Assembly: GCF_000296505.1 (NCBI RefSeq)
Contig: NZ_JH815209.1
Coordinates: 590,047-654,046 of the forward strand
From: Schaalia turicensis ACS-279-V-Col4
GTDB taxonomy: Bacteria > Actinomycetota > Actinomycetes > Actinomycetales > Actinomycetaceae
DNA length: 64,000 nucleotides
Direction of reading: 5' to 3'
The notes under the pieces are model-generated. The model saw only the letters and a list, made by a program, of their open reading frames with translations. It was not told the DNA's origin and ran no database searches. Made by a program: the position numbers and the translations under genes. The stretch's first letter is position 1. Each line of letters starts with the position of its first letter. Shown in pieces: positions 1 to 64,000 of this stretch.

Positions 1-572
1 CGAAGCTCGCCTGACGCGCCAATTCCAAGAATTCCATCGATCCAGATAGGAGCTTCCAAAGCCGTAGCAATGTTTGAAATGTCAGTGAGCGCCCACAACT
101 TCGACCGCGCTTGTTCACCGTCAGCGCCACCGGCTGGATCCTGCTGATCGGCAAGCTTTTCCTGAACAAGCGCGTAAGCATCAAGAATCTGCACACCTGC
201 CTCAAGCGCAACTGATCGGCCTCGTGAATGAGACTTCGGAGCAAGAAGCAGAGCCGAGCAGGAAAACCCCTGTTCAGCTAGGTAGGCGAGCGCATACAGG
301 GCATCGCCTCCGTTGTCCCCGCCTCCAACAAGCGCGCACACGCGAGGAAGCGTCAGACAATCATCGCTTTCAACGCATCCGGGTGAAAAGGCGGGTGAAC
401 GGTGAACAAGCGCGGTATCGCCGCGGTGAACAAGCGCGGTCACGGCTTCAGCTACTGCGTGTGCCGCTCGCTTCATTAACCAATCCGGATCGCCATCTCC
501 AGCTTCTGTGTGGCGCGCTAAAAAGTCAGCCTCAATGGCACGCGCAGTCGCGCGATCGTTCACGAAGATCAT
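1..572 (-). CDS. nnr: NAD(P)H-hydrate epimerase domain (Nnr N-terminal part), partial
   Basis: The minus strand reads from ATG at 572 to the left edge without a stop, giving the first 190 or so residues of a YjeF_N-type protein. The key segment is 'VCALVGGGDNGGDALYAL' (minus strand near 290-330), which matches the family's GxGNNGGDG(L)YA nucleotide-binding loop, followed by 'GILGIGASGELR' at the edge, the usual 'D(G/A)(L/I)xGxG' motif. The family epimerises R- to S-NAD(P)HX for repair of hydrated nicotinamide cofactors, often fused to the ADP/ATP-dependent dehydratase, which would lie outside the window. Four copies of the dispersed repeat lie inside the frame (102-120, 162-177, 401-418, 425-440) and encode 'EQARS', 'ALVQE' and two 'TALVHR' segments. 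They sit in a poorly conserved stretch before the glycine loop. Identity is firm; whether the inserts are tolerated is inferred. Confidence 0.8.
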   Translation of the reverse strand, partial: MIFVNDRATARAIEADFLARHTEAGDGDPDWLMKRAAHAVAEAVTALVHRGDTALVHRSPAFSPGCVESDDCLTLPRVCALVGGGDNGGDALYALAYLAEQGFSCSALLLAPKSHSRGRSVALEAGVQILDAYALVQEKLADQQDPAGGADGEQARSKLWALTDISNIATALEAPIWIDGILGIGASGEL

Positions 573-658
573 GCAGTGATAGTGTCACCCCTTTGGGCAC
601 GCATCAACCTATTGCGCGGATTGTCGCGGTTTCTTCACTCTCAGGGGTTGGTGCCGCA

Positions 659-708
659 CGGTGAACAAGCGCGGTCGTATACACCCCAAACGGTGAACAA
701 GCGCGGTG
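659..708. repeat. Two copies of dispersed GTGAACAAGCGCGG repeat
   Basis: Two direct copies of the core GGTGAACAAGCGCGGT lie in the gap between nnr and the sugar permease, about 32 bp apart (near 660 and 692), separated by a short unrelated spacer. Confidence 0.85.
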
Positions 709-752
709 GTATAAGACCGGGGGATGTGCGCCAAGGCGCGGACGAAAAGGCC

Positions 753-1646
753 TCAGGCGGCGTCGAGCCCCTTAGCGACCCCCGCAAGCACCGCGCCGAC
801 GATAACCAGCGCAACACCAATGACAGTCCAACGCAGTTCGCGACCCGCGCGGTGCTCACCCAGCCAGAGGATACCGAGAGGAGTCGAAATCAGAATGCCC
901 AGCTGCGACAGAGTGAAACCGGTCGCGACACCGACGCGTCCAGCGCCGACCTGGAGTAGGACGACGGCGGCACCCCACATCAGGCCGAGTGCCGTCATTT
1001 GCGCCATTGGGAGACTCACTAGCGTCGGAGCCTCGTCCCCCTTCCGGCGCGCGTCAACGGCGTACGCGATCAGGGCAACAAGGAAGTAGCCCGTCGCCTG
1101 CGGCAACAGGATCGAGGGACCATCCAGCCCAAAGGCACGACCGATCAACACGTAACTCGAAAAAGCGAAGGTCGACGTCATCAGCAAACGCGTTCCGCGC
1201 GCCCAATCCAGGTTCTTCGTATCGGAGCCTTCCTCGGTGCGTGAGACGAACCAAATACCCAGAATGAGGACGATAATCGCAGTCGCACCGACCGGGAGCG
1301 CCCCACCGTGACGCCATTCGCCGAACAGAAGAACACCACCCAGCGAGATCGCTGCCAACTGCCCGCCCGTCGACACCGGCATCGTGCGCGAAACACCCAG
1401 CACGTTGAAAGCAGCGACCTGGTCCACCAGACCCCAGCCGACAATCAATCCGGTAACAAAAGCGACGATCACATCGCGCACATTCCACTGAACCCCAAGG
1501 AAGGGCGTGACTGCGAGCGCAAAAATAAAACCACCCATCGTCAAACCGAGAACACGCTGCTGGTCAGTTGTCTTGACCGCGCCGGTGATGGTGGTTTGAA
1601 GGCCAAACAAAATCGATGGAACGAGCGCCCAGAGAATGTCGATCAC
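753..1646 (-). CDS. GRP/GlcU-family sugar uptake permease
   Basis: A roughly 297-residue membrane protein with about ten hydrophobic helices. Its first residues 'IDILWALVPSILFGLQ' and 'GLTMGGFIFAL' resemble the start of GlcU-type glucose/ribose uptake porters of the drug/metabolite transporter superfamily (usual length about 285-290). The GTG at 1646 fits that length. A longer frame runs back to 1739 but would add an unconserved, partly charged extension. The C-terminal half ends 'GVALVIVGAVLAGVAKG'. The likely role is proton-coupled uptake of glucose or a related sugar at the cytoplasmic membrane. The gene stands alone between nnr and glmS and is followed on the minus strand by repeat copies. 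Substrate is inferred from the family only. Confidence 0.72.
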   Translation of the reverse strand: MIDILWALVPSILFGLQTTITGAVKTTDQQRVLGLTMGGFIFALAVTPFLGVQWNVRDVIVAFVTGLIVGWGLVDQVAAFNVLGVSRTMPVSTGGQLAAISLGGVLLFGEWRHGGALPVGATAIIVLILGIWFVSRTEEGSDTKNLDWARGTRLLMTSTFAFSSYVLIGRAFGLDGPSILLPQATGYFLVALIAYAVDARRKGDEAPTLVSLPMAQMTALGLMWGAAVVLLQVGAGRVGVATGFTLSQLGILISTPLGILWLGEHRAGRELRWTVIGVALVIVGAVLAGVAKGLDAA

Positions 1647-1768
1647 GATAATCTCAATCCTGTTTTTGGTGTACGAGGCCGGGCTCGCATACTCGGTCAA
1701 CAAGCGGATACAGCCCGATGGTAGTGGGATTTGTCCCACGAAAGCGAAAACGTCCGCACAAAACGAAT

Positions 1769-1801
1769 CCTGCGTCTGCCACGACGTGTGGCAGACGCAG
1801 G
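1769..1801 (-). terminator. Terminator downstream of glmS
   Basis: A perfect inverted repeat with 14-bp arms (CCTGCGTCTGCCAC and its complement) around a short loop lies 20 bp beyond the glmS stop. On the minus strand it is followed by ATTCGTTTTG, a partial U tract. Confidence 0.75.
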
Positions 1802-1821
1802 AAAAGTCCAGTCAGGGATGC

Positions 1822-3732
1822 TTACTCAACGGTCACAGACTTAGCGAGGTTGCGTGGTTGATCGACGTCAAGGCCCTTCACGGTTGCAAGTTCGCAGGCG
1901 AAGATCTGCAGTGGGACAACCGTCAACAGGGGTGCGTACAGCGTCGGAATCGGAGGAATCCTGAACACGATTTCAGCGAATTCGTCGACGGAGGTGTCGC
2001 CTTCTTCAGCGATGACGATGGTCTTTGCACCGCGAGCGCGAACTTCCTGAATGTTTGCCAGAACCTTGTTGTGCAGTTCGGGACGACGCGGGGTCGGAAC
2101 AACGATGATGACTGGCTGGCCTTCGTCGACCAGTGCGATCGGGCCGTGCTTGAGTTCGCCGGCCGCGAAGCCTTCTGCGTGGATGTAGCAGATTTCCTTG
2201 AGCTTCAAGGCGCCTTCAAGGGCAACCGGGTATCCGACGTGGCGACCGAGGTAGATGACGGACGTCGCGTGTTTCATGGTGCGAGCAAACTGTCGGACAG
2301 TCTCGCCCTGATCGAGGATCTTCTGGATCTTCGCCGGTGCTTCAGCCAGCTTTTCCATGTAGTCGATGATCTCGTCGGAGTACTTGTTGCCACGAACTTG
2401 GGCAAGGTACAGGCCAAGGATGAAGCAGGCGGTGACCTGAGACGTGAACGCCTTGGTGGAGGCGACAGCGATTTCCGGGCCCGCGTGGGTCAGCAGAACA
2501 GCGTCGGACTCACGCGAAATAGTCGAGCCCGGAGTATTCACGATCGCCACGACCTTCGCGCCCTGCTCGCGAGCGTGACGGATCGCCTGGATCGTGTCCA
2601 TGGTTTCACCGGACTGCGAGATGGCCACGACCAGTGTTTTTTCGGTGACGACCGGGTCGCGGTAGCGGAACTCAGAGGAAAGCTCGACCTCGACGGGGAT
2701 ACGGCACCAGTGTTCGATCGCGTACTTGGCGACCTGACCGGCGTAGGACGCGGTACCGCAACCGATCATGACGATCTTGTCGACGCCACGCAGAATGTAC
2801 TCGGGGATACGGACCTCGTCGAGTGCAAGGTGACCGGTGGAATCGATACGGTCTTCCAAGGTTTCGCGAACACCACGGGGCTGTTCGTGAATTTCCTTTT
2901 CCATGAAGGTCGGCCAGCCGTCCTTCGTCGCGCGATCCGAAGTGAAGTCAACTTCGTATTCCTTGAGCGGAACAACATTCCCATCATGGCCAAGAACAGT
3001 CACGCCACGAGCCGTGACAATGGCCATCTGATCCTGATCGATCTCGACAGCGCGGTTCGTGTGCTCAATGAATGCCAAAACGTCAGAACCGAGGAAGTTT
3101 TCGCCGTCACCCAAACCAACGACCAGAGGCGAAGAACGGCGTGCCGCAAGAATAACCTCCGGCGCATCGGCTGAAACGAGTAGCAGCGTGAATGTGCCCT
3201 GCAGGCGCTCAGTAACAGCGCGCATCGCAGCAATCAGGCGACGAACAGTATCTTCGCCAGCGTGCACTCCGGCAAGAGAGCCGCCCCACTGCCCAGCGGT
3301 CCCGGCCTCGTACATCTTGGCAATCAGGTGGACGACAACCTCAGTATCCGTATCGGACGCAAAAGTGACGCCATCGGCGCGAAGTTCGGCGCGCAACGCG
3401 TCAGCATTTTCGATGATGCCATTGTGTACCAGAGCGAAACGACCGTCTGCGGACGAATGCGGGTGAGCATTCGCAACAGTCGGACGACCGTGCGTCGCCC
3501 AACGAGTATGACCGATCGCAGCGAAAGCATCGGCAGGCTTGAGGACCTCGATCTTGTCAGCAAGGTTCGCGAGCTTACCGACCGCGCGAATCACCTCCAG
3601 GCCGTCCGGAGTTGACAGAGCCAAACCGGCAGAGTCGTATCCTCGGTATTCCAGGCGAGCGAGGCCCCCCATGACGACCTCACGCGAATGAGCCGAAGGG
3701 GCACAACCAATATGTCCAACAATTCCACACAT
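1822..3732 (-). CDS. glmS: Glutamine--fructose-6-phosphate aminotransferase
   Basis: 636 residues, starting at the ATG that places Cys2 at the mature N-terminus ('MCGIVGHIG'), as the N-terminal-nucleophile glutaminase requires. The longer upstream frame to 3879 is therefore rejected. Glutaminase motifs '[10 protein letters not shown]', 'GHTRWATHG' and 'HNGIIEN' are in order, followed by two SIS domains ('GCGTASYAG', '[10 protein letters not shown]', 'STKAFTSQV') and the C-terminal '[13 protein letters not shown]'. The enzyme makes glucosamine-6-phosphate from fructose-6-phosphate and glutamine, the first step of UDP-GlcNAc synthesis. glmM, two genes away, catalyses the next step. The gene is divergent from coaA across a 128-bp gap. 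Some actinobacterial relatives are near this length, slightly above the 609 residues of E. coli GlmS. Confidence 0.96.
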
Positions 3733-3860
3733 GCAAGCAATTCCAGCACATCGAGCGGAGTTGCGCTCGTCGCCTTGCCCATGTCCGACAGATACCCGCC
3801 ATTCTTCACACTTTTGCCTCAAAGGTGCATTCGAACAAGCGAGTGCGAGACAATGCCATC

Positions 3861-4823
3861 GTGACTTCCCACAACGCACACGCCTACTCTGCGATCTCCC
3901 CTTTTACGCGCATTGAACGCGCCGATTGGGATAGGTTGGTCGACCACACTCCCCTGCCGTTGACGCAAGAAGACATCACCAGGATCGCTTCCTTGGGCGA
4001 CCCCATCGACATGAGCGAAGTCGACGCGATTTATCGCCCTTTGTCTGCGCTCCTTCAGCTGTACGTTGACGGCAGGCGACGCACCGCCCGCGAACGCGCC
4101 ACCTTCCTGGGCGAGCAAACGCCCACACCCACCCCTTTCGTCATCGGAATTGCCGGCTCAGTTGCCGTTGGAAAGTCAACCGTCGCCCGTCTTCTGCAAC
4201 TTCTGCTCCAGCGTTGGGAGCACACCCCGCGCGTCGACCTGGTGACAACCGACGGCTTCCTCTATCCGAACGCCGTGCTCGAAGAAAAGGGCATCATGGC
4301 ACGCAAGGGCTTCCCGGAGTCCTACGACCGTCAGGCTCTGCTGAATTTCTTGGCCGCCGTGAAGTCGGGGGCGGGCGACGTCACTGCTCCCGTGTACTCG
4401 CATGTCATCTACGACGTTGTCCCGGGCAAAATCCTCCACATTGAGGCTCCCGACATTCTGATCGTCGAGGGAGTGAACGTTCTGCAACCCCCGCGCCTCC
4501 ACCCTGGGGCGCTCGGTGTTTCCGTGTCTGACTACTTCGACTTCTCGATCTACGTCGATGCTGAAGAATCCGACATCGAGCAGTGGTATGTCGACCGGTT
4601 CCTCACTCTTCGCCAAACTGCCTTCTCGCGTGAAGATTCCTTCTTCCGCACTTACGCCAGTTTGACGGACACGGAGGCCGAAGCGACAGCGCGCATGGTC
4701 TGGTCGGCAATTAACTTGCCAAACCTGCGTGAAAACATCGCTCCCACTCGCGAACGCGCCACGATGATCTTCCACAAAGACCAGGATCACCGCGTCGATT
4801 CGTTGCTACTGCGTAAGGACTAG
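3861..4823 (+). CDS. coaA: Pantothenate kinase, type I (CoaA)
   Basis: About 320 residues from GTG 3861, ending '[11 protein letters not shown]'. The P-loop '[12 protein letters not shown]', the substrate-binding '[10 protein letters not shown]', 'RKGFPESYD', 'PVYSH', '[12 protein letters not shown]' and 'EQWYVDRFL' all match actinobacterial CoaA in order and spacing. It phosphorylates pantothenate with ATP, the committing step of coenzyme A synthesis, in the cytosol. An in-frame GTG at 3825 would add 12 residues. I prefer 3861 because the added residues ('[11 protein letters not shown]') fall outside the conserved start ('[14 protein letters not shown]' aligns near residue 12). Neither start has a strong Shine-Dalgarno sequence. 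It is the only large plus-strand gene in the left 33 kb. Confidence 0.94.
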
Positions 4824-4904
4824 CGACCGCCTTTCCCAGTTCGTGTCAGGGGCGACGAGGTCCCTTCTGAGACGCTGAACGCCTCTGGTGGTGAAGACAA
4901 AGCT

Positions 4905-4943
4905 CAACGGGCTCAGTAGAGGATTCCCCTACCGAGCCCGTTG
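4905..4943. terminator. Bidirectional terminator between convergent coaA and glmM
   Basis: A 10-bp perfect stem (CAACGGGCTC and complement), with an additional inner GTAG/CTAC pairing, lies in the gap between two converging genes. Trailing T-runs are weak on both sides. Confidence 0.65.
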
Positions 4944-4979
4944 ATTGTCTCAGTCACGCCCCTCAGCGGATGCCTCGTA

Positions 4980-6329
4980 TCAGATCGCCAAGTTTTCCTT
5001 CACCACGTCAGCGAGTGAGGCTGCGACTAAATCAGCCTGTTCCTGGGTGGCGGCCTCAACCATGACGCGCACCAACGGCTCGGTGCCCGACGGGCGAAGA
5101 AGAACACGACCGGTATCGCCGAGCTGTGCTTCAGCAGCCTTGACAGCCACCGCAACAGCTTCGTTCGTCGCTGCACTGCTACGGTCAACCCCGCCCACAT
5201 TGATGAGTGTCTGGGGTAAGCGCTCAACGAACGCAGTCAGATCCGCCAGGGAGCGACCGGATTCCTTCACCATGCGAGCAACCAGCAGGGACGACAGGAT
5301 GCCATCACCCGTCGTTGCATGGTCGAGATCAATAATGTGGCCGGACTGTTCGCCGCCCAGCACATAGTTGGAGGCGCGCATTTCTTCGAGCACGTAACGG
5401 TCGCCGACTGCGGTCTGAACCGTCTTAATACCTTTGTCACGCATCGCGAGAATCAGACCGAGGTTCGACATCACGGTCACGACAAGGGTGTCTCCCTTGA
5501 GCTTGCCACGCTCACGCGCATCCACCGCGAGTGCGCCCATGATCTTGTCACCGTCGATCAGGTTGCCTTCAGCATCGACTGCCAAGCAACGGTCTGCGTC
5601 ACCATCGTAAGCGACACCGAAGTCTGCTTTGTGCTCGACGACGGCCTTCTGCAGGCCTTCAGGGTGGGTTGAACCAGCATTGAGGTTGATATTGCGACCG
5701 TCAGGTTCAGCGTTGATCACGATGACCTCGGCACCCGCTTCACGTAGCGTTAGCGGACCGAGCTCGAAGGCGGCACCATTAGCGCAGTCAACGACGATTG
5801 TCAGACCATTCAAGTCCGTGTTCACAGACTTCACCACATGGTCAACGTACAGGCGCTTCGCCTGCTCATGTTGTTCGTCGACCTCGCCGACACCGTCGCC
5901 GGTCGGGCGATCCCACTCGGTTCCGATCAGTGCTTCAATCTCATCTTCAACCGCGTCGGGGAGCTTGTAGCCACCCTGCGCGAAGAACTTAATGCCGTTG
6001 TCAGGCATCGGGTTGTGTGACGCCGAGATCATGACACCCAAGTCAATGTCGTCCTGCGAAGCAGTCAGGTAGGCAACGGTCGGAGTCGTCACAACGCCAA
6101 GAAGAGTCACGTCCATGCCTGCGCTTGCAAGCCCGGCAGCCAGAGCGTGCTCAAGGAACTCACCCGAAATGCGCGTATCTCGACCAATGACGACACGCGC
6201 TTTCGTCCCGTCACTGCGGAGCGCACCAAAGTAGCGAGCAGCAGCTTCACCGATCTTCAGCGCCAGGTCAGCCGTAATATCAACATTCGCGAGGCCACGG
6301 ACACCGTCGGTGCCAAACATTCGTGCCAT
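4980..6329 (-). CDS. glmM: Phosphoglucosamine mutase
   Basis: 449 residues starting at the ATG of 'MARMFGTDGVRGLAN', which has an AAGGA ribosome-binding site six bases upstream. The ATG at 6347 would add six residues and lacks this. The active-site serine loop 'ISASHNPMPDNGIK', the metal-binding loop 'AYDGDADRCLAVD', the sugar-binding 'GGEQSGHII' and the phosphate-binding 'RPSGTEPLVRVM' are all present. The enzyme converts glucosamine-6-phosphate to glucosamine-1-phosphate for peptidoglycan precursors, directly after GlmS. In actinobacteria it commonly lies between rpsI and glmS, as here. Confidence 0.96.
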   Translation of the reverse strand: MARMFGTDGVRGLANVDITADLALKIGEAAARYFGALRSDGTKARVVIGRDTRISGEFLEHALAAGLASAGMDVTLLGVVTTPTVAYLTASQDDIDLGVMISASHNPMPDNGIKFFAQGGYKLPDAVEDEIEALIGTEWDRPTGDGVGEVDEQHEQAKRLYVDHVVKSVNTDLNGLTIVVDCANGAAFELGPLTLREAGAEVIVINAEPDGRNINLNAGSTHPEGLQKAVVEHKADFGVAYDGDADRCLAVDAEGNLIDGDKIMGALAVDARERGKLKGDTLVVTVMSNLGLILAMRDKGIKTVQTAVGDRYVLEEMRASNYVLGGEQSGHIIDLDHATTGDGILSSLLVARMVKESGRSLADLTAFVERLPQTLINVGGVDRSSAATNEAVAVAVKAAEAQLGDTGRVLLRPSGTEPLVRVMVEAATQEQADLVAASLADVVKENLAI

Positions 6330-6702
6330 TTTAGTTCCTTCATTCACGCCGGCATCGCGCCGGAAAGCGTTGTGTCAGTTGTCCCTAGCGTACCCGTGGC
6401 CCCGGCGAGTTCGGTTCTTCTGCGGCCCCGTCTGTCACTTTGCGAGAATTTCCACCCTCGCGTATTTCCGGTATCGCAAAGGACCACGAGGCCCGGATCC
6501 CGCTCTTCCCACCGCGCTTGTTCACCGCCAACACCGCAAAAGCAGCGCGCTTGTTCACCACTGGCACCCAAAAAGACCGCGCTCGTTCAGTGCGAGGCAT
6601 CAACAAGTACGCGGCCTCGTCAATGAGAGACCACCCACACGCCAAAGCCGGACGCCGTGAACAAGCGCGGTAGGCGCCGAGTAGCACGATGCCCTAAAAA
6701 CA
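6330..6702. repeat. Repeat-rich spacer between glmM and rpsI (five repeat copies)
   Basis: This 370-bp gap holds no credible gene. From about 6509 to 6675 it contains three clear copies of the dispersed repeat (CCGCGCTTGTTCACC near 6512, CGCGCTTGTTCACC near 6547, and the opposite-strand GTGAACAAGCGCGG near 6658) plus two degraded ones (near 6582 and 6602). Short open frames here are only the repeat read in different phases. Confidence 0.8.
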
Positions 6703-6738
6703 CTTGTGGCCCCGCTCCACAAGGAGCAGGGCCACAAG
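6703..6738 (-). terminator. Terminator of rplM-rpsI operon
   Basis: An imperfect 16-bp stem (CTTGTGGCCC...GGGCCACAAG) is followed on the minus strand by TGTTTTTAGG, a classic intrinsic terminator just past the rpsI stop. Confidence 0.88.
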
Positions 6739-6754
6739 CCAAGAAAACGAAGGA

Positions 6755-7246
6755 TCAGCGCTTCGAGAACTGCGAAGCCTTACGTGCCTTCTTGAGGCCT
6801 GCCTTCTTACGTTCGATGACGCGAGCGTCACGAGTCAGGAAGCCAGCCTTCTTGAGTGCCGGGCGGTTGGCATCGCGGTCGATCTCATTGAGAGCGCGCG
6901 AAATGCCGAGGCGCAGGGCGCCTGCCTGACCGGAGATGCCACCACCGTTGATACGGGCGACAACATCGAAACGGCCATCAAGGTCAAGAAGGACGAACGG
7001 GGACTTCACGAGCTGCTGGTGCAGCTTGTTCGGGAAGTAATCCTCGAGGGTGCGTCCGTTGATCTTCCATTCGCCGGTTCCGGGAACCAGACGAACACGG
7101 GCAACGGCCTCCTTGCGGCGACCAAGGCCCGCGCCGGGCGCGGTGATGGACTGGCCGGCACCTGCGGGCGCGGTTTCAGTCTCAGTGGTGTACGAGCTAG
7201 GGGCGTTCTCCTCATCCAGCTCGACGATTTCGGTGGTCTCAGCCAC
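6755..7246 (-). CDS. rpsI: 30S ribosomal protein S9
   Basis: 163 residues. The core '[24 protein letters not shown]' and the C-terminal '[24 protein letters not shown]' are diagnostic of S9. The last Lys-Arg contacts the P-site tRNA. An acidic N-terminal extension of about 45 residues ('[16 protein letters not shown]') precedes the core, as is common in actinobacterial S9. It lies downstream of rplM in the usual two-gene operon. Confidence 0.97.
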
Positions 7247-7289
7247 GGTTCTCCTCAGTGCTTATGTCGATTATTCAGTGGCACGAAGC

Positions 7290-7733
7290 TCACTGAGCAA
7301 CCTGGGTGATCTCGTAGGGAACCGGCGACTGGCCGGCGTGGGGGTGCTCAGCACCGGCGTAAACATGCAGCTTCTTGAACTGCATACGGCCGAGGCTGGT
7401 GTGAGGAAGCATGCCGCGAACGGCCTTCTCAACCGCGCGCTCAGGCGACTTGGCCATGAGGTTACGGTAGGAGGTTGCGGTCAGACCACCGGGACGACCA
7501 GAGTGGCGGTAGGCCATCTTCTGTTCGAGCTTCTTACCGGTCAGAACGACCTTGTCCGCATTAATGATGATGACGTTGTCACCCATATCCATGTGAGGGG
7601 CGAACGTCGGCTTGTGCTTCCCACGAAGAATGGCGGCAACCTGAGCCGCCAGGCGGCCGAGGACGACGTCGGTGGCGTCAATGACGTACCACTTCTTGTC
7701 TGCGTCCCCAGGCTTGGGTGAATAGGTGCGCAC
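7290..7733 (-). CDS. rplM: 50S ribosomal protein L13
   Basis: 147 residues from GTG 7733 ('[20 protein letters not shown]'), the usual actinobacterial start and length, with GAAGG eight bases upstream. A TTG at 7748 would give a 152-residue product. Conserved '[10 protein letters not shown]', 'GKHKPTF', 'YRHSGRPGG', 'VRGMLPH' and 'YAGAEHPH' are present. L13 is an early assembly protein of the large subunit. Confidence 0.96.
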
Positions 7734-8077
7734 GGGCGTAACCTTCAATTCTTATCAGTCATGGAGCGTCGATCCCCAATGCCAGGATCGCGCTCGCGAT
7801 GTAACGGTTCGCGCGAGGCGTCAGTTGCAACTCAACGGCGAGTGGGAATACACCGAGGGCGCTAGCTAACGCACAGCGTCACCAAGTCTATCGGGCAGGA
7901 TTGAGCCGGTCAAAGTTGCCGGGCCTTTGTGTCCGATTCCTCAGTTGCTACTGCCTACCCCCACCGCGCTTGTTCACCGTACGGGCAACCCCAAGAAAAC
8001 CGTTTCGGTGATGATCCCGGCCTCGTGAATTGGTGAACTAGCATGCACGAACGCTGGCGCACCAAGGCAGACTGGGC
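7734..8077 (-). other. Gene-free spacer upstream of rplM with one dispersed repeat
   Basis: This 344-bp gap between truA and rplM must hold the rplM promoter and leader. One good repeat copy (CCACCGCGCTTGTTCACCGT) lies at about 7967-7986. I could not identify the promoter with confidence, and I see no coding sequence or strong terminator for truA. Confidence 0.5.
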
Positions 8078-9151
8078 CTAGCTCCCGTCGCCACAACACG
8101 AATCGCGACGCGACCGCGCTTGTTGAGCGCGCGAGGCCCACTGATCCGGCGCCGGATAGTCCACGCCCTCCAAAGTCAGTCCGTGCGCAGGAGCAATCGG
8201 CGCCGCGCTTGTTCGAGAGCAGGCTTGAAGCAGCTCATACGGCCAGTCGACGCTCCGGCGCCCCAGACCCACTTCAACAAGCGCGCCTACAAGCGAACGC
8301 ACCATCGAGTGGCAGAACGCATCAGCGTCGACAAAACACTCAACAAGCGCGGACTCTGACGCGCCCTGTTGGGGAGTAAGCGCCCCCGAACGGTGAACAA
8401 GCGCCCCCGAACGGTGAACAAGCGCTGTCGAAGACGGCTTGAATTCCAGGCGCGTCAGCGTGCGAATCGTTGTGGCTCCTTCGCGTGGCCGGCAATACGA
8501 CAGAAAATCATGCTCGCCAAGCAATGGGGCTGCTGCCCGATTCATCAAGTCAACATCTAGAGGTTGTTCAAGACTCAGAACATCAAAACGGCGGAGCGGA
8601 TCGACTCCCCCGCTCATCAGCCGGTAGCAGTAATGACGTCCTAGAGCAGAAAAACGCGCATCAAAATCCGACGAAACAACATGCGCCTCGCGGATCACAA
8701 CATCGGCCGTACCTTTGGGCGCATTCAGGGCGCGATCGCGCATCCACTGCCCATACGCGCGCGCAATCACACCGTTCAATCGGCGAACAAGCGCGTTCGC
8801 ACAGGCCTCCGCAGTCGCTTCCGCCCCTCGAGGCGCGAGCTTTTCCCACCGCGCTTGTTCAACGTCGAAGTGGACCACTTGATGGCGCGCGTGCACTCCG
8901 GCATCCGTTCGCCCAGCGACCGTCAGCACAGTTGGGCACCGAAGTACGAGGCCTAAGCCAGCTTCAATTTCACCTTGCACGGTTCGTTGGCCTGGCTGGG
9001 AAGCCCACCCGTGGAAATTCGTCCCGTCGTAGCTGAGGTCAAGACGGATGCGAAGAGTGTGAGGTGCTTGAACAAGCGCAGCGGATTCTTCAACAAGCGC
9101 GACAGGTTCGTGAACAAGCGCGGTAAAAGCTAAGGGGTCGGAGTTGCTCAT
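8078..9151 (-). CDS. truA: tRNA pseudouridine(38-40) synthase with repeat-derived inserts
   Basis: 357 residues. The catalytic-Asp motif 'VAGRTDAGVHARHQV' and 'LDLSYDGTNFHGWASQPGQRTVQGEIE', 'HDFLSYCRP' and 'DADAFCHSMVRSLVGALVEVG' identify TruA, which isomerises U38-U40 in tRNA anticodon arms. The usual length is about 260-290, so this copy carries 70 or more extra residues. The excess coincides with the dispersed repeat: an N-terminal 'FTALVHEPVALVEESAALVQ', an internal 'TALVHRSGALVHRSGAL' (repeat cores at 8392-8404 and 8413-8425) and a C-terminal 'QQARSRRD'. The ATG at 9151 overlaps the stop of the upstream glucokinase gene (ATGA), suggesting translational coupling. A GTG at 9160 with GGGGGAG upstream is an alternative start. 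Confidence 0.93.
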   Translation of the reverse strand: MSNSDPLAFTALVHEPVALVEESAALVQAPHTLRIRLDLSYDGTNFHGWASQPGQRTVQGEIEAGLGLVLRCPTVLTVAGRTDAGVHARHQVVHFDVEQARWEKLAPRGAEATAEACANALVRRLNGVIARAYGQWMRDRALNAPKGTADVVIREAHVVSSDFDARFSALGRHYCYRLMSGGVDPLRRFDVLSLEQPLDVDLMNRAAAPLLGEHDFLSYCRPREGATTIRTLTRLEFKPSSTALVHRSGALVHRSGALTPQQGASESALVECFVDADAFCHSMVRSLVGALVEVGLGRRSVDWPYELLQACSRTSAAPIAPAHGLTLEGVDYPAPDQWASRAQQARSRRDSCCGDGS

Positions 9152-9897
9152 AGAGACCACGCGCGCACTCCCCCGATGATGCCTGCATCATTGGGCACGA
9201 TGATGACATCGTCACCTAGGCGGGCGCGATGTCCGCTTGTAATCAGCTTCGAGTTGCCGCCTCCAAGGTAGAGACGGTCCCACATGTACATGGGACGAAG
9301 TCCATCGATGACGCGACGGACGCGACGCGACCAGTGTGCATCGCCAAGTCGTAGCCGTTCGTGTTCCCCGATGTAATCGTCGTAGGTCAGGCCCCAACGG
9401 ACGAAGCCCTGCGACACTTCAACGTGAGGTGCCAGCACTCCGGAATCAAAGACTGCATTTCCGAGGCCCGTCCCCAGGGTGATGATCATTTCGAGCCCCG
9501 TACCGGTAATGACACCGGCTCCAGCAACCTCGGCGTCATTCAAAACCTTCGTGGGCAAGCCAAGCGCCCTTTCGATGCCTCCTCTCATGTCGAAATGGTC
9601 CCAACGTTCAACAAGTTCGGGAACCACTTTGGAGCGAGGGCCGGAGCGCGTGATGTAGTGCGGGGTAGCCACAACCACTCCGTGTCGGATCATTCCAGGC
9701 ATTCCCATAGTCACACGGTCAGCTTGAGGGAGCTTGTTCGCCAGATCCTGCGCAACTTCGATCAAGAGCTCCGGCGGTAGCGGGTACGGCGTAGGCGTGC
9801 GAATCGCCGGTGCGATCATCGTGCCTCGTTCGTCAACGACGGAGCCTTTAATTCCGCCACCACCGCAGTCAATGGCGAGCGTCATGGGTTCAGACAT
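9148..9897 (-). CDS. ppgK: Polyphosphate glucokinase-like ROK kinase
   Basis: 249 residues, a usual length for PpgK. The N-terminal phosphate-binding 'LAIDCGGGGIKGSVVD', the catalytic 'VLNDAEVAGAG', 'IITLGTGLGNAVF' and the late 'YLGGGNSKLI' fit actinobacterial strictly polyphosphate/ATP-dependent glucokinases. 'TPTPYPLPPELL' and 'FDMRGGIERALGLPTKVLNDAE' are also typical. It phosphorylates glucose to glucose-6-phosphate and would serve sugar imported by a permease such as the one at 753-1646. Its last codons overlap truA, so both are probably cotranscribed. Confidence 0.85.
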   Translation of the reverse strand: MSEPMTLAIDCGGGGIKGSVVDERGTMIAPAIRTPTPYPLPPELLIEVAQDLANKLPQADRVTMGMPGMIRHGVVVATPHYITRSGPRSKVVPELVERWDHFDMRGGIERALGLPTKVLNDAEVAGAGVITGTGLEMIITLGTGLGNAVFDSGVLAPHVEVSQGFVRWGLTYDDYIGEHERLRLGDAHWSRRVRRVIDGLRPMYMWDRLYLGGGNSKLITSGHRARLGDDVIIVPNDAGIIGGVRAWSL

Positions 9898-9916
9898 GCC
9901 ACCAACTCTAACGATC

Positions 9917-10022
9917 CACCGCGCTTGTTCACCGATTTAGTCCGAATTGTCGTCGATTCCCACCGCGCTTGTTCACCGATTTAGTCCGAATTGTCGTCGA
10001 TTCCCACCGCGCTTGTTCACCG
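9917..10022. repeat. Tandem array, 44-bp period, built on the dispersed repeat
   Basis: Two identical 44-bp units begin at 9917 and 9961 and a third starts at 10005 but diverges after about 18 bp. Each unit opens with CACCGCGCTTGTTCACCG followed by a 26-bp filler. Identical fillers indicate recent tandem duplication. Confidence 0.92.
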
Positions 10023-10064
10023 CCATGGGCCCGCCTGCATATGCCCGATAGTCGGCCTGAGCAT

Positions 10065-10210
10065 GAACAAGCGTGGTCACAAAACACCCCAAACGCGAAC
10101 AAGCACAGTCACAAAACACCCCAAACGCGAACAAGCACAGTCACAAAACACCCCAAACGTGAACAAGCAGAGCCACAAAAACACGCCACGCCTGAACAAG
10201 CGCGGTGGAC
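10065..10210. repeat. Tandem array, 32-bp period, opposite orientation
   Basis: Five units start at 10065, 10097, 10129, 10161 and 10194. Each begins with GAACAAGC (the repeat core on the other strand) followed by a near-constant filler around CACAAAACACCCCAAACG. The first and last units retain the canonical GCGTGG/GCGCGG ending, while the middle units have drifted to GCACAG or GCAGAG. The fillers are nearly the same in each unit, so this is not a CRISPR array. Confidence 0.92.
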
Positions 10211-10220
10211 GCAAACAAAA

Positions 10221-10260
10221 AGGTGGGGCCGGAAACGCATCAGCGTCTCCGACCCCACCT
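10221..10260 (-). terminator. Terminator of the rpoA-rplQ operon
   Basis: A long stem (AGGTGGGG...CCCCACCT with inner pairing) is followed on the minus strand by TTTTTGTTTG, just beyond rplQ. Confidence 0.9.
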
Positions 10261-10299
10261 CAAAAGTGAGAGTCAATCACGGGCAAGCCCGCGACCTAG

Positions 10300-10788
10300 T
10301 CACTCAGCTTCAGATGCCTCAACCTCGGTCTCTTCAGACTTGGGGGCTTCCTCAACCTTTTCAGCAGGCTTTTCAGCTGCCTTGGCGGCAGTGTCTTCAG
10401 CCTTCTTCACAACAGCCTTCTTCTCGAGCTTCTCGAGAACGATTTCGATGCGCATGAGAGGAGCGTTGTCACCCTTACGGTTACCAACGCGGATGAGGCG
10501 GGTATAGCCACCCTGACGCTCAGAATCGATGGCCGGCGCGATCTCGTCGAAGAGCACGTAGAGCGCTTCCTTCGAGGTGATCTTCTTAGCAACCGTGCGA
10601 CGAGCGTGCATGTCGCCACGCTTTGCCTTGGTCACGAGCTTCTCGAAGTAAGGCTGCAGAAGCTTAGCCTTAGCTTCGGTGGTCGTGAGTGCGCGGTGTT
10701 CGATGAGCTGAGTCGCGAGGTTCGACAGGATCAGCTTCTGGTGTGCCGGGCTTCCGCCCAGACGAGCACCCTTCTTGGGGGTGGGCAT
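10300..10788 (-). CDS. rplQ: 50S ribosomal protein L17
   Basis: 162 residues. '[31 protein letters not shown]' and '[25 protein letters not shown]' are diagnostic. The last 40 residues form a lysine/alanine/glutamate-rich tail ('[23 protein letters not shown]'), a common low-complexity extension in actinobacteria. It is the last gene of the alpha operon, 43 bp after rpoA. Confidence 0.97.
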
Positions 10789-10831
10789 TGTGTCTCCTAC
10801 GGATTAGGTGCGTCCATCGGACGCATAAGGG

Positions 10832-11830
10832 TCAGATGGACTGTTCGTCGCTGAACTGGACCGAACCAGACTCAGAGGCACCCGGGATCGGCATAACCGA
10901 ATCCTTGAGTGTCATGCCGAGAGTGGCCAGAGATTCCTTGATCTCTTCGATCGACTTGGTGCCGAAGTTACGAATATCAAGAAGATCAGCCTCGGAGTGA
11001 GCGACAAGCTCGCCCACGGTGAGGATCCCACGACGACGCAGCGCGTTGTAAGAACGAGACTGCAGGTTCAGGCTTTCGATCGGCAGAGCAAGGTCTGCTG
11101 CGAGGGTTTCGTCGGTGGTCGACGGACCCACTTCGATGCCTTCTGCTTCCTCGTTCAGTTCGCGCATGAGGCCGAACAGTTCAACAAGGGTCTTACCAGC
11201 CGATGCAAGAGCATCACGCGGGGTGATCGCCGACTTGGTCTCCACGTCGATGACGAGGCGATCAAAGTCGGTACGCTGCTCAACACGAGTTGCCTCGACC
11301 TTGTAGGTGACCTTGACAACCGGCGAGTAGATCGAATCGATCGGAATCCGCGAGATTTCAGCCTGAGGATCCTTGTTCTGCGCCGCGGAAACGTAACCGC
11401 GTCCACGCTCAACGGTCAGTTCGATCTCGAGCTTGCCCTTGTCATTGAGGGTGGCAAGGTGAAGATCCGGATTGTGGATCTCAACGCCTGCCGGCGGGGT
11501 GATGTCGCCAGCGAGGACGACACCGGGGCCGGCCTTACGCAGGTACATCACGACGGGTTCATCCATCTCAGAGGAGAGGACGATCTGCTTGATGTTGAGG
11601 ATGATCTCTGCGACATCCTCCTTCACACCTTCGATAGTGCGGAATTCGTGGGCAACGCCATCGATACGGATGGACGTAACCGCCGCACCCGGGATCGAAG
11701 AGAGCAGGGTACGACGCAGGGAATTACCCAGCGTGTAACCGAAGCCCGGTTCGAGGGGTTCGAGTGTGAAGCGTGAACGGTGTTCGCTGACTTTTTCCTC
11801 GGTGAGGATTGGTCGCTCTGCAATGAGCAC
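10832..11830 (-). CDS. rpoA: DNA-directed RNA polymerase alpha subunit
   Basis: 332 residues from GTG 11830 ('[13 protein letters not shown]'), with AAAGGA six bases upstream. The longer reading back to 11911 is not conserved. The N-terminal dimerisation domain shows '[29 protein letters not shown]'. The C-terminal domain, which binds UP elements and activators, shows '[27 protein letters not shown]' and '[17 protein letters not shown]'. It lies between rpsK and rplQ, and rpsD is not in this cluster, as is common outside proteobacteria and some actinobacteria. Confidence 0.97.
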
Positions 11831-11976
11831 GTCTTGGTCCTTTCTTCCCGGCGCCCGCCATATGACGCCGGACAGTGGATCCCACATGAGTGGGACGGAG
11901 GGTGTGAGCACGACCGAATGGTGTACTCAGACGTGGGGATGCGATGCCGGACGGCAAAGCATCCCGGTGCGACGAA

Positions 11977-12387
11977 TCAGACGCGACGACGCTTCGGGGG
12001 GCGAGCGCCGTTGTGTGCCTGAGGGGTAACGTCCTGGATCGAGCCGACCTCGAGGCCAGCGGCCTGGAGGGAACGGATCGCGGTTTCACGGCCGGAGCCG
12101 GGCCCCTTAACGAAGACGTCGACCTTCTTCATGCCGTGTTCCTGGGCGCGACGCGCGGCCGCCTCTGCTGCAAGCTGCGCAGCGAAGGGGGTGGACTTAC
12201 GCGAACCCTTGAAGCCGACCTGGCCAGACGAGGCCCAGGCGATAACGGCACCAGTGGTGTCGGTCAGGGAAACGATGGTGTTGTTAAACGTCGACTTGAT
12301 GTACGCGTGACCGTGGGTGACGTTCTTGTTGAGCTTGCGGCGCGGCTTACGAGCAGCACCGGAGCGCGAAGTTTTTGCAGCTGCCAT
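11977..12387 (-). CDS. rpsK: 30S ribosomal protein S11
   Basis: 136 residues. Conserved '[21 protein letters not shown]', '[18 protein letters not shown]', '[20 protein letters not shown]' and the terminal 'PPKRRRV' are present. S11 lies on the 30S platform near the mRNA exit channel. It follows rpsM by 69 bp. Confidence 0.97.
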
Positions 12388-12456
12388 TGTGTTTAACAGT
12401 TCCTTCTTCAGTCGTATGAAGAACTATCCGCCGTAAAGGCTGGAAGTCCTTAGGCC

Positions 12457-12831
12457 TTACTTGGCCTTCTTCTTGCCTGCAACGGTGCGCTTCGGGCCCT
12501 TGCGGGTGCGAGCGTTGGTCTTGGTGCGCTGACCATGGACCGGCAGGCCACGACGGTGGCGAAGACCCTGGTAAGAGCCAATTTCGATCTTGCGGCGAAT
12601 GTCAGCCTGAACTTCGCGACGAAGGTCGCCCTCAACCTTGAAGTTCGATTCGATGTATTCACGGAGCTTGACGAGATCTTCCTCGGTGGCGTCCTTCACG
12701 CGGACGTCCGGGCTGACACCCGTTGCTTCGAGGGTCTCGGCCGCGCGGGTGCGGCCGACTCCGTAAATGTAGGTAAGTGCAATCTCCAGTCGCTTTTCAC
12801 GGGGGAGGTCGACACCGGCAATACGTGCCAT
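12457..12831 (-). CDS. rpsM: 30S ribosomal protein S13
   Basis: 124 residues. '[30 protein letters not shown]' and '[34 protein letters not shown]' are diagnostic. The protein contacts 23S rRNA at the intersubunit bridge and the P-site tRNA through its C-terminal tail. Confidence 0.97.
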
Positions 12832-12977
12832 GTTGTTGGTGCTCCAGTTGTTCTTCGGAGGTCGTCATCACATCTTCCGGATGAGCTATCCGGCCTCGGC
12901 CTCCGAACCGAGGGTCGCGTATTCGCGCTTGATGTGATCCTGTGGGCTGTTGTGCCCGGGTCAGCTACGTGAGGATT

Positions 12978-13091
12978 TCAGCCCTGACGTTGCTTGTGCC
13001 TGGGGTTGTCGCAGATGACCATGACATTGCCGTGGCGACGAATCACCTTGCACTTGTCACAAATCTTCTTGACACTCGGCTTGACCTTCAT
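12978..13091 (-). CDS. rpmJ: 50S ribosomal protein L36
   Basis: 37 residues: '[20 protein letters not shown]' followed by a segment ending '[12 protein letters not shown]'. The four zinc ligands (Cys11, Cys14, Cys27, His32) are intact, so this is the zinc-binding form. It sits 39 bp after infA in the usual infA-rpmJ-rpsM order. Confidence 0.96.
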
Positions 13092-13130
13092 GGTTATTCC
13101 TCCACCGTCCGTAGACGGTCGTGTCGGGGT

Positions 13131-13352
13131 TTACTTGTAGCGGTAGACGATACGGCCTCGGGAGAGGTCGTAGGGGCTCAGTTCGACGAGAACTCGATCC
13201 TCGGGGAGGATTCGAATGTAGTGCTGTCGCATCTTTCCTGCAATGTGGCCGAGCACAACGTGCCCATTGGCCAGTTCCACACGGAACATCGCGTTCGGCA
13301 GGGCCTCAACGACCGTGCCTTCCATTTCGATGACGCCGTCTTTCTTTGCCAT
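13131..13352 (-). CDS. infA: Translation initiation factor IF-1
   Basis: 73 residues starting '[20 protein letters not shown]' and ending '[13 protein letters not shown]', the standard IF-1 length and sequence (an S1/OB fold that occupies the ribosomal A site during initiation). A GGAGG precedes the ATG very closely. The frame extends upstream to 13535 but that part is not conserved. infA is separated from map by about 900 bp that hold an unrelated plus-strand small gene. Confidence 0.97.
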
Positions 13353-13766
13353 ATCCTCCGTCTGTCCTCTACGTTCTTCGGATGAGTCATGGCCCAAGGG
13401 CCACGGGGCGCATGCAACACGTACGACACAGCCGACATACGACACGCCCGAAGATCTAGAGTACAGCAAAAGCACATCCCTCTGGTAGTTGACTGCCCTG
13501 TCGACTGCCTCACCTTCGGCCGGATTCATCGACAAGGAGGGAAGCGCTGGCCGAGTTCATCGACGAGGACGAGAGCACGAGCCGAGTTCATCAACAAGGA
13601 CGGAGCGGTGCAGCGGACGAGGCGAAAGGTCTCGCCCTCCTCCCCTCCTCGCCTTACTGTGATGCCTTGTCGCTTCAATGACGTTTGGAAGCCGGGCAGA
13701 GCATCACCATCCCCGCATCCCACACAGCATCTTCTGTAACGAAAGTGGCCCCTCCGTCTTGAAAAC
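13353..13766. other. Gene-free spacer with a 31-bp tandem repeat
   Basis: No credible gene is seen in the 414 bp upstream of infA, so this stretch should contain the infA promoter, which I could not place. From 13520 to about 13612 a degenerate 31-bp unit occurs three times (starts 13520, 13551, 13582), each with a CGAGTTCATCGAC(G/A)AGGA-like core. This core differs from the dispersed GTGAACAAGCGCGG family. Confidence 0.6.
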
Positions 13767-13812
13767 ATGGAGATACTGGGATCACCTGCCTCAAATCAAC
13801 AAAGGAGTTGTC

Positions 13813-13854
13813 ATGACGCACAGACTCAGACGCGCGGTGGCGTCATGTTCATAA
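13813..13854 (+). CDS. Possible 13-residue leader peptide ORF
   Basis: ATG at 13813 is preceded by AAAGGAG at a six-base spacing, the strongest ribosome-binding site in this gap, but it opens only a 13-codon frame ('MTHRLRRAVASCS') that stops at 13854. The stop overlaps the start of the next frame (ATG 13845). This could be a leader that couples translation to the small membrane protein, or the true gene start followed by a frameshift. Function unknown. Confidence 0.35.
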   Translation: MTHRLRRAVASCS

Positions 13855-14063
13855 ACGGCAGAGCATCAACCGGTAGCGCTACCTGGTGGAACGTCGGCTT
13901 CGCCCTCTGTCTCGTAGGCGTCGCGTTGACTGCACCGCGCTGGAACTGGATCTTCTGGGTGGGTGCCCTCGTCTACATCGTCCGCGCCTTGGTCATCGTC
14001 GCGAAGAGCCACAGCTCCTCGAAGAAATCGGGACATTCCTCGGACGAGCACTCCCCCCGCTAA
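13845..14063 (+). CDS. Small two-helix membrane protein, function unknown
   Basis: 72 residues from ATG 13845 ('MFINGRASTGSATWWNVGFA'); the frame also continues upstream to an ATG at 13767. Two hydrophobic segments ('VGFALCLVGVALTA' and 'WIFWVGALVYIVRALVIVA') are followed by a hydrophilic Ser/Lys/His-rich tail ('KSHSSSKKSGHSSDEHSPR'). This suggests an integral membrane protein with a cytoplasmic tail. I recognise no family. It is the only plus-strand gene within the ribosomal block and interrupts the usual map-infA adjacency. Confidence 0.5.
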   Translation: MFINGRASTGSATWWNVGFALCLVGVALTAPRWNWIFWVGALVYIVRALVIVAKSHSSSKKSGHSSDEHSPR

Positions 14064-14189
14064 CGGTCGATTTGGGCTCAATCGATCACCGATAGCCCAA
14101 CCTGATACTCCGGCAGGAGAGTCGCGGGGCACGGACAAAGATAAGTGTCCGCGTCGCTGTGTACATTGTCGCACCACGCTTACGGCGCT

Positions 14190-14249
14190 GACCTCGCCTC
14201 GAGGAGCAGAGTCATCGCCGACCTCACCACGAGGAGCAGAGCCAGCGTT
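14190..14249. repeat. 30-bp tandem duplication downstream of map
   Basis: Two 30-bp units (from 14190 and 14220) share GACCTC(G/A)CC(T/A)CGAGGAGCAGAG with a few differences. They lie between the small membrane protein gene and map, outside both coding regions. Confidence 0.6.
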
Positions 14250-14261
14250 GCGACATTTGTG

Positions 14262-15170
14262 TCAGAGCTCGATCGGTTCGACCCCGAAAGGCGCGAGCCC
14301 GGCCTTTCCATAGTCGGGGGCGGTGAGCACGCTGATGCCGTCGTCGAGGATCGCGACCGTGTGCTCCCAATGGGCGGCGTCCGAACCATCGACGGTACGG
14401 ACAGTCCATTCGTCAGACTCGGTGAGGGTCTCGATCGAACCCGACGTCAGCATCGGCTCAACCGCAAGGACCATACCGGGCTTCACACGCGGGAAGATTC
14501 CACGAGCGTCGTAGTTCAGGACCTCGGGATCCTGATGCATCGCGGTGCCGATACCATGGCCTGTGTATTCCTCGATGATGCCGGCTTCCCAACCGAACTC
14601 GTCGTCATACTTGGCAACGACTTCTTCGACGGCGCGACCGACGCTGGAAATGCGACGCCCCTTTTCGAGGGAAGCGAGAGCTGCCCACAGAGACTCGCGC
14701 GTCACAACGTCCAGTTCACGGCGACGCTTCATCGTGGCCTCGTCAACTCCCTGAGGGTGAGCACCCGAGCCACGCTTTCCTGCCATGAAGGACTCGTCGT
14801 CCACCCACTCGTCAGCAACGATGATGGAGAACGCCGCGTCACCGTGCCACTGCTTGCCACCGCGAGACACCCACGCACCGCAGTCGAAGGAGACGATGTC
14901 CCCATCCTTCAGCTTCTGCTTGCCGGGAATACCGTGGACGACCACATCATTTACGGAGATGCAGACCGTGGCTGGGTAGCCGTAGTAATTGAGGAAGTTC
15001 GAGGTCCCTCCCCCGCGCCTAATCGCGTCGGCGGACACTTCATCCAGTTCAGCCGTAGTCACACCAGCGCGCACCGCTTGGCGCAGGCTCGCGTGAATGT
15101 CAGCAACAATCAAGCCAGCTTCACGCATCCAGCGGATCTGGTCTCGAGTCTTCAACTCAATACGCTGCAT
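14262..15170 (-). CDS. map: Methionine aminopeptidase, type I
   Basis: 302 residues, about 20-40 longer than typical bacterial enzymes. Metal ligands are visible in order: Asp in 'VSFDCGAW', Asp in 'WHGDAAFSI', His in 'YTGHGIGTAMHQDP', Glu in 'LAVEPML' and Glu in 'HWEHTVAI'. The extra length comes from a segment after the metal site ('DDESFMAGKRGSGAHPQGVDEATMKRRRELD'-like, about residues 124-155) and a short tail. It removes the initiator methionine from nascent proteins. It follows adk by 5 bp in the secY-adk-map order. Confidence 0.94.
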   Translation of the reverse strand: MQRIELKTRDQIRWMREAGLIVADIHASLRQAVRAGVTTAELDEVSADAIRRGGGTSNFLNYYGYPATVCISVNDVVVHGIPGKQKLKDGDIVSFDCGAWVSRGGKQWHGDAAFSIIVADEWVDDESFMAGKRGSGAHPQGVDEATMKRRRELDVVTRESLWAALASLEKGRRISSVGRAVEEVVAKYDDEFGWEAGIIEEYTGHGIGTAMHQDPEVLNYDARGIFPRVKPGMVLAVEPMLTSGSIETLTESDEWTVRTVDGSDAAHWEHTVAILDDGISVLTAPDYGKAGLAPFGVEPIEL

Positions 15171-15175
15171 AACGG

Positions 15176-15754
15176 TCAGTTCTTCGCGACAGAATTGAGG
15201 ACAGTGAAAATACGCTCGGTCACTTCGTCGATCGAACCCGAACCATCAACAACCTGAAGCAAATCATGGTCGGCATAGTACGCCGCAACCGGTTCTGTCT
15301 GCTGGTGATAGACCTCAAGGCGGTGACGCATGACAGGCTCAGTATCATCGGTGCGATGCTGTTCCTCGGCACGCTTCATCATGCGGGTCACAACTTCGTC
15401 CTCATCAACCTGGATTTCAAGAACCAGGTCAAGCTTGATGCCGACCTCTTCGCACATGTCGGCAAGCACATGAGCCTGCTCCACGTTGCGCGGGTAGCCG
15501 TCAAGAAGAAAACCGTTCGCAGTGTCCGGAGCAGACAGACGCGCCTTCACCATCGCATTGGTCACCGAGTCAGGAACGAACTCACCACGGTCGATGAATG
15601 CCTTGGCCTGCAGGCCAATCTCAGTGCCTTCAGACATATTCGCACGGAAAATCTCTCCGGTAGAAATAGCCGGAATACTCAGCTTTTCCGCGATTCGAGT
15701 AGCTTGCGTCCCCTTGCCTGCGCCGGGCGGACCCAAAAGAACCATGGCGGTCAT
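15176..15754 (-). CDS. adk: Adenylate kinase
   Basis: 192 residues, the short actinobacterial form that lacks the zinc-type LID. The P-loop 'GPPGAGKGTQATRI', 'STGEIFRANM', 'FLLDGYPRNVEQA' and 'HRTDDTEPVMRHRLEVYHQQT' are present. It equilibrates ATP, ADP and AMP. The ATG overlaps the secY stop codon (ATGA), so the pair is translationally coupled. Confidence 0.96.
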   Translation of the reverse strand: MTAMVLLGPPGAGKGTQATRIAEKLSIPAISTGEIFRANMSEGTEIGLQAKAFIDRGEFVPDSVTNAMVKARLSAPDTANGFLLDGYPRNVEQAHVLADMCEEVGIKLDLVLEIQVDEDEVVTRMMKRAEEQHRTDDTEPVMRHRLEVYHQQTEPVAAYYADHDLLQVVDGSGSIDEVTERIFTVLNSVAKN

Positions 15755-17043
15755 TGCAAGAATCCTTCGTAGTGATGCTGCTGAAGCTGAGTATTAATCT
15801 CCTTCACGGTCTGCAGACCGACGCCCACAATAATCAGAAGCGTCGTGCCCCCGAACGGCATCTGCGACTGCGAAATCTTCAGGGGGATAATAAGGAGTGA
15901 CGGCAACAGGGCAACGATCACAAGGTAGAGCGCGCCGGCACTCGTAATGCGGTTGATGACGTAGGACAGGAACTCGGCGGTCGGACGACCTGCGCGAATA
16001 CCCGGAATGAAGCCACCGTAGCGCTTCATGTTGTCAGCAACCTCTTCGGGGTTGAATGTAATCACCGTGTAGAAGAAGGCGAAGAAGAGAATCAGGAGTG
16101 CATAAATCGTGAGGTAGACCCACGATCCCTGATGTAGGTTCGCCGAAATCCACTGAACCCAACCGTCGGTCTGGGTACCAAACTGAGCAATCATCAACGG
16201 CAACGCAAGAATCGACGAGGCGAAAATAACCGGGATAACGCCAGACATATTGATTTTCAGCGGGATGTACGTCGTCGTGCCACCGTACTGGCGACGACCG
16301 ATCATGCGCTTCGCGTACTGAACTGGAATGCGACGCTGAGCCTGCTCAATGAACACCACGGCGAGCGTAACGGCGAAGAGGAGCAGAAGGATCGCGATCA
16401 CGGCACCCCACTTGCCAGACTGACCGATGGCCAGCATCTGGGAGGGAAGACGGGCAATGATCGAAGTAAAGATAAGGAGCGACATGCCATTGCCGATGCC
16501 ACGCTCGGTGATCAATTCGCCGAGCCACATGACCACGCCGGTACCCGCCATCATGATGATGATCATGATAAGGAACATCCACCAAGAGTCATCTGCCAAA
16601 ACGTTCGCGGAACAACCGGAGAACATACGTCCGGTGCGAGCCAATGTCAGTGTTGTCGTGGCCTGTAGAACGCCCAGGAAGATCGTCAGGTAACGCGTGT
16701 ACTGCGTCAGCTTGGCTTGACCGGTTTGTCCTTCCTTATGGAGGTCATCGAAACGCGGAATGACAACACGCAAAAGCTGAATGATGATCGACGCTGTGAT
16801 GTACGGCATGATGCCGAGTGCGAAGATCGATAGCTGGAGCAACGCGCCACCGGAGAACAGGTTCACGAGGTCAAGAAGATTCGCTTCTTCCTGCTGAGCC
16901 AGACATTGTTGGATCGCGGTCGAGTCAACGCCGGGGGTCGGAATGTATGAACCCAGGCGGAACATCGCCATGATAAACAGCGTAAACAGCAGCTTACGAC
17001 GAAGGTCAGGGGTGCGGAACGCCTGTGCAAATGCACTAAGCAA
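15751..17043 (-). CDS. secY: Protein translocase subunit SecY
   Basis: 430 residues with ten membrane helices. 'FRTPDLRRKLLFTLFIMAMFRLGSYIP', 'FSGGALLQLSIFALGIMPYITASII', 'YTRYLTIFLG' and 'NPEEVADNMKRYGGFIPGIRAGRPT' identify SecY. It forms the protein-conducting channel of the Sec translocon, which the signal-peptide-bearing pilin, adhesin and LAATG protein of this window would use. A 185-bp gap with a terminator/attenuator separates it from rplO. Confidence 0.97.
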   Translation of the reverse strand: MLSAFAQAFRTPDLRRKLLFTLFIMAMFRLGSYIPTPGVDSTAIQQCLAQQEEANLLDLVNLFSGGALLQLSIFALGIMPYITASIIIQLLRVVIPRFDDLHKEGQTGQAKLTQYTRYLTIFLGVLQATTTLTLARTGRMFSGCSANVLADDSWWMFLIMIIIMMAGTGVVMWLGELITERGIGNGMSLLIFTSIIARLPSQMLAIGQSGKWGAVIAILLLLFAVTLAVVFIEQAQRRIPVQYAKRMIGRRQYGGTTTYIPLKINMSGVIPVIFASSILALPLMIAQFGTQTDGWVQWISANLHQGSWVYLTIYALLILFFAFFYTVITFNPEEVADNMKRYGGFIPGIRAGRPTAEFLSYVINRITSAGALYLVIVALLPSLLIIPLKISQSQMPFGGTTLLIIVGVGLQTVKEINTQLQQHHYEGFLQ

Positions 17044-17186
17044 GGCTTCCTCCTACGGGTAATGGGAATGCTGGAGCATGTGCCCTAGCGACCGTGTCAG
17101 ACTACCGGAAAAATGGCTCCGTGTAGACATCGGCCTTGGGTTCAAAGGTTCTGCGAGGAACCGTCTATCAGTTTAAGACACTAAAA

Positions 17187-17219
17187 GGGGGTGATCCGGG
17201 TTGATGCCGGACCACCCCC
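17187..17219 (-). terminator. Terminator or attenuator between rplO and secY
   Basis: An imperfect stem (GGGGGTGATCCGG paired with CCGGACCACCCCC) is followed on the minus strand by CTTTTAG. It lies nine bases past the rplO stop and may reduce read-through into secY-adk-map. Confidence 0.75.
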
Positions 17220-17228
17220 AATCAGCTG

Positions 17229-17705
17229 TCAGCGTGCGGAAATGGTTCCGCCAGCTGCGGTGATCTTCTCCTGAGCAGAAGCTGACCAGGAGTCAACTTC
17301 GATCTCAAGCTTGACGGTGAGCTCACCGGTGCCGAGCACCTTAACCGGAGCGCCGTCACGAACCGCGTGCTTTGCGACAAGATCCTCGACCGTCACCTTG
17401 CCACCCTTGGGGAACAGTTCCTCAAGCTTGGCAACGTTGACGACCTGGTACTCAACGCGGAAGGGGTTCTTGAAGCCACGGAGCTTGGGCAGACGCATGT
17501 GAATCGGCATCTGGCCACCTTCGAAGCCTGCTGCCACCTGGTAGCGAGCCTTCGTACCCTTGGTACCGCGACCAGCCGTCTTGCCCTTGGAGCCTTCACC
17601 ACGACCAACGCGGGTCTTGGCGGTCTTGGCGCCGGGGGCTGGACGGAGGTGGTGCAGCTTAACGATCTGCACCTTTTCGCCTGTTGTGGACTTGGAGTCC
17701 GCCAT
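17229..17705 (-). CDS. rplO: 50S ribosomal protein L15
   Basis: 158 residues. '[34 protein letters not shown]' and '[22 protein letters not shown]' are diagnostic. It is the last gene of the spc operon before the terminator and starts 3 bp after rpmD. Confidence 0.97.
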
Positions 17706-17707
17706 GG

Positions 17708-17890
17708 TCAGTCGACCTCCTCAACGGTCACCAGGTGACGAACCGTGTGAACTGCACCGAGAACGGTCTCGGTGTTCTCACGGACGACGCTCTGGCCGAT
17801 CTTACGCAACCCGAGGGTGCGCAGAGTGTCCTTCATGTTCTGCTTGGCGCCGATCGACGACTTGGTCTGCGTGATCTTGATGTTCGCCAT
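17708..17890 (-). CDS. rpmD: 50S ribosomal protein L30
   Basis: 60 residues from ATG 17890 ('[20 protein letters not shown]'). The start overlaps the rpsE stop codon (TGATG). '[18 protein letters not shown]' is the conserved core. It uses the short bacterial L30 fold. Confidence 0.96.
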
Positions 17891-18582
17891 CACTCATTCA
17901 CCCCCGCGGAAGCCTTTTCTGCCTCAGCCTTTTCAGCCTTGGCCCGCTTCTCAGCTTCACCCTCTGCGCGTGCGCGGAGCATCGAAGCCGGAGCAACGCG
18001 CTCCAGCGGAAGACCGCGACGTGCTGCAACAGCTTCAGGCTGTTCCAGTTGCTTGAGGGCATCAACAGTCGCGTGAACGATGTTGATTGCGTTGTCAGAG
18101 CCGAGCGACTTGGTGAGCACGTCGTGCACGCCAGCTGCCTCGAGCACTGCACGAACCGGACCACCGGCGATAACGCCGGTGCCCGGTGCTGCCGGGCGCA
18201 GAAGCACGGTGCCGGCGGCATCGTGACCCTGAACCAGGTGCGTGATAGTGCGGCGGATCATCGGAACGCGAATGAAATTCTTCTTCGCTTCCTCAACGCC
18301 CTTGGAAATGGCCTGGGGAACTTCCTTGGCCTTTCCGTAGCCAACACCGACGGTGCCTTCGCCATCGCCCACGACAACCAGAGCGGTGAAGGAGAAACGA
18401 CGTCCACCCTTCACAACCTTGGAAACGCGGTTGATGGTCACAACACGTTCGATGTATTCATTCTTTTCGTTGCCACGACGTGTATCGCGGTCGCCACGAC
18501 CATTACGGCGGTCGCGACGCTCGCCGTCGCCCGAACGCTCAGAGCCTTCCTGACCGTTCCTGCCTCGCTGCGGTGCAGCCAT
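17890..18582 (-). CDS. rpsE: 30S ribosomal protein S5
   Basis: 230 residues from ATG 18582 ('[20 protein letters not shown]'). The frame is open further upstream but not conserved. An Arg/Glu-rich N-terminal extension of about 40 residues precedes '[23 protein letters not shown]'. '[20 protein letters not shown]' and '[24 protein letters not shown]' complete the core, followed by an Ala/Glu/Lys tail. S5 helps to maintain decoding accuracy. Confidence 0.96.
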
Positions 18583-18610
18583 CAGATGATCTCTCTTTCC
18601 TTCGATCCGG

Positions 18611-18982
18611 TCACAGCTCGAGGCCACCCTGGCGGGCAGCTTCGGCGACGGCCGCAACGCGGCCGAAATACTTGTTGCCACCACGGTCGAAAACGACGGC
18701 GGTGATGCCGGCCGCCTTCGCACGCTCTGCAACGAGAGCGCCAACCTTAGTTGCCTTTTCGGTCTTCGTGCCAGTCATGGTTTCGACGCCGGACTCGAAG
18801 TCGGAAGCAGAAACCAGGGTGTGACCGACGGTGTCGTCGATAACCTGAGCAACGATGTGACGATTCGAGCGGGTGACGACCAGGCGCGGACGCGCCGGGG
18901 TACCGTTGATCTTCTTGCGAAGGCGAATGTGACGACGCTTGCGAGCGACGAACTTGCCCTTGCCCTTGACCGTGTACGCCAT
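18611..18982 (-). CDS. rplR: 50S ribosomal protein L18
   Basis: 123 residues from the ATG overlapping the rplF stop (TGATG at 18982). '[34 protein letters not shown]' and '[28 protein letters not shown]' are diagnostic. It binds 5S rRNA together with L5. Confidence 0.97.
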
Positions 18983-19518
18983 CACTTACCAGCCTTTCCG
19001 ACCTTGCGACGGATCGTTTCGCCCACGTAGTGGATGCCCTTGCCCTTGTAGGGTTCAGGCTTCTTCAGCTTGCGGATGCGAGCTGCGGTTTCGCCAACGA
19101 GTTGCTTATCGATGCCGTGGACCGTGAACTTGGTCTGCGACTCAACGGTGAACTCGATGCCTTCCGGAGCTTCGACCGGAACGGTGTGCGAGAAGCCGAG
19201 AGAGAACTCGAGGTTCTTGCCCTTGGCGACCACGCGGTAACCGGTACCGGTGATTTCGAGTTCCTTCTTGTAGCCCTCGGTCACGCCAACGATCATGTTC
19301 GCAATAAGGGTGCGAGTCAGACCGTGGAGCGAACAGGAAAGGCGCTCATCGTCCGGACGGGAAACCAGAATCTGACCGTCTTCAATAGCCACCGTGATGG
19401 GGGCTGCGACGGTGTGTGAAAGTTCGCCCTTCTTGCCCTTCACCTTAACGTCTGCACCGTTAACGGTGACGTCGACGCCTGCGGGGATAGCAATGGGTTG
19501 CTTACCGATTCGCGACAT
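18982..19518 (-). CDS. rplF: 50S ribosomal protein L6
   Basis: 178 residues. '[21 protein letters not shown]' and '[25 protein letters not shown]' are the conserved ends. It lies near the factor-binding site of the large subunit. It overlaps rplR by one base and is preceded by rpsH at 15 bp. Confidence 0.97.
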
Positions 19519-19533
19519 TGTTCAGCCTCCTGT

Positions 19534-19932
19534 TCACCAGATGTAGGCGAGGACTTCCCCACCTACACCCTTGTCGGCTGCCTGACGGTCGGTGAGCAGA
19601 CCGGAGGACGTGGACAGAATTGCCACGCCCAGGCCGCCGCGAACCTTAGGCAGGTTGGTGGACTTGGCGTACACGCGCAGACCCGGCTTGGAAACGCGCT
19701 GCAGACCCTGGAGAGCCGCTTCGCGGTGCGAACCGTACTTCAACGTGATGGTGAGGGTCTTGCCCACGCGGGCATCCTCAACCGAGGTCGAAGCAATGTA
19801 GCCCTCTTCGACCAGGATGTTTGCGATCGCGTTCTTCATCTTGGAGTACGGCATGGAAACCGTATCGTGATGCGCACGATTCGCGTTACGCAGACGCGTC
19901 AGCATGTCTGCAATGGGATCAGTCATTGTCAT
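19534..19932 (-). CDS. rpsH: 30S ribosomal protein S8
   Basis: 132 residues. '[33 protein letters not shown]' and the terminal '[22 protein letters not shown]' are diagnostic. The start matches the [10 protein letters not shown]-terminus usual in actinobacteria. In enterobacteria S8 represses the spc operon; whether it does so here is not visible. Confidence 0.97.
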
Positions 19933-19991
19933 TGGGGAAATTCCCCTTCCTCGTCGTGGTTTCTCCTTTTGAGACCTACGACGTCAGTGTT

Positions 19992-20177
19992 TTACCAGCT
20001 GCTCTTGGTGACTCCGGGGAGTTCGCCAGCAAGGGCGAGCTCTCGGAGGCAAACGCGGCACAGGCCGAACTTGCGGTATACCGAGTGGGGGCGACCACAA
20101 CGGTTGCAACGCGTGTATGCACGAACGCCGAACTTCGGCTTACGTGCGGCCTTGACCTTCAGGGATGTCTTCGCCAT
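19992..20177 (-). CDS. rpsZ: 30S ribosomal protein S14, zinc-binding type
   Basis: 61 residues. The zinc-ribbon cysteines ('CNRCGRPH...CRVC') and the length identify the zinc-type (C+) S14 rather than the 100-residue zinc-free paralogue. It lies between rplE and rpsH, the normal position of the housekeeping copy. Confidence 0.96.
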
Positions 20178-20180
20178 GGG

Positions 20181-20726
20181 TCAGTCCTCCTTGAACGGGA
20201 ATCCGAGATGACGCAGGAGCGCACGGCCCTCATCATCGGTGGAGGCCGAGGTAACGACGGTGATATCCATACCGCGAACTCGGTCAATCGAATCCTGGTC
20301 GATCTCGTGGAACATGGACTGTTCCGTCAGACCGAAGGTGTAGTTACCGTGACCGTCGAACTGCTTGGCCGACAGACCGCGGAAGTCGCGGATACGCGGA
20401 AGAGCAGTTGAGAGAAGACGATCGAGGAATTCCCACATACGATCGCCACGGAGCGTGACGTGAGCACCGATGGCCTGGCCTTCGCGTAGCTTGAACTGTG
20501 CGATGGACTTCTTTGCCTTGGTGGTCACGGGCTTCTGGCCAGTGATAGCGGTGAGGTCGCGGATTGCGCCCTCGAGTGCCTTCGAATCGCGAGCTGCCTC
20601 ACCAACACCCATGTTCACGACGATCTTGGTCAGACCGGCAACCTGCATGATGTTCTCATGCTCGAACTCGGTGCGGAGGGCGTCACGAATTTCGGAGACG
20701 TACTTTTCCTTGAGACGCGGGGTCAT
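20181..20726 (-). CDS. rplE: 50S ribosomal protein L5
   Basis: 181 residues. '[42 protein letters not shown]' and '[35 protein letters not shown]' are diagnostic. It binds 5S rRNA in the central protuberance. The rpsZ start follows after 3 bp. Confidence 0.97.
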
Positions 20727-20728
20727 GT

Positions 20729-21163
20729 TCAGATCTCCTTGCCCTGCTCGATGCCGCGCTTGGCGCCACCGCGGGTCACGCGAACGCGGACGGTCCGGGT
20801 GCGGCCATCGCGCTCGACGACATCCTCGCGGAAGCCGACGCGCACGCGCTGCTTGGTTTCGGGATCGACCAGTGCGACCTTTGCGATCGAGATCGGGGCT
20901 TCGATGGTCTCGATGCCACCGGTCTGCCCCTGGGTCTGGCCCTGGCGAACGTGACGGGTCTTCAGGTTGATGCCTTCGACGAGAACCTTGCCCTCAGCCG
21001 GGAAAACCTTGATGACGCGTCCCTGCTTGCCCTTGTCGCCAGCCTTGAGGGGTTCGAGGCCCTCGGCTGCACGGCGGGCGTTGCGCTCTGCGAGCTTCTT
21101 CTCGTCGGATGAACGACCGCGAACGACCTCAACCAGGTCACCCTTACGGATCTTGGCTGCCAT
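20729..21163 (-). CDS. rplX: 50S ribosomal protein L24 with an internal insertion
   Basis: 144 residues against about 100-105 in most bacteria. '[13 protein letters not shown]' and '[31 protein letters not shown]' are the two halves of the KOW motif. They are separated by about 25 charged residues ('[19 protein letters not shown]' and beyond) that replace the usual short loop. The C-terminal part '[28 protein letters not shown]' is normal, with a basic tail. L24 starts large-subunit assembly. The start overlaps the rplN stop codon. Confidence 0.95.
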
Positions 21164-21531
21164 CAGATCACCTCCGGTGCGAGCGAGACGATACGCATGA
21201 AGCGCTTGTCGCGCAACTCACGGCCGACTGGGCCGAAGATACGCGTGCCACGCGGTTCGCCGTTGGAATTGATAATGACGGCTGCGTTCTCATCGAAACG
21301 AATGTACGAACCGTCGGGACGGCGGGTTTCTTTGCGAGTGCGGACTACGACTGCCTTGACGACTTCACCCTTCTTGACGTTGCCGCCGGGGATTGCGTCC
21401 TTGACGGTGGCGACGATGGTGTCACCAATACCCGCGTAGCGTCGAGCCGAGCCACCGAGCACGCGGATGGTCAGGATTTCCTTTGCACCCGTGTTGTCGG
21501 CGACCTTAAGTCGCGACTCCTGCTGGATCAT
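21163..21531 (-). CDS. rplN: 50S ribosomal protein L14
   Basis: 122 residues. '[28 protein letters not shown]' and '[28 protein letters not shown]' are diagnostic. It is the first gene of the spc operon here, because a terminator and about 550 bp separate it from rpsQ. Confidence 0.97.
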
Positions 21532-22030
21532 TTTCTATTGACTCCTGTTGTCGAGCTGGTTCTGTTGGGAGCATTACTTCCCTCGAGCCTTGCCGAACGT
21601 GCATGAACTATTGCGCATCGATGCCGACAATAGTGAGAACGCACCACAGGATTAAATATGGTGTTGCTCGCTCTCACTACCGACGCGAGGCACAGTGCAC
21701 CTTGCGTCACGCAACCCTCCAAGAGTACCCCACTTCCCCACTGACTTGAAACCGCCAGTTTCGTGAGGTGTGCCCCATCCACCGCGCTTGTTCACCAACA
21801 TCCCCTCCCTCCACCCCGCGCTTGTTCACCGTTTCGGGTTCACGAGGCCACGCGGCTTCATTAACCAACACACGCGAATAGGCGCGAAGAACGATGTTCG
21901 ATTTCTTGAACAAGCGCGGTCAAAAAAAGAGGGTGACCAACAGTGAACAAGCAGGTTCAAGCGTGGACAAGCGCAGTCACTTTGAGGCGCTATTTCGTGA
22001 ACAAGCGCGGGGAAAGCGCGCAAAACAGCA
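21532..22030. repeat. Repeat-rich spacer between rpsQ and rplN
   Basis: This 500-bp gap holds no credible gene. It carries six copies or variants of the dispersed repeat: CCGCGCTTGTTCACC near 21782 and 21816 on one strand, and (G)TGAACAAGCGCGG-like copies near 21906, 21941 (degraded), 21964 (degraded) and 22001 on the other. The 240 bp next to rplN are free of repeats and should contain the spc promoter. An AT-rich CATATTTAAT near 21650 is a possible -10 region but no convincing -35 was found. Confidence 0.75.
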
Positions 22031-22066
22031 GGGAGCCCGGCTCCCCAAACCGGGGAACCGGGCTCC
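22031..22066 (-). terminator. Terminator of the S10 operon after rpsQ
   Basis: A strong stem (GGAGCCCGG...CCGGGCTCC with an inner CCCC/GGGG pairing) lies 20 bp past rpsQ. A TTTT follows after a short gap on the minus strand. It marks the split between the S10 and spc operons. Confidence 0.85.
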
Positions 22067-22086
22067 TTACAAACCTCAGTGACGAA

Positions 22087-22353
22087 TCACTTGGCCTTTT
22101 CGATGATCTCCACTACTCGCCAGTGCTTGGTAGCGGAAAGCGGACGAGTCTCCATGATGCGAACGCGGTCGCCAATGCCACATTCGTTGTTCTCATCATG
22201 AACCTTGACCTTCTTGTTACGACGCATGACCTTGCCGTAGAGGGCGTGCTTCACACGATCCTCAATCTGGACAACGACGGTCTTATCCATCTTGTCAGAG
22301 ACAACCAGGCCAATACGAACCTTGCGGTCGTTACGCGCGGTGCTATCTGCCAT
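22087..22353 (-). CDS. rpsQ: 30S ribosomal protein S17
   Basis: 88 residues from ATG 22353 ('[20 protein letters not shown]'), preceded by GAGGAG at eight bases. A GTG three codons upstream is possible. '[25 protein letters not shown]' and '[32 protein letters not shown]' are diagnostic. Confidence 0.96.
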
Positions 22354-22358
22354 CAGAA

Positions 22359-22592
22359 TCACTCCTCAGTGCTCGGGGCGGTGCGGTAGCCAAGCTCCCG
22401 CTCACGCGCGATCGTGTAGATACGGGCGATGTCACGGCGCACGGTCTTCATGCGACCATGATCCTCGAGGTTGCCAACAGCCTGTGCGAAGCGCAGGTTA
22501 AAGAGCTCGGCCTTAGCCTTCTCGAGTTCCTTGGACAGCTGGGCGTCGTCCATGGCATCGAGGTCGGAAGGGGTAAGTGCCTTTTCCGCCAT
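22359..22592 (-). CDS. rpmC: 50S ribosomal protein L29
   Basis: 77 residues. '[41 protein letters not shown]' is the conserved core. It lies at the peptide exit tunnel rim. The ATG overlaps the stop of rplP by one base. Confidence 0.96.
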
Positions 22593-23011
22593 CAGATGTC
22601 ACCACCCTCTCGGACCACGAAACGGGTCTTCATCGGAAGCTTGTGCTGAGCGCGACGCATAGCTTCGCGTGCAAGCGCCTCGTCGACGCCACCCAGCTCG
22701 AACAGAATACGACCCGGCTTGACGGGGGCAACCCACCATTCAACCGCGCCCTTACCGGAACCCATTCGGGTTTCAGCCGGCTTCTTGGTCAGCGGACGGT
22801 CCGGGAAGATGTTGATCCACACCTTGCCGCCACGCTTGATGTGACGCGTCATAGCGATACGAGCTGCCTCGATTTGACGGTTGGTCACGTATGCGCCGGT
22901 GAGTGCCTGGATACCGTAATCGCCGAACGCCAGTTCGGTGCCACCGGTTGCATTACCGGTACGGTGCGGGCGGTGCTGACGGCGCCACTTTGTACGACGG
23001 GGAATGAGCAT
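22592..23011 (-). CDS. rplP: 50S ribosomal protein L16
   Basis: 139 residues. '[37 protein letters not shown]' and '[25 protein letters not shown]' are diagnostic. It organises the A-site region of 23S rRNA. Confidence 0.97.
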
Positions 23012-23016
23012 TGGGC

Positions 23017-23817
23017 TCAGGCCTCCGATCCGTTTTCAGTAGCTGCGGGCGCCTCGGTTGCGGGCGCCTGCTGCTGAGCGGTCTCCTGGTTCTGGCGTCC
23101 GCCGCGGCGCTGGCCACGACGATCACTGCGACGTCCGCCACGGTTGGCCTGCTCGGCCTGCTGGCGTGCGAACTCGCGCTCGGTGATGTCGCCCTTGTAG
23201 ATCCACACCTTGACACCGATACGACCGAAGGTCGTGCGTGCCTCGTGGAATCCGTAGTCAATGTTCGCGCGGAGGGTATGAAGCGGAACGCGACCCTCAC
23301 GGTAGAACTCGGAACGGCTCATTTCGGCGCCACCGAGGCGACCGGAAACCTGAACACGAATACCCTTGGCGCCTGCGCGCTGCGCGGACTGAATGCCCTT
23401 GCGCATTGCACGACGGAAGGAAACGCGAGCAGCGAGCTGTTCTGCAATGCCCTGTGCGACAAGCTGAGCATCCATGTCGGGGTTCTTGACCTCGAGGATG
23501 TTGAGCTGAACCTGCTTGCCGGTGAGCTTTTCGAGGTTCTGGCGGAGGCGATCAGCCTCTGCACCACGACGACCAATGACAATGCCCGGGCGAGCGGTGT
23601 GGAGGTCAACGCGAACGCGATCACGCGTACGCTCAATATCGACCTTCGAGATGCCTGCGCGCTCGAGGTTCTCGGTCAAGTTCTTGCGGATTGCAACGTC
23701 CTCTGCAACGTAGTCAGAGTAACGCTGTCCCTTGGTGGTCGAGTCGGAGAACCAGCGGGAGCGGTGATCCGTGGTGATTCCCAGGCGGAACCCTGTGGGG
23801 TTAACCTTCTGGCCCAT
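23017..23817 (-). CDS. rpsC: 30S ribosomal protein S3
   Basis: 266 residues. '[25 protein letters not shown]' and the KH-domain segment '[29 protein letters not shown]' are diagnostic, followed by '[16 protein letters not shown]'. The C-terminus is a long Arg/Gly/Gln/Ala tail ('[18 protein letters not shown]'), as in other actinobacteria. S3 forms part of the mRNA entry channel. Confidence 0.97.
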
Positions 23818-23818
23818 T

Positions 23819-24190
23819 TCAGCGGGCTCCCTTCTTCTTGTCTTCCTTGGTACCGACGACGAGGGTGATGTGGCTCGTGCGCTTCAGGATGCGACCTGCG
23901 CGTCCCTGTGCACGCGGGCGGAACCGCTTCATAGTCGGACCTTCATCGACGAATGCTTCGATGACCAGCAGGTCTGCCTCGTTGAAGGTTTCGCCAGCCT
24001 GTTCGGCCTTGACCTTCGCGTTGGCAACGGCGCTCATGAGCACCTTGCGGACATCGGTGGCGACTGCCTGCGGTGCAAACCGCAGGATGTCAGCGGCCTC
24101 CAGAGCAGCCTTGCCACGAACCTCGTTCACGACACGGCGGGCCTTCTGGGGCGTGACGCGGACAAAACGCGCCTGCGCCTTAGCTTCCAT
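23819..24190 (-). CDS. rplV: 50S ribosomal protein L22
   Basis: 123 residues. '[21 protein letters not shown]' and '[32 protein letters not shown]' are diagnostic. Its beta hairpin lines the exit tunnel and no tunnel-lining change is evident by eye. Confidence 0.97.
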
Positions 24191-24220
24191 TTATCTGCCT
24201 CTTCTTCCGTGGAGGCCGGC

Positions 24221-24502
24221 TCAGCGCCGGCGTCCCTTTCGATCGTCCTTGTCGTGGCTGCGGAAAGTACGCGTGGGAGCGAACTCGCCAAGCTTGTGAC
24301 CCACCATCGACTCGGTGATGAAGACGGGAACATGCTTGCGGCCATCGTGCACCGCAAAGGTCAGACCCAGGAAATCCGGGGTGATGACCGAGCGACGCGA
24401 CCAAGTCTTGATGACATTCTTTGAGCCGGATTCGATTGCGGCGTCGACCTTCTTGAGCAGGTGGTCGTCGACGAACGGGCCCTTCTTCAAACTGCGTGGC
24501 AT
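24221..24502 (-). CDS. rpsS: 30S ribosomal protein S19
   Basis: 93 residues. '[22 protein letters not shown]' and '[28 protein letters not shown]' are diagnostic of S19, located in the 30S head next to S13. Confidence 0.97.
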
Positions 24503-24518
24503 AGTTATCGACTCCTAC

Positions 24519-25355
24519 TCAGCGGTTCTTACCGGTCTTGCGACGGCGAACGATCAGACGATCGCTGTCCTTGTTCGGACGGCGGGTACGACCCTCAGGC
24601 TTACCCCACGGGCTAACCGGATGACGGCCACCAGAGGTACGACCTTCACCACCGCCGTGCGGGTGATCAACCGGGTTCATAACAACACCACGGACGTGCG
24701 GGCGCTTGCCCTTCCAGCGCATACGGCCGGCCTTGCCCCAGTTGATGTTGGATTGTTCAGCGTTGCCGACCTCGCCGACCGTTGCACGGCAGGTGATTTC
24801 GACGTTGCGGATTTCGCCGGACGGCATACGCAACTGGGCGAAGCGGCCTTCCTTGGCGACGAGCTGAACGGACGAACCGGCGGAGCGGGCGATCTTTGCG
24901 CCGCCACCGGGCTTGAGTTCGACAGCGTGGATAACGGTACCGAGCGGGATGTTACGCAACGGCAGATTGTTACCGGGCTTGATATCGGCGCCGGCGCCTG
25001 CTTCGATGCGGTCACCCTGGTTCAGCTTGGCCGGTGCCAGGATGTAGCGCTTTTCGCCATCTGCGTAGTGCAGAAGGGCGATGCGAGCGGTACGGTTCGG
25101 GTCGTACTCGATGTGAGCGACGACTGCCGGGACACCGTCCTTGTCATGACGACGGAAGTCGATGACGCGGTACTGACGCTTGTGGCCACCGCCACGGTGA
25201 CGCGAGGTCACGCGGCCGTTCGAGTTACGTCCACCGGTCTTGTGCAGCGGACGAACCAACGACTTCTCGGGCTCGGAGCGGGTGATCTCAACGAAATCAG
25301 AGACCGACGCGCCACGACGACCCGGGGTCGTGGGCTTGTATTTGCGGATTCCCAT
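24519..25355 (-). CDS. rplB: 50S ribosomal protein L2
   Basis: 278 residues. '[21 protein letters not shown]', '[23 protein letters not shown]' and the peptidyl-transferase-proximal '[18 protein letters not shown]' are diagnostic. Confidence 0.98.
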
Positions 25356-25379
25356 TTTTGTCCTCTACCTCTCCGGTTT

Positions 25380-25685
25380 TCAGGCCTGATCGCCGAAGAT
25401 GTCGATGGCGCCTTCACGCAAGGTCACGATTGCTCGCTTGACGTCCTTGCGCTTGCCCTGACCCGTGCGGGTCCGGTAGGTCTTGCCCTTACGGTTCTGA
25501 GTGGCCACCTGACCGACCTTGACACCGAAGATTTCTTCGATGGCAATCTTGATTTCGGTCTTGTTGGCGCGCGGGTCAACCTCGAAGGTGTACTTGCCTT
25601 CATCCATGAGGATGGAGGATTTCTCGGTGACGACGGGCTTCAGAATGATGTCGCGCGGGTTCTTGCCCGCTTCGAGGGTGCTCAC
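25380..25685 (-). CDS. rplW: 50S ribosomal protein L23
   Basis: 101 residues. '[46 protein letters not shown]' is diagnostic. L23 docks trigger factor and SRP at the tunnel exit. Its start overlaps the rplD stop by four bases. Confidence 0.97.
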
Positions 25686-26326
25686 TTGGTCTCCTCCTTG
25701 GTGCCGAGGAAGGACTCCATGGCTGCCAGGGTGAACACGATATCGTCGGCGTCAAGGACGTCGTAGGTGTTCAGCTGGTCTGCCCAAAGGACGTGAACCT
25801 CGGGAGCGTTACGCAGGCTGAGAGCGGTGAGCTCATCGTTACGCTCGATGACGACGAGAGCCTGACGGTCCTCGACGATCGCGCGAAGCGCTGCGAGAGC
25901 GGACTTCGTCGACGGCTTCTCACCTTCGATGAGAGCGGTGACGATGTGGATGCGACCTGCGCGTGCACGGTCAGACAGAGCGGAGCGGAGTGCGCCCTGC
26001 TTCATCTTCTTGGGGGTGCGCTGATCGTAGTCACGTGGCTGCGGGCCGTGGACGATGCCACCACCGGTGAAGTGCGGTGCACGGATCGAGCCCTGACGAG
26101 CGTTACCGGTACCCTTCTGGCGGAACGGCTTCTTGCCACCACCAGAAACCATGCCACGCGTCTTGGTTGCGTGCGTACCCTGTCGGGCAGCAGCAAGCTG
26201 TGCGACGACGACCTGGTGCATCAGCGGAATGTTCGTGGGAACGTCGAAGATCTCTGCGGGGAGGTCAACCGAAGCTGCCTTCTTGCCCTTGAGATCGAAG
26301 ACGTCGATGGTCTGAACGTCAGCCAT
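25682..26326 (-). CDS. rplD: 50S ribosomal protein L4
   Basis: 214 residues from ATG 26326 ('[20 protein letters not shown]'), which lies one base past the rplC stop. An upstream start at 26335 would overlap rplC. '[46 protein letters not shown]' is the conserved tunnel loop. In E. coli L4 autoregulates the S10 operon. Confidence 0.96.
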
Positions 26327-26327
26327 T

Positions 26328-26996
26328 TCACGCACCCTTCACGGACGAGCGAACCAGGACCACGGAGTTCTTCGGACCCGGGATGGCGCCACTGATGAGC
26401 AGTAGGCCCTTCTCGGTGTCGACTGCCTGGACCTTGAGGTTCTGGACGGTACGACGAACGCCACCCATGCGGCCGGCCATGCGCAGGCCCTTGAAGATGC
26501 GTCCGGGGGTTGCGCAAGCACCGATCGAACCGGGCTTGCGGTGGTTACGGTGTGCACCGTGCGAAGCGGAAACGCCGGCAAAGCCGTGACGCTTCATAAC
26601 GCCTGCAAAGCCCTTGCCCTTGGTGTTGCCGGAAACGTCAACAGCCTGTCCAGCCTCGAAGGTGGAAGCGTCGAGTTCCTGACCCACCTCGTAAGAGTCA
26701 TGGGCGGAGGTGCGGACCTCGGTCAGGTGACGACGGGGTTCGACGCCAGCCTTTGCGAAGTGGCCTGCGAGAGGCTTGGTGACCTTGCGTGCTTCGATTT
26801 CGCCGAAACCGATCTGAACGGCGGAGTAGCCGTCGACCTCTTCGGTGCGAACCTGGGTCACAATGTTAGTGCCGACCTGCACGACAGTGAGGGGCACGAG
26901 GCGGCCGTCAGCGTCCCAAACCTGGGTCATGCCGAGCTTGCGGCCGAGCAACGCCTTAATCGGCGCAGCTGCGTGCTGCTTGTTGTCAGTAGTCAT
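26328..26996 (-). CDS. rplC: 50S ribosomal protein L3
   Basis: 222 residues. '[27 protein letters not shown]', '[33 protein letters not shown]' and '[28 protein letters not shown]' are diagnostic. Its central loop reaches the peptidyl transferase centre. Confidence 0.97.
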
Positions 26997-27007
26997 TGCA
27001 GATGTCC

Positions 27008-27316
27008 TCAGAGCTTGATCTCGATGTTGACGTCTGCGGGCAGGTCGATACGCATGAGCGAATCGACAGCCTTCGGCGTCGGGTCGATGATGTCGATGAG
27101 CCGCTTGTGTGTGCGCATCTCAAAGTGCTCGCGGCTGTCCTTGTATTTGTGGGGCGACCGAATGACGACAAACACGTTCTTTTCGGTCGGCAGTGGAACC
27201 GGGCCCACAACAGTGGCACCTGCTCGTTGCACGGTGTCCACGATCTTGCGCGCGGAGCTGTCGATGACCTCGTGGTCATACGACTTCAGCCGGATGCGGA
27301 TCTTCTGTCCCGCCAT
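27008..27316 (-). CDS. rpsJ: 30S ribosomal protein S10
   Basis: 102 residues. '[34 protein letters not shown]' and '[39 protein letters not shown]' are diagnostic. It is the first gene of the S10 operon (rpsJ to rpsQ), about 260 bp downstream of a strong promoter. S10 also functions as NusE in antitermination. Confidence 0.98.
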
Positions 27317-27579
27317 GCCGTCTTACCTCTTCTCGTACAGATTCGTCACCGGTCCCCGCACTCGGGCGTGTCGCTTAAAAAAGTGACACACATATTGCGC
27401 GGTTCCTTCTTATGTGAAGGTGGACCGTTGTCTTGTCCAAAGATCACGGGCGTTTCAGCCCAGTCCGCAGAATCCCTGCGGAACCGCCCCACGGGTCGCG
27501 AGGCAACCGTTCAAGTCTGACAGAGCCACACCTTTCCTAGCAAGTTTGAACTCGCCATCTGGAGTGTGAATCCTCATAC
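27317..27579 (-). other. Long untranslated leader of the S10 operon
   Basis: No gene is seen. If the promoter at 27580-27608 is correct, this forms a leader of about 260 nt. An 18-bp sequence (CCGCACTCGGGCGTGTCG) occurs here near 27346-27363 and again upstream of the promoter near 27669-27686. A GGTCCACCTTCACATAAG segment can pair partly with nearby bases, but no clean terminator was found. Such leaders often host ribosomal-protein autoregulation; this is inference. Confidence 0.4.
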
Positions 27580-27608
27580 ATTACACGGACGATTAAATTA
27601 CTTGTCAG
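27580..27608 (-). promoter_or_regulatory. Sigma-70-type promoter of the S10 operon
   Basis: Minus-strand CTGACA (27603-27608) and TGTAAT (27580-27585) are separated by exactly 17 bp and lie about 265 bp upstream of rpsJ. The spacer is AT-rich compared with its surroundings. Confidence 0.72.
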
Positions 27609-28153
27609 CCCCCATGCGCTTCGACTTGGAGCCTTTAGCCCACAGGTGCTTGAAGCACCGCGAATCAGTGTACCCGCACTCGGGCGTGTCGTCTACCTGG
27701 GGGTGTACTAGCACGAGGCGCCTGCGGGGCACCGACCAGAGGTTCAGTGCTCCACAGTCACCCTAGTATTCGCTAATGACGCTGGGCGTCTCAGTCGCAT
27801 TTCTGACGAACTGCACACACATCCGCAACCAGGCAGAGGATTCCGAGTCCGCCAACGAGCGTTCCATTGAAGCCGGTCTTCGCGATCTTTCGCGGCCTCG
27901 AATTGTTGGTGTTCGGGGGGTCAGACGGTGTCGGGTTGTTCGGCCCAGCCGGGGCGGGCTTGTACTTCACCGTGTACGTAATACCCACCTGAGTCTTCGC
28001 ATCCGCACCCTCAGGCGTCTGCTCACCAGTCCAGGTGAACTTGAACTGAATATCACGACCACCCGTCGCAGCCGACTTCGACGCCAACGCAGCAAAGTGC
28101 CCCGACACCGACCCTTTAACCGTGTACTCCGTATCCGCCGTCGACGCCGCCCC

Positions 28154-28234
28154 GACGAACAAGCACGCAAACACGACGAACAAGCACGCAAACACGACGA
28201 ACAAGCACGCAAACAACCACGAACAAGCACACAC
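28154..28234. repeat. Tandem array, 21-bp period, variant of the dispersed repeat
   Basis: Units beginning GACGAACAAGCACGCAAACAC start at 28154, 28175 and 28196, with a fourth degraded unit near 28218. The core GAACAAGCACG is a drifted GAACAAGCGCG. Confidence 0.85.
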
Positions 28235-28246
28235 AAAAAGCGAAAA

Positions 28247-28276
28247 GGCCGCCACCCCCTGACGGGGATGGCGGCC
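28247..28276 (-). terminator. Terminator downstream of tuf
   Basis: A stem of GGCCGCCA-CCCC paired with GGGG-TGGCGGCC around a TGAC loop is followed on the minus strand by TTTTCGCTTTTTG, 75 bp past tuf. Confidence 0.88.
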
Positions 28277-28351
28277 CTTCGAGGTCCGCTGGACCGAAGC
28301 TCTCACCCGGTCCGGACGAGCCGCCTCAGCGGAACGCCCGACCGGAGTCGA

Positions 28352-29539
<1,188 letters not shown>

Positions 29540-29645
29540 TTGTGTCCTCCTGGACTCGGGTAGTTTTTCTAGCCTTTGGCTACGTGCAACTCTAACACCC
29601 AGCCGGCCGAAACCTACATGGAAATTGTTGGTATGTGAGGCGGGT

Positions 29646-29683
29646 CGCTACGCTCGCGCTAATTTCTTAGCGCGAGCGTAGCG
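29646..29683 (-). terminator. Perfect 17-bp hairpin between fusA and tuf
   Basis: CGCTACGCTCGCGCTAA and its exact complement flank a four-base loop. No U tract follows on the minus strand, so this is more likely an attenuator, RNA-processing site or stabiliser than a full terminator. Confidence 0.5.
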
Positions 29684-29702
29684 AAACGCGACTGATCGGG
29701 AC

Positions 29703-31826
29703 TCACTCGCCCCGGGACTTGCCGACGATTTCGTCAGCGACGTTACGCGGAACTTCCGCGTAGGAGTCGAACTCCATCGAGTACACTGCACGGCCCTGCG
29801 TCTTGGAACGCAGGTCGCCAACGTATCCGAACATTTCAGAGAGCGGAACCTGTGCCTTGACGACGCGGATACCGTGCTGCTCATCCATGGACGAAATCTG
29901 TCCACGACGGGAGTTCAGGTCGCCGATGACGTCGCCCATGTACTCCTCAGGAGTACGGACCTCAACGGCCATGATCGGCTCAAGAAGAACCGGGCTTGCC
30001 TTCTTCGCGGCTTCCTTCAAAGCCATCGAACCGGCAACCTTGAACGCCATTTCCGAAGAGTCAACTTCGTGGTACGCACCATCGAGGAGCGTTGCCTTGA
30101 TGTCAACCATCGGGTAGCCGGCGAGAACACCGGACTGCATGGCGTCTTGGATACCAGCGTTAACCGAAGGAATGTACTCGCGCGGAACGCGGCCACCAGT
30201 GACCTTGTCCTCGAACTCGTACTCTTCCTCGGAGCCTGCGGGGATAGGTTCGAGAGCGATGATGACACGCGCGAACTGACCGGAACCACCGGTCTGCTTC
30301 TTGTGCGTGTACTCGTACTTCTCGACCTTCTTGCGGATGGTCTCGCGGTAGGCAACCATCGGAGCACCGACGTTTGCTTCAACCTTGAATTCGCGACGCA
30401 TACGGTCAACGATGATGTCCAGGTGAAGCTCACCCATACCACCGATGATCGTCTGGCCAGTCTCAGCGTCGAGCTCGACCGTGAAGGTCGGGTCCTCTTC
30501 GGCGAGCTTCTGAATTGCGACGCCCATCTTTTCCTGGTCAGCCTTCGACTTCGGCTCAACCGCAACCTGGATAACAGGCTTCGGGAACGTCATCGATTCG
30601 AGAACGATCGGCTTGTCGATTGCGCAGAGCGTATCACCAGTGGTCGTGTCCTTCAGGCCGATAACCGCGTAGATGTGGCCAGCATGTGCCTGATCCACGG
30701 GGTTTTCCTTGTTGGAGTGCATCTGGAAGATCTTGCCGATGCGTTCCTTCTTGCCCTTGGTGGAGTTCAAGACCTGTGCGCCAGAGTCCACCTTGCCGGA
30801 GTACACGCGGACGAAGGTGAGCTTGCCGTAGAACGGGTGAGCAGCAATCTTGAATGCAAGAGCTGCGAACGGTTCGTTCTCGTCAGGCTTACGGGACTCG
30901 GTCTCTTCTTCGGTTTCCGAACCGGGCTTGAAGCCACGGACGGACTCAACGTCCAGCGGAGACGGGAGGAAGTCAACAACCGCGTCGAGCACGGGCTGAA
31001 CACCCATGTTACGAAGAGCGGTACCGCAGTAAACCGGGAATGCGCGACCAGAGATCGTCAGCAGGCGGATGCCTTCCTTAATCTGCTCGACGGTCAGCTC
31101 ACCATTCTCCAGGTATGCCTCGGTCAGCTCGTCGGAGCCTTCCGCAGCAGCCTCGATCATGAGTTCACGGTATTCTTCCGCGCGTTCCTGCAGATCCTCG
31201 GGGATCGGGCCACGAACAACGAGGGAGCCGAGGGTTGCCTCGCCCTTGTCGTCTTTTGCCGGGTAGCGCAGGGACTCCATCGAGAGCAGGTCAACCTGAC
31301 CCTCGAAGTCATTCTCTGCACCGATCGGGAGCTGCATGACGATCGGGGTCGCGTGGAGGCGATCCTTAATCGTCGAAACGGAGAAGTAGAAGTCAGCGCC
31401 CATCTTGTCCATCTTGTTGATGAAGCAGATACGCGGAACCTCGTACTTGTCAGCCTGACGCCACACGGTCTCAGACTGTGGCTCAACGCCTTCCTTACCG
31501 TCGAAGACTGCAACAGCGCCGTCGAGCACACGCAGGGAGCGCTCAACCTCAACCGTGAAGTCAACGTGGCCGGGGGTGTCGATGATGTTGATCTGGTTGC
31601 CGTTCCAGAAAGAGGTAACAGCGGCGGACGTAATCGTAATGCCGCGTTCCTTTTCCTGTTCCATCCAGTCGGTCGTCGAGGCGCCGTCGTGGGTCTCGCC
31701 GATCTTGTAGTTAATGCCCGTGTAGAACAGGATGCGTTCCGTCACGGTCGTCTTGCCGGCATCAATGTGAGCCATGATGCCAATGTTTCGAACCTTGTTA
31801 AGGTCGGTAAGCACGTCTAGTGCCAC
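29703..31826 (-). CDS. fusA: Elongation factor G
   Basis: 707 residues. The G1 motif 'AHIDAGKTT', '[17 protein letters not shown]', 'DTPGHVDFT' and '[10 protein letters not shown]', and the domain IV-V segments '[11 protein letters not shown]'-like ('[13 protein letters not shown]') and '[25 protein letters not shown]', are present. It catalyses translocation and, with RRF, ribosome recycling. It belongs to the rpsL-rpsG-fusA-tuf string. Confidence 0.98.
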
Positions 31827-31915
31827 GAGTGCGATCCTTCGCTCGAAGTGATTGTGAATTCGCGGGCAAAATTAAGGTTGACGAAGACCGAAGATCCCGG
31901 CCTCGTCACCCAAAA

Positions 31916-32386
31916 TCACCAGCGGTAGTGAGCGAACGCGCGGTTCGACTCGGCCATCTTGTGCATGTCCTCACGACGCTTCACGGCGGCGCCGAGACCG
32001 TTGGAGGCATCCAGGATCTCGTTCGCGAGGCGCTCGGTCATCGTCTTTTCGCGACGCTGACGCGAATAGTCAACCAGCCAACGCAGGGCAAGGGTCGTGG
32101 CGCGCGCGGGGCGAACCTCAACCGGAACCTGGTAGGTCGCGCCACCAACACGGCGGGAGCGAACCTCAAGGGCGGGACGAATGTTGTCAAGAGCGCGCTT
32201 CAGAACCGAAACCGGTTCCTGCTCGGTGCGCTCACGCACGGTCTCCAGTGCACCGTAAACGATGCGCTCTGCAACGGTCTTCTTACCGTCGAGGAGTACG
32301 CGGTTGACGAGCTGGGTCACGACCTTCGAGCCGTAGACCGGATCGTCGACGAGGGGACGCTTAGGAGCTGGGCCCTTACGAGGCAT
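31916..32386 (-). CDS. rpsG: 30S ribosomal protein S7
   Basis: 156 residues. '[36 protein letters not shown]' and '[20 protein letters not shown]' are diagnostic. Its ATG overlaps the rpsL stop by one base (TAATG). S7 nucleates assembly of the 30S head. Confidence 0.97.
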
Positions 32387-32760
32387 TACTTCTTCTCCTT
32401 CTTCGCGCCGTAGCGGGAACGAGCCTGCTGGCGACCACGAACACCCTGGGTGTCGAGGGAGCCACGAACGATACGGTAACGGACACCCGGGAGGTCCTTC
32501 ACACGACCACCGCGAACGAGCACGATCGAGTGCTCCTGCAGGTTGTGGCCTTCACCGGGGATGTACGCCGTAACCTCAATGCCGGACGAAAGGCGCACAC
32601 GAGCGACCTTACGGAGGGCTGAGTTCGGCTTCTTCGGGGTGGTGGTGTACACGCGGGTGCACACACCACGTCGCTGAGGCGAGCCCTTAAGCGCCGGGGT
32701 CTTCACCTTCGAGCGCTTCGAGCTACGACCCTTGCGGACGAGCTGCTGAATGGTAGGCAC
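32386..32760 (-). CDS. rpsL: 30S ribosomal protein S12
   Basis: 124 residues from GTG 32760 ('[20 protein letters not shown]'), with GGAG a few bases upstream. The frame is open to 32874 but not conserved there. Decoding-centre loops '[19 protein letters not shown]' and '[21 protein letters not shown]' are wild type at the lysines where streptomycin resistance usually arises. The terminal '[15 protein letters not shown]' is the normal conserved tail. Confidence 0.97.
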
Positions 32761-33002
32761 TGGTTCTCCAGTTTCTTTCCGTCGGAGGCCTTTCGATTGA
32801 ACAATTGCGAAAGGCCCTTGTCTAGTCATCCATGGCTTGACGAATCCCCTTACGGACACACGCATGTCCGCCAAGGGGCCGGTGCGCCATGATAGCCACC
32901 GTTCGGCTGGCCAGAGAATGACGCCCGGAGCTCCGACGGACGGAGCCCGCTGTCAGCGAAAGCTGACGAAAGAGAACCCGTAAATTCACGGGAACCTCGT
33001 CT

Positions 33003-33032
33003 AGTTTACGAGGCTTGGGGTTTCTTGGTCAA
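33003..33032 (-). promoter_or_regulatory. Sigma-70-type promoter of the rpsL-rpsG-fusA-tuf operon
   Basis: Minus-strand TTGACC (33027-33032) and TAAACT (33003-33008) are separated by 18 bp and lie about 245 bp upstream of rpsL. The leader contains a CCCGTGAATTTACGGG palindrome and a TCAGC-GAAA-GCTGA tetraloop hairpin. Confidence 0.68.
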
Positions 33033-33065
33033 AGGCACAACTCGTGAGGTGCGCCCCACTTCCCC

Positions 33066-33149
33066 CACCGCGCTTGTTCACCACCTCCCGCCCCACCCAC
33101 CGCGCTTGTTCACCACCTCCCGCCCCACCCACCGCGCTTGTTCACCACC
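33066..33149. repeat. Tandem array of the dispersed repeat, 32-bp period
   Basis: Three units start at 33066, 33098 and 33130. Each opens with CACCGCGCTTGTTCACCACC; the first two share an identical CTCCCGCCCCAC filler. More single copies lie near 33226 (CAACAAGCGCGCC) and 33284 (GGTGAACAAGCGCGGT). Apart from these and the str promoter, the 665-bp gap 32761-33425 holds nothing I can identify. Confidence 0.9.
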
Positions 33150-33425
33150 AACGACTCCTCATTTAGGGCACCGCGAACCCTTTTCCAAACCCTGACGGAC
33201 TTGAACGCCTAGGAGCGCTTTGCTTCAACAAGCGCGCCAAAGTCGCAAAACTACGCGCTTCCCTCCCCGTATTGAGTTCCGCAACGGTGAACAAGCGCGG
33301 TAGTTTTCCACAGTTTTCACACACCCCGACTTATCAACATTTCGCTCTAGGGAGCCTCGCACATTCCCTCTCCATCGCGGAAGCTAGACACCTACTTTCC
33401 CCCGCAGCCCACAATCGAGGTCCTC

Positions 33426-34472
33426 ATGCACCGTTTCCAGGCGCCTCGCATCCGCGACGTCCGCAAGGCAATGACATTCACCCGCCCGCACCGAGCTTCG
33501 CGCGACGAACTCATGTACAACGTCGAAATACGAAGAGGCGCTTTCCTGAGCGTCACCTACCTCTCGACACTTCCTCAGCATTGGCAACGTGAACAGGCCG
33601 TCCAACTTGCTCGCATTATCGCTGTTCAGCACACTCATCCGCGATGCGTTCCAACGGGTATATCAGCAGCGTACTTGCACGGTGCCCGCGCGTTTGATTA
33701 CCCCGGCGACGTCCATATGGCTTCCCTGTCAAATTCAACGCGTTCCGCAAAGGCGTTACCAGCGGTCACTCTCGGCGAAGAAGTACTAGCCAGTCGCGCC
33801 ACAATCGTGTTTCACCGGATGCTTCCTATCGCCAATCACTGGTGCAGGATTGATGGAGTGCGGAGTTTGACCTTACATGACGCGCTGTTGACGCTCGCAG
33901 TGCAGGAGTGCGGTGCGCTAGCTTTCTCGATGGCTTGCTCGGGGATGCGCCTGTTGATTGAGAACACACGAAGCAGAAGCATTGGATTCAAAAAACGCCT
34001 TCGAACACTCAGGCAGTCGTTGATCGCTCAGTTCAAACAGCTCGAATCGGGCCACCGCCATCGCGCGGACGGCTCTTGGCTGTTCGCTCACGCCGATGCC
34101 GCGTGCGAGAGTCCTGGAGAAAGCCACATCCTATGGATTCTGCGTTCAAGCGGACTAGCTGGCATTGAAACGCAGTACGAAGTCACAAGTAACGGCAACC
34201 GTTTCTTCTTCGATCTCTGCTTTCCTGAGGCTCACGTCGCAATCGAGTTTGACGGGCGTTTCAAGTACGGGGACAGTGACTTAGAGATTGACGAGGCTAC
34301 GGCCAAGCAAGTTCAACGACAGACACAATTAGAGGCCGACGGTTGGCAGTTCATCCGTTTCCGTTGGGAAGACTTGTCAGACTGTTCGAAGATATTGAAT
34401 TCCGTGTTCATGCTACTTCTGCAGGTTGACGCTTGTCCGGCCACTATGAGACGCGCTCGCGTCCACGCCTGA
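33426..34472 (+). CDS. DUF559/Vsr-fold endonuclease-domain protein
   Basis: 348 residues. The C-terminal 110 residues carry a PD-(D/E)XK-like core: 'ESPGESHILWILRSSGL', 'YEVTSNGNRFFFDLCFPEAHVAIEFDGRFKYG', then a Gln/Arg-rich helix and 'LEADGWQFIRFRWEDL'. This is the DUF559 layout found in many actinobacterial proteins related to very-short-patch repair nucleases. The N-terminal 230 residues resemble the AbiEi-like or 'type IV toxin-antitoxin' helper region often attached to this domain, but recognition there is weak. The candidate active-site Asp and Glu are in 'FFFDLCFP' and 'VAIEFDG'. It is a lone plus-strand gene between the str operon and rpoC. Its role is not known; DNA repair or defence is inference. 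Confidence 0.72.
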   Translation: MHRFQAPRIRDVRKAMTFTRPHRASRDELMYNVEIRRGAFLSVTYLSTLPQHWQREQAVQLARIIAVQHTHPRCVPTGISAAYLHGARAFDYPGDVHMASLSNSTRSAKALPAVTLGEEVLASRATIVFHRMLPIANHWCRIDGVRSLTLHDALLTLAVQECGALAFSMACSGMRLLIENTRSRSIGFKKRLRTLRQSLIAQFKQLESGHRHRADGSWLFAHADAACESPGESHILWILRSSGLAGIETQYEVTSNGNRFFFDLCFPEAHVAIEFDGRFKYGDSDLEIDEATAKQVQRQTQLEADGWQFIRFRWEDLSDCSKILNSVFMLLLQVDACPATMRRARVHA

Positions 34473-34764
34473 CACCTCGCCTGTCTCTACTGACCGAATC
34501 AATCCACCGTTTTTACTGACATTTCCACCCTTGCCACTCGGCACCCCTGCCACTGCCTAGGCACTACGGTGTCGTCTCGGGTCTGATACCGCTTCCTCAC
34601 CCCCGCGCTTGTTCACGATTTACAGTCACATTTCGTAACTTCTGTGTCCCGCGCTCGTTCGACGGCGCACCAAATACAATCTGTTCGCTCTGAGCGAACA
34701 GGCGCTTGTTCACCGTTCGCCGACGGTGAACAAGCGCCGAAAGACAGACGACAACATATACAAA
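34473..34764. other. Spacer with repeats and two adjacent palindromes
   Basis: No credible gene lies between the endonuclease gene and rpoC. One repeat copy (CCCGCGCTTGTTCACG) is near 34603. At 34681-34701 there is a 21-bp hairpin (CTGTTCGCTC-T-GAGCGAACAG) that shares its last base with a second palindrome. Confidence 0.6.
34701..34738. repeat. Head-to-head pair of dispersed repeats forming a 38-bp palindrome
   Basis: GGCGCTTGTTCACCGT and its exact complement flank a six-base TCGCCG loop, giving 16-bp arms. This is the only perfectly inverted pair of the repeat that I saw in the window. Confidence 0.9.
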
Positions 34765-34804
34765 GCGTGGCGCCCGAGCGAACAAATCGCATCAAGCGCC
34801 ACGC
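34765..34804 (-). terminator. Terminator downstream of rpoC
   Basis: A GCGTGGCGC/GCGCCACGC stem with a 22-base loop is followed on the minus strand by TTTGTATATG, about 40 bp past rpoC. Confidence 0.72.
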
Positions 34805-34844
34805 CTCGTATTTAGCCAGTCATTGCCTAGCTAAAGAGCAACTA

Positions 34845-38747
<3,903 letters not shown>

Positions 38748-38756
38748 CTCTCCCTA

Positions 38757-41700
38757 TCAGATCGCGTCGATGGTCGCCGCAGCGTTCGGACGGGCATCAA
38801 GCGTGATGCCGAGGTCTTCGCGCGCGTTGAAGTCTTCTTCCTGATCACGCAGGTCAATGGCGTTGCCGGCTGCGTCGAGAGCTTCGACGTTCAGGCACAG
38901 CGAGCGCATTTCCTGGATGAGAACTCGGAAGGACTCGGGGATTCCGGGCTCAGGAATGTCTTCGCCCTTGACGATCGCTTCGTAGACCTTCACACGACCG
39001 GTCGTGTCATCCGACTTGATTGTGAGGAGTTCCTGGAGCGCGTAGGCTGCACCGTAAGCTTCGAGCGCCCACACTTCCATCTCACCGAAACGCTGGCCAC
39101 CGAACTGGGCTTTACCGCCCAGTGGCTGCTGCGTGATCATCGAGTACGGGCCGGTTGAACGGGCGTGAATCTTGTCGTCAACCAGGTGGTGGAGCTTGAG
39201 CATGTAGGTGTAGCCCACTGCGATCGGATACGGGAACGGTTCACCGGAACGACCGTCGAACAGGCGGGCCTTGCCCTGCTCGTTCGTCAGACGGTTGCCG
39301 TCGCGGTTCGGGTTCACGTTACGCAGCAGGCCTGCGAGTTCGTCGGCTTCAAGACCGTCGAACACGGGGGTTGCCACGAGAGTCTCAGGTTCGGTGGTGA
39401 TGCCGTCAGCCGGGAGGTGACGGGTCCATGCTTCGCCGGCCTCGACAGCCTTGGAAGCATCCCAGCCCTGGTGAGCGAGCCAGCCGAGGTGGTATTCGAG
39501 TACCTGGCCGACGTTCATACGGCCGGGGACACCAAGCGGGTTGAGGATGATGTCAACCGGGGTTCCGTCTTCGAGGAACGGCATGTCCTCGACCGGCAGA
39601 ATCTTGGAGACAACGCCCTTGTTACCGTGGCGGCCTGCCATCTTGTCACCAATGGTGATCTTGCGACGTTGGGCGACGTAGACGCGAACGGTCTGTCGAA
39701 CGCCAGGGTTGAGTTCGTCTTCTTCGTCGTTGAATTCGCGGACGCCGATGACGATGCCTTCCTGGCCGTGAGGAACACGCAGGGAGGTATCGCGAACCTC
39801 GCGGGCTTTCTCACCGAAGATTGCGCGCAGAAGGCGTTCTTCGGAGGTGAGCTCAGTTTCACCCTTCGGAGTGACCTTGCCAACGAGAACGTCGCCAGCG
39901 GTAACCTCGGCACCAATGCGGATAATGCCACGTTCGTCTAGGTCAGCGAGTGACTCTTCGGAGACGTTCGGGATATCGCGGGTGATTTCTTCTTCGCCGA
40001 GCTTGGTTTCGCGGGCGTCGACCTCGTATTCCTCGATATGGATCGAGGTGAGGACGTCCTCTTCAACGACGCGACGCGACAGGATGATCGCGTCTTCGTA
40101 GTTGAGGCCTTCCCACGACATGTAGGCGACGAGCAGGTTCTTGCCGAGTGCGACTTCACCGTTGTCGGTTGCCGGACCATCAGCCAAGACGGAGCCGGCC
40201 TCAACGCGGTCGCCTTCGTCGACGATGACACGCTGGTTGGTGCAGTTGCCCGGATTCGAACGTTCGAACTTTTCAAGACGGTAGGTGTCGCGACCGCCTT
40301 CGTCCGTGGAAACGATGATCATGTCTGCCGAAACTTCGGAAACAACACCAGCGTGGGTGGCGATGATCATTTCACCGGAGTCCTGTGCTGCACGACGTTC
40401 CATACCGGTACCGACCAGCGGCGCTTCGGTGGTCAGCAACGGCACTGCCTGACGCTGCATGTTCGCGCCCATGAGTGCGCGGTTTGCGTCGTCGTGCTCG
40501 AGGAACGGAATGAACGCTGCTGCAACAGACACCATCTGACGTGCGGACACGTCCATGTAGTCAACTCGGTCGCGCAGGATCAGCGTCGGGTCTTCGCCGG
40601 CGACACGGCAGAGGACATGGTCTTCTGCGAAAGTGCCGTCGTCGTTCAGACGGGACGAGGCCTGTGCAATGTAGTGACCGATTTCGTCGTCTGCGGTCAG
40701 GTATTCGACCTCGTCGGTGACTTTTCCGTTGCGAACAACGCGGTACGGGGTCTCAACGAAACCGAAGGGGTTGATGCGACCGAAGGTTGCGAGCGAGCCG
40801 ATCAGACCAATGTTCGGGCCTTCAGGGGATTCGATCGGGCACATACGGCCATAGTGCGACGGGTGAACGTCACGAACTTCCATGCCTGCGCGTTCACGGG
40901 ACAGACCGCCAGGGCCAAGAGCCGACAGACGACGCTTGTGCGTCAGACCTGCAAGCGGGTTGTTCTGATCCATGAACTGCGACAGCTGGGAGGTGCCGAA
41001 GAATTCCTTGATCGCTGCAACAACCGGGCGGATATTGATCAGCGACTGAGGAGTAATCGAGTCGGCTTCCTGGGTCGTCATGCGTTCGCGGACGGTGCGC
41101 TCCATGCGGGACAGACCTGCGCGGACCTGCGCCTGAATGAGCTCGCCAACTGCGCGAATGCGGCGGTTACCAAAGTGATCGATGTCGTCCGCTTCAACAC
41201 GGAGTTCGACAACCTCGCCACCGTTGCGGGTGCCGAGGAAGGTCTTCTCACCCTTGTGCAGAGCGAGCATGTACTTCACGGTTGCAACGACGTCATCGAT
41301 GGAGAGAGTCGAAGCCTTCGGATCTGCGTCGGTGCCGAGCTTCTTGTTGATCTTGTAGCGACCGACCTTTGCCAGGTCGTAGCGCTTCGAATCGAAGTAG
41401 AAGTTGTTCAGCAGGGTGCGTGCCGATTCGACGTTTGCGGGCTCGCCGGGGCGGAGCTTGCGGTAGATGTCAACGAGGGCTTCTTCCTGGGTCTTGACGG
41501 TGTCCTTTTCGAGGGTCTCGAGGAGCACCGGGTATTCGGCAAACTCTTCACGAATCTCAGATTCGGTCATGCCGATTGCCTTGAGGAAGTGGGTGACAGG
41601 TTGCTTGCGCTTGCGGTCAATACGAACGCCAACAGAATCGCGCTTGTCGATTTCAAATTCGAGCCATGCGCCGCGGCTAGGAATGACCTTTGCGCTGAAC

Positions 41701-42236
41701 GTTTCACGGTCGGTGGAACGTTCGGAAACGCGCTCGAAGTAGACGCCCGGGGAACGGACGAGCTGCGAGACGACAACACGCTCAGTGCCATTGATGATAA
41801 AGGTGCCACGCGGGGTCATGAGCGGGAAATCGCCCATGAACACGGTCTGACGCTTGATCTCAAGGGTCTCGTTGTTCATGAACTCCGCGGTCACATACAT
41901 CGGTGCAGAGTATGTGTAGTCCTTGGTCTTTGCTTCTTCGATCGAGTACTTCGGTCGTTCGAGCTGGCATTCCCTGAACGTAAGGGACATGGTCTTGCCC
42001 AAGTCCTCAATCGGCGAAACTTCTTCGAAGATTTCTTCAAGACCGGAGACGTCGGGGACGTCGTTACGGCCTTCCGCCTTAGCGGCTTCGACGCGAGCCT
42101 TCCACGCGTCATTGCCCAGCAGCCAATCGAAGCTCTCGACCTGCAGGCCCAGAAGGTTCGGGGCCTGAAGCGGTTCGGCGAGCTTAGCGAATGAGATGCG
42201 GTTCCTGGGCTGGTTGGCAGTGCTACTGGCAGCCAA
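38757..42236 (-). CDS. rpoB: DNA-directed RNA polymerase beta subunit
   Basis: 1159 residues from TTG 42236 ('[20 protein letters not shown]'), with GAAGGA six bases upstream. The frame runs back to 42362 but those residues are not conserved. '[33 protein letters not shown]' is the rifampicin pocket and appears wild type at the usual resistance positions. '[26 protein letters not shown]' and '[53 protein letters not shown]' are the core catalytic segments. Confidence 0.98.
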
Positions 42237-42326
42237 AGGGGATCCTTCCCTGCATTTTCGGTGCGCACACACGCCTTCGCCCATTATCTGACTCCGTCCA
42301 TCCCGCTCAGCGCCTGATACAGCGGG

Positions 42327-42644
42327 GTGGATACGGATCACCTCGGGCATAATAAGGCGCAAGTATCAATGATAGGGATTCGCGACTCCTCACCTCAATA
42401 TCTTTTGGCGTTTGTGCCGAGTTTCACGCAACTACCACGTTGGCGCGTCGACCGTGCGCTCGTCGCGCCGGTCGCCGAGATGTACCTCATGGGTGTGTCC
42501 ACGCGGGAGGTCGAAAAGGTGGTGACCGAGCTGGGCGTGGAGTCCATGCCAAAGACCCATATACGTCAGATGTATGGGAAATTGGGCGCGCACACTCGCC
42601 AGGAGCTGCTTGACCTTATCGAGCAGAAGAAAGGTCTCCGATAG
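42327..42644 (+). pseudogene. Chimeric remnant: IS256-type transposase segment joined to a LuxR-type HTH end
   Basis: The frame of 105 codons contains 'RWRVDRALVAPVAEMYLMGVSTREVEKVVTELGVESM', a close match to an internal part of Mutator/IS256-family transposases. It continues directly into 'THIRQMYGKLGAHTRQELLDLIEQKK', the end of a LuxR-family HTH domain (DNA-recognition helix and dimer helix). The first 30 residues match neither. Both halves are fragments without their catalytic or receiver parts, so this is an illegitimate junction rather than a working gene. It marks the left border of the accessory region, just upstream of rpoB. Confidence 0.6.
42369..42398 (-). promoter_or_regulatory. 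Possible rpoB-rpoC promoter
   Basis: Minus-strand TTGAGG (42393-42398) and TATCAT (42369-42374) are 18 bp apart, about 135 bp upstream of the rpoB TTG. The match is moderate. The site lies within the overlapping chimeric transposase/LuxR frame on the other strand, so either the promoter or the frame is incidental. Confidence 0.3.
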
Positions 42645-42780
42645 AGCGGCGGGGATACCTGCGTCCCTAGTGTCGAGAGCGCGACAGCTGAGAATTCAAG
42701 CAGTTTCATGAGCGTTATCCACGAGGCTCTTCGGCGCTGTGCCTTTAAATCAACCATGCAGTCGCGCACCAGTAAGCAAA

Positions 42781-42816
42781 AGCGGCGGCGACCCCACTGT
42801 GGGAGCCGCCGCCGCT
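42781..42816 (-). terminator. Terminator downstream of the LAATG surface protein gene
   Basis: AGCGGCGGCG pairs with CGCCGCCGCT, with further inner pairing around ACTG. TTTGCTT follows on the minus strand. The rest of the 260-bp gap to 42905 is featureless. Confidence 0.8.
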
Positions 42817-42904
42817 CAGATACGGTGAGAGCCAGTCGAAAGAAATCCTGCGACCACTCCAGCGCTCAGTCGGCAGTTTCTTTGACGCCTACACGATTGT
42901 CGGC

Positions 42905-44245
42905 CTATTCCCGGCGACGCCGAGCCAGCTTGCTGAAGGCTGCAATGCCAGAGCCTACGAGCAATGCGAACGCAGCTACCTCGAACAGATAGGGGATATT
43001 GCTGCCAGTAGCAGCCAGCTTGGGGGCCTTCATCGTCTTGGCGGGCACCTCTTTCCACTGGGCATACAGCGTGGTGTCGGCGTCGAAGGTCACTTCTTGA
43101 CCTGCGGAATACGACGTGCCGCTCCCGTCGGCCTGCGTGTTCCAGCCGGTAAACTCCGCTTTACCCTTGTTCAGCTCGCCATGGCCCGCAACAGTAACCG
43201 AAGCACCCTTCATGAACGATGCCTCGTCGGGGGTTGCGCCTTCCCCGCCGTTGGCATCGTAGGAAAGCTTATAGGGCACCTTTGCCGTGAGGGAGGCGCT
43301 GCCCAGCACCATGCGGTTGCCCTCTGCAGGAAACTCTCCGGGGTACTCTTTACCGCTACGGGGCGTGAGGTAACCCCTTATGGGTTCATCGCCTGTCGTG
43401 GGAAGCTCAAAGCCAATCTCGTAGGTGACCGTGTAGGTCCCAGGGTTTGCGGTGATTTGGCTCGGGTCGACCGGATTCCCGTTCTCATCGACGGCAGTTA
43501 TCCTGGTCCCGTGGGCGGCAAAGGCACTCGATAGCTTGTCATAAGCCTTCAACCGCTCGATCGGCATTACGTCGAATCCGGGCGCCTTCTTACCCCCGAG
43601 GTTTGTGCCGCGTCCCAACAGGTACGTGTCCCAGTCAACTAGCTGGTCGCGCTTGAGCTCGAGCTCCTTGGGCTCAGCCAGTTTCCCCTGTATAGTGCCC
43701 GCCTCGTCAAGATCGGCCTCAGTGGTGAGAATTGGGCGAACGACCAGTCGACGTTTGACGTATGTGGCACTGTCAGAATCTTCATCATCAACATTGCCAT
43801 ACACCCTTTTGACGCCTTTATACTCGATCATTATGTCAAAGTCCCGGTCCCCACTCGGAGAGGCATCCACGGTGAACTGGTACATGCCGTTCTGATCGGT
43901 GGTTGCTTGATAGACGGGGGCGACAGCGCCAGACTCTCTGTCCTCTTTTGACGTGGGATGGGGATACAGGCTAACCGTAGCCCCAGGCAATTTTGCCTCG
44001 GTGCCGCCAGGCCAAATTGCGCTCACCGAACCGTAGATCGGTGCCTTGCCATCCGCCCCCGGCAGGAACCCTCCGGGAGTATATGCGGAGATTGTCGTTG
44101 GAACGGGGTCCGCGCTTCTCGTTGGAACGGGGCCCGCTTCAGCCGGCTCGGCCACAGCCGTGCCCGCTCCCCCTACCACGAGACACAATGCGGTTACAAA
44201 AGCCAAAAGACCGCACCAAATGCCGGAACGCCTAACTGTTTCCAC
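42905..44245 (-). CDS. Sortase-anchored surface protein with InlB B-type repeat (LAATG motif)
   Basis: 446 residues from GTG 44245, which has GAAGGTGG five bases upstream; an upstream GTG at 44278 is in frame. A signal peptide ('SGIWCGLLAFVTALCLVVGGAGTAVAEP') is followed by a Cna-B-like region ('GSVSAIWPGGTEAKLPGATVSLYP...GMYQFTV'), a Bacteroides/Listeria (Flg_new) repeat ('YKLSYDANGGEGATPDEASF' to 'FDADTTLYAQW') and a C-terminal 'LAATG' sorting motif with a membrane helix and 'KLARRRRE'. It is predicted to be covalently attached to the cell wall or incorporated in a pilus. It lies downstream of the pilus cluster but is separated from it by an IS21-like remnant. The ligand is unknown. Confidence 0.8.
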   Translation of the reverse strand: METVRRSGIWCGLLAFVTALCLVVGGAGTAVAEPAEAGPVPTRSADPVPTTISAYTPGGFLPGADGKAPIYGSVSAIWPGGTEAKLPGATVSLYPHPTSKEDRESGAVAPVYQATTDQNGMYQFTVDASPSGDRDFDIMIEYKGVKRVYGNVDDEDSDSATYVKRRLVVRPILTTEADLDEAGTIQGKLAEPKELELKRDQLVDWDTYLLGRGTNLGGKKAPGFDVMPIERLKAYDKLSSAFAAHGTRITAVDENGNPVDPSQITANPGTYTVTYEIGFELPTTGDEPIRGYLTPRSGKEYPGEFPAEGNRMVLGSASLTAKVPYKLSYDANGGEGATPDEASFMKGASVTVAGHGELNKGKAEFTGWNTQADGSGTSYSAGQEVTFDADTTLYAQWKEVPAKTMKAPKLAATGSNIPYLFEVAAFALLVGSGIAAFSKLARRRRE

Positions 44246-44335
44246 AAAAACCACCTTCAAAAGGATAGTCCTTACCACACATTTTAACTATATCAATTCC
44301 TCATCAGTTCCTACTGGGTTTGCCCATGTTAGCGT

Positions 44336-44704
44336 CGGGCTATTCTAGCCATTCAGGGTCAGGCCAAAATAGCCAATCCGAGGCAATTAAAACAGCCATT
44401 ACATTCCCTCCAGGCTTACACTGACGGCGCTAGTGCGTCAGGAAAGGAGAATGATGAATGAATGTAATGACTTACAAGAGATTTAGACACTGCGTTCAAC
44501 AAGATGCGCGCGGAACAAGGTGATTCGTTCAGCTTGGATACCGTGAACCTCGCTGAACTCACCCGCCTAACGGGGATCAGCAGAGGAAAGGCCCGCGCCC
44601 TCAAATCCAACGACTTCGTCGTCACACCCCACGGGCGTCGCGGCAAGAAGAGCGCCCTCCTCGAACACCCACCAGGCTTTACGTTAGCCTCCACACAACT
44701 CTAA
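44336..44704 (+). mobile_element. IS21-like element remnant: left end and start of a frameshifted IstA transposase
   Basis: From ATG 44450 or 44453, with a strong GGAAAGGAG site, the frame reads 'MNECNDLQEI' and then stops. One base out of phase it resumes as 'LDTAFNKMRAEQGDSFSLDT' and continues through 'NLAELTRLTGISRGKARALK' to 44704, where it stops after about 80 codons. I recognise this as the N-terminal helix-turn-helix part of IS21/IstA transposases seen in Coriobacteriia-like hosts; the DDE domain and IstB are absent. Upstream, three AGCC-(A)AT motifs spaced 23-24 bp (44347, 44371, 44394) resemble the multiple terminal repeats of IS21 ends. The family call rests on my recall of similar sequences. 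Confidence 0.5.
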
Positions 44705-44852
44705 AATGTGCGATTTGCATAATCACTTATGCTCACTACGCCAGGCAAGACATCCATGATGGATAAGTGAGGCATGACCATCACTCATCTAACAAGTCTT
44801 GACCCACAATCTGCGAAGCACCAGGCCGCCACGCCTCTGCATTCTTCAAATA

Positions 44853-44886
44853 AGCCAGGTTTTCCGGACGGAAAACGAGTCTGGCT
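44853..44886 (-). terminator. Terminator at the end of the sortase gene
   Basis: AGCCAG/CTGGCT outer arms enclose a GTTTTCCG/CGGAAAAC inner stem. The structure overlaps the sortase stop codon and is followed on the minus strand by TTATTTG. Between 44705 and 44852 I see no gene. Confidence 0.65.
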
Positions 44887-45901
44887 AGGCGAGTTCGGCA
44901 AGTGAATCGGGAGCCTCAGCACCCTCGGCGGATTCCTCTTCCTTCTCTTTCTTGCGCCTGGCAGCCGTGTAGCGGGCCACCTGGGTCGCGATCAGCAGCG
45001 AAATCACGATCGCAATCAAGAACAGGATCATCCACCACGACCACTGGGTGCCGTCGACCGCGGGGATTTGCGGGGTCGGCATGATTCGCTCGCCGGTCAC
45101 CAGCAGCCGATGGGAGTTGATGCCGTAGGGCGTGCAGGTGAGCAGGGTGGCCAGATCCTTGTCCTTTTCGCGGCCGAGCAGGGACGGGTCATTGGGTTTC
45201 ACAACGTCGATTCTGGTGACGCGATAACCGAATGATTGGTCTTGAACCTCGAGGAAGAACTCGTCGCCGATCTTCAGGTCGGTCAGCCGGTCGAACATGG
45301 TGGAAGTCGGCAGGCCGGTGTGAGCTGTAATGACCGTGTGTCGGTCGACACCGCCGACCGGCAGGTCGGAGCCGAACATGTGGCCGGCACCGGCACTCAA
45401 GGTGTCATGGTCGGTGCCGTGCCGTATCGGCAACTTGACCTGGATCTTGGGGATCTTGACGACGCCGATGATGCCGCTCGGCTGGTCGAGCACATTCAGG
45501 TATTCCTGGTATTCGGGCGAGTCGGGGGCCACGTTGCCCAGGTACGGGTCGAGCACCGGGAAGCCCTTGTGGGTGTCATTGTATTCCCTGGCACGCTTGA
45601 TGTAGGAGTCTTTCAATTCCTGCGACTGCTTATTCACCTGGTCTTTGTAAGCCTCGCTGACGATTTTCTGCTGATGATTATTCCAGACCGTGGAGGTGAT
45701 CGGGTATGCCAGGCAGAGCACGCCCAGCAGAATGAAGATTAGTGGTGTCCAGCGCTTTCGGCGATCTTTCTTGTCGTTGGCCTGGTCGTCCGAGCCGCGA
45801 ATGGCTCGGTATTCGGGGTCGGGAGTATAAGCGTCGTCTGCAAGAGAGGTTCGCGCAGCCTTGCCGGTTGCCTCGTTGTGGCCTTGGAGATCTTCGTTCA
45901 T
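44885..45901 (-). CDS. srtC: Class C (pilus-polymerising) sortase
   Basis: 338 residues. An N-terminal cytoplasmic stretch precedes a membrane helix (about residues 52-72). The lid motif is 'VLDPYLG' (about 117-121), typical of class C enzymes. The catalytic His194 ('VITAHTG'), Cys256 ('LLTCTPYG') and Arg265 ('NSHRLLV') are intact, and a second membrane helix (about 288-308) and a charged tail end the protein. Class C sortases cleave LPXTG-type motifs and join pilin subunits by isopeptide bonds. Its position after the pilin gene makes the LPRTG pilin and the LPKTG adhesin its likely substrates. Confidence 0.92.
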   Translation of the reverse strand: MNEDLQGHNEATGKAARTSLADDAYTPDPEYRAIRGSDDQANDKKDRRKRWTPLIFILLGVLCLAYPITSTVWNNHQQKIVSEAYKDQVNKQSQELKDSYIKRAREYNDTHKGFPVLDPYLGNVAPDSPEYQEYLNVLDQPSGIIGVVKIPKIQVKLPIRHGTDHDTLSAGAGHMFGSDLPVGGVDRHTVITAHTGLPTSTMFDRLTDLKIGDEFFLEVQDQSFGYRVTRIDVVKPNDPSLLGREKDKDLATLLTCTPYGINSHRLLVTGERIMPTPQIPAVDGTQWSWWMILFLIAIVISLLIATQVARYTAARRKKEKEEESAEGAEAPDSLAELA

Positions 45902-45954
45902 TCTTCCTACCGTGTCTTTTCGCAGTACCTAGCCTGCGTGTGGTTTGAGAGAGT

Positions 45955-45986
45955 GTGGGGGGCTGACCGTTTGGCCAGCCCCCCAC
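45955..45986 (-). terminator. Hairpin between pilin and sortase genes
   Basis: GTGGGGGGCTG pairs perfectly with CAGCCCCCCAC across a 10-base loop. There is no U tract. It probably lowers sortase expression relative to the shaft pilin or stabilises the pilin mRNA. Confidence 0.6.
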
Positions 45987-46014
45987 TGTTCAACGGCTAT
46001 CTACCGCTGCGTTG

Positions 46015-47604
46015 TTAGGCGTCTTCACGACGACGCGAACGCAGGTGCATTGCGGTACCGCCAGCTACCAGGCCAGCGCCCAGCAGAGCGAAGATGCCAA
46101 CACCGATGGCGCCGGTGCGAGGCAGGTTGAACCACTTGCCAGAGTCCTTGGTCCGGATGTTGGTGATACCGGTCTCGAAGATGTTGCTACCAGCAGTAAC
46201 AGTGACCGCAGTCACCTTGTTGGAGAGGATGTAGCCCGACGGAGCCTTCTTCTCAACCACATAGAATTCCTGGCCTACCTTGGCTTTGTAAGCCTCAGTC
46301 TTGCCGTCAGTGCCGGTGGTCTTGGTGCTGTACTCAGCAGCAACTCCTGCACAGTTCGACCGATCGTCGGTCTTAACGCAGTTTTCGGCGTCAGCCTTCT
46401 GGGCGAAGGCGATGAACTCTGCGCCCGAAAGTGCAGCATTATCGGTGGCGTCGGTCTTCTTGATCTGGAAATCGCCGAACTTGATGGTCGGGTCTGTAGG
46501 GTTAGGGTTGTTCGGATCGGGATCGCCCGGGTTCGGGACAACCGGGTCGGAGGGGTTCTCGCCCTCACCGTTGCCGGGAATGAAACCGAACTTGTTGATT
46601 ACGACAACGTTACCGGCATTATCTTTCTTCGCACCAGACAGATCGTCCTTGAGCTTCAGGTTGAAGACAGCGGTTACCTGAACGTTGGTGCCAGCTGCAG
46701 CGTTAGCGGCAGTGGCAATCTTGGTGAGGCCGGCGTCGGTGAAGGTCACCTGGACACGGGTACGCGTACCAGCGGTGTAACCAGCCGGGTCGGGTGTGAC
46801 AGAAACAGTGTAATCATCGGTGAGAGTCAGCTTGGTGTCACCGACCTTCACATCACCTACAACTGCCGCGGCGGGAGTTTCGAAAGCGTCAACCTGGACG
46901 TCATCGAAGATGGCGAAGCCCTGAATATCGGCCTTGGTCAGATCCTTGGCGCCCTGTTCGGTGCCCTTGGACTTGTTCAGCTTGGCGGTAACGGTGTAGC
47001 TGGTATTAGCTCCCGCGCCAACAATGCTACCCGACGGGTTGCTCTTGGTGACGTTGCCGGACTCGTTGACGTTCTTCGGGTTAACGGTTACGTCGTAGTT
47101 GTAGGTCAGGTTGGTCGAATCGGTGCCGGTGATTTCCGGGATGGTCATGTAGAACTTCTTGACATCCACGGTGTGGCCAGCAGGGATCGTGGTCTCCTCG
47201 ACCTGGTAGAGGCCTACCGGGAGGTTAGAGAAGGTTGTCTCACCATTGGTGTCAGTCTTCTGCTCAGGATGCACAGTGCCGGGAGTAACGGTAGCGGTGC
47301 CCTTATTCATCGCATCGATGTTCTTGGCGATGGTCTCCCAGCCGGCGTAGGTAGTGGTATTCACGTCATCATTGCCGATTTTGGCGACCTGAGTGACGGT
47401 GAAGCCAGCGCCTTCAACCTTGGCGCCACCGTTCTTGTCATCTGTCTTGATGATCTTGATCGAGCCCGTGGTCGGTGCTCCGTCTGCCCAAGGGGCAGTG
47501 CCAGTGGGCGCAGCGTTCGCTGCTCCGCCAGCGCCCAGTCCGCCGACTAGCGTCAGCGCGAAAGCTGCTGCTAGCAGCTTTCGGAATGACTTTTTCTTAG
47601 CCAT
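46015..47604 (-). CDS. fimA: Major fimbrial subunit (SpaH/FimA-type isopeptide pilin, LPRTG)
   Basis: 529 residues from ATG 47604 ('MAKKKSFRKLLAAAFALTLV'), with AAAGGA upstream. The signal peptide is cleaved near 'GGAANAAP'. The pilin motif lysine lies in 'YDVTVNPKNVNES' and the E-box in 'FYVVEKKAPSGYIL'. A Pro/Asn/Asp linker separates the middle and C-terminal Cna-B-like domains, and the protein ends with 'NLPRTGAIGVGIFALLGAGL' and a basic tail. The length fits Actinomyces type-1/type-2 fimbrial shafts (about 530 residues). It would be exported by Sec, polymerised by the adjacent class C sortase and capped by the adhesin encoded just upstream. A GCCCGAA/TTCGGGC hairpin at 47651-47666 lies in the gap before it. 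Confidence 0.9.
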   Translation of the reverse strand: MAKKKSFRKLLAAAFALTLVGGLGAGGAANAAPTGTAPWADGAPTTGSIKIIKTDDKNGGAKVEGAGFTVTQVAKIGNDDVNTTTYAGWETIAKNIDAMNKGTATVTPGTVHPEQKTDTNGETTFSNLPVGLYQVEETTIPAGHTVDVKKFYMTIPEITGTDSTNLTYNYDVTVNPKNVNESGNVTKSNPSGSIVGAGANTSYTVTAKLNKSKGTEQGAKDLTKADIQGFAIFDDVQVDAFETPAAAVVGDVKVGDTKLTLTDDYTVSVTPDPAGYTAGTRTRVQVTFTDAGLTKIATAANAAAGTNVQVTAVFNLKLKDDLSGAKKDNAGNVVVINKFGFIPGNGEGENPSDPVVPNPGDPDPNNPNPTDPTIKFGDFQIKKTDATDNAALSGAEFIAFAQKADAENCVKTDDRSNCAGVAAEYSTKTTGTDGKTEAYKAKVGQEFYVVEKKAPSGYILSNKVTAVTVTAGSNIFETGITNIRTKDSGKWFNLPRTGAIGVGIFALLGAGLVAGGTAMHLRSRRREDA

Positions 47605-47821
47605 TTTCTTTCCTTTCAATGTCATTTTGACATCGGTTGATGTCCTTGCTGCCCGAAGTTTCGGGCCAGGCATCTTCCGATGCCCCTACTATGTCCAGGA
47701 TTCGAATTGCTGGTTATCTCGTCCCAACTTGTGCGTGTCGGATCTCTCCAGCAGGCACAAGATGAGTTATTTGGCTTTCCAGCGATCGGCCAGTTTCAGC
47801 TGTCCTACCGGCGGACCCCAT

Positions 47822-50800
47822 TTAAGCCCTGGACTCTCCACGTCTAGTCCGATACAGGTAGCCACCCCCTGCCAAAGCAACTATCAACAGCGCCGCGTAA
47901 CCCGCGACGTAGTTGAGGCTAAACACGCCCGTCTTGGGCAGTACAGCCTCGACAACATGAACCGTGATCGGCTTACGCACCCAGTTGACACCCTCAATGG
48001 GCGTGCCGTCGCCACTCACCGTGCCGTCGTCATTCAGTGTGAAGCCCTCGCCCACTGCGTAGACGTAACACTTGTACGTGCCAACCTGGGCGTCGTTTGC
48101 GTTGCCGTCAATCTTCGCGACAGTACGCGCCTTGTAGCCGTCCAGACCGATCTGGTCGGCGTTAGGCGTTTCGACGCCGAACTTGGTGTCGCTGATCCCC
48201 ACCGAAGGCTGGCCGTTTTGATCGGAAGGTAGGCCGTCAACGGAGCCGTCAGAGGCCTGGGACGGGGCGCAAAGCGTCTGAACGTTGATCTTCGAGGGAT
48301 TCCCGTGAGAGAAAGCCTCAACGTTCATCGGCCTGAACATCGGCGAACCCTTAACGATCGTCTCCTCGTCGGGCATAACGTTCAGCTCCAACGCCTGCTT
48401 GATGTTAAGCAGGAACGTGCGCTCGCCAAGCCAGTTCTCGTCGACATGAGTGGTCTTGTTCAGCGACTTGTTCGGGCTGAACTGCGTGGTGTTGCGATCT
48501 GTGTTGCCGGTGGCGTCGGTGAAGTTCACGTGGCACATGTATGTCCCCGCCGACTTACCCTCCGTGCCGACAGTCAGTTGCCACGGGTCGTTAACCACGT
48601 CGGTTGCTGGCTCGAACACGCCGCTGTCGTTGAGCCTGCCCTGCTGGCCGGTCAAGGTCAGCGTCTGGCCACCAACGTCCTCAGTGTATTCGATGCCTTG
48701 GTGGAAAACCTTCCTGGGTTTATTGGCAGTTCCGCCGTCACCCACAACGGGCGCGCAGAATGTGGCGCTAGTCAGGTCAGTGTCCGTCGCGCTATGGCCA
48801 GTTATCGCAACCGGGTAGCTACCCTTGCCGTCGTTGTCTTTGACATAGACGTTGTTGATAACTGTGTCGGCAGCAACCTGGCCGTTCTCGCCAAGGTAAA
48901 CCTCTTGATCGTTTATCCCGTCGATATTCGGAGGCGTGGCGTCCTCAACCGTCACCGTTATCGGTAGCTTGGCGACCTTCACCACGGTGCCGTCCTGGTA
49001 GGTCCAGCGAGCAACCATCTTGTATTCGCCGACGTTATTCAGCTGACCCTTGAACACGACATCGGTTAGGTTGCCGCGGGCGTCGCGCACTTCCTCTAGC
49101 GAGAGCACCGGATATTTATTCAGCTCGGCCGCATCAGCCGGTGGCGTCTCGTATTCCAGCGTGAACCCGCTACCCTTCTTCATGTTGGCCGTGACGCCAT
49201 TCATGCCAAACAGGGAGTACGACTTGTGCCCGTCTTTCGAGTTGATCGGCTTGCCAACGTAGTTGGTCTCGGTCTCCAACAAGGTGCCTGCTTCACCGGT
49301 TATTGTCTGCGCGGTAAGAACGGTCTCGTTGTTGGCGACCGTCATGTTGTACCTGGCGGTGACAGTTGCGGTCTTGCCGTCATTGTTGCGGACGGTCAAC
49401 TCGACGTCAACCCAGGTTTGTTGTTCTTTAGTCGGCGTGCCGATGAAGTAGTAGCCGTACTTCTTACACGGCTCGCCTTCGCCACCTGGGATCTCGCATC
49501 TAGTGCCGAAACTGACGCCTTCGGGTAGCTGAGCAGGGTTCACCACTCTCATGGAGTCGAGCTTCTGGTCGGTGCCATCGGAGTTCTTGCCCAGGGTGTA
49601 TTCAAGCGGGCCCCACGTCACCGGGTTGTTTACCGTGCCGTAGAAATCGGCAGGTTTAAGCGTCGGCTTTGCAGCGGGCTCGGCCAGTACCTCAATGTTC
49701 ATGATGAACGAGATCTCTTCGTGCTCGCCGTGGTCGGACGAGTTGGTGCTGGTCGCCGTCACCTTGTACTGGTAGACGCCCAGCGTGGCATCACCCGCGA
49801 CCGTGCCGTCCAGCTTGATAATGCGCTTATTGCACGTCGCCGGATCGCCAGTGGCAAGCAAAGCATCGCCCTCATCGGTGAGACACTTGCCGTTGTTAGC
49901 TTCACCGAGGTTCACGCCTTTAGGACGGTTGTCGCCCATCGGCTCGAACTTCTTGATCTGGTATGCCGCCTCGCCAGCCTTAGGCCCAGCCAAGAACTTC
50001 AGGTCGAAGTTATCTCCGCGATGCACACGATAGGTGTCACCCTGCTTCCAGACGGTGGTGCCCGAAGCAGGCTGCTCCCCATCCATAGCCGGTGAGAAAG
50101 CGCCTTCGCCGGTCCAGGCTGTAATGACGGGATCTTTCAGGTCGACGTCAGGAAGAACCTCGATGCGCCAAGGCTCGGGAAGCGTTATGCGACTATTGGG
50201 AGTGCCAAAGGCGAATTGCGGCTCGTCAATGACGTCGACCTGCAGGTCGTGGATGCCGAGCGGAGCGCCGTAGCGCAGGCGACCCGTGGGCTTATTAGCC
50301 GCGCTATGCGGATTGAAGTTGGCGGGTTTGCCGTTCCATTCGTCAGGTAGCGATTCCTCAAGATTCTTGTCGTAATTCTGGGCCTCGAAGCCTGCTCTAC
50401 CACGAGTGTTTCGGTACTTATCCATGAAACTGCCCTTGGAATAGATCGGCACGCCGTCCTCGGCGTCTGTGGAGATCACACAGCCGACGCGTTCGCTGGG
50501 CAGGTTATTGTTATCGCCGTTGTACATAACCGTGACGATGTCGAGGCCAAGCTCACGCCAGAGCTTTTCCTGCTCGTATTTCGGAATGAACTTTAACTTC
50601 TGGTTGTTGTAGCCATTAGAAATGGTGCCAGCATAGTTGGTTCCGTTGTGGTAACGGAATATGTACTTGCAGAAGCTGCCTTTTGCATTCCAGTCGACAA
50701 GACTATCCGTCTTAAATACCTTATTTTGGGCGTCCCACGTCCAATCGGAGGTGTCCCACTGCTTCGAGGCCCAGTCGCCACCTTCGGTCTTGTCAGTGGA

Positions 50801-53614
50801 TTTCGTGTTGAAGTCCTTGGTGTTGTACTGTCCGACAATCCAACGCCCGTCAAAGCCGACCGGCTCGCCCCAGTGGAACTGGTGCGGACGCGGGTTCGAC
50901 CAGTTCTCGTTGTAGAACCTGCGGGCGTTGTAGGGAACCAACACAGCCTGTTTGGTCTGGGCCTTGGGTAAAGCACGCTCAGAGTTAACGCCCTTGTGGA
51001 TCACCTCGTTGCCGTTTGAATCCAGCACGGGGTTGCCGTTCTTGTCCAGCACCTTCGTTTCGGACATCCACTCGCGACTGAGGTAGTCGCCGGCCTTCTG
51101 GGTCTGGTAGTCGAAGGTGAGCACCTGAACACCGACGTTCAGCTCGGACTTGTTTGGAGGAGTAACACAACCATCAGGTGTATTGAGTTTGCCGGTGATC
51201 TGGTCTACAGGAATACTGCCGTCATCATTCCTTTGCATCTTGGGGCTGCACAGGACGATGTCTTTGTTCGGCATCTTCTCGCCACCGGGACGAACCAGGA
51301 AGTAGCCGGGATCCTTGTTTGTACCGACCTCGTTTTCCCAACGTTTCTTATCACCTTGTAAGCCTCCCCAGACAGTCTTATTACTCCACCAGGTGCGGGA
51401 GTCGTCTGACCCGCCACCTGGCTGGTTTCCCCAGACAAGTGTCGGCCAACGCTCGCCCGTGTTTCCGGAGACAGCATCGTAGTATTTGCCGTTGCCACGC
51501 ACGCGCCAAACTATGTCATTAAAACCATCGACTGGCTTGCCGGTGACTTTGTTGTAGAACTGCCATGCACCGTAGTCAATGTTCGAGCTACCACCGGCAG
51601 CCGATGAAAAGTCTCCCTTGGTTTGGACGCTGTTCTTCAACTTGCCGTCACTGTTCCACACGATCAACTGGCCGGAACTCTGGCTACCGCCCTTAGTACG
51701 ATCACTTAATACGCTGCCGGGCTGGTAGTCTTTGCCGTCGCGCACCTCCACGCGAATCGGGCCGTTACGGTAAGCCTCTTTAGTGCCCGCAACAGCATTT
51801 TCCGTAGCAAGGGCACCACTGTTAAGGCTGCGGCGATACGGGGTCAGATAGACCGGCGTACCATACGGGGCCCCGTAGAGCTGCTGGCAAGAACCCTCGC
51901 CGGTGCCCTCCGTGCAGGGGATGTGGCAAAACGAGCTGTTATTCTTGTCTTGATCTCGATTCGCTTCACCATTAGTGTTCAGTTCGCCGACGGTCGGGTT
52001 CTCCACGCAGTTTGTTTCGAAGTCGGCTTCGGTAAGCGATTTTCCGGCATCTGCCGTTTCGGCATCGGTGCCTTTTTTGTTGTATCCGTTCTTATAGAAA
52101 CCACCGTATTTAATGCGATTGAACTGAGTGTAGGTGTCGGGATCCGGTATTATCTCCGTCGCGTAATCGGCATTTTGCTTTGGCGTGTAGCCCAGGTGAA
52201 TCTCGGTATAGGGCAGGACAATCTCCGGCTGATCCCACTCCCAGCCGTCACCCAGCGCCGACCCGCCGGTGGTTTCACACTGTTTCTGGGAAAGCACCCT
52301 CATCGAGTCGGTGTCTAGCTTCGTGTCACCCCGCGCCAGCGTCAACGCGCCGCGCCCGGTGTTCGCCTCGTTAGCGCGGATACCGTCCAGCTCTGCCTCA
52401 GTGAAAGTCACCTGCTGTGAGCAAATGCCGTCACCATCGCAAGACGCCGTGATCTGCTTGGAGATCTCGGTGCCGTCGCCGTTGGGCTTAAACGTGAGCG
52501 TGTAACTGGTGCCCTTGTGCAGGCCCTTTAGAGTCACGGAAACATCGCCGGCGGTCTTGCCGTCTTCGCCACACGGCTTGCTGACCGCATCGATGAACGG
52601 CTCAAGAACCGTGAACGGACGCTGATCGACGACCTCATCGCGCGGGATGGTCATGCCCTTGAGCGGGTAGTTAGTGCCTACGTCTATCGGCTTAGTAACA
52701 TCAAAATCCTGCTTAGCTTTAGTGTGCACCAACCGCATCAGATAATTGCCCGCAGCAAGGTCGACCGGCACATTCCACTCGCCCATTGACTTGTGGGCGA
52801 ACTGGTCTTCAATGACTTCAACTACGCCGTTGGCATTCTTCTTGGTGTCGGGGCGAATCTGCGAATCGACCTCGCGGCAGGTTGGCTTGCCTTCAGTCAG
52901 CTTCAGTTTGCCGTCGGCATCTGCATCGCACAGCTCGACGCGGTGCGTGCCCTCATCGGCGTCACGCGACTCGCCCAAATCGAGATAGCTGGTGTACACC
53001 TTCTGGCCAGGCAGTGCGGTGTAGCTGGCTTCGCCCTCCTGAGACTTGCCGTAAGCGTCGTCGCGGGCCTGCCGCGCTTTATCGTTCTCGGCGGCCTCGT
53101 CAGAACCCTTAGTTATATTGCCCGTGTAGGTGAAAACCTTGGAATCGGTGACCCGCAGTGGCGCGATATTGATGACGTCGTACTCAGTCTGGCCCTTTGA
53201 ATTGCCCAAAGCATCCTTCTGCGGCTCGCGCTTGGAGACCAGCGCCATCTGGTAATCGCCGGTCGGGAATCCCTCCGGCACTTGCATCTTCATCAGGCCA
53301 TTATTTTTGGTAGCCACATCCTCGGAGGTGACCCAACCCTCTTCGTTGGCGAAATACCAAGACCCTCGCTCTGAAGCAATGGAATCCCAGGAGGAACCAC
53401 GCGGCACGGCGACCAAACGGTAGCTGAAGCCAGGCATCGGCACCCTGATATTCGCCCAGATAGTCTTAGCGTCTTTGCTCTCCTGCTCATCAATGGTGCT
53501 CTCGTTTGCCAGCACCGACTCGGTGGAGTGCCGCGAATAATCCACCTCGGGCAGGGTTGGGATCAGACCCAGATCGAGACCAGTTCCAGCCAACTGGTAG
53601 TTATTCTGACCCAC
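47822..53614 (-). CDS. C-terminal part of giant LPKTG pilus-tip adhesin (separated by in-frame amber codon)
   Basis: 1930 residues from a GTG at 53614 if translated independently; the open frame actually begins at 53746, right after a TAG. It has no signal peptide of its own. It consists of an acidic, Trp/Tyr/Asn-rich adhesin region, at least two Ig-like or cadherin-like stretches near the end ('PNIDGINDQEVYLGENGQVA') and a terminal 'LPKTGVFSLNYVAGYAALLI' with 'RTRRGES'. The reading frame is the same as that of the upstream 53747-55057 CDS, and the intervening 44 codons encode adhesin-like sequence. The two are therefore one ancestral gene of about 2,410 codons. It lies upstream of the shaft pilin, the normal place of a tip subunit. 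Without read-through this part would not be secreted. Confidence 0.75.
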   Translation of the reverse strand: MGQNNYQLAGTGLDLGLIPTLPEVDYSRHSTESVLANESTIDEQESKDAKTIWANIRVPMPGFSYRLVAVPRGSSWDSIASERGSWYFANEEGWVTSEDVATKNNGLMKMQVPEGFPTGDYQMALVSKREPQKDALGNSKGQTEYDVINIAPLRVTDSKVFTYTGNITKGSDEAAENDKARQARDDAYGKSQEGEASYTALPGQKVYTSYLDLGESRDADEGTHRVELCDADADGKLKLTEGKPTCREVDSQIRPDTKKNANGVVEVIEDQFAHKSMGEWNVPVDLAAGNYLMRLVHTKAKQDFDVTKPIDVGTNYPLKGMTIPRDEVVDQRPFTVLEPFIDAVSKPCGEDGKTAGDVSVTLKGLHKGTSYTLTFKPNGDGTEISKQITASCDGDGICSQQVTFTEAELDGIRANEANTGRGALTLARGDTKLDTDSMRVLSQKQCETTGGSALGDGWEWDQPEIVLPYTEIHLGYTPKQNADYATEIIPDPDTYTQFNRIKYGGFYKNGYNKKGTDAETADAGKSLTEADFETNCVENPTVGELNTNGEANRDQDKNNSSFCHIPCTEGTGEGSCQQLYGAPYGTPVYLTPYRRSLNSGALATENAVAGTKEAYRNGPIRVEVRDGKDYQPGSVLSDRTKGGSQSSGQLIVWNSDGKLKNSVQTKGDFSSAAGGSSNIDYGAWQFYNKVTGKPVDGFNDIVWRVRGNGKYYDAVSGNTGERWPTLVWGNQPGGGSDDSRTWWSNKTVWGGLQGDKKRWENEVGTNKDPGYFLVRPGGEKMPNKDIVLCSPKMQRNDDGSIPVDQITGKLNTPDGCVTPPNKSELNVGVQVLTFDYQTQKAGDYLSREWMSETKVLDKNGNPVLDSNGNEVIHKGVNSERALPKAQTKQAVLVPYNARRFYNENWSNPRPHQFHWGEPVGFDGRWIVGQYNTKDFNTKSTDKTEGGDWASKQWDTSDWTWDAQNKVFKTDSLVDWNAKGSFCKYIFRYHNGTNYAGTISNGYNNQKLKFIPKYEQEKLWRELGLDIVTVMYNGDNNNLPSERVGCVISTDAEDGVPIYSKGSFMDKYRNTRGRAGFEAQNYDKNLEESLPDEWNGKPANFNPHSAANKPTGRLRYGAPLGIHDLQVDVIDEPQFAFGTPNSRITLPEPWRIEVLPDVDLKDPVITAWTGEGAFSPAMDGEQPASGTTVWKQGDTYRVHRGDNFDLKFLAGPKAGEAAYQIKKFEPMGDNRPKGVNLGEANNGKCLTDEGDALLATGDPATCNKRIIKLDGTVAGDATLGVYQYKVTATSTNSSDHGEHEEISFIMNIEVLAEPAAKPTLKPADFYGTVNNPVTWGPLEYTLGKNSDGTDQKLDSMRVVNPAQLPEGVSFGTRCEIPGGEGEPCKKYGYYFIGTPTKEQQTWVDVELTVRNNDGKTATVTARYNMTVANNETVLTAQTITGEAGTLLETETNYVGKPINSKDGHKSYSLFGMNGVTANMKKGSGFTLEYETPPADAAELNKYPVLSLEEVRDARGNLTDVVFKGQLNNVGEYKMVARWTYQDGTVVKVAKLPITVTVEDATPPNIDGINDQEVYLGENGQVAADTVINNVYVKDNDGKGSYPVAITGHSATDTDLTSATFCAPVVGDGGTANKPRKVFHQGIEYTEDVGGQTLTLTGQQGRLNDSGVFEPATDVVNDPWQLTVGTEGKSAGTYMCHVNFTDATGNTDRNTTQFSPNKSLNKTTHVDENWLGERTFLLNIKQALELNVMPDEETIVKGSPMFRPMNVEAFSHGNPSKINVQTLCAPSQASDGSVDGLPSDQNGQPSVGISDTKFGVETPNADQIGLDGYKARTVAKIDGNANDAQVGTYKCYVYAVGEGFTLNDDGTVSGDGTPIEGVNWVRKPITVHVVEAVLPKTGVFSLNYVAGYAALLIVALAGGGYLYRTRRGESRA

Positions 53615-53746
53615 AGCCTGCGCAACCTCCCAAACCAGGAGGTCGGGCAGACAGTAGCCTGTGCGGAACTCACAGGCGCCATCGACTGAAGAAACACCAG
53701 TGCCAAACGGGGCGCCTGCGTTACCATAAGCTGGGCGGATCGTGCC

Positions 53747-55057
53747 CTACCAGCCATTGGCACCAACCGCGGCGAAACCTTCGGGCAAACCACTGCCCGA
53801 AGAACTTGCCTTCAGGATGCGGCTCTTATTTTCAGGCTTCAGCAGCTCGTTATAAAGCCCTTCCGACTTGGCTTTTTCGGTGCCAGCATCCTCAGCCTGC
53901 GGGCGACGATCCTTGTTAATCAATGCCTTGATATCGGCCTCTGCCTCTTCATAGTTCGCTGGCGGCTCGATGGTCACCATGAACTTGGCAGGCGAAGCAC
54001 CCGCCGAAATCGGGCGGTTATGAACTTCGGATACATCGTCCCAGCCGATGCAGAACGCGCCGTCCATATCGGTGTAGTCGTAGCGGGTCTGCAAAATGTC
54101 CGTCGGCTTGCCGAGGCCGTCCTGGGCATAAGAAGAAACCACAACTCGCACGCCAGGCACAGCCGGGTCTTTAGCTGCAGTTCGGTCTCTCTTGCCCGGC
54201 GCGCTATCCCAGCGGTCAAATCTGAACGTGCGGTCGGCATAAACGTGGCCGCACAGGAAAAGGTTAGTGTCAACGTTGCGCTTACCTGGCGCAACGTGAC
54301 GCGACGAAGGCACCCACTGGTTCTTCGGCAGGTGCTTGCCCTTCTTGTCGTACTCGTCGCCCAGCGGGTCGGCGGGAGACTGACGGCTGGCAGGGTGGCC
54401 GTTCACATCATCCTTGTTCCAAGCGTCGTTCTCGTCTGCGGCGGTCTTCGTTTTGGGGCGGAAAGCCATGTTGAAGTTCGAGATCGAACCATGAATGTAG
54501 TTTGTGGTTCCCAACCATGACAGGGTTAGCGTGTCAACGACGTTGAAGCGGCCGCCGCCGTTGAGGCGCTTGGGGGTGAAATCTGCAAGCGGGCCACCAG
54601 GGTTGTAGTTGGACTCATCAACCCAGACCCGAACCCGGTCGAAGCGCTCGATACGTACGCGCGGGTTCTCTGCATCGGCAGGCAAGTTATACGCTTCGCG
54701 CAGCGCTGGACGGAAGTTGAAAGTGTAGTCACCATCCGCGTTGGTGGTGGCCTCGAACGGCACCGGGTTGTTGAACTCGTCGCGAGACATAATCACCGTG
54801 CCGTCAGACTTAATCAGCATGGCCTTCATCTTGACGCCTGCGATCGGCCAGTCCTGCGGGTCGAGACGCGTGGAAGCGTTGTAGATCTCGGGGTTGTGGC
54901 GGTGGTCATCGTAAACCTTGCCCCTAATCGTGCCGGGTTGCCCGCCCTCTAAGCCATCGTTGCCCAGGGATCGCGGTGCCGCGATCGCCTCAGCAGGTGT
55001 AAGTGTTATCAGCAGCAGGCAGCAAAGAAGGGCTGCTAAAAGCCCGCTCCCCCTCAT
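53747..55057 (-). CDS. N-terminal part of the pilus-tip adhesin, ends at an in-frame TAG
   Basis: 436 residues from ATG 55057, which has a perfect AAGGAGG site eight bases upstream; earlier in-frame starts (55177, 55099) lack it. A signal peptide 'MRGSGLLAALLCCLLLITLT' ends near 'AEAIAAP'. Next come Cna-B/SdrD-like modules: 'GTIRGKVYDDHRHNPEIYNA', 'NADGDYTFNF', 'VRVVVSSYAQDG' and 'YDYTDMDGAFCIGWDD'. The frame stops at TAG (53747-53749) after 'GFAAVGANGW' and continues in phase as 'GTIRPAYGNAGAPFGTGVSS' into the large downstream CDS. As it stands the product would be secreted but not wall-anchored. The interruption is a point nonsense change, regulated read-through or a sequencing error; I cannot tell which. 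Confidence 0.75.
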   Translation of the reverse strand: MRGSGLLAALLCCLLLITLTPAEAIAAPRSLGNDGLEGGQPGTIRGKVYDDHRHNPEIYNASTRLDPQDWPIAGVKMKAMLIKSDGTVIMSRDEFNNPVPFEATTNADGDYTFNFRPALREAYNLPADAENPRVRIERFDRVRVWVDESNYNPGGPLADFTPKRLNGGGRFNVVDTLTLSWLGTTNYIHGSISNFNMAFRPKTKTAADENDAWNKDDVNGHPASRQSPADPLGDEYDKKGKHLPKNQWVPSSRHVAPGKRNVDTNLFLCGHVYADRTFRFDRWDSAPGKRDRTAAKDPAVPGVRVVVSSYAQDGLGKPTDILQTRYDYTDMDGAFCIGWDDVSEVHNRPISAGASPAKFMVTIEPPANYEEAEADIKALINKDRRPQAEDAGTEKAKSEGLYNELLKPENKSRILKASSSGSGLPEGFAAVGANGW

Positions 55058-55177
55058 GCGGAAGATCCCCTCCTTAGGTCGAGCTGCCCTCAAACGCATC
55101 CCAAACGCCCCTTCTTTGTTGCTTAGAACGGTTCCATAGTAAAGGTACTCTTCCAAAGAGAAGTTCGCAAACCCCAT

Positions 55178-55301
55178 TTGCGAACACCGATAACTCTATT
55201 GAGCCGGTGAAAAATCAAATTTTCACAGAGGCTCTTCCCAAAAAACCGGGGTTAATACCCAAAACTTCAAATTCAGTGAAAGATGTTTCACTTCCCTAGC
55301 G
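55178..55301. other. Divergent AT-rich spacer between adhesin and silent hsdS
   Basis: This AT-rich gap should hold the pilus-operon promoter. A minus-strand TTGATT and AGTTAT with a 17-bp spacer is the best but weak candidate. Two small hairpins are present: GTGAAAAATCAAATTTTCAC near 55207-55226 and GTGAAAGATGTTTCAC near 55277-55292. Confidence 0.35.
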
Positions 55302-55964
55302 ATGGTCGCTAGTGCCTGCAAAATTATTGAAGGATTATTAGCAATTCGCGAATTCACGGTAACTCGAGATGCTGAGAGCACACAGCGACAATCGCCTTCG
55401 ACGCCAGCTTGGGAACAGCGTAAGTTGGGGGATACAGTAGGATCAACTTATGGTGGTGGCACTCCAAGCACATTGCATGATGAGTACTGGGGTGGCGTCA
55501 TACCATGGATTCAATCCTCGAACGTCGTAGAAAACGAACTGTTTGACATCGATATCCCAAAGGCTATAACGCCGGAAGGGCTGAACAAATCAGCAGCCTT
55601 GCTTGTCCCCAAAAACTCTATCGCTGTGGTTACTCATGTCGGTGTTGGTAAGCTCGTTTACCTGCCTTTTCCCTATACAACGAGCCAAGATTTTGTCTCG
55701 CTTTCCGAGCTGAAAGGCGACGCGTCGTTCCTTTGTTATTCGATTTACAAGAAGCTTAATTCTGAGCTTCATATGGTTCAGGGTTCGGCAATTAAAGGAA
55801 TTACAAAAGAAGAATTCCTCAGTAAAGAAATCAGCCTTCCGGGTGTCGAAGAGCAGGCTGCAATCGGCGATTTCTTCTCCCGTCTCGACCGCCTCATCAC
55901 CCTTCATCAGCGTGAGCCACCCCACATGATGAAAGAGGGTAAAAATGCCAATCAGTATCAATGA
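55302..55964 (+). CDS. Silent HsdS cassette (one target-recognition domain), type I specificity subunit
   Basis: 220 codons. The first 35 do not resemble HsdS; homology starts at 'AWEQRKLGDTVGSTYGGGTP' and runs through one target-recognition domain to 'EEQAAIGDFFSRLDRLITLHQRE', ending with an unrelated tail. A true HsdS N-terminus is lacking, so this reads as a donor cassette rather than an expressed gene. It faces the expressed hsdS at 56868-57500 head-on, with the recombinase gene between. A 19-bp repeat at the start of the domain (55408-55426) and a 36-bp perfect repeat at its end (55885-55920) recur inverted in the expressed copy. Confidence 0.8.
   Translation: MVASACKIIEGLLAIREFTVTRDAESTQRQSPSTPAWEQRKLGDTVGSTYGGGTPSTLHDEYWGGVIPWIQSSNVVENELFDIDIPKAITPEGLNKSAALLVPKNSIAVVTHVGVGKLVYLPFPYTTSQDFVSLSELKGDASFLCYSIYKKLNSELHMVQGSAIKGITKEEFLSKEISLPGVEEQAAIGDFFSRLDRLITLHQREPPHMMKEGKNANQYQ
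55408..55426 (+). repeat. Outer inverted repeat, left copy (hsdS switch)
   Basis: CTTGGGAACAGCGTAAGTT, encoding 'WEQRKL', is repeated in inverse orientation at 57424-57442 in the expressed hsdS. Recombination between the copies would invert about 2.0 kb and exchange the recognition domains. Confidence 0.9.
55885..55920 (+). repeat. Inner 36-bp inverted repeat, left copy (hsdS switch)
   Basis: Perfectly identical over 36 bp to the complement of 56888-56923. It encodes 'RLITLHQRE' and lies just before the recombinase start. Adjacent bases differ on both sides, so the boundaries are exact. Confidence 0.95.
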
Positions 55965-56871
55965 AGAGTCGCTTTTCTGCGATTACTACTCGCAATGGAT
56001 TAGCGTCTACAAAGAAGGGGCCATCCGTGAGGTCACCATGGGAAAGTACCGTCTCACGCAGTCTTGGCTAGCCAAACTGATTCCAGACCTGAAGATAAAA
56101 GATCTGGACCGGACCTCGTACCAGCAGCTCATTAATGGTTATGCAGAGCACCACGAACGCCAGACAACCATGGACTTCCACCATCAGCTTAAGGGGGCGA
56201 TCCTTGACGCAGTTGACGAAGGATTCATTCCCCGCGACCCTACGCGCAAGGCTATTATTAAAGGAAAACAGCCGCGTGCGAAAAAGATCAAGTATCTCAA
56301 TCAGTTTGAGCTTCATGCCATGCTCGGCGACCTTGATTTATCAGGCGGGCCGAGTTGGGATTGGCTTATTCTCGTAGTCGCTAAAACGGGCCTTCGCTTC
56401 TCCGAAGCCCTTGGGCTTACCCCCGAAGACTTTGACTTCGCTCATCAAACGCTTTCGGTGAACAAGACCTGGGATTACAAGAACGGCGGTGGATTCGTCC
56501 CCACGAAAAACGCCTCCTCGGTGCGGAAGGTTCAACTCGACTGGCAACTCATCATGCAACTTTCTGGGCTACTCAAAGATCTTCCGCCGACTGAGCCCAT
56601 ATTTGCGAAGGGAAAGGTCTATAACTCGACGGCTAACAGCGTTTTAGCGCGCCACTGCAAAAATGTTGGCGTGCCTGCCATATCCGTCCACGGGTTGCGG
56701 CATACACATGCATCACTTTTGCTGTTCGCTGGCGTATCCATCGCCAGCGTATCCCGAAGGCTCGGGCATGCAAGCATGACCACCACTCAGGAAACCTATC
56801 TGCACGTCATCCAAGAGCTCGAGAACAAGGACATTGACATCGTCATGAGGGCTCTTTCGACTCTTATTTAA
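55945..56871 (+). CDS. Tyrosine site-specific recombinase (probable HsdS invertase)
   Basis: 308 residues, the usual XerC/D-like length. The catalytic set is complete: Arg151 ('TGLRFSEALGL'), Lys178 ('VPTKNASSVRKV'), His249 and Arg252 ('SVHGLRHTHASLL'), His275 ('RRLGHASMTTTQETY') and the nucleophile Tyr285. An N-terminal SAM-like DNA-binding domain occupies about the first 100 residues. It lies between two inverted hsdS segments, overlapping the end of the silent cassette by 20 bp and the end of the expressed hsdS by four, and is flanked by the 36-bp perfect inverted repeats. Enzymes in this position in other bacteria invert hsdS segments; that role here is inferred from context. Confidence 0.88.
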   Translation: MPISINEESLFCDYYSQWISVYKEGAIREVTMGKYRLTQSWLAKLIPDLKIKDLDRTSYQQLINGYAEHHERQTTMDFHHQLKGAILDAVDEGFIPRDPTRKAIIKGKQPRAKKIKYLNQFELHAMLGDLDLSGGPSWDWLILVVAKTGLRFSEALGLTPEDFDFAHQTLSVNKTWDYKNGGGFVPTKNASSVRKVQLDWQLIMQLSGLLKDLPPTEPIFAKGKVYNSTANSVLARHCKNVGVPAISVHGLRHTHASLLLFAGVSIASVSRRLGHASMTTTQETYLHVIQELENKDIDIVMRALSTLI

Positions 56872-57500
56872 CCTGTATCAGCAAATCGTGGCTCACGCTG
56901 ATGAAGGGTGATGAGGCGGTCGATCTCACTCAACGCCGCGCCTATGGCAGTTTGCTCCGACAAGCCAGGAAATCTTACTTGTGTATCTTGCAGTGCGGCC
57001 TTTGAAACGGAAATCACCTTGATCCCCTGCATTAAGGGAAGAAGCTGTCTGTGGTATGCATCGGAATTAAGGTAGTGCCCCAGGTAACCCGCCCCAAAGG
57101 GGAACCGAGGCCGCGCCGGTATCGTATGTAACCCCGAGATAGTTGGCTCTTTGGGTAGTTTCCGCAGTTCAACACACTTGCCAGCCGCTTCGTCCTCTGC
57201 TGTGTCGGCGAAAATGACATCACCTTCGCGAAGTATCGACCCAGCAAATTTGGGAAGCACTGTATCGTCGGTAATGAACGGCAAATCGCTTCGTTCGCCA
57301 TCGAGGCAATCACCGAACTTAATAAGAATATCTCCGTAATGAACATTGCGAGCAGTGCCATTCTCGCCATTCAAACCAGCGCGTGAAAGAGTGTTGTTCT
57401 TCAAGAACTCGAAGCAGTCTCCTAACTTACGCTGTTCCCAAGGGTCAGTGAAACCCTTGAACCTGATCTTTGGTTTTCTGCTCTCCACGTTACTCACCAC
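56868..57500 (-). CDS. hsdS: Type I specificity subunit HsdS, single-domain (half-length) form, expressed copy
   Basis: 210 residues from GTG 57500 (a second GTG follows at once). It has a genuine HsdS N-terminus, 'ESRKPKIRFKGFTDPWEQRK', then one target-recognition domain and the conserved central helix region 'EQTAIGAALSEIDRLITLHQRE', and stops after 'PRFADTG'. Full HsdS proteins have two such units and about 400 residues, so this is a half subunit that would have to dimerise, or a truncated product of earlier inversions. It begins directly after the hsdM stop and is on the same transcript. The 19-bp and 36-bp repeats at the two ends of its recognition domain match the silent cassette in inverted orientation. 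Confidence 0.82.
   Translation of the reverse strand: MVSNVESRKPKIRFKGFTDPWEQRKLGDCFEFLKNNTLSRAGLNGENGTARNVHYGDILIKFGDCLDGERSDLPFITDDTVLPKFAGSILREGDVIFADTAEDEAAGKCVELRKLPKEPTISGLHTIPARPRFPFGAGYLGHYLNSDAYHRQLLPLMQGIKVISVSKAALQDTQVRFPGLSEQTAIGAALSEIDRLITLHQREPRFADTG
56888..56923 (-). repeat. Inner 36-bp inverted repeat, right copy (hsdS switch)
   Basis: Exact complement of 55885-55920, located at the 3' end of the expressed hsdS and encoding 'RLITLHQRE' there. Confidence 0.95.
57424..57442 (-). repeat. Outer inverted repeat, right copy (hsdS switch)
   Basis: Exact complement of 55408-55426, located where the HsdS N-terminus joins its recognition domain ('WEQRKL'). Confidence 0.9.
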
Positions 57501-60095
57501 TTACTCACCACCAAGGAGCTTCTGAAGCTCAGCCAGTCCGGCCATGTCGAACTCGTCTCCCACGAGGTTGTCGATCATGGTGGAAAGCTCCCTCTCGCTC
57601 GCCTCGATCTGCTCGCTGAGGTCTTTCAGCGTCGTTTCGTATTTGGAGCTGAGGGCGTCTACCTTCGAGGCCAGGTCATCAACGAGGACGCTTGGCATTC
57701 CGTACACGGCGTTTGCGAACGGCGCAATCCATTTCTTGGAGAGAAGCTCTTGGACTTGCTCGTCAGTCAACGCTTCAATGGTCTCCTTGCATGATGCATG
57801 AAGCTCGGCCCCGGCAGTCTTGATCTGACCCTTGAGCTTCTTCTGCTCATCGATGAGATCCTGGACGCGTTTCAGCGTTGCGACATAGCCCTTGAGCTCG
57901 GGATCTGTTTTGACCTCAGCAGCAAGAGCCTTCGCGAGTTTCTTGACCTCGGCGACCTTCCACGCCGCATTGTCGTCGTCGAGCGCCTCCGAGAGGGCCT
58001 CGCGCTCCTCTTCGGAGAGCTCCTCGGCGCTTTGGTCGATGTCGGACGTGCATGCGCTCAGCTGTTCTTCCAGTGCCTTGATCGCATCGGATTGATCCTT
58101 GAGCAGCGTCGCCTCGATCAGATAGAACGGGATGACGCGCCCCTCCCAGCCGTCTTGAACCTCGACTTCCTTGTTGTTCTTCTTCTTGATCACCATGTGC
58201 GGGTCAACCTTGGTGGCGGCGGACATACCTTCGGTTTGGAGCACCTCCAGGTCGAGAGATACATTCGCTGTCCATGTGTCGTCAAGCGCTTGGTATGCAG
58301 CATACGGATCGGCAAGCTCGATGCCTTCGAGAGCCTCGAACAGCTTGGAGGCGATCGACTGCTCCATCCTTGCGGCATCTACCGCGCACGGGTCGGAGAC
58401 AAGCGCATCGTGGACCCAGTCGATGACGGGCTCCATGCATGCGTTGAACGACTCGCGGTACGCCACCACATCAGGATTTGCCTCAATCGCCGCACGGACG
58501 TCCTCCACAGCGGGCATCACGTACGCGCCGTCGCCCGCGAAGAGCTGGTCGCGCAGGCTCGGCCAAGCATTCCAATACCGCTCAAGCTCATCGACTTCAC
58601 TAGCGGGAATCCCGCCAAACATGCTCGCATAGATGTCCCAGCTCTCGGGTCTATCCGACGAGTCCACATAGCGCGGGATGTTCAGGTTGTAGTCGTTGGA
58701 GCGGATCTCATCAAGAGAGACGAGACGGCTGAAGCCTTCGACGCTCTTACGTTCACACACGACGTCGGAGATTCGCTTGATGTCACATGCGCGCAGTTTG
58801 TTGTTCTTGCCGACCTTCTCAAAGCCCTTGGAGGCGTCCACGATCAGTACATCGGACTCGTCGCGCTTCTGGCGCAACACCATGATGATTGTGGGGATAC
58901 CGGTTCCGAAGAAGATATTGGCCGGCAGGCCGATGATGGCTTGGATATGGCGGTTCTCCAACAGGTTGCGCCTGATCTGGCCCTCCTCACCACCGCGGAA
59001 TAACACGCCATGGGGCAGAACGATGCACATGATGCCCTCGGGGCGCAGATGGTAGAGGTCATGCAGGAGGAATGCATAATCGGCCTTGCTTTTGGGAGCT
59101 AAACCGTATGCATAGCGCGGATCAACCTCCTTGTCGGTAGGGTCCCAGCGCTGGGAATACGGCGGGTTAGAGACAACCGCGTCCACATAGAGCGGGTTGT
59201 AAGTACCCGCGGGATCCGACTCGTCGAAGTAGGGCCAGTCATCTTCCAGGGTGTCGCCATTTCGCGCGGTGATGTTTGAGGGAAGGATGCCACGCATGAT
59301 CAGGTTCATGCGTGTGAGGTTGTAGGTGTTCTCCTTGAGCTCCTGGGCGAAGTACTTGATGCCGTCCGAGCTGCCCACGCGCTTGGCGACGGCCTTACCA
59401 ATGTTAATGAGCAAAGAGCCGGAGCCAGAGGTCGGGTCGCAGATGGAGATCTCGCTCTTCTCCTTGCAGTGCTCAGCCACAATCTCGCTCATGAGCTGGC
59501 TAACTTCGTGGGGCGTGTAGAACTCGCCGGCCTTCTTGCCGGCGTTCGCGGCGAAGTTGGAGATGAGGTATTCGTAGATGAAGCCCAGGACGTCGTAGTC
59601 AGCACGGCCACCCATGGGGATATCCTTGATAGTGTCCAGCAGGTCACGGATGGCCTTCGTTTGAGCGGCGGCGTTCTCGCCGATCTTGGACAGGCCGGTC
59701 TCAAGAGTCTCGAAGATACCCTCGAACACCTTCTTGTGAGCCGGGTTAATGTTGCGATTGAAGGCCGAGATGGAGGTTCGCACGTCGTCGACGGAGAACT
59801 TACGACTTGTGTCTGCGAACTCCTCGGACAGCCAGGTGGAGAAGAGGCTCTCGTGTCTGATGAAGTAGCCGATGTTCTTCCGGATGTACTCAACAGTCTC
59901 GCGGTCGTCCTCGGAAAGCGCTCGGATGTCCTCGTCCTCGAAGTCGTGCGCCTTGCACCAGCGAATCTCTGTTTCCGACAGGAACTTATAGAAGATGAAG
60001 CCCAGGATGTAGTCCTTGTACTCGTTAGCCTCGATCTTGGAGCGCATCTTGTTGGCTGACTCCCAGATCTTCGATGCGAGCTGATGCTTGTTCAT
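57501..60095 (-). CDS. hsdM: Type I DNA adenine methyltransferase subunit HsdM
   Basis: 864 residues. The HsdM N-terminal helical domain ('LASKIWESANKMRSKIEANE', 'YILGFIFYKFLSETE') is followed by 'GEFYTPHEVSQLMSEIV', SAM-binding motif I 'CDPTSGSGSLLINIG' (about 219-233) and catalytic 'SNPPYSQRW' (about 309-317). The C-terminal 300 residues are long, acidic and contain coiled-coil segments ('LEEQLSACTSDIDQSAEELS', 'LSSKYETTLKDLSEQIEASE'). They extend beyond the 500-550 residues of classical HsdM, as in several Gram-positive homologues. It modifies adenine at sites chosen by HsdS. It starts right after the GIY-YIG gene (stop at 60096-60098). No hsdR is present in the window. Confidence 0.92.
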   Translation of the reverse strand: MNKHQLASKIWESANKMRSKIEANEYKDYILGFIFYKFLSETEIRWCKAHDFEDEDIRALSEDDRETVEYIRKNIGYFIRHESLFSTWLSEEFADTSRKFSVDDVRTSISAFNRNINPAHKKVFEGIFETLETGLSKIGENAAAQTKAIRDLLDTIKDIPMGGRADYDVLGFIYEYLISNFAANAGKKAGEFYTPHEVSQLMSEIVAEHCKEKSEISICDPTSGSGSLLINIGKAVAKRVGSSDGIKYFAQELKENTYNLTRMNLIMRGILPSNITARNGDTLEDDWPYFDESDPAGTYNPLYVDAVVSNPPYSQRWDPTDKEVDPRYAYGLAPKSKADYAFLLHDLYHLRPEGIMCIVLPHGVLFRGGEEGQIRRNLLENRHIQAIIGLPANIFFGTGIPTIIMVLRQKRDESDVLIVDASKGFEKVGKNNKLRACDIKRISDVVCERKSVEGFSRLVSLDEIRSNDYNLNIPRYVDSSDRPESWDIYASMFGGIPASEVDELERYWNAWPSLRDQLFAGDGAYVMPAVEDVRAAIEANPDVVAYRESFNACMEPVIDWVHDALVSDPCAVDAARMEQSIASKLFEALEGIELADPYAAYQALDDTWTANVSLDLEVLQTEGMSAATKVDPHMVIKKKNNKEVEVQDGWEGRVIPFYLIEATLLKDQSDAIKALEEQLSACTSDIDQSAEELSEEEREALSEALDDDNAAWKVAEVKKLAKALAAEVKTDPELKGYVATLKRVQDLIDEQKKLKGQIKTAGAELHASCKETIEALTDEQVQELLSKKWIAPFANAVYGMPSVLVDDLASKVDALSSKYETTLKDLSEQIEASERELSTMIDNLVGDEFDMAGLAELQKLLGGE

Positions 60096-60668
60096 CTACC
60101 CCATTCCCTTCCTGTAGACAGCTTCTAGTGTGTCGCCGCTAGTGTTTATCCATTCTGTCCAGCCGTTTCGCCTTCCGCCCAACGCGAATACGGCAGTGGC
60201 ACTGGGAGAATTGAATTCGAGATTGTCTTCGAGGATCGAAGATTCCTCTTTATCAGGGCCTATCTGGGAGTGAGGAATGTTCGCGTTGTCCGTTTCGTAT
60301 GAGCCGTGGGAAGTGATGGAAGAAATCGATGTTGCCTCAAGAGCGTCGAGGACACCTCTGTCGATGCTGGCCTCGTGGTCCAGGAATATGATGGCCCTGT
60401 TCCAGATTGATTTCCTTGCCTTGTGCGCGTCCAATCGGGTCACGCCTTGAGTTGTCTGGCCCGTGTAAACGCGGTTTAGGTTCCCGTGGTCTTCATCGAG
60501 AAGGTAGCAGATCCCTCGAGGCGGGATATCCGGCAACTGTTTGGCCTCTAGGAGATTATCCCTGGGGATAACGCTGGTCACCAGAGACTCACCCTCGACA
60601 CGGCAGATGCGAATGCCGTCAAGATCGCCTCCGATGAGCTGCATTGTGCTGGTTTCGAGGCTAATCAT
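60096..60668 (-). CDS. GIY-YIG nuclease-family protein linked to the hsd locus
   Basis: 190 residues. The GIY-YIG strand pair is 'RGICYLLDED' (Gly52-Ile-Cys54) and 'RVYTGQT' (Val67-Tyr-Thr-Gly70). Arg78, His82, the 'KSIWNRAIIFLD' strand and the candidate metal-binding Glu111 ('LDALEATSIS') follow at normal spacing. An Asn-rich loop ('YETDNANIPH') and a C-terminal 'TAVFALGGRRNGWTEWINTS' resemble the DUF4357-type end found in a subgroup of these proteins. The Tyr of the first strand is replaced by Cys (G-I-C), so activity needs testing. The ATG overlaps the upstream RHH stop (ATGA), so the two are translationally coupled and lie in one operon with hsdM and hsdS. Confidence 0.75.
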   Translation of the reverse strand: MISLETSTMQLIGGDLDGIRICRVEGESLVTSVIPRDNLLEAKQLPDIPPRGICYLLDEDHGNLNRVYTGQTTQGVTRLDAHKARKSIWNRAIIFLDHEASIDRGVLDALEATSISSITSHGSYETDNANIPHSQIGPDKEESSILEDNLEFNSPSATAVFALGGRRNGWTEWINTSGDTLEAVYRKGMG

Positions 60669-60883
60669 CGCGTCACCTCCTCAGCCCAATCAGCAAGTTG
60701 TGCGATAAGCCCGGCTCGGACCATCGCACTGAAGTTCGTCCCTTGGAGTGCAGCTGCGGCCTTTGCAGCATCACGTAAGTTCTCGGGAAGCCTGATGGTA
60801 ATGGCAACCTGCTCACCTTGTGCGAGGTATTGCTGTATTTCAGCAGGATCAGCACCATTCTTCACTAGCTCTATGTAACTCAT
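60665..60883 (-). CDS. Small ribbon-helix-helix (CopG/Arc-like) DNA-binding protein
   Basis: 72 residues from ATG 60883 (GGGAG six bases upstream; ATG 60901 would add six residues without a good site). The core 'QVAITIRLPENLRDAAKAAAALQGTNFSAMVRAGL' fits an RHH fold: a short beta strand, then two helices. Such proteins are antitoxins or operon autorepressors. As first gene of the RHH-GIY-YIG-hsdM-hsdS operon it may regulate the whole operon. Antitoxin function is possible but unproven. Confidence 0.65.
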   Translation of the reverse strand: MSYIELVKNGADPAEIQQYLAQGEQVAITIRLPENLRDAAKAAAALQGTNFSAMVRAGLIAQLADWAEEVTR

Positions 60884-60920
60884 CGAATGCTCCCGAAACA
60901 TTACTTTTGCAATACAAGAT

Positions 60921-60948
60921 ATTTTAACTCAAAGCAAACACCGCACAA
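60921..60948 (-). promoter_or_regulatory. Candidate promoter of the RHH-GIY-YIG-hsdM-hsdS operon
   Basis: Minus-strand TTGTGC (60943-60948) and TAAAAT (60921-60926) are separated by 16 bp, 40 bp upstream of the RHH start. A TTGTATTGCAA partial palindrome between the -10 and the start could be an operator. Confidence 0.4.
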
Positions 60949-61361
60949 CATCGTTAGCGCGACATTCGACGACGAACGCTTTCGAAGCCTTAGCGCGCCT
61001 TAGCGTGCGCCAGAGATTCGCGGTGCAACCTAGTAAACGAGCTGACGGAGCGGAGGAAGGAATTCGCGCCCTTCGGAATAGGGCTCCTCATGGGGCTCCT
61101 CACGCTCACGGCCTACGCCTGCTGCGCCGCCGGCGACGACAGGGATTGAGCACGGCGTAAACAACAAGCAGCAACCGAATTCATCGCCCAAAACCTCTCA
61201 TAACGCGGAAGCATCCATGCTTTTTGGCATCTATAAGACGCCAACACCCACTGTCTGACATGCGCCCGTCACATACGGTGGAATAATCACGAACGAAGCA
61301 GGTCCCACGCGAGAATTACATCCCCTACAGAGAATGCAGTTCTCGAAACCAGGAGGCGAAG
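60949..61361 (+). other. Intergenic stretch with a possible gene-end remnant
   Basis: No complete gene is seen. On the plus strand, 61033-61149 reads as 'NELTERRKEFAPFGIGLLMG' and 'LLTLTAYACCAAGDDRD' before a stop, with the GC-rich third positions of the neighbouring EcsC-serpin gene. This looks like the end of a deleted membrane-protein gene. The promoter of the EcsC-serpin gene should lie between 61150 and 61340. Its start has AGGAGG six bases upstream. Confidence 0.3.
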
Positions 61362-63752
61362 ATGGACGACGAAATAGTCGATTCGGGCCATATGAAGAAA
61401 GGCGGCCTTTTAGACAGGTTGGTAGCCGGCGTTGCAGATGCCGCGGATGCGGGTGCAAAAGCCGTGAATGCCGGCGCCGAGGCGATCAAGGCCGGAGCAA
61501 AAAAGACCCACCAGGCATTCGGGGGCGAATACGGAGAGGTATTCGAGGGAAACCTCGTCGGCGAGGACGGCTCGTATATCATGCCGGACCCCGCGCTCGA
61601 CGAGCGAGAGTTCAACGAGATTGAAACCCTCGCGAAACGCTACGAGAAGCTTACATCGCCCGGCACACTCGCGAAGGCTGGTAAGCAGATCGGCGAGGCG
61701 GTGCCCGCGCCCATGAAGGCCCTCGCCAATAAGGCTGGGAAGGCCGCGAAGGACGCTCTCAACGGGTTAACCGAGCAGGAACTTATGGCAAACGCCATCA
61801 AGGCGGCAGCAGAGGGATTCGGGGAACTCGAGAAGCAGGCGGCGAAGGCGAGCGTCAGCAGGGAGTACGTCATTTCCCGTATCAACGAGGGCAAGCAGGA
61901 ACAGAAGGTCTCCTCGCTCTCCGAGATATGCCTGCTGCGCGCCTACGACGTCGCCGCAGTGTCCGCGAACGAAAGGCTGCACCACATGGGCATAGCCCTC
62001 GCCGAAGGCGGAGGCACGGGCGCCGCGGGCTTCTGGGGTCTGCCCGCCAACCTCGTCCTCAGCATGCTCATCTATTTCAGGGCCGTCCAGTCAGTCGCCA
62101 TGTTCTACGGCTACGACGTCAAAGACGACCCGTCCGAGCTCGTCATCGCGAGCGAGGTGTTCAAGAGCGCCCTCGCTCCCAAGGCCAAAGTCGACGCCTC
62201 GAGCGAGTATATCGGCAAGGCCCTCGTCTACGCGGAAGCGGCAGTGGTCAAGCAGACCGCGAAGAAGGGCTGGTCGGCGATGGTCGAGCAGGGCGGCGCC
62301 GCCCTCGCGATAGCCCAGATCCGCGCGCTTGCCAACGGCGCTGCCCGCAAGGCGGTCGAGAACGGCGGCAAGAAGGCGCTCGAGGCTGGAGTGTTCAAGA
62401 AGGCGCTCACCCAGATCGGGCAGAAGATGACGCTCGAGACCGTCGGGAAGATGGTCCCCGTCATCGGCGCGGGCTTCGGGGCGCTGTTCGACAGCGCGCA
62501 GATGAAGAGAATCCTGGATTTCGCGGACCTCTTCTACCACAAGCGCTTCATCGTCGAGAAGGACCAGCGCGCCCGAGCCCTCGCGGAAAGGGGACCCGAG
62601 CCGTCAGTGTCCGATAGCCCCGCGGAGATGAAAGAAATCGCCTTGGCGCCCAGCCCAGAACAGGGGCTCGACTCCATAGCCGCACGGCTTCTCGAGATCG
62701 GTCTCAGAGACGGCAAGAGCTTCGTTTCCTCGCCCGCGTGCCTCCAGGTTGCGCTCGAGGCGCTCGCAAGGGGTGCGGAGGCGGAGACGCTCGCCGAGAT
62801 CGATACGGTGCTCGGCGACGCGGATGCGCGAGAAGCCGCCCACGCCGCGCTCTTCGGTGAACCCTCTGAAAGCCTGCCTGACAACTACAGCTTCACCATC
62901 GGCACGTCAATCTGGGCCGATCCCGACCGAGCGCCGCTTCACGGATCGTACGCAGAGTCGATTAGCGATATGAATGGCAAGGCGGTCGAGGCGAACCCCG
63001 CCAGCGAAGAAGCTCATTCGCGGATGTCGAGCTGGCTCGCCGAGAACACTGGAGGCAAGTTCACTTCGGCTCCGCAGCTCGATGCCTCGACGACGCTCGC
63101 CCTCATGAGCGCGATGCGCTTCAAGGACACGTGGATCAACCGTCTGGACGATGAAGAAACGGATATGCTGTTCCATGCCGCCAGCTCCACTCCGACCGTC
63201 ACGATGATGGGCGGGTTCAGCTTCTATGAAGACCTTATCAGGGAAGCGGGCGGCACCGCAGTGACCTGGCACATGGAGTCGGGAGCGCAAGCCGTGTTTG
63301 CCATGCCCGATGAAACGGCCAGCATCGAAGAGTTCATCGGGAGCGGTTCGGCGTGGAGCTTGATCTCCCGATGCCGTGATAGGAAGGGCGTCGAGCATCC
63401 CGAAGGAGGCATCGGGCTTGTCGTCCCCGAGCTCGACCTGAAGACGGAAGGCATGAGTCTCGATTCCACCATGAAGGCCATGGGAGTGCGGCGGCTCTTC
63501 TCGCCCGAGGCCCAGCTCGGCAGCCTCACCGAGGCGGACACAATGCTTGACAGGGCGATACAGAGCTCGATGCTCAAGCTCGACCCCAACGGGGCCGAGG
63601 GCGCAGCTTTCACGCTGTTTGCCTGCCGCGCTGGGGCTCTGCCGATGGACCCGCCCGAGCCCGTCAGGCTCGTCTTCAACCGACCCTTCGTGTTCGCGCT
63701 GTTCAACGATGCCGATGCGCCGCTGTTTGTCGGCGCGTACACGGGAGAATAA
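61362..63752 (+). CDS. EcsC-like domain fused to a serpin-family domain
   Basis: 796 residues with no signal peptide. Residues 12-55 are an Ala/Lys/Gly-rich amphipathic stretch. Residues about 100-410 match EcsC: 'SEICLLRAYDVAAVSANERL', 'GGGTGAAGFWGLPANLVLSMLIYFRAVQSVAMFYGYDVKDD', and paired glycine-rich helices ('MVPVIGAGFGALFDSAQMKRI'). From about 433 a serpin follows: 'SPACLQVALEALARGAEAET', 'TIGTSIWADP', 'NGKAVEANPASEEAHSRMSSWLAENTGGKF', 'LALMSAMRFKDTW' and the C-terminal 'VFNRPFVFALFNDADAPLFV'. The hinge of the reactive loop is 'DPNGAEGAAFTLFACRAGAL' (about 741-760), close to the inhibitory consensus; the P1 residue is uncertain (Gly or Arg). It would be a cytoplasmic or membrane-bound protease inhibitor. 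Codon use is more GC-rich than the hsd genes. Each domain call is good; the combined function is unknown. Confidence 0.75.
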   Translation: MDDEIVDSGHMKKGGLLDRLVAGVADAADAGAKAVNAGAEAIKAGAKKTHQAFGGEYGEVFEGNLVGEDGSYIMPDPALDEREFNEIETLAKRYEKLTSPGTLAKAGKQIGEAVPAPMKALANKAGKAAKDALNGLTEQELMANAIKAAAEGFGELEKQAAKASVSREYVISRINEGKQEQKVSSLSEICLLRAYDVAAVSANERLHHMGIALAEGGGTGAAGFWGLPANLVLSMLIYFRAVQSVAMFYGYDVKDDPSELVIASEVFKSALAPKAKVDASSEYIGKALVYAEAAVVKQTAKKGWSAMVEQGGAALAIAQIRALANGAARKAVENGGKKALEAGVFKKALTQIGQKMTLETVGKMVPVIGAGFGALFDSAQMKRILDFADLFYHKRFIVEKDQRARALAERGPEPSVSDSPAEMKEIALAPSPEQGLDSIAARLLEIGLRDGKSFVSSPACLQVALEALARGAEAETLAEIDTVLGDADAREAAHAALFGEPSESLPDNYSFTIGTSIWADPDRAPLHGSYAESISDMNGKAVEANPASEEAHSRMSSWLAENTGGKFTSAPQLDASTTLALMSAMRFKDTWINRLDDEETDMLFHAASSTPTVTMMGGFSFYEDLIREAGGTAVTWHMESGAQAVFAMPDETASIEEFIGSGSAWSLISRCRDRKGVEHPEGGIGLVVPELDLKTEGMSLDSTMKAMGVRRLFSPEAQLGSLTEADTMLDRAIQSSMLKLDPNGAEGAAFTLFACRAGALPMDPPEPVRLVFNRPFVFALFNDADAPLFVGAYTGE

Positions 63753-63763
63753 ACCACCCGTTT

Positions 63764-63805
63764 AACGAATAAGGTCCCATGCTCGAGCATGGGACCTTAT
63801 TCGTT
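63764..63805 (+). terminator. Terminator of the EcsC-serpin gene
   Basis: A perfect 42-bp palindrome (AACGAATAAGGTCCCATGCTC and its complement) is followed by TTCC; the right arm itself ends in CGTTTT. It lies 11 bp past the stop codon and may act in both directions. Confidence 0.88.
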
Positions 63806-63884
63806 TTCCTGCTTTCCGAGGTTGCTTCCACACGGTTTTCGTTTCCTCTTCTCACATCACCCACTTGAACACAGCGCGGAACAG

Positions 63885-63947
63885 TCAGACGAAAAAGCCC
63901 AGCGTGACCTTCAGCGCCGCCTTGAGGAACCTACCAAACCTCTTCAT
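63885..63947 (-). CDS. Possible 20-residue amphipathic small protein
   Basis: ATG 63947 opens 'MKRFGRFLKAALKVTLGFFV' and then a TGA. The peptide is cationic and could form an amphipathic or membrane-binding helix. It overlaps the end of the partial gene at the right edge in another frame, an arrangement compatible with coupled translation. No strong ribosome-binding site is visible, and it may be chance. Confidence 0.25.
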   Translation of the reverse strand: MKRFGRFLKAALKVTLGFFV

Positions 63948-64000
63948 CGACGTCACCCCAATCTTCCTTGACCTTGCGGGCGCCCTCCTCGGCGCCCTCT
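63931..64000 (-). CDS. Partial gene at the right edge, unknown product
   Basis: The minus strand shows the last 22 codons of a frame ending 'EGAEEGARKVKEDWGDVDEE' plus Val-Trp and a TAG at 63931-63933. Acidic and alternating residues and GC-rich third positions suggest real coding. I cannot assign a family from this length. Confidence 0.4.
   Translation of the reverse strand, partial: EGAEEGARKVKEDWGDVDEEVW

Follow-up and report, generated by a model that had tools for sequence, protein, structure and literature searches.

In Schaalia turicensis ACS-279-V-Col4 a single gene encodes an EcsC domain followed by a serpin domain, without a visible export signal; the fusion was confirmed as genuine, and it is rare, its two parts being known and its junction new. 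The serpin part has standalone relatives in which it is a separate protein. The product is tentatively read as an EcsC-anchored cytosolic serpin with an intracellular protease as its probable target; the membrane location, the trapping of a protease and the identity of the target are the parts we infer.

Gene structure and the junction

The fusion gene occupies positions 61362..63752 (plus strand) of the window, i.e. of the whole 64,000-nucleotide stretch analysed; it begins with ATG at 61362, ends with TAA at 63750-63752 and forms one unbroken open frame of 796 aa plus stop, with both Pfam domains and an independent copy, P0002. A ribosome-binding site read from the sequence (AGGAGG, 61351..61356, plus strand) is located 5 nt 5′ of the ATG, and a hairpin with an 18 bp stem and a 4-nt loop (63765..63804, plus strand; z -6.93; MFE -35.2 kcal/mol for a 78-nt stretch), likely a transcription terminator, begins 12 bases past the stop. 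By pattern scan, neither terminators nor sigma-70-like promoters were found in 60700-64000. The gene looks monocistronic because the nearest upstream gene (60665-60901) is on the opposite strand; the view downstream stops with the window at 64000, 248 bases past the gene. The amphipathic Ala/Lys stretch described in the original prediction is present at the N-terminus, where residues 16-48 (61407..61505, plus strand) are rich in Ala, Gly and Lys and have a hydrophobic moment of ~0.5; the model has a pLDDT of ~30 there and over residues 1-40. A tRNA-Cys called inside the gene by ARAGORN (61403-61475) was taken as probably false, since Rfam gave no match at gathering thresholds in 54000-64000.

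The EcsC domain covers residues 122-397 (61725..62552, plus strand) and was identified with PF12787 (1.1e-20; 74.7 bits versus a curated cut-off of 30.4; profile positions 21-240 of 240). It was modelled as all helical, the model of residues 1-433 being helical with a mean pLDDT of 67.1 (moderate confidence). No solved relative of the EcsC part was found by profile (best E-value 0.17) or by fold, where 0/414 matches (E <= 10) to this moderate-confidence query model reached E <= 0.001, and an NCBIfam search of the fusion gave no match. A linker of residues ~411-436 (62592..62669, plus strand), at which the relative P0003 leaves the window's frame, is followed by the serpin domain, residues 451-793 (62712..63740, plus strand; PF00079, 9.9e-38; 130.7 bits versus a curated cut-off of 27; profile positions 20-367 of 370). 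Sequence comparison matched the serpin part to 120 distinct solved chains, the best being conserpin (2.5e-17), and a profile of 21 serpin rows gave 212 matches to solved structures, the best at 4.8e-70; the serpin-part model itself was poor (mean pLDDT 47.8 from 21 alignment rows).

EcsC and then serpin within one gene, as originally predicted, was thus found in the form of both Pfam domains, in that order, in a single unbroken frame. A frameshift or assembly joint near residue 420, named beforehand as evidence to the contrary, was checked for; the frame proved continuous, codon use is similar in the two parts, and a second, independent copy exists. This copy, P0002, a 796-aa protein from a different assembly collection, shows 4 differences from the window protein and excludes a local assembly joint; it represents a cluster of 83 member sequences, the representative alone being inspected. 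Third-codon-position GC is 0.86 for the EcsC part and 0.78 for the serpin part, and the codon-usage distance between the two (0.094) is as small as their distances to the neighbouring modification gene (0.093 and 0.100), so that no composition break is visible near residue 420. A serpin-only product from an internal start at Met423 was considered and is possible, but the sole purine-rich site abuts that ATG directly. Later joining of two ancestral overlapping genes is not favoured, because the alternative linker frame offers no start codon after its stop and ahead of the serpin, the window sequence standing in here for the DNA of the relatives.

Occurrence of the fusion and frames of its relatives

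A search with the whole protein returned 39 proteins, among which both domains were present in P0002 alone and the other 38 had EcsC without a serpin (precomputed Pfam); a word search with residues 440-796 among candidates of ~438-1393 aa gave P0002 as the sole match. In both searches the best 7993 candidates by shared words were scored. Among the genomes of the phylum of G001 (an uncultured Clostridia bacterium), 42/299 matched the protein and 42/398 the EcsC part; at the places listed the longest open frames reached 523 and 418 aa, so that no fusion-sized frame was seen there. In a scan of genome contigs EcsC turned up at two loci, as single-domain frames of 344 and 360 aa. No EcsC-serpin architecture was found among the papers listed by the literature searches, judged by titles and abstract starts. 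The architecture had been put forward as rare and previously undescribed, and it can be kept as such: the junction occurs elsewhere only in P0002 within the searched collections and nowhere in the searched literature. A phage or plasmid origin was considered and rejected, as viral contigs contained no relatives, a DNA-level search of phage records found none either, and plasmids yielded distant single-domain relatives only (2 records for the fusion, 3 for P0045).

The EcsC-only proteins P0004 and P0005 (439-444 aa) have the EcsC domain and the Ala-rich N-terminus in common with the fusion and are 64-70% identical to it, but they end where the window's linker ends and have no serpin. In P0016, P0017, P0022, P0023 and P0036 an N-terminal zinc-ribbon (PF13240 or PF13248) precedes the EcsC domain, and EcsC is therefore joined to other modules too.

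Both the window and P0002 have the joined frame intact. Of the first 432 residues of P0003, 387 are identical to those of the window, after which the protein ends with QNRGATP-stop, which resembles the window linker read in another frame (QNRGSTP-stop). The start of P0042 corresponds to GTG codon 483 of the window and the start of P0043 to ATG codon 537; past the linker, these are the first two start codons that the serpin frame offers. On the simplest reading these close relatives would carry the same gene with a frameshift in the linker or beyond it, P0003 and P0042 presumably deriving from one gene. As the frame of close relatives is apparently shifted in this way, the joined product seems not to be kept everywhere. 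P0041, which is 99% identical and starts at residue 381, and P0044, which stops short of the natural stop, may be contig-edge pieces. The shifted-frame end of P0003, the starts of P0042 and P0043 and the retention of both domains in only 1/39 matches would fit a lineage-specific fusion in which the covalent link is of little or no use and which is already decaying in close relatives; this is judged improbable, since the window and P0002, with its 83 member sequences, both retain the whole frame, and the serpin frames of P0042 and P0043 are open and 81-89% identical to the window, which is above expectation for long-dead genes.

The serpin part, its family and the inhibitory signature

A search with the serpin part gave 23 matches, 12 of them full-length standalone serpins from metagenomes (P0045-P0056; 386-389 aa, 44-52% identical to the window); P0041-P0044 are nearer to the window serpin (81-99%) but partial, P0057-P0061 are either incomplete or out of frame at their ends, and P0062 and P0063 are distant (25%). 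The standalone proteins P0045-P0056 belong to the same family as the fused serpin and, like it, have no export signal, a Pro at P17 and changes in the shutter; unlike it, they have no EcsC domain. At the inferred P1′ position, 12/12 have Cys (AGC in 9, AAC in 3), where the fused clade has Ala.

Export signals were called by simple heuristics (lipobox, N-terminal hydropathy), not by SignalP, and the hydropathy threshold of 2.3 was picked after the values were known. In the fusion no lipobox was found and the maximal 12-residue mean Kyte-Doolittle value within the first 60 residues was 1.18, which agrees with the predicted lack of an export signal. The lack is not peculiar to the fusion, which corrects the original interpretation: none of the 12 full-length standalone relatives has a lipobox, nor an N-terminal run of 12 residues exceeding 2.3, compared with a hydrophobic N-terminal stretch in 14/18 and a lipobox in 10/18 of the serpin frames from comparison genomes. 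Since all 12 standalone family members are alike in this respect, the novelty lies in the junction and not in an intracellular serpin. A 35-row tree groups the window with P0042 and P0043 (100/100) inside a 15-row family (100/100), whose own branch is 2.66 changes per column long. The absence of export seems to predate the fusion, because the fused clade nests in a family without export signals. N-terminal transport peptides are attributed to most prokaryotic serpins, and intracellular control of proteolysis is hypothesised for some, in the available part of Spence et al. 2021.

The 15 family rows were compared with 20 outgroup rows (18 comparison-genome frames plus P0062 and P0063); names of P positions, shutter residues and W194 follow what we take to be antitrypsin numbering. 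The consensus of an inhibitory hinge, P17-P9, is given as ExGTEAAAA in the available text of two papers. The original description of the window hinge as near-consensus holds for P15 Gly, P13 Glu and P12-P10 Gly-Ala-Ala and fails for P17 Pro, P14 Ala and P9 Phe. In the family, P15 is Gly and P13 acidic in 15/15 rows and P12-P10 are small save for one Val at P11. P17 is Pro in 15/15 family rows versus Glu in 19 and Ala in 1 of the outgroup rows, P12 is Gly in 15/15 versus 2/20, and P9 is aromatic in 15/15 versus 3/20. In the shutter, N186 is replaced in 15/15 family rows versus 0/20 outgroup rows (Ser in the window), H334 is changed to Gln in 15/15, including the window, versus 4/20, and S56 is changed to Cys in 9/13 family rows covering the site, and in the window, versus 0/20; the window retains S53, but with S56, N186 and H334 changed its shutter departs from the inhibitory pattern. 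W194 is conserved in 35/35 rows.

Identity within the family is higher in the hinge (0.84) than in the body (0.61). For the loop, P8-P4′, the values for loop and body were 0.78/0.83 in the fused clade, 0.88/0.87 in six standalone rows, 0.71/0.88 in four, 0.83/0.70 in two and 0.52/0.61 overall, so that the loop is less conserved than the body in 2/4 subgroups and in the whole family and more conserved in the other 2; with conservation relative to the body mixed among subgroups, there is no uniform arms-race sign in the loop.

Judged by its residues, the inhibitory pattern of the family is neither canonical nor plainly degenerate. A working suicide inhibitor, as first proposed, stays a proposal, P17 and the shutter residues leaving the inhibitory pattern across the whole family. 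These same changes, fixed in the family, would be expected if the serpin domain were a non-inhibitory binding or scaffold module that has kept the fold and lost the trapping mechanism, and a precedent is suggested by a Streptomyces clade in which breach and shutter deviate, many members keep the hinge motif and a non-inhibitory function is proposed (Spence et al. 2021, in the part available). Such a module is a serious possibility, if a doubtful one: the hinge is better conserved than the body, and Gln at H334 and an aromatic P9 occur also in some comparison serpins, so that these two changes alone are no mark of lost function. Trapping of a protease by the serpin part is plausible and, on these residues, would rank a little ahead of the non-inhibitory role.

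Cellular role, gene neighbourhood and meaning

In the reading of the fusion as an EcsC-anchored inhibitor, a cytosolic serpin that is a separate protein in relatives would here be attached to an EcsC-family protein at its C-terminal end. The EcsC part would most likely determine where the serpin sits in the cell, probably on the cytoplasmic side of the membrane. The serpin part would most likely trap, inside the cell, one serine or cysteine protease per molecule, the target more likely being one of the cell's own proteases. This reading is favoured by domain scores far above the cut-offs, an intact frame in two copies and a conserved hinge; against it stand the P17 and shutter changes, the lack of a clear transmembrane helix and the relatives apparently without the joined frame. 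The most hydrophobic 19-residue window of the fusion scores 1.54, slightly under the usual transmembrane threshold of ~1.6, and membrane attachment, as originally predicted, stays a prediction. Host granule proteases, one of the targets first suggested, fit poorly with a cytosolic protein, and the arms-race sign in the loop is mixed. Taken together, the domains, their order in one gene, the missing export signal and the rarity stood, and the working inhibitor, the membrane binding and the target stay proposals. A protease-operated membrane switch, in which cleavage of the loop by an intruding or misplaced protease and the ensuing stressed-to-relaxed change would pull on or release the EcsC part and alter the membrane, the serpin acting as a sensor as well as a trap, is the boldest of the readings considered and very improbable.

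EcsC takes its name from the ecs operon, which encodes the Ecs transporter, and EcsC of the Bacillus subtilis operon has the EcsC domain as in the fusion but no serpin. PinA of Clostridium thermocellum carries a dockerin module. Like the fusion, PinA is a bacterial serpin within a modular protein, but it is cellulosomal and so extracellular. The ecs operon contains ecsA and ecsB, neither of which was found among the scanned upstream neighbours of the fusion gene, with only 248 bases visible 3′ of it. The Ecs transporter has been linked to intramembrane proteolysis, the accessible part of that paper (PMC2996298) making no mention of EcsC. The group T/U serpins (miropin, siropins, the Bifidobacterium serpin, tengpin, thermopin) have the serpin fold in common with the fusion; most groups are inhibitory by sequence, and no EcsC fusion appears among them in the portion of Spence et al. 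2021 available.

Upstream of the fusion gene and on the minus strand lie a small gene (60665-60901) with weak, below-cut-off ribbon-helix-helix matches, a DUF4357 gene (60096-60668), a type I modification gene (57501-60095) and a type I specificity gene (56868-57500), followed on the plus strand by a phage-type integrase (55945-56871) and a second type I specificity gene (55302-55964). Together with the DUF4357 gene, the small gene may form a pair, regulatory or antitoxin-like, ahead of the modification gene. Perfect 36-nt inverted repeats (55885-55920 and 56888-56923) flank the integrase, and the region 55302-57500, with two opposed specificity genes around it, looks like an invertible, phase-variable specificity locus. 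Further away, at 47822-53614, a 1930-aa frame without a Pfam match at 1e-3 is situated near sortase and SpaA-type pilin genes.

With the modification gene, the two specificity genes and the integrase adjoining, and with matches of the EcsC part to the PADLOC candidate PDC-S29 (4.3e-12) and of the DUF4357 gene to the candidate PDC-S14 (4e-32), the fusion could belong to an anti-phage island, where it would meet a phage protease or guard a host process against one. This is very unlikely. PADLOC candidates are putative labels, and PDC-S29, which appears for Streptococcus thermophilus in the PADLOC call table of the available part of PMC11514479, also matches 5/5 of the EcsC-only relatives tried (of 38), so that the tag is roughly equivalent to EcsC and adds little beyond it; the fusion gene is transcribed away from the modification genes, and viral contigs and, at DNA level, phage records contain no relative. 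What is left to speak for defence is the position of the gene, and a defence role is accordingly given very little weight.

The fusion is a curiosity for specialists, its appeal held back by an inhibitory signature that is incomplete and by indications that the gene is broken in relatives. A natural fusion of a serpin to the poorly understood EcsC protein gives a hint, open to testing, that EcsC proteins act where proteolysis needs control. Of more general significance may be the standalone family, in which export signals are missing, P17 Pro is fixed and the shutter is altered; it raises the question of whether proteases can be trapped by serpins that lack the usual shutter.
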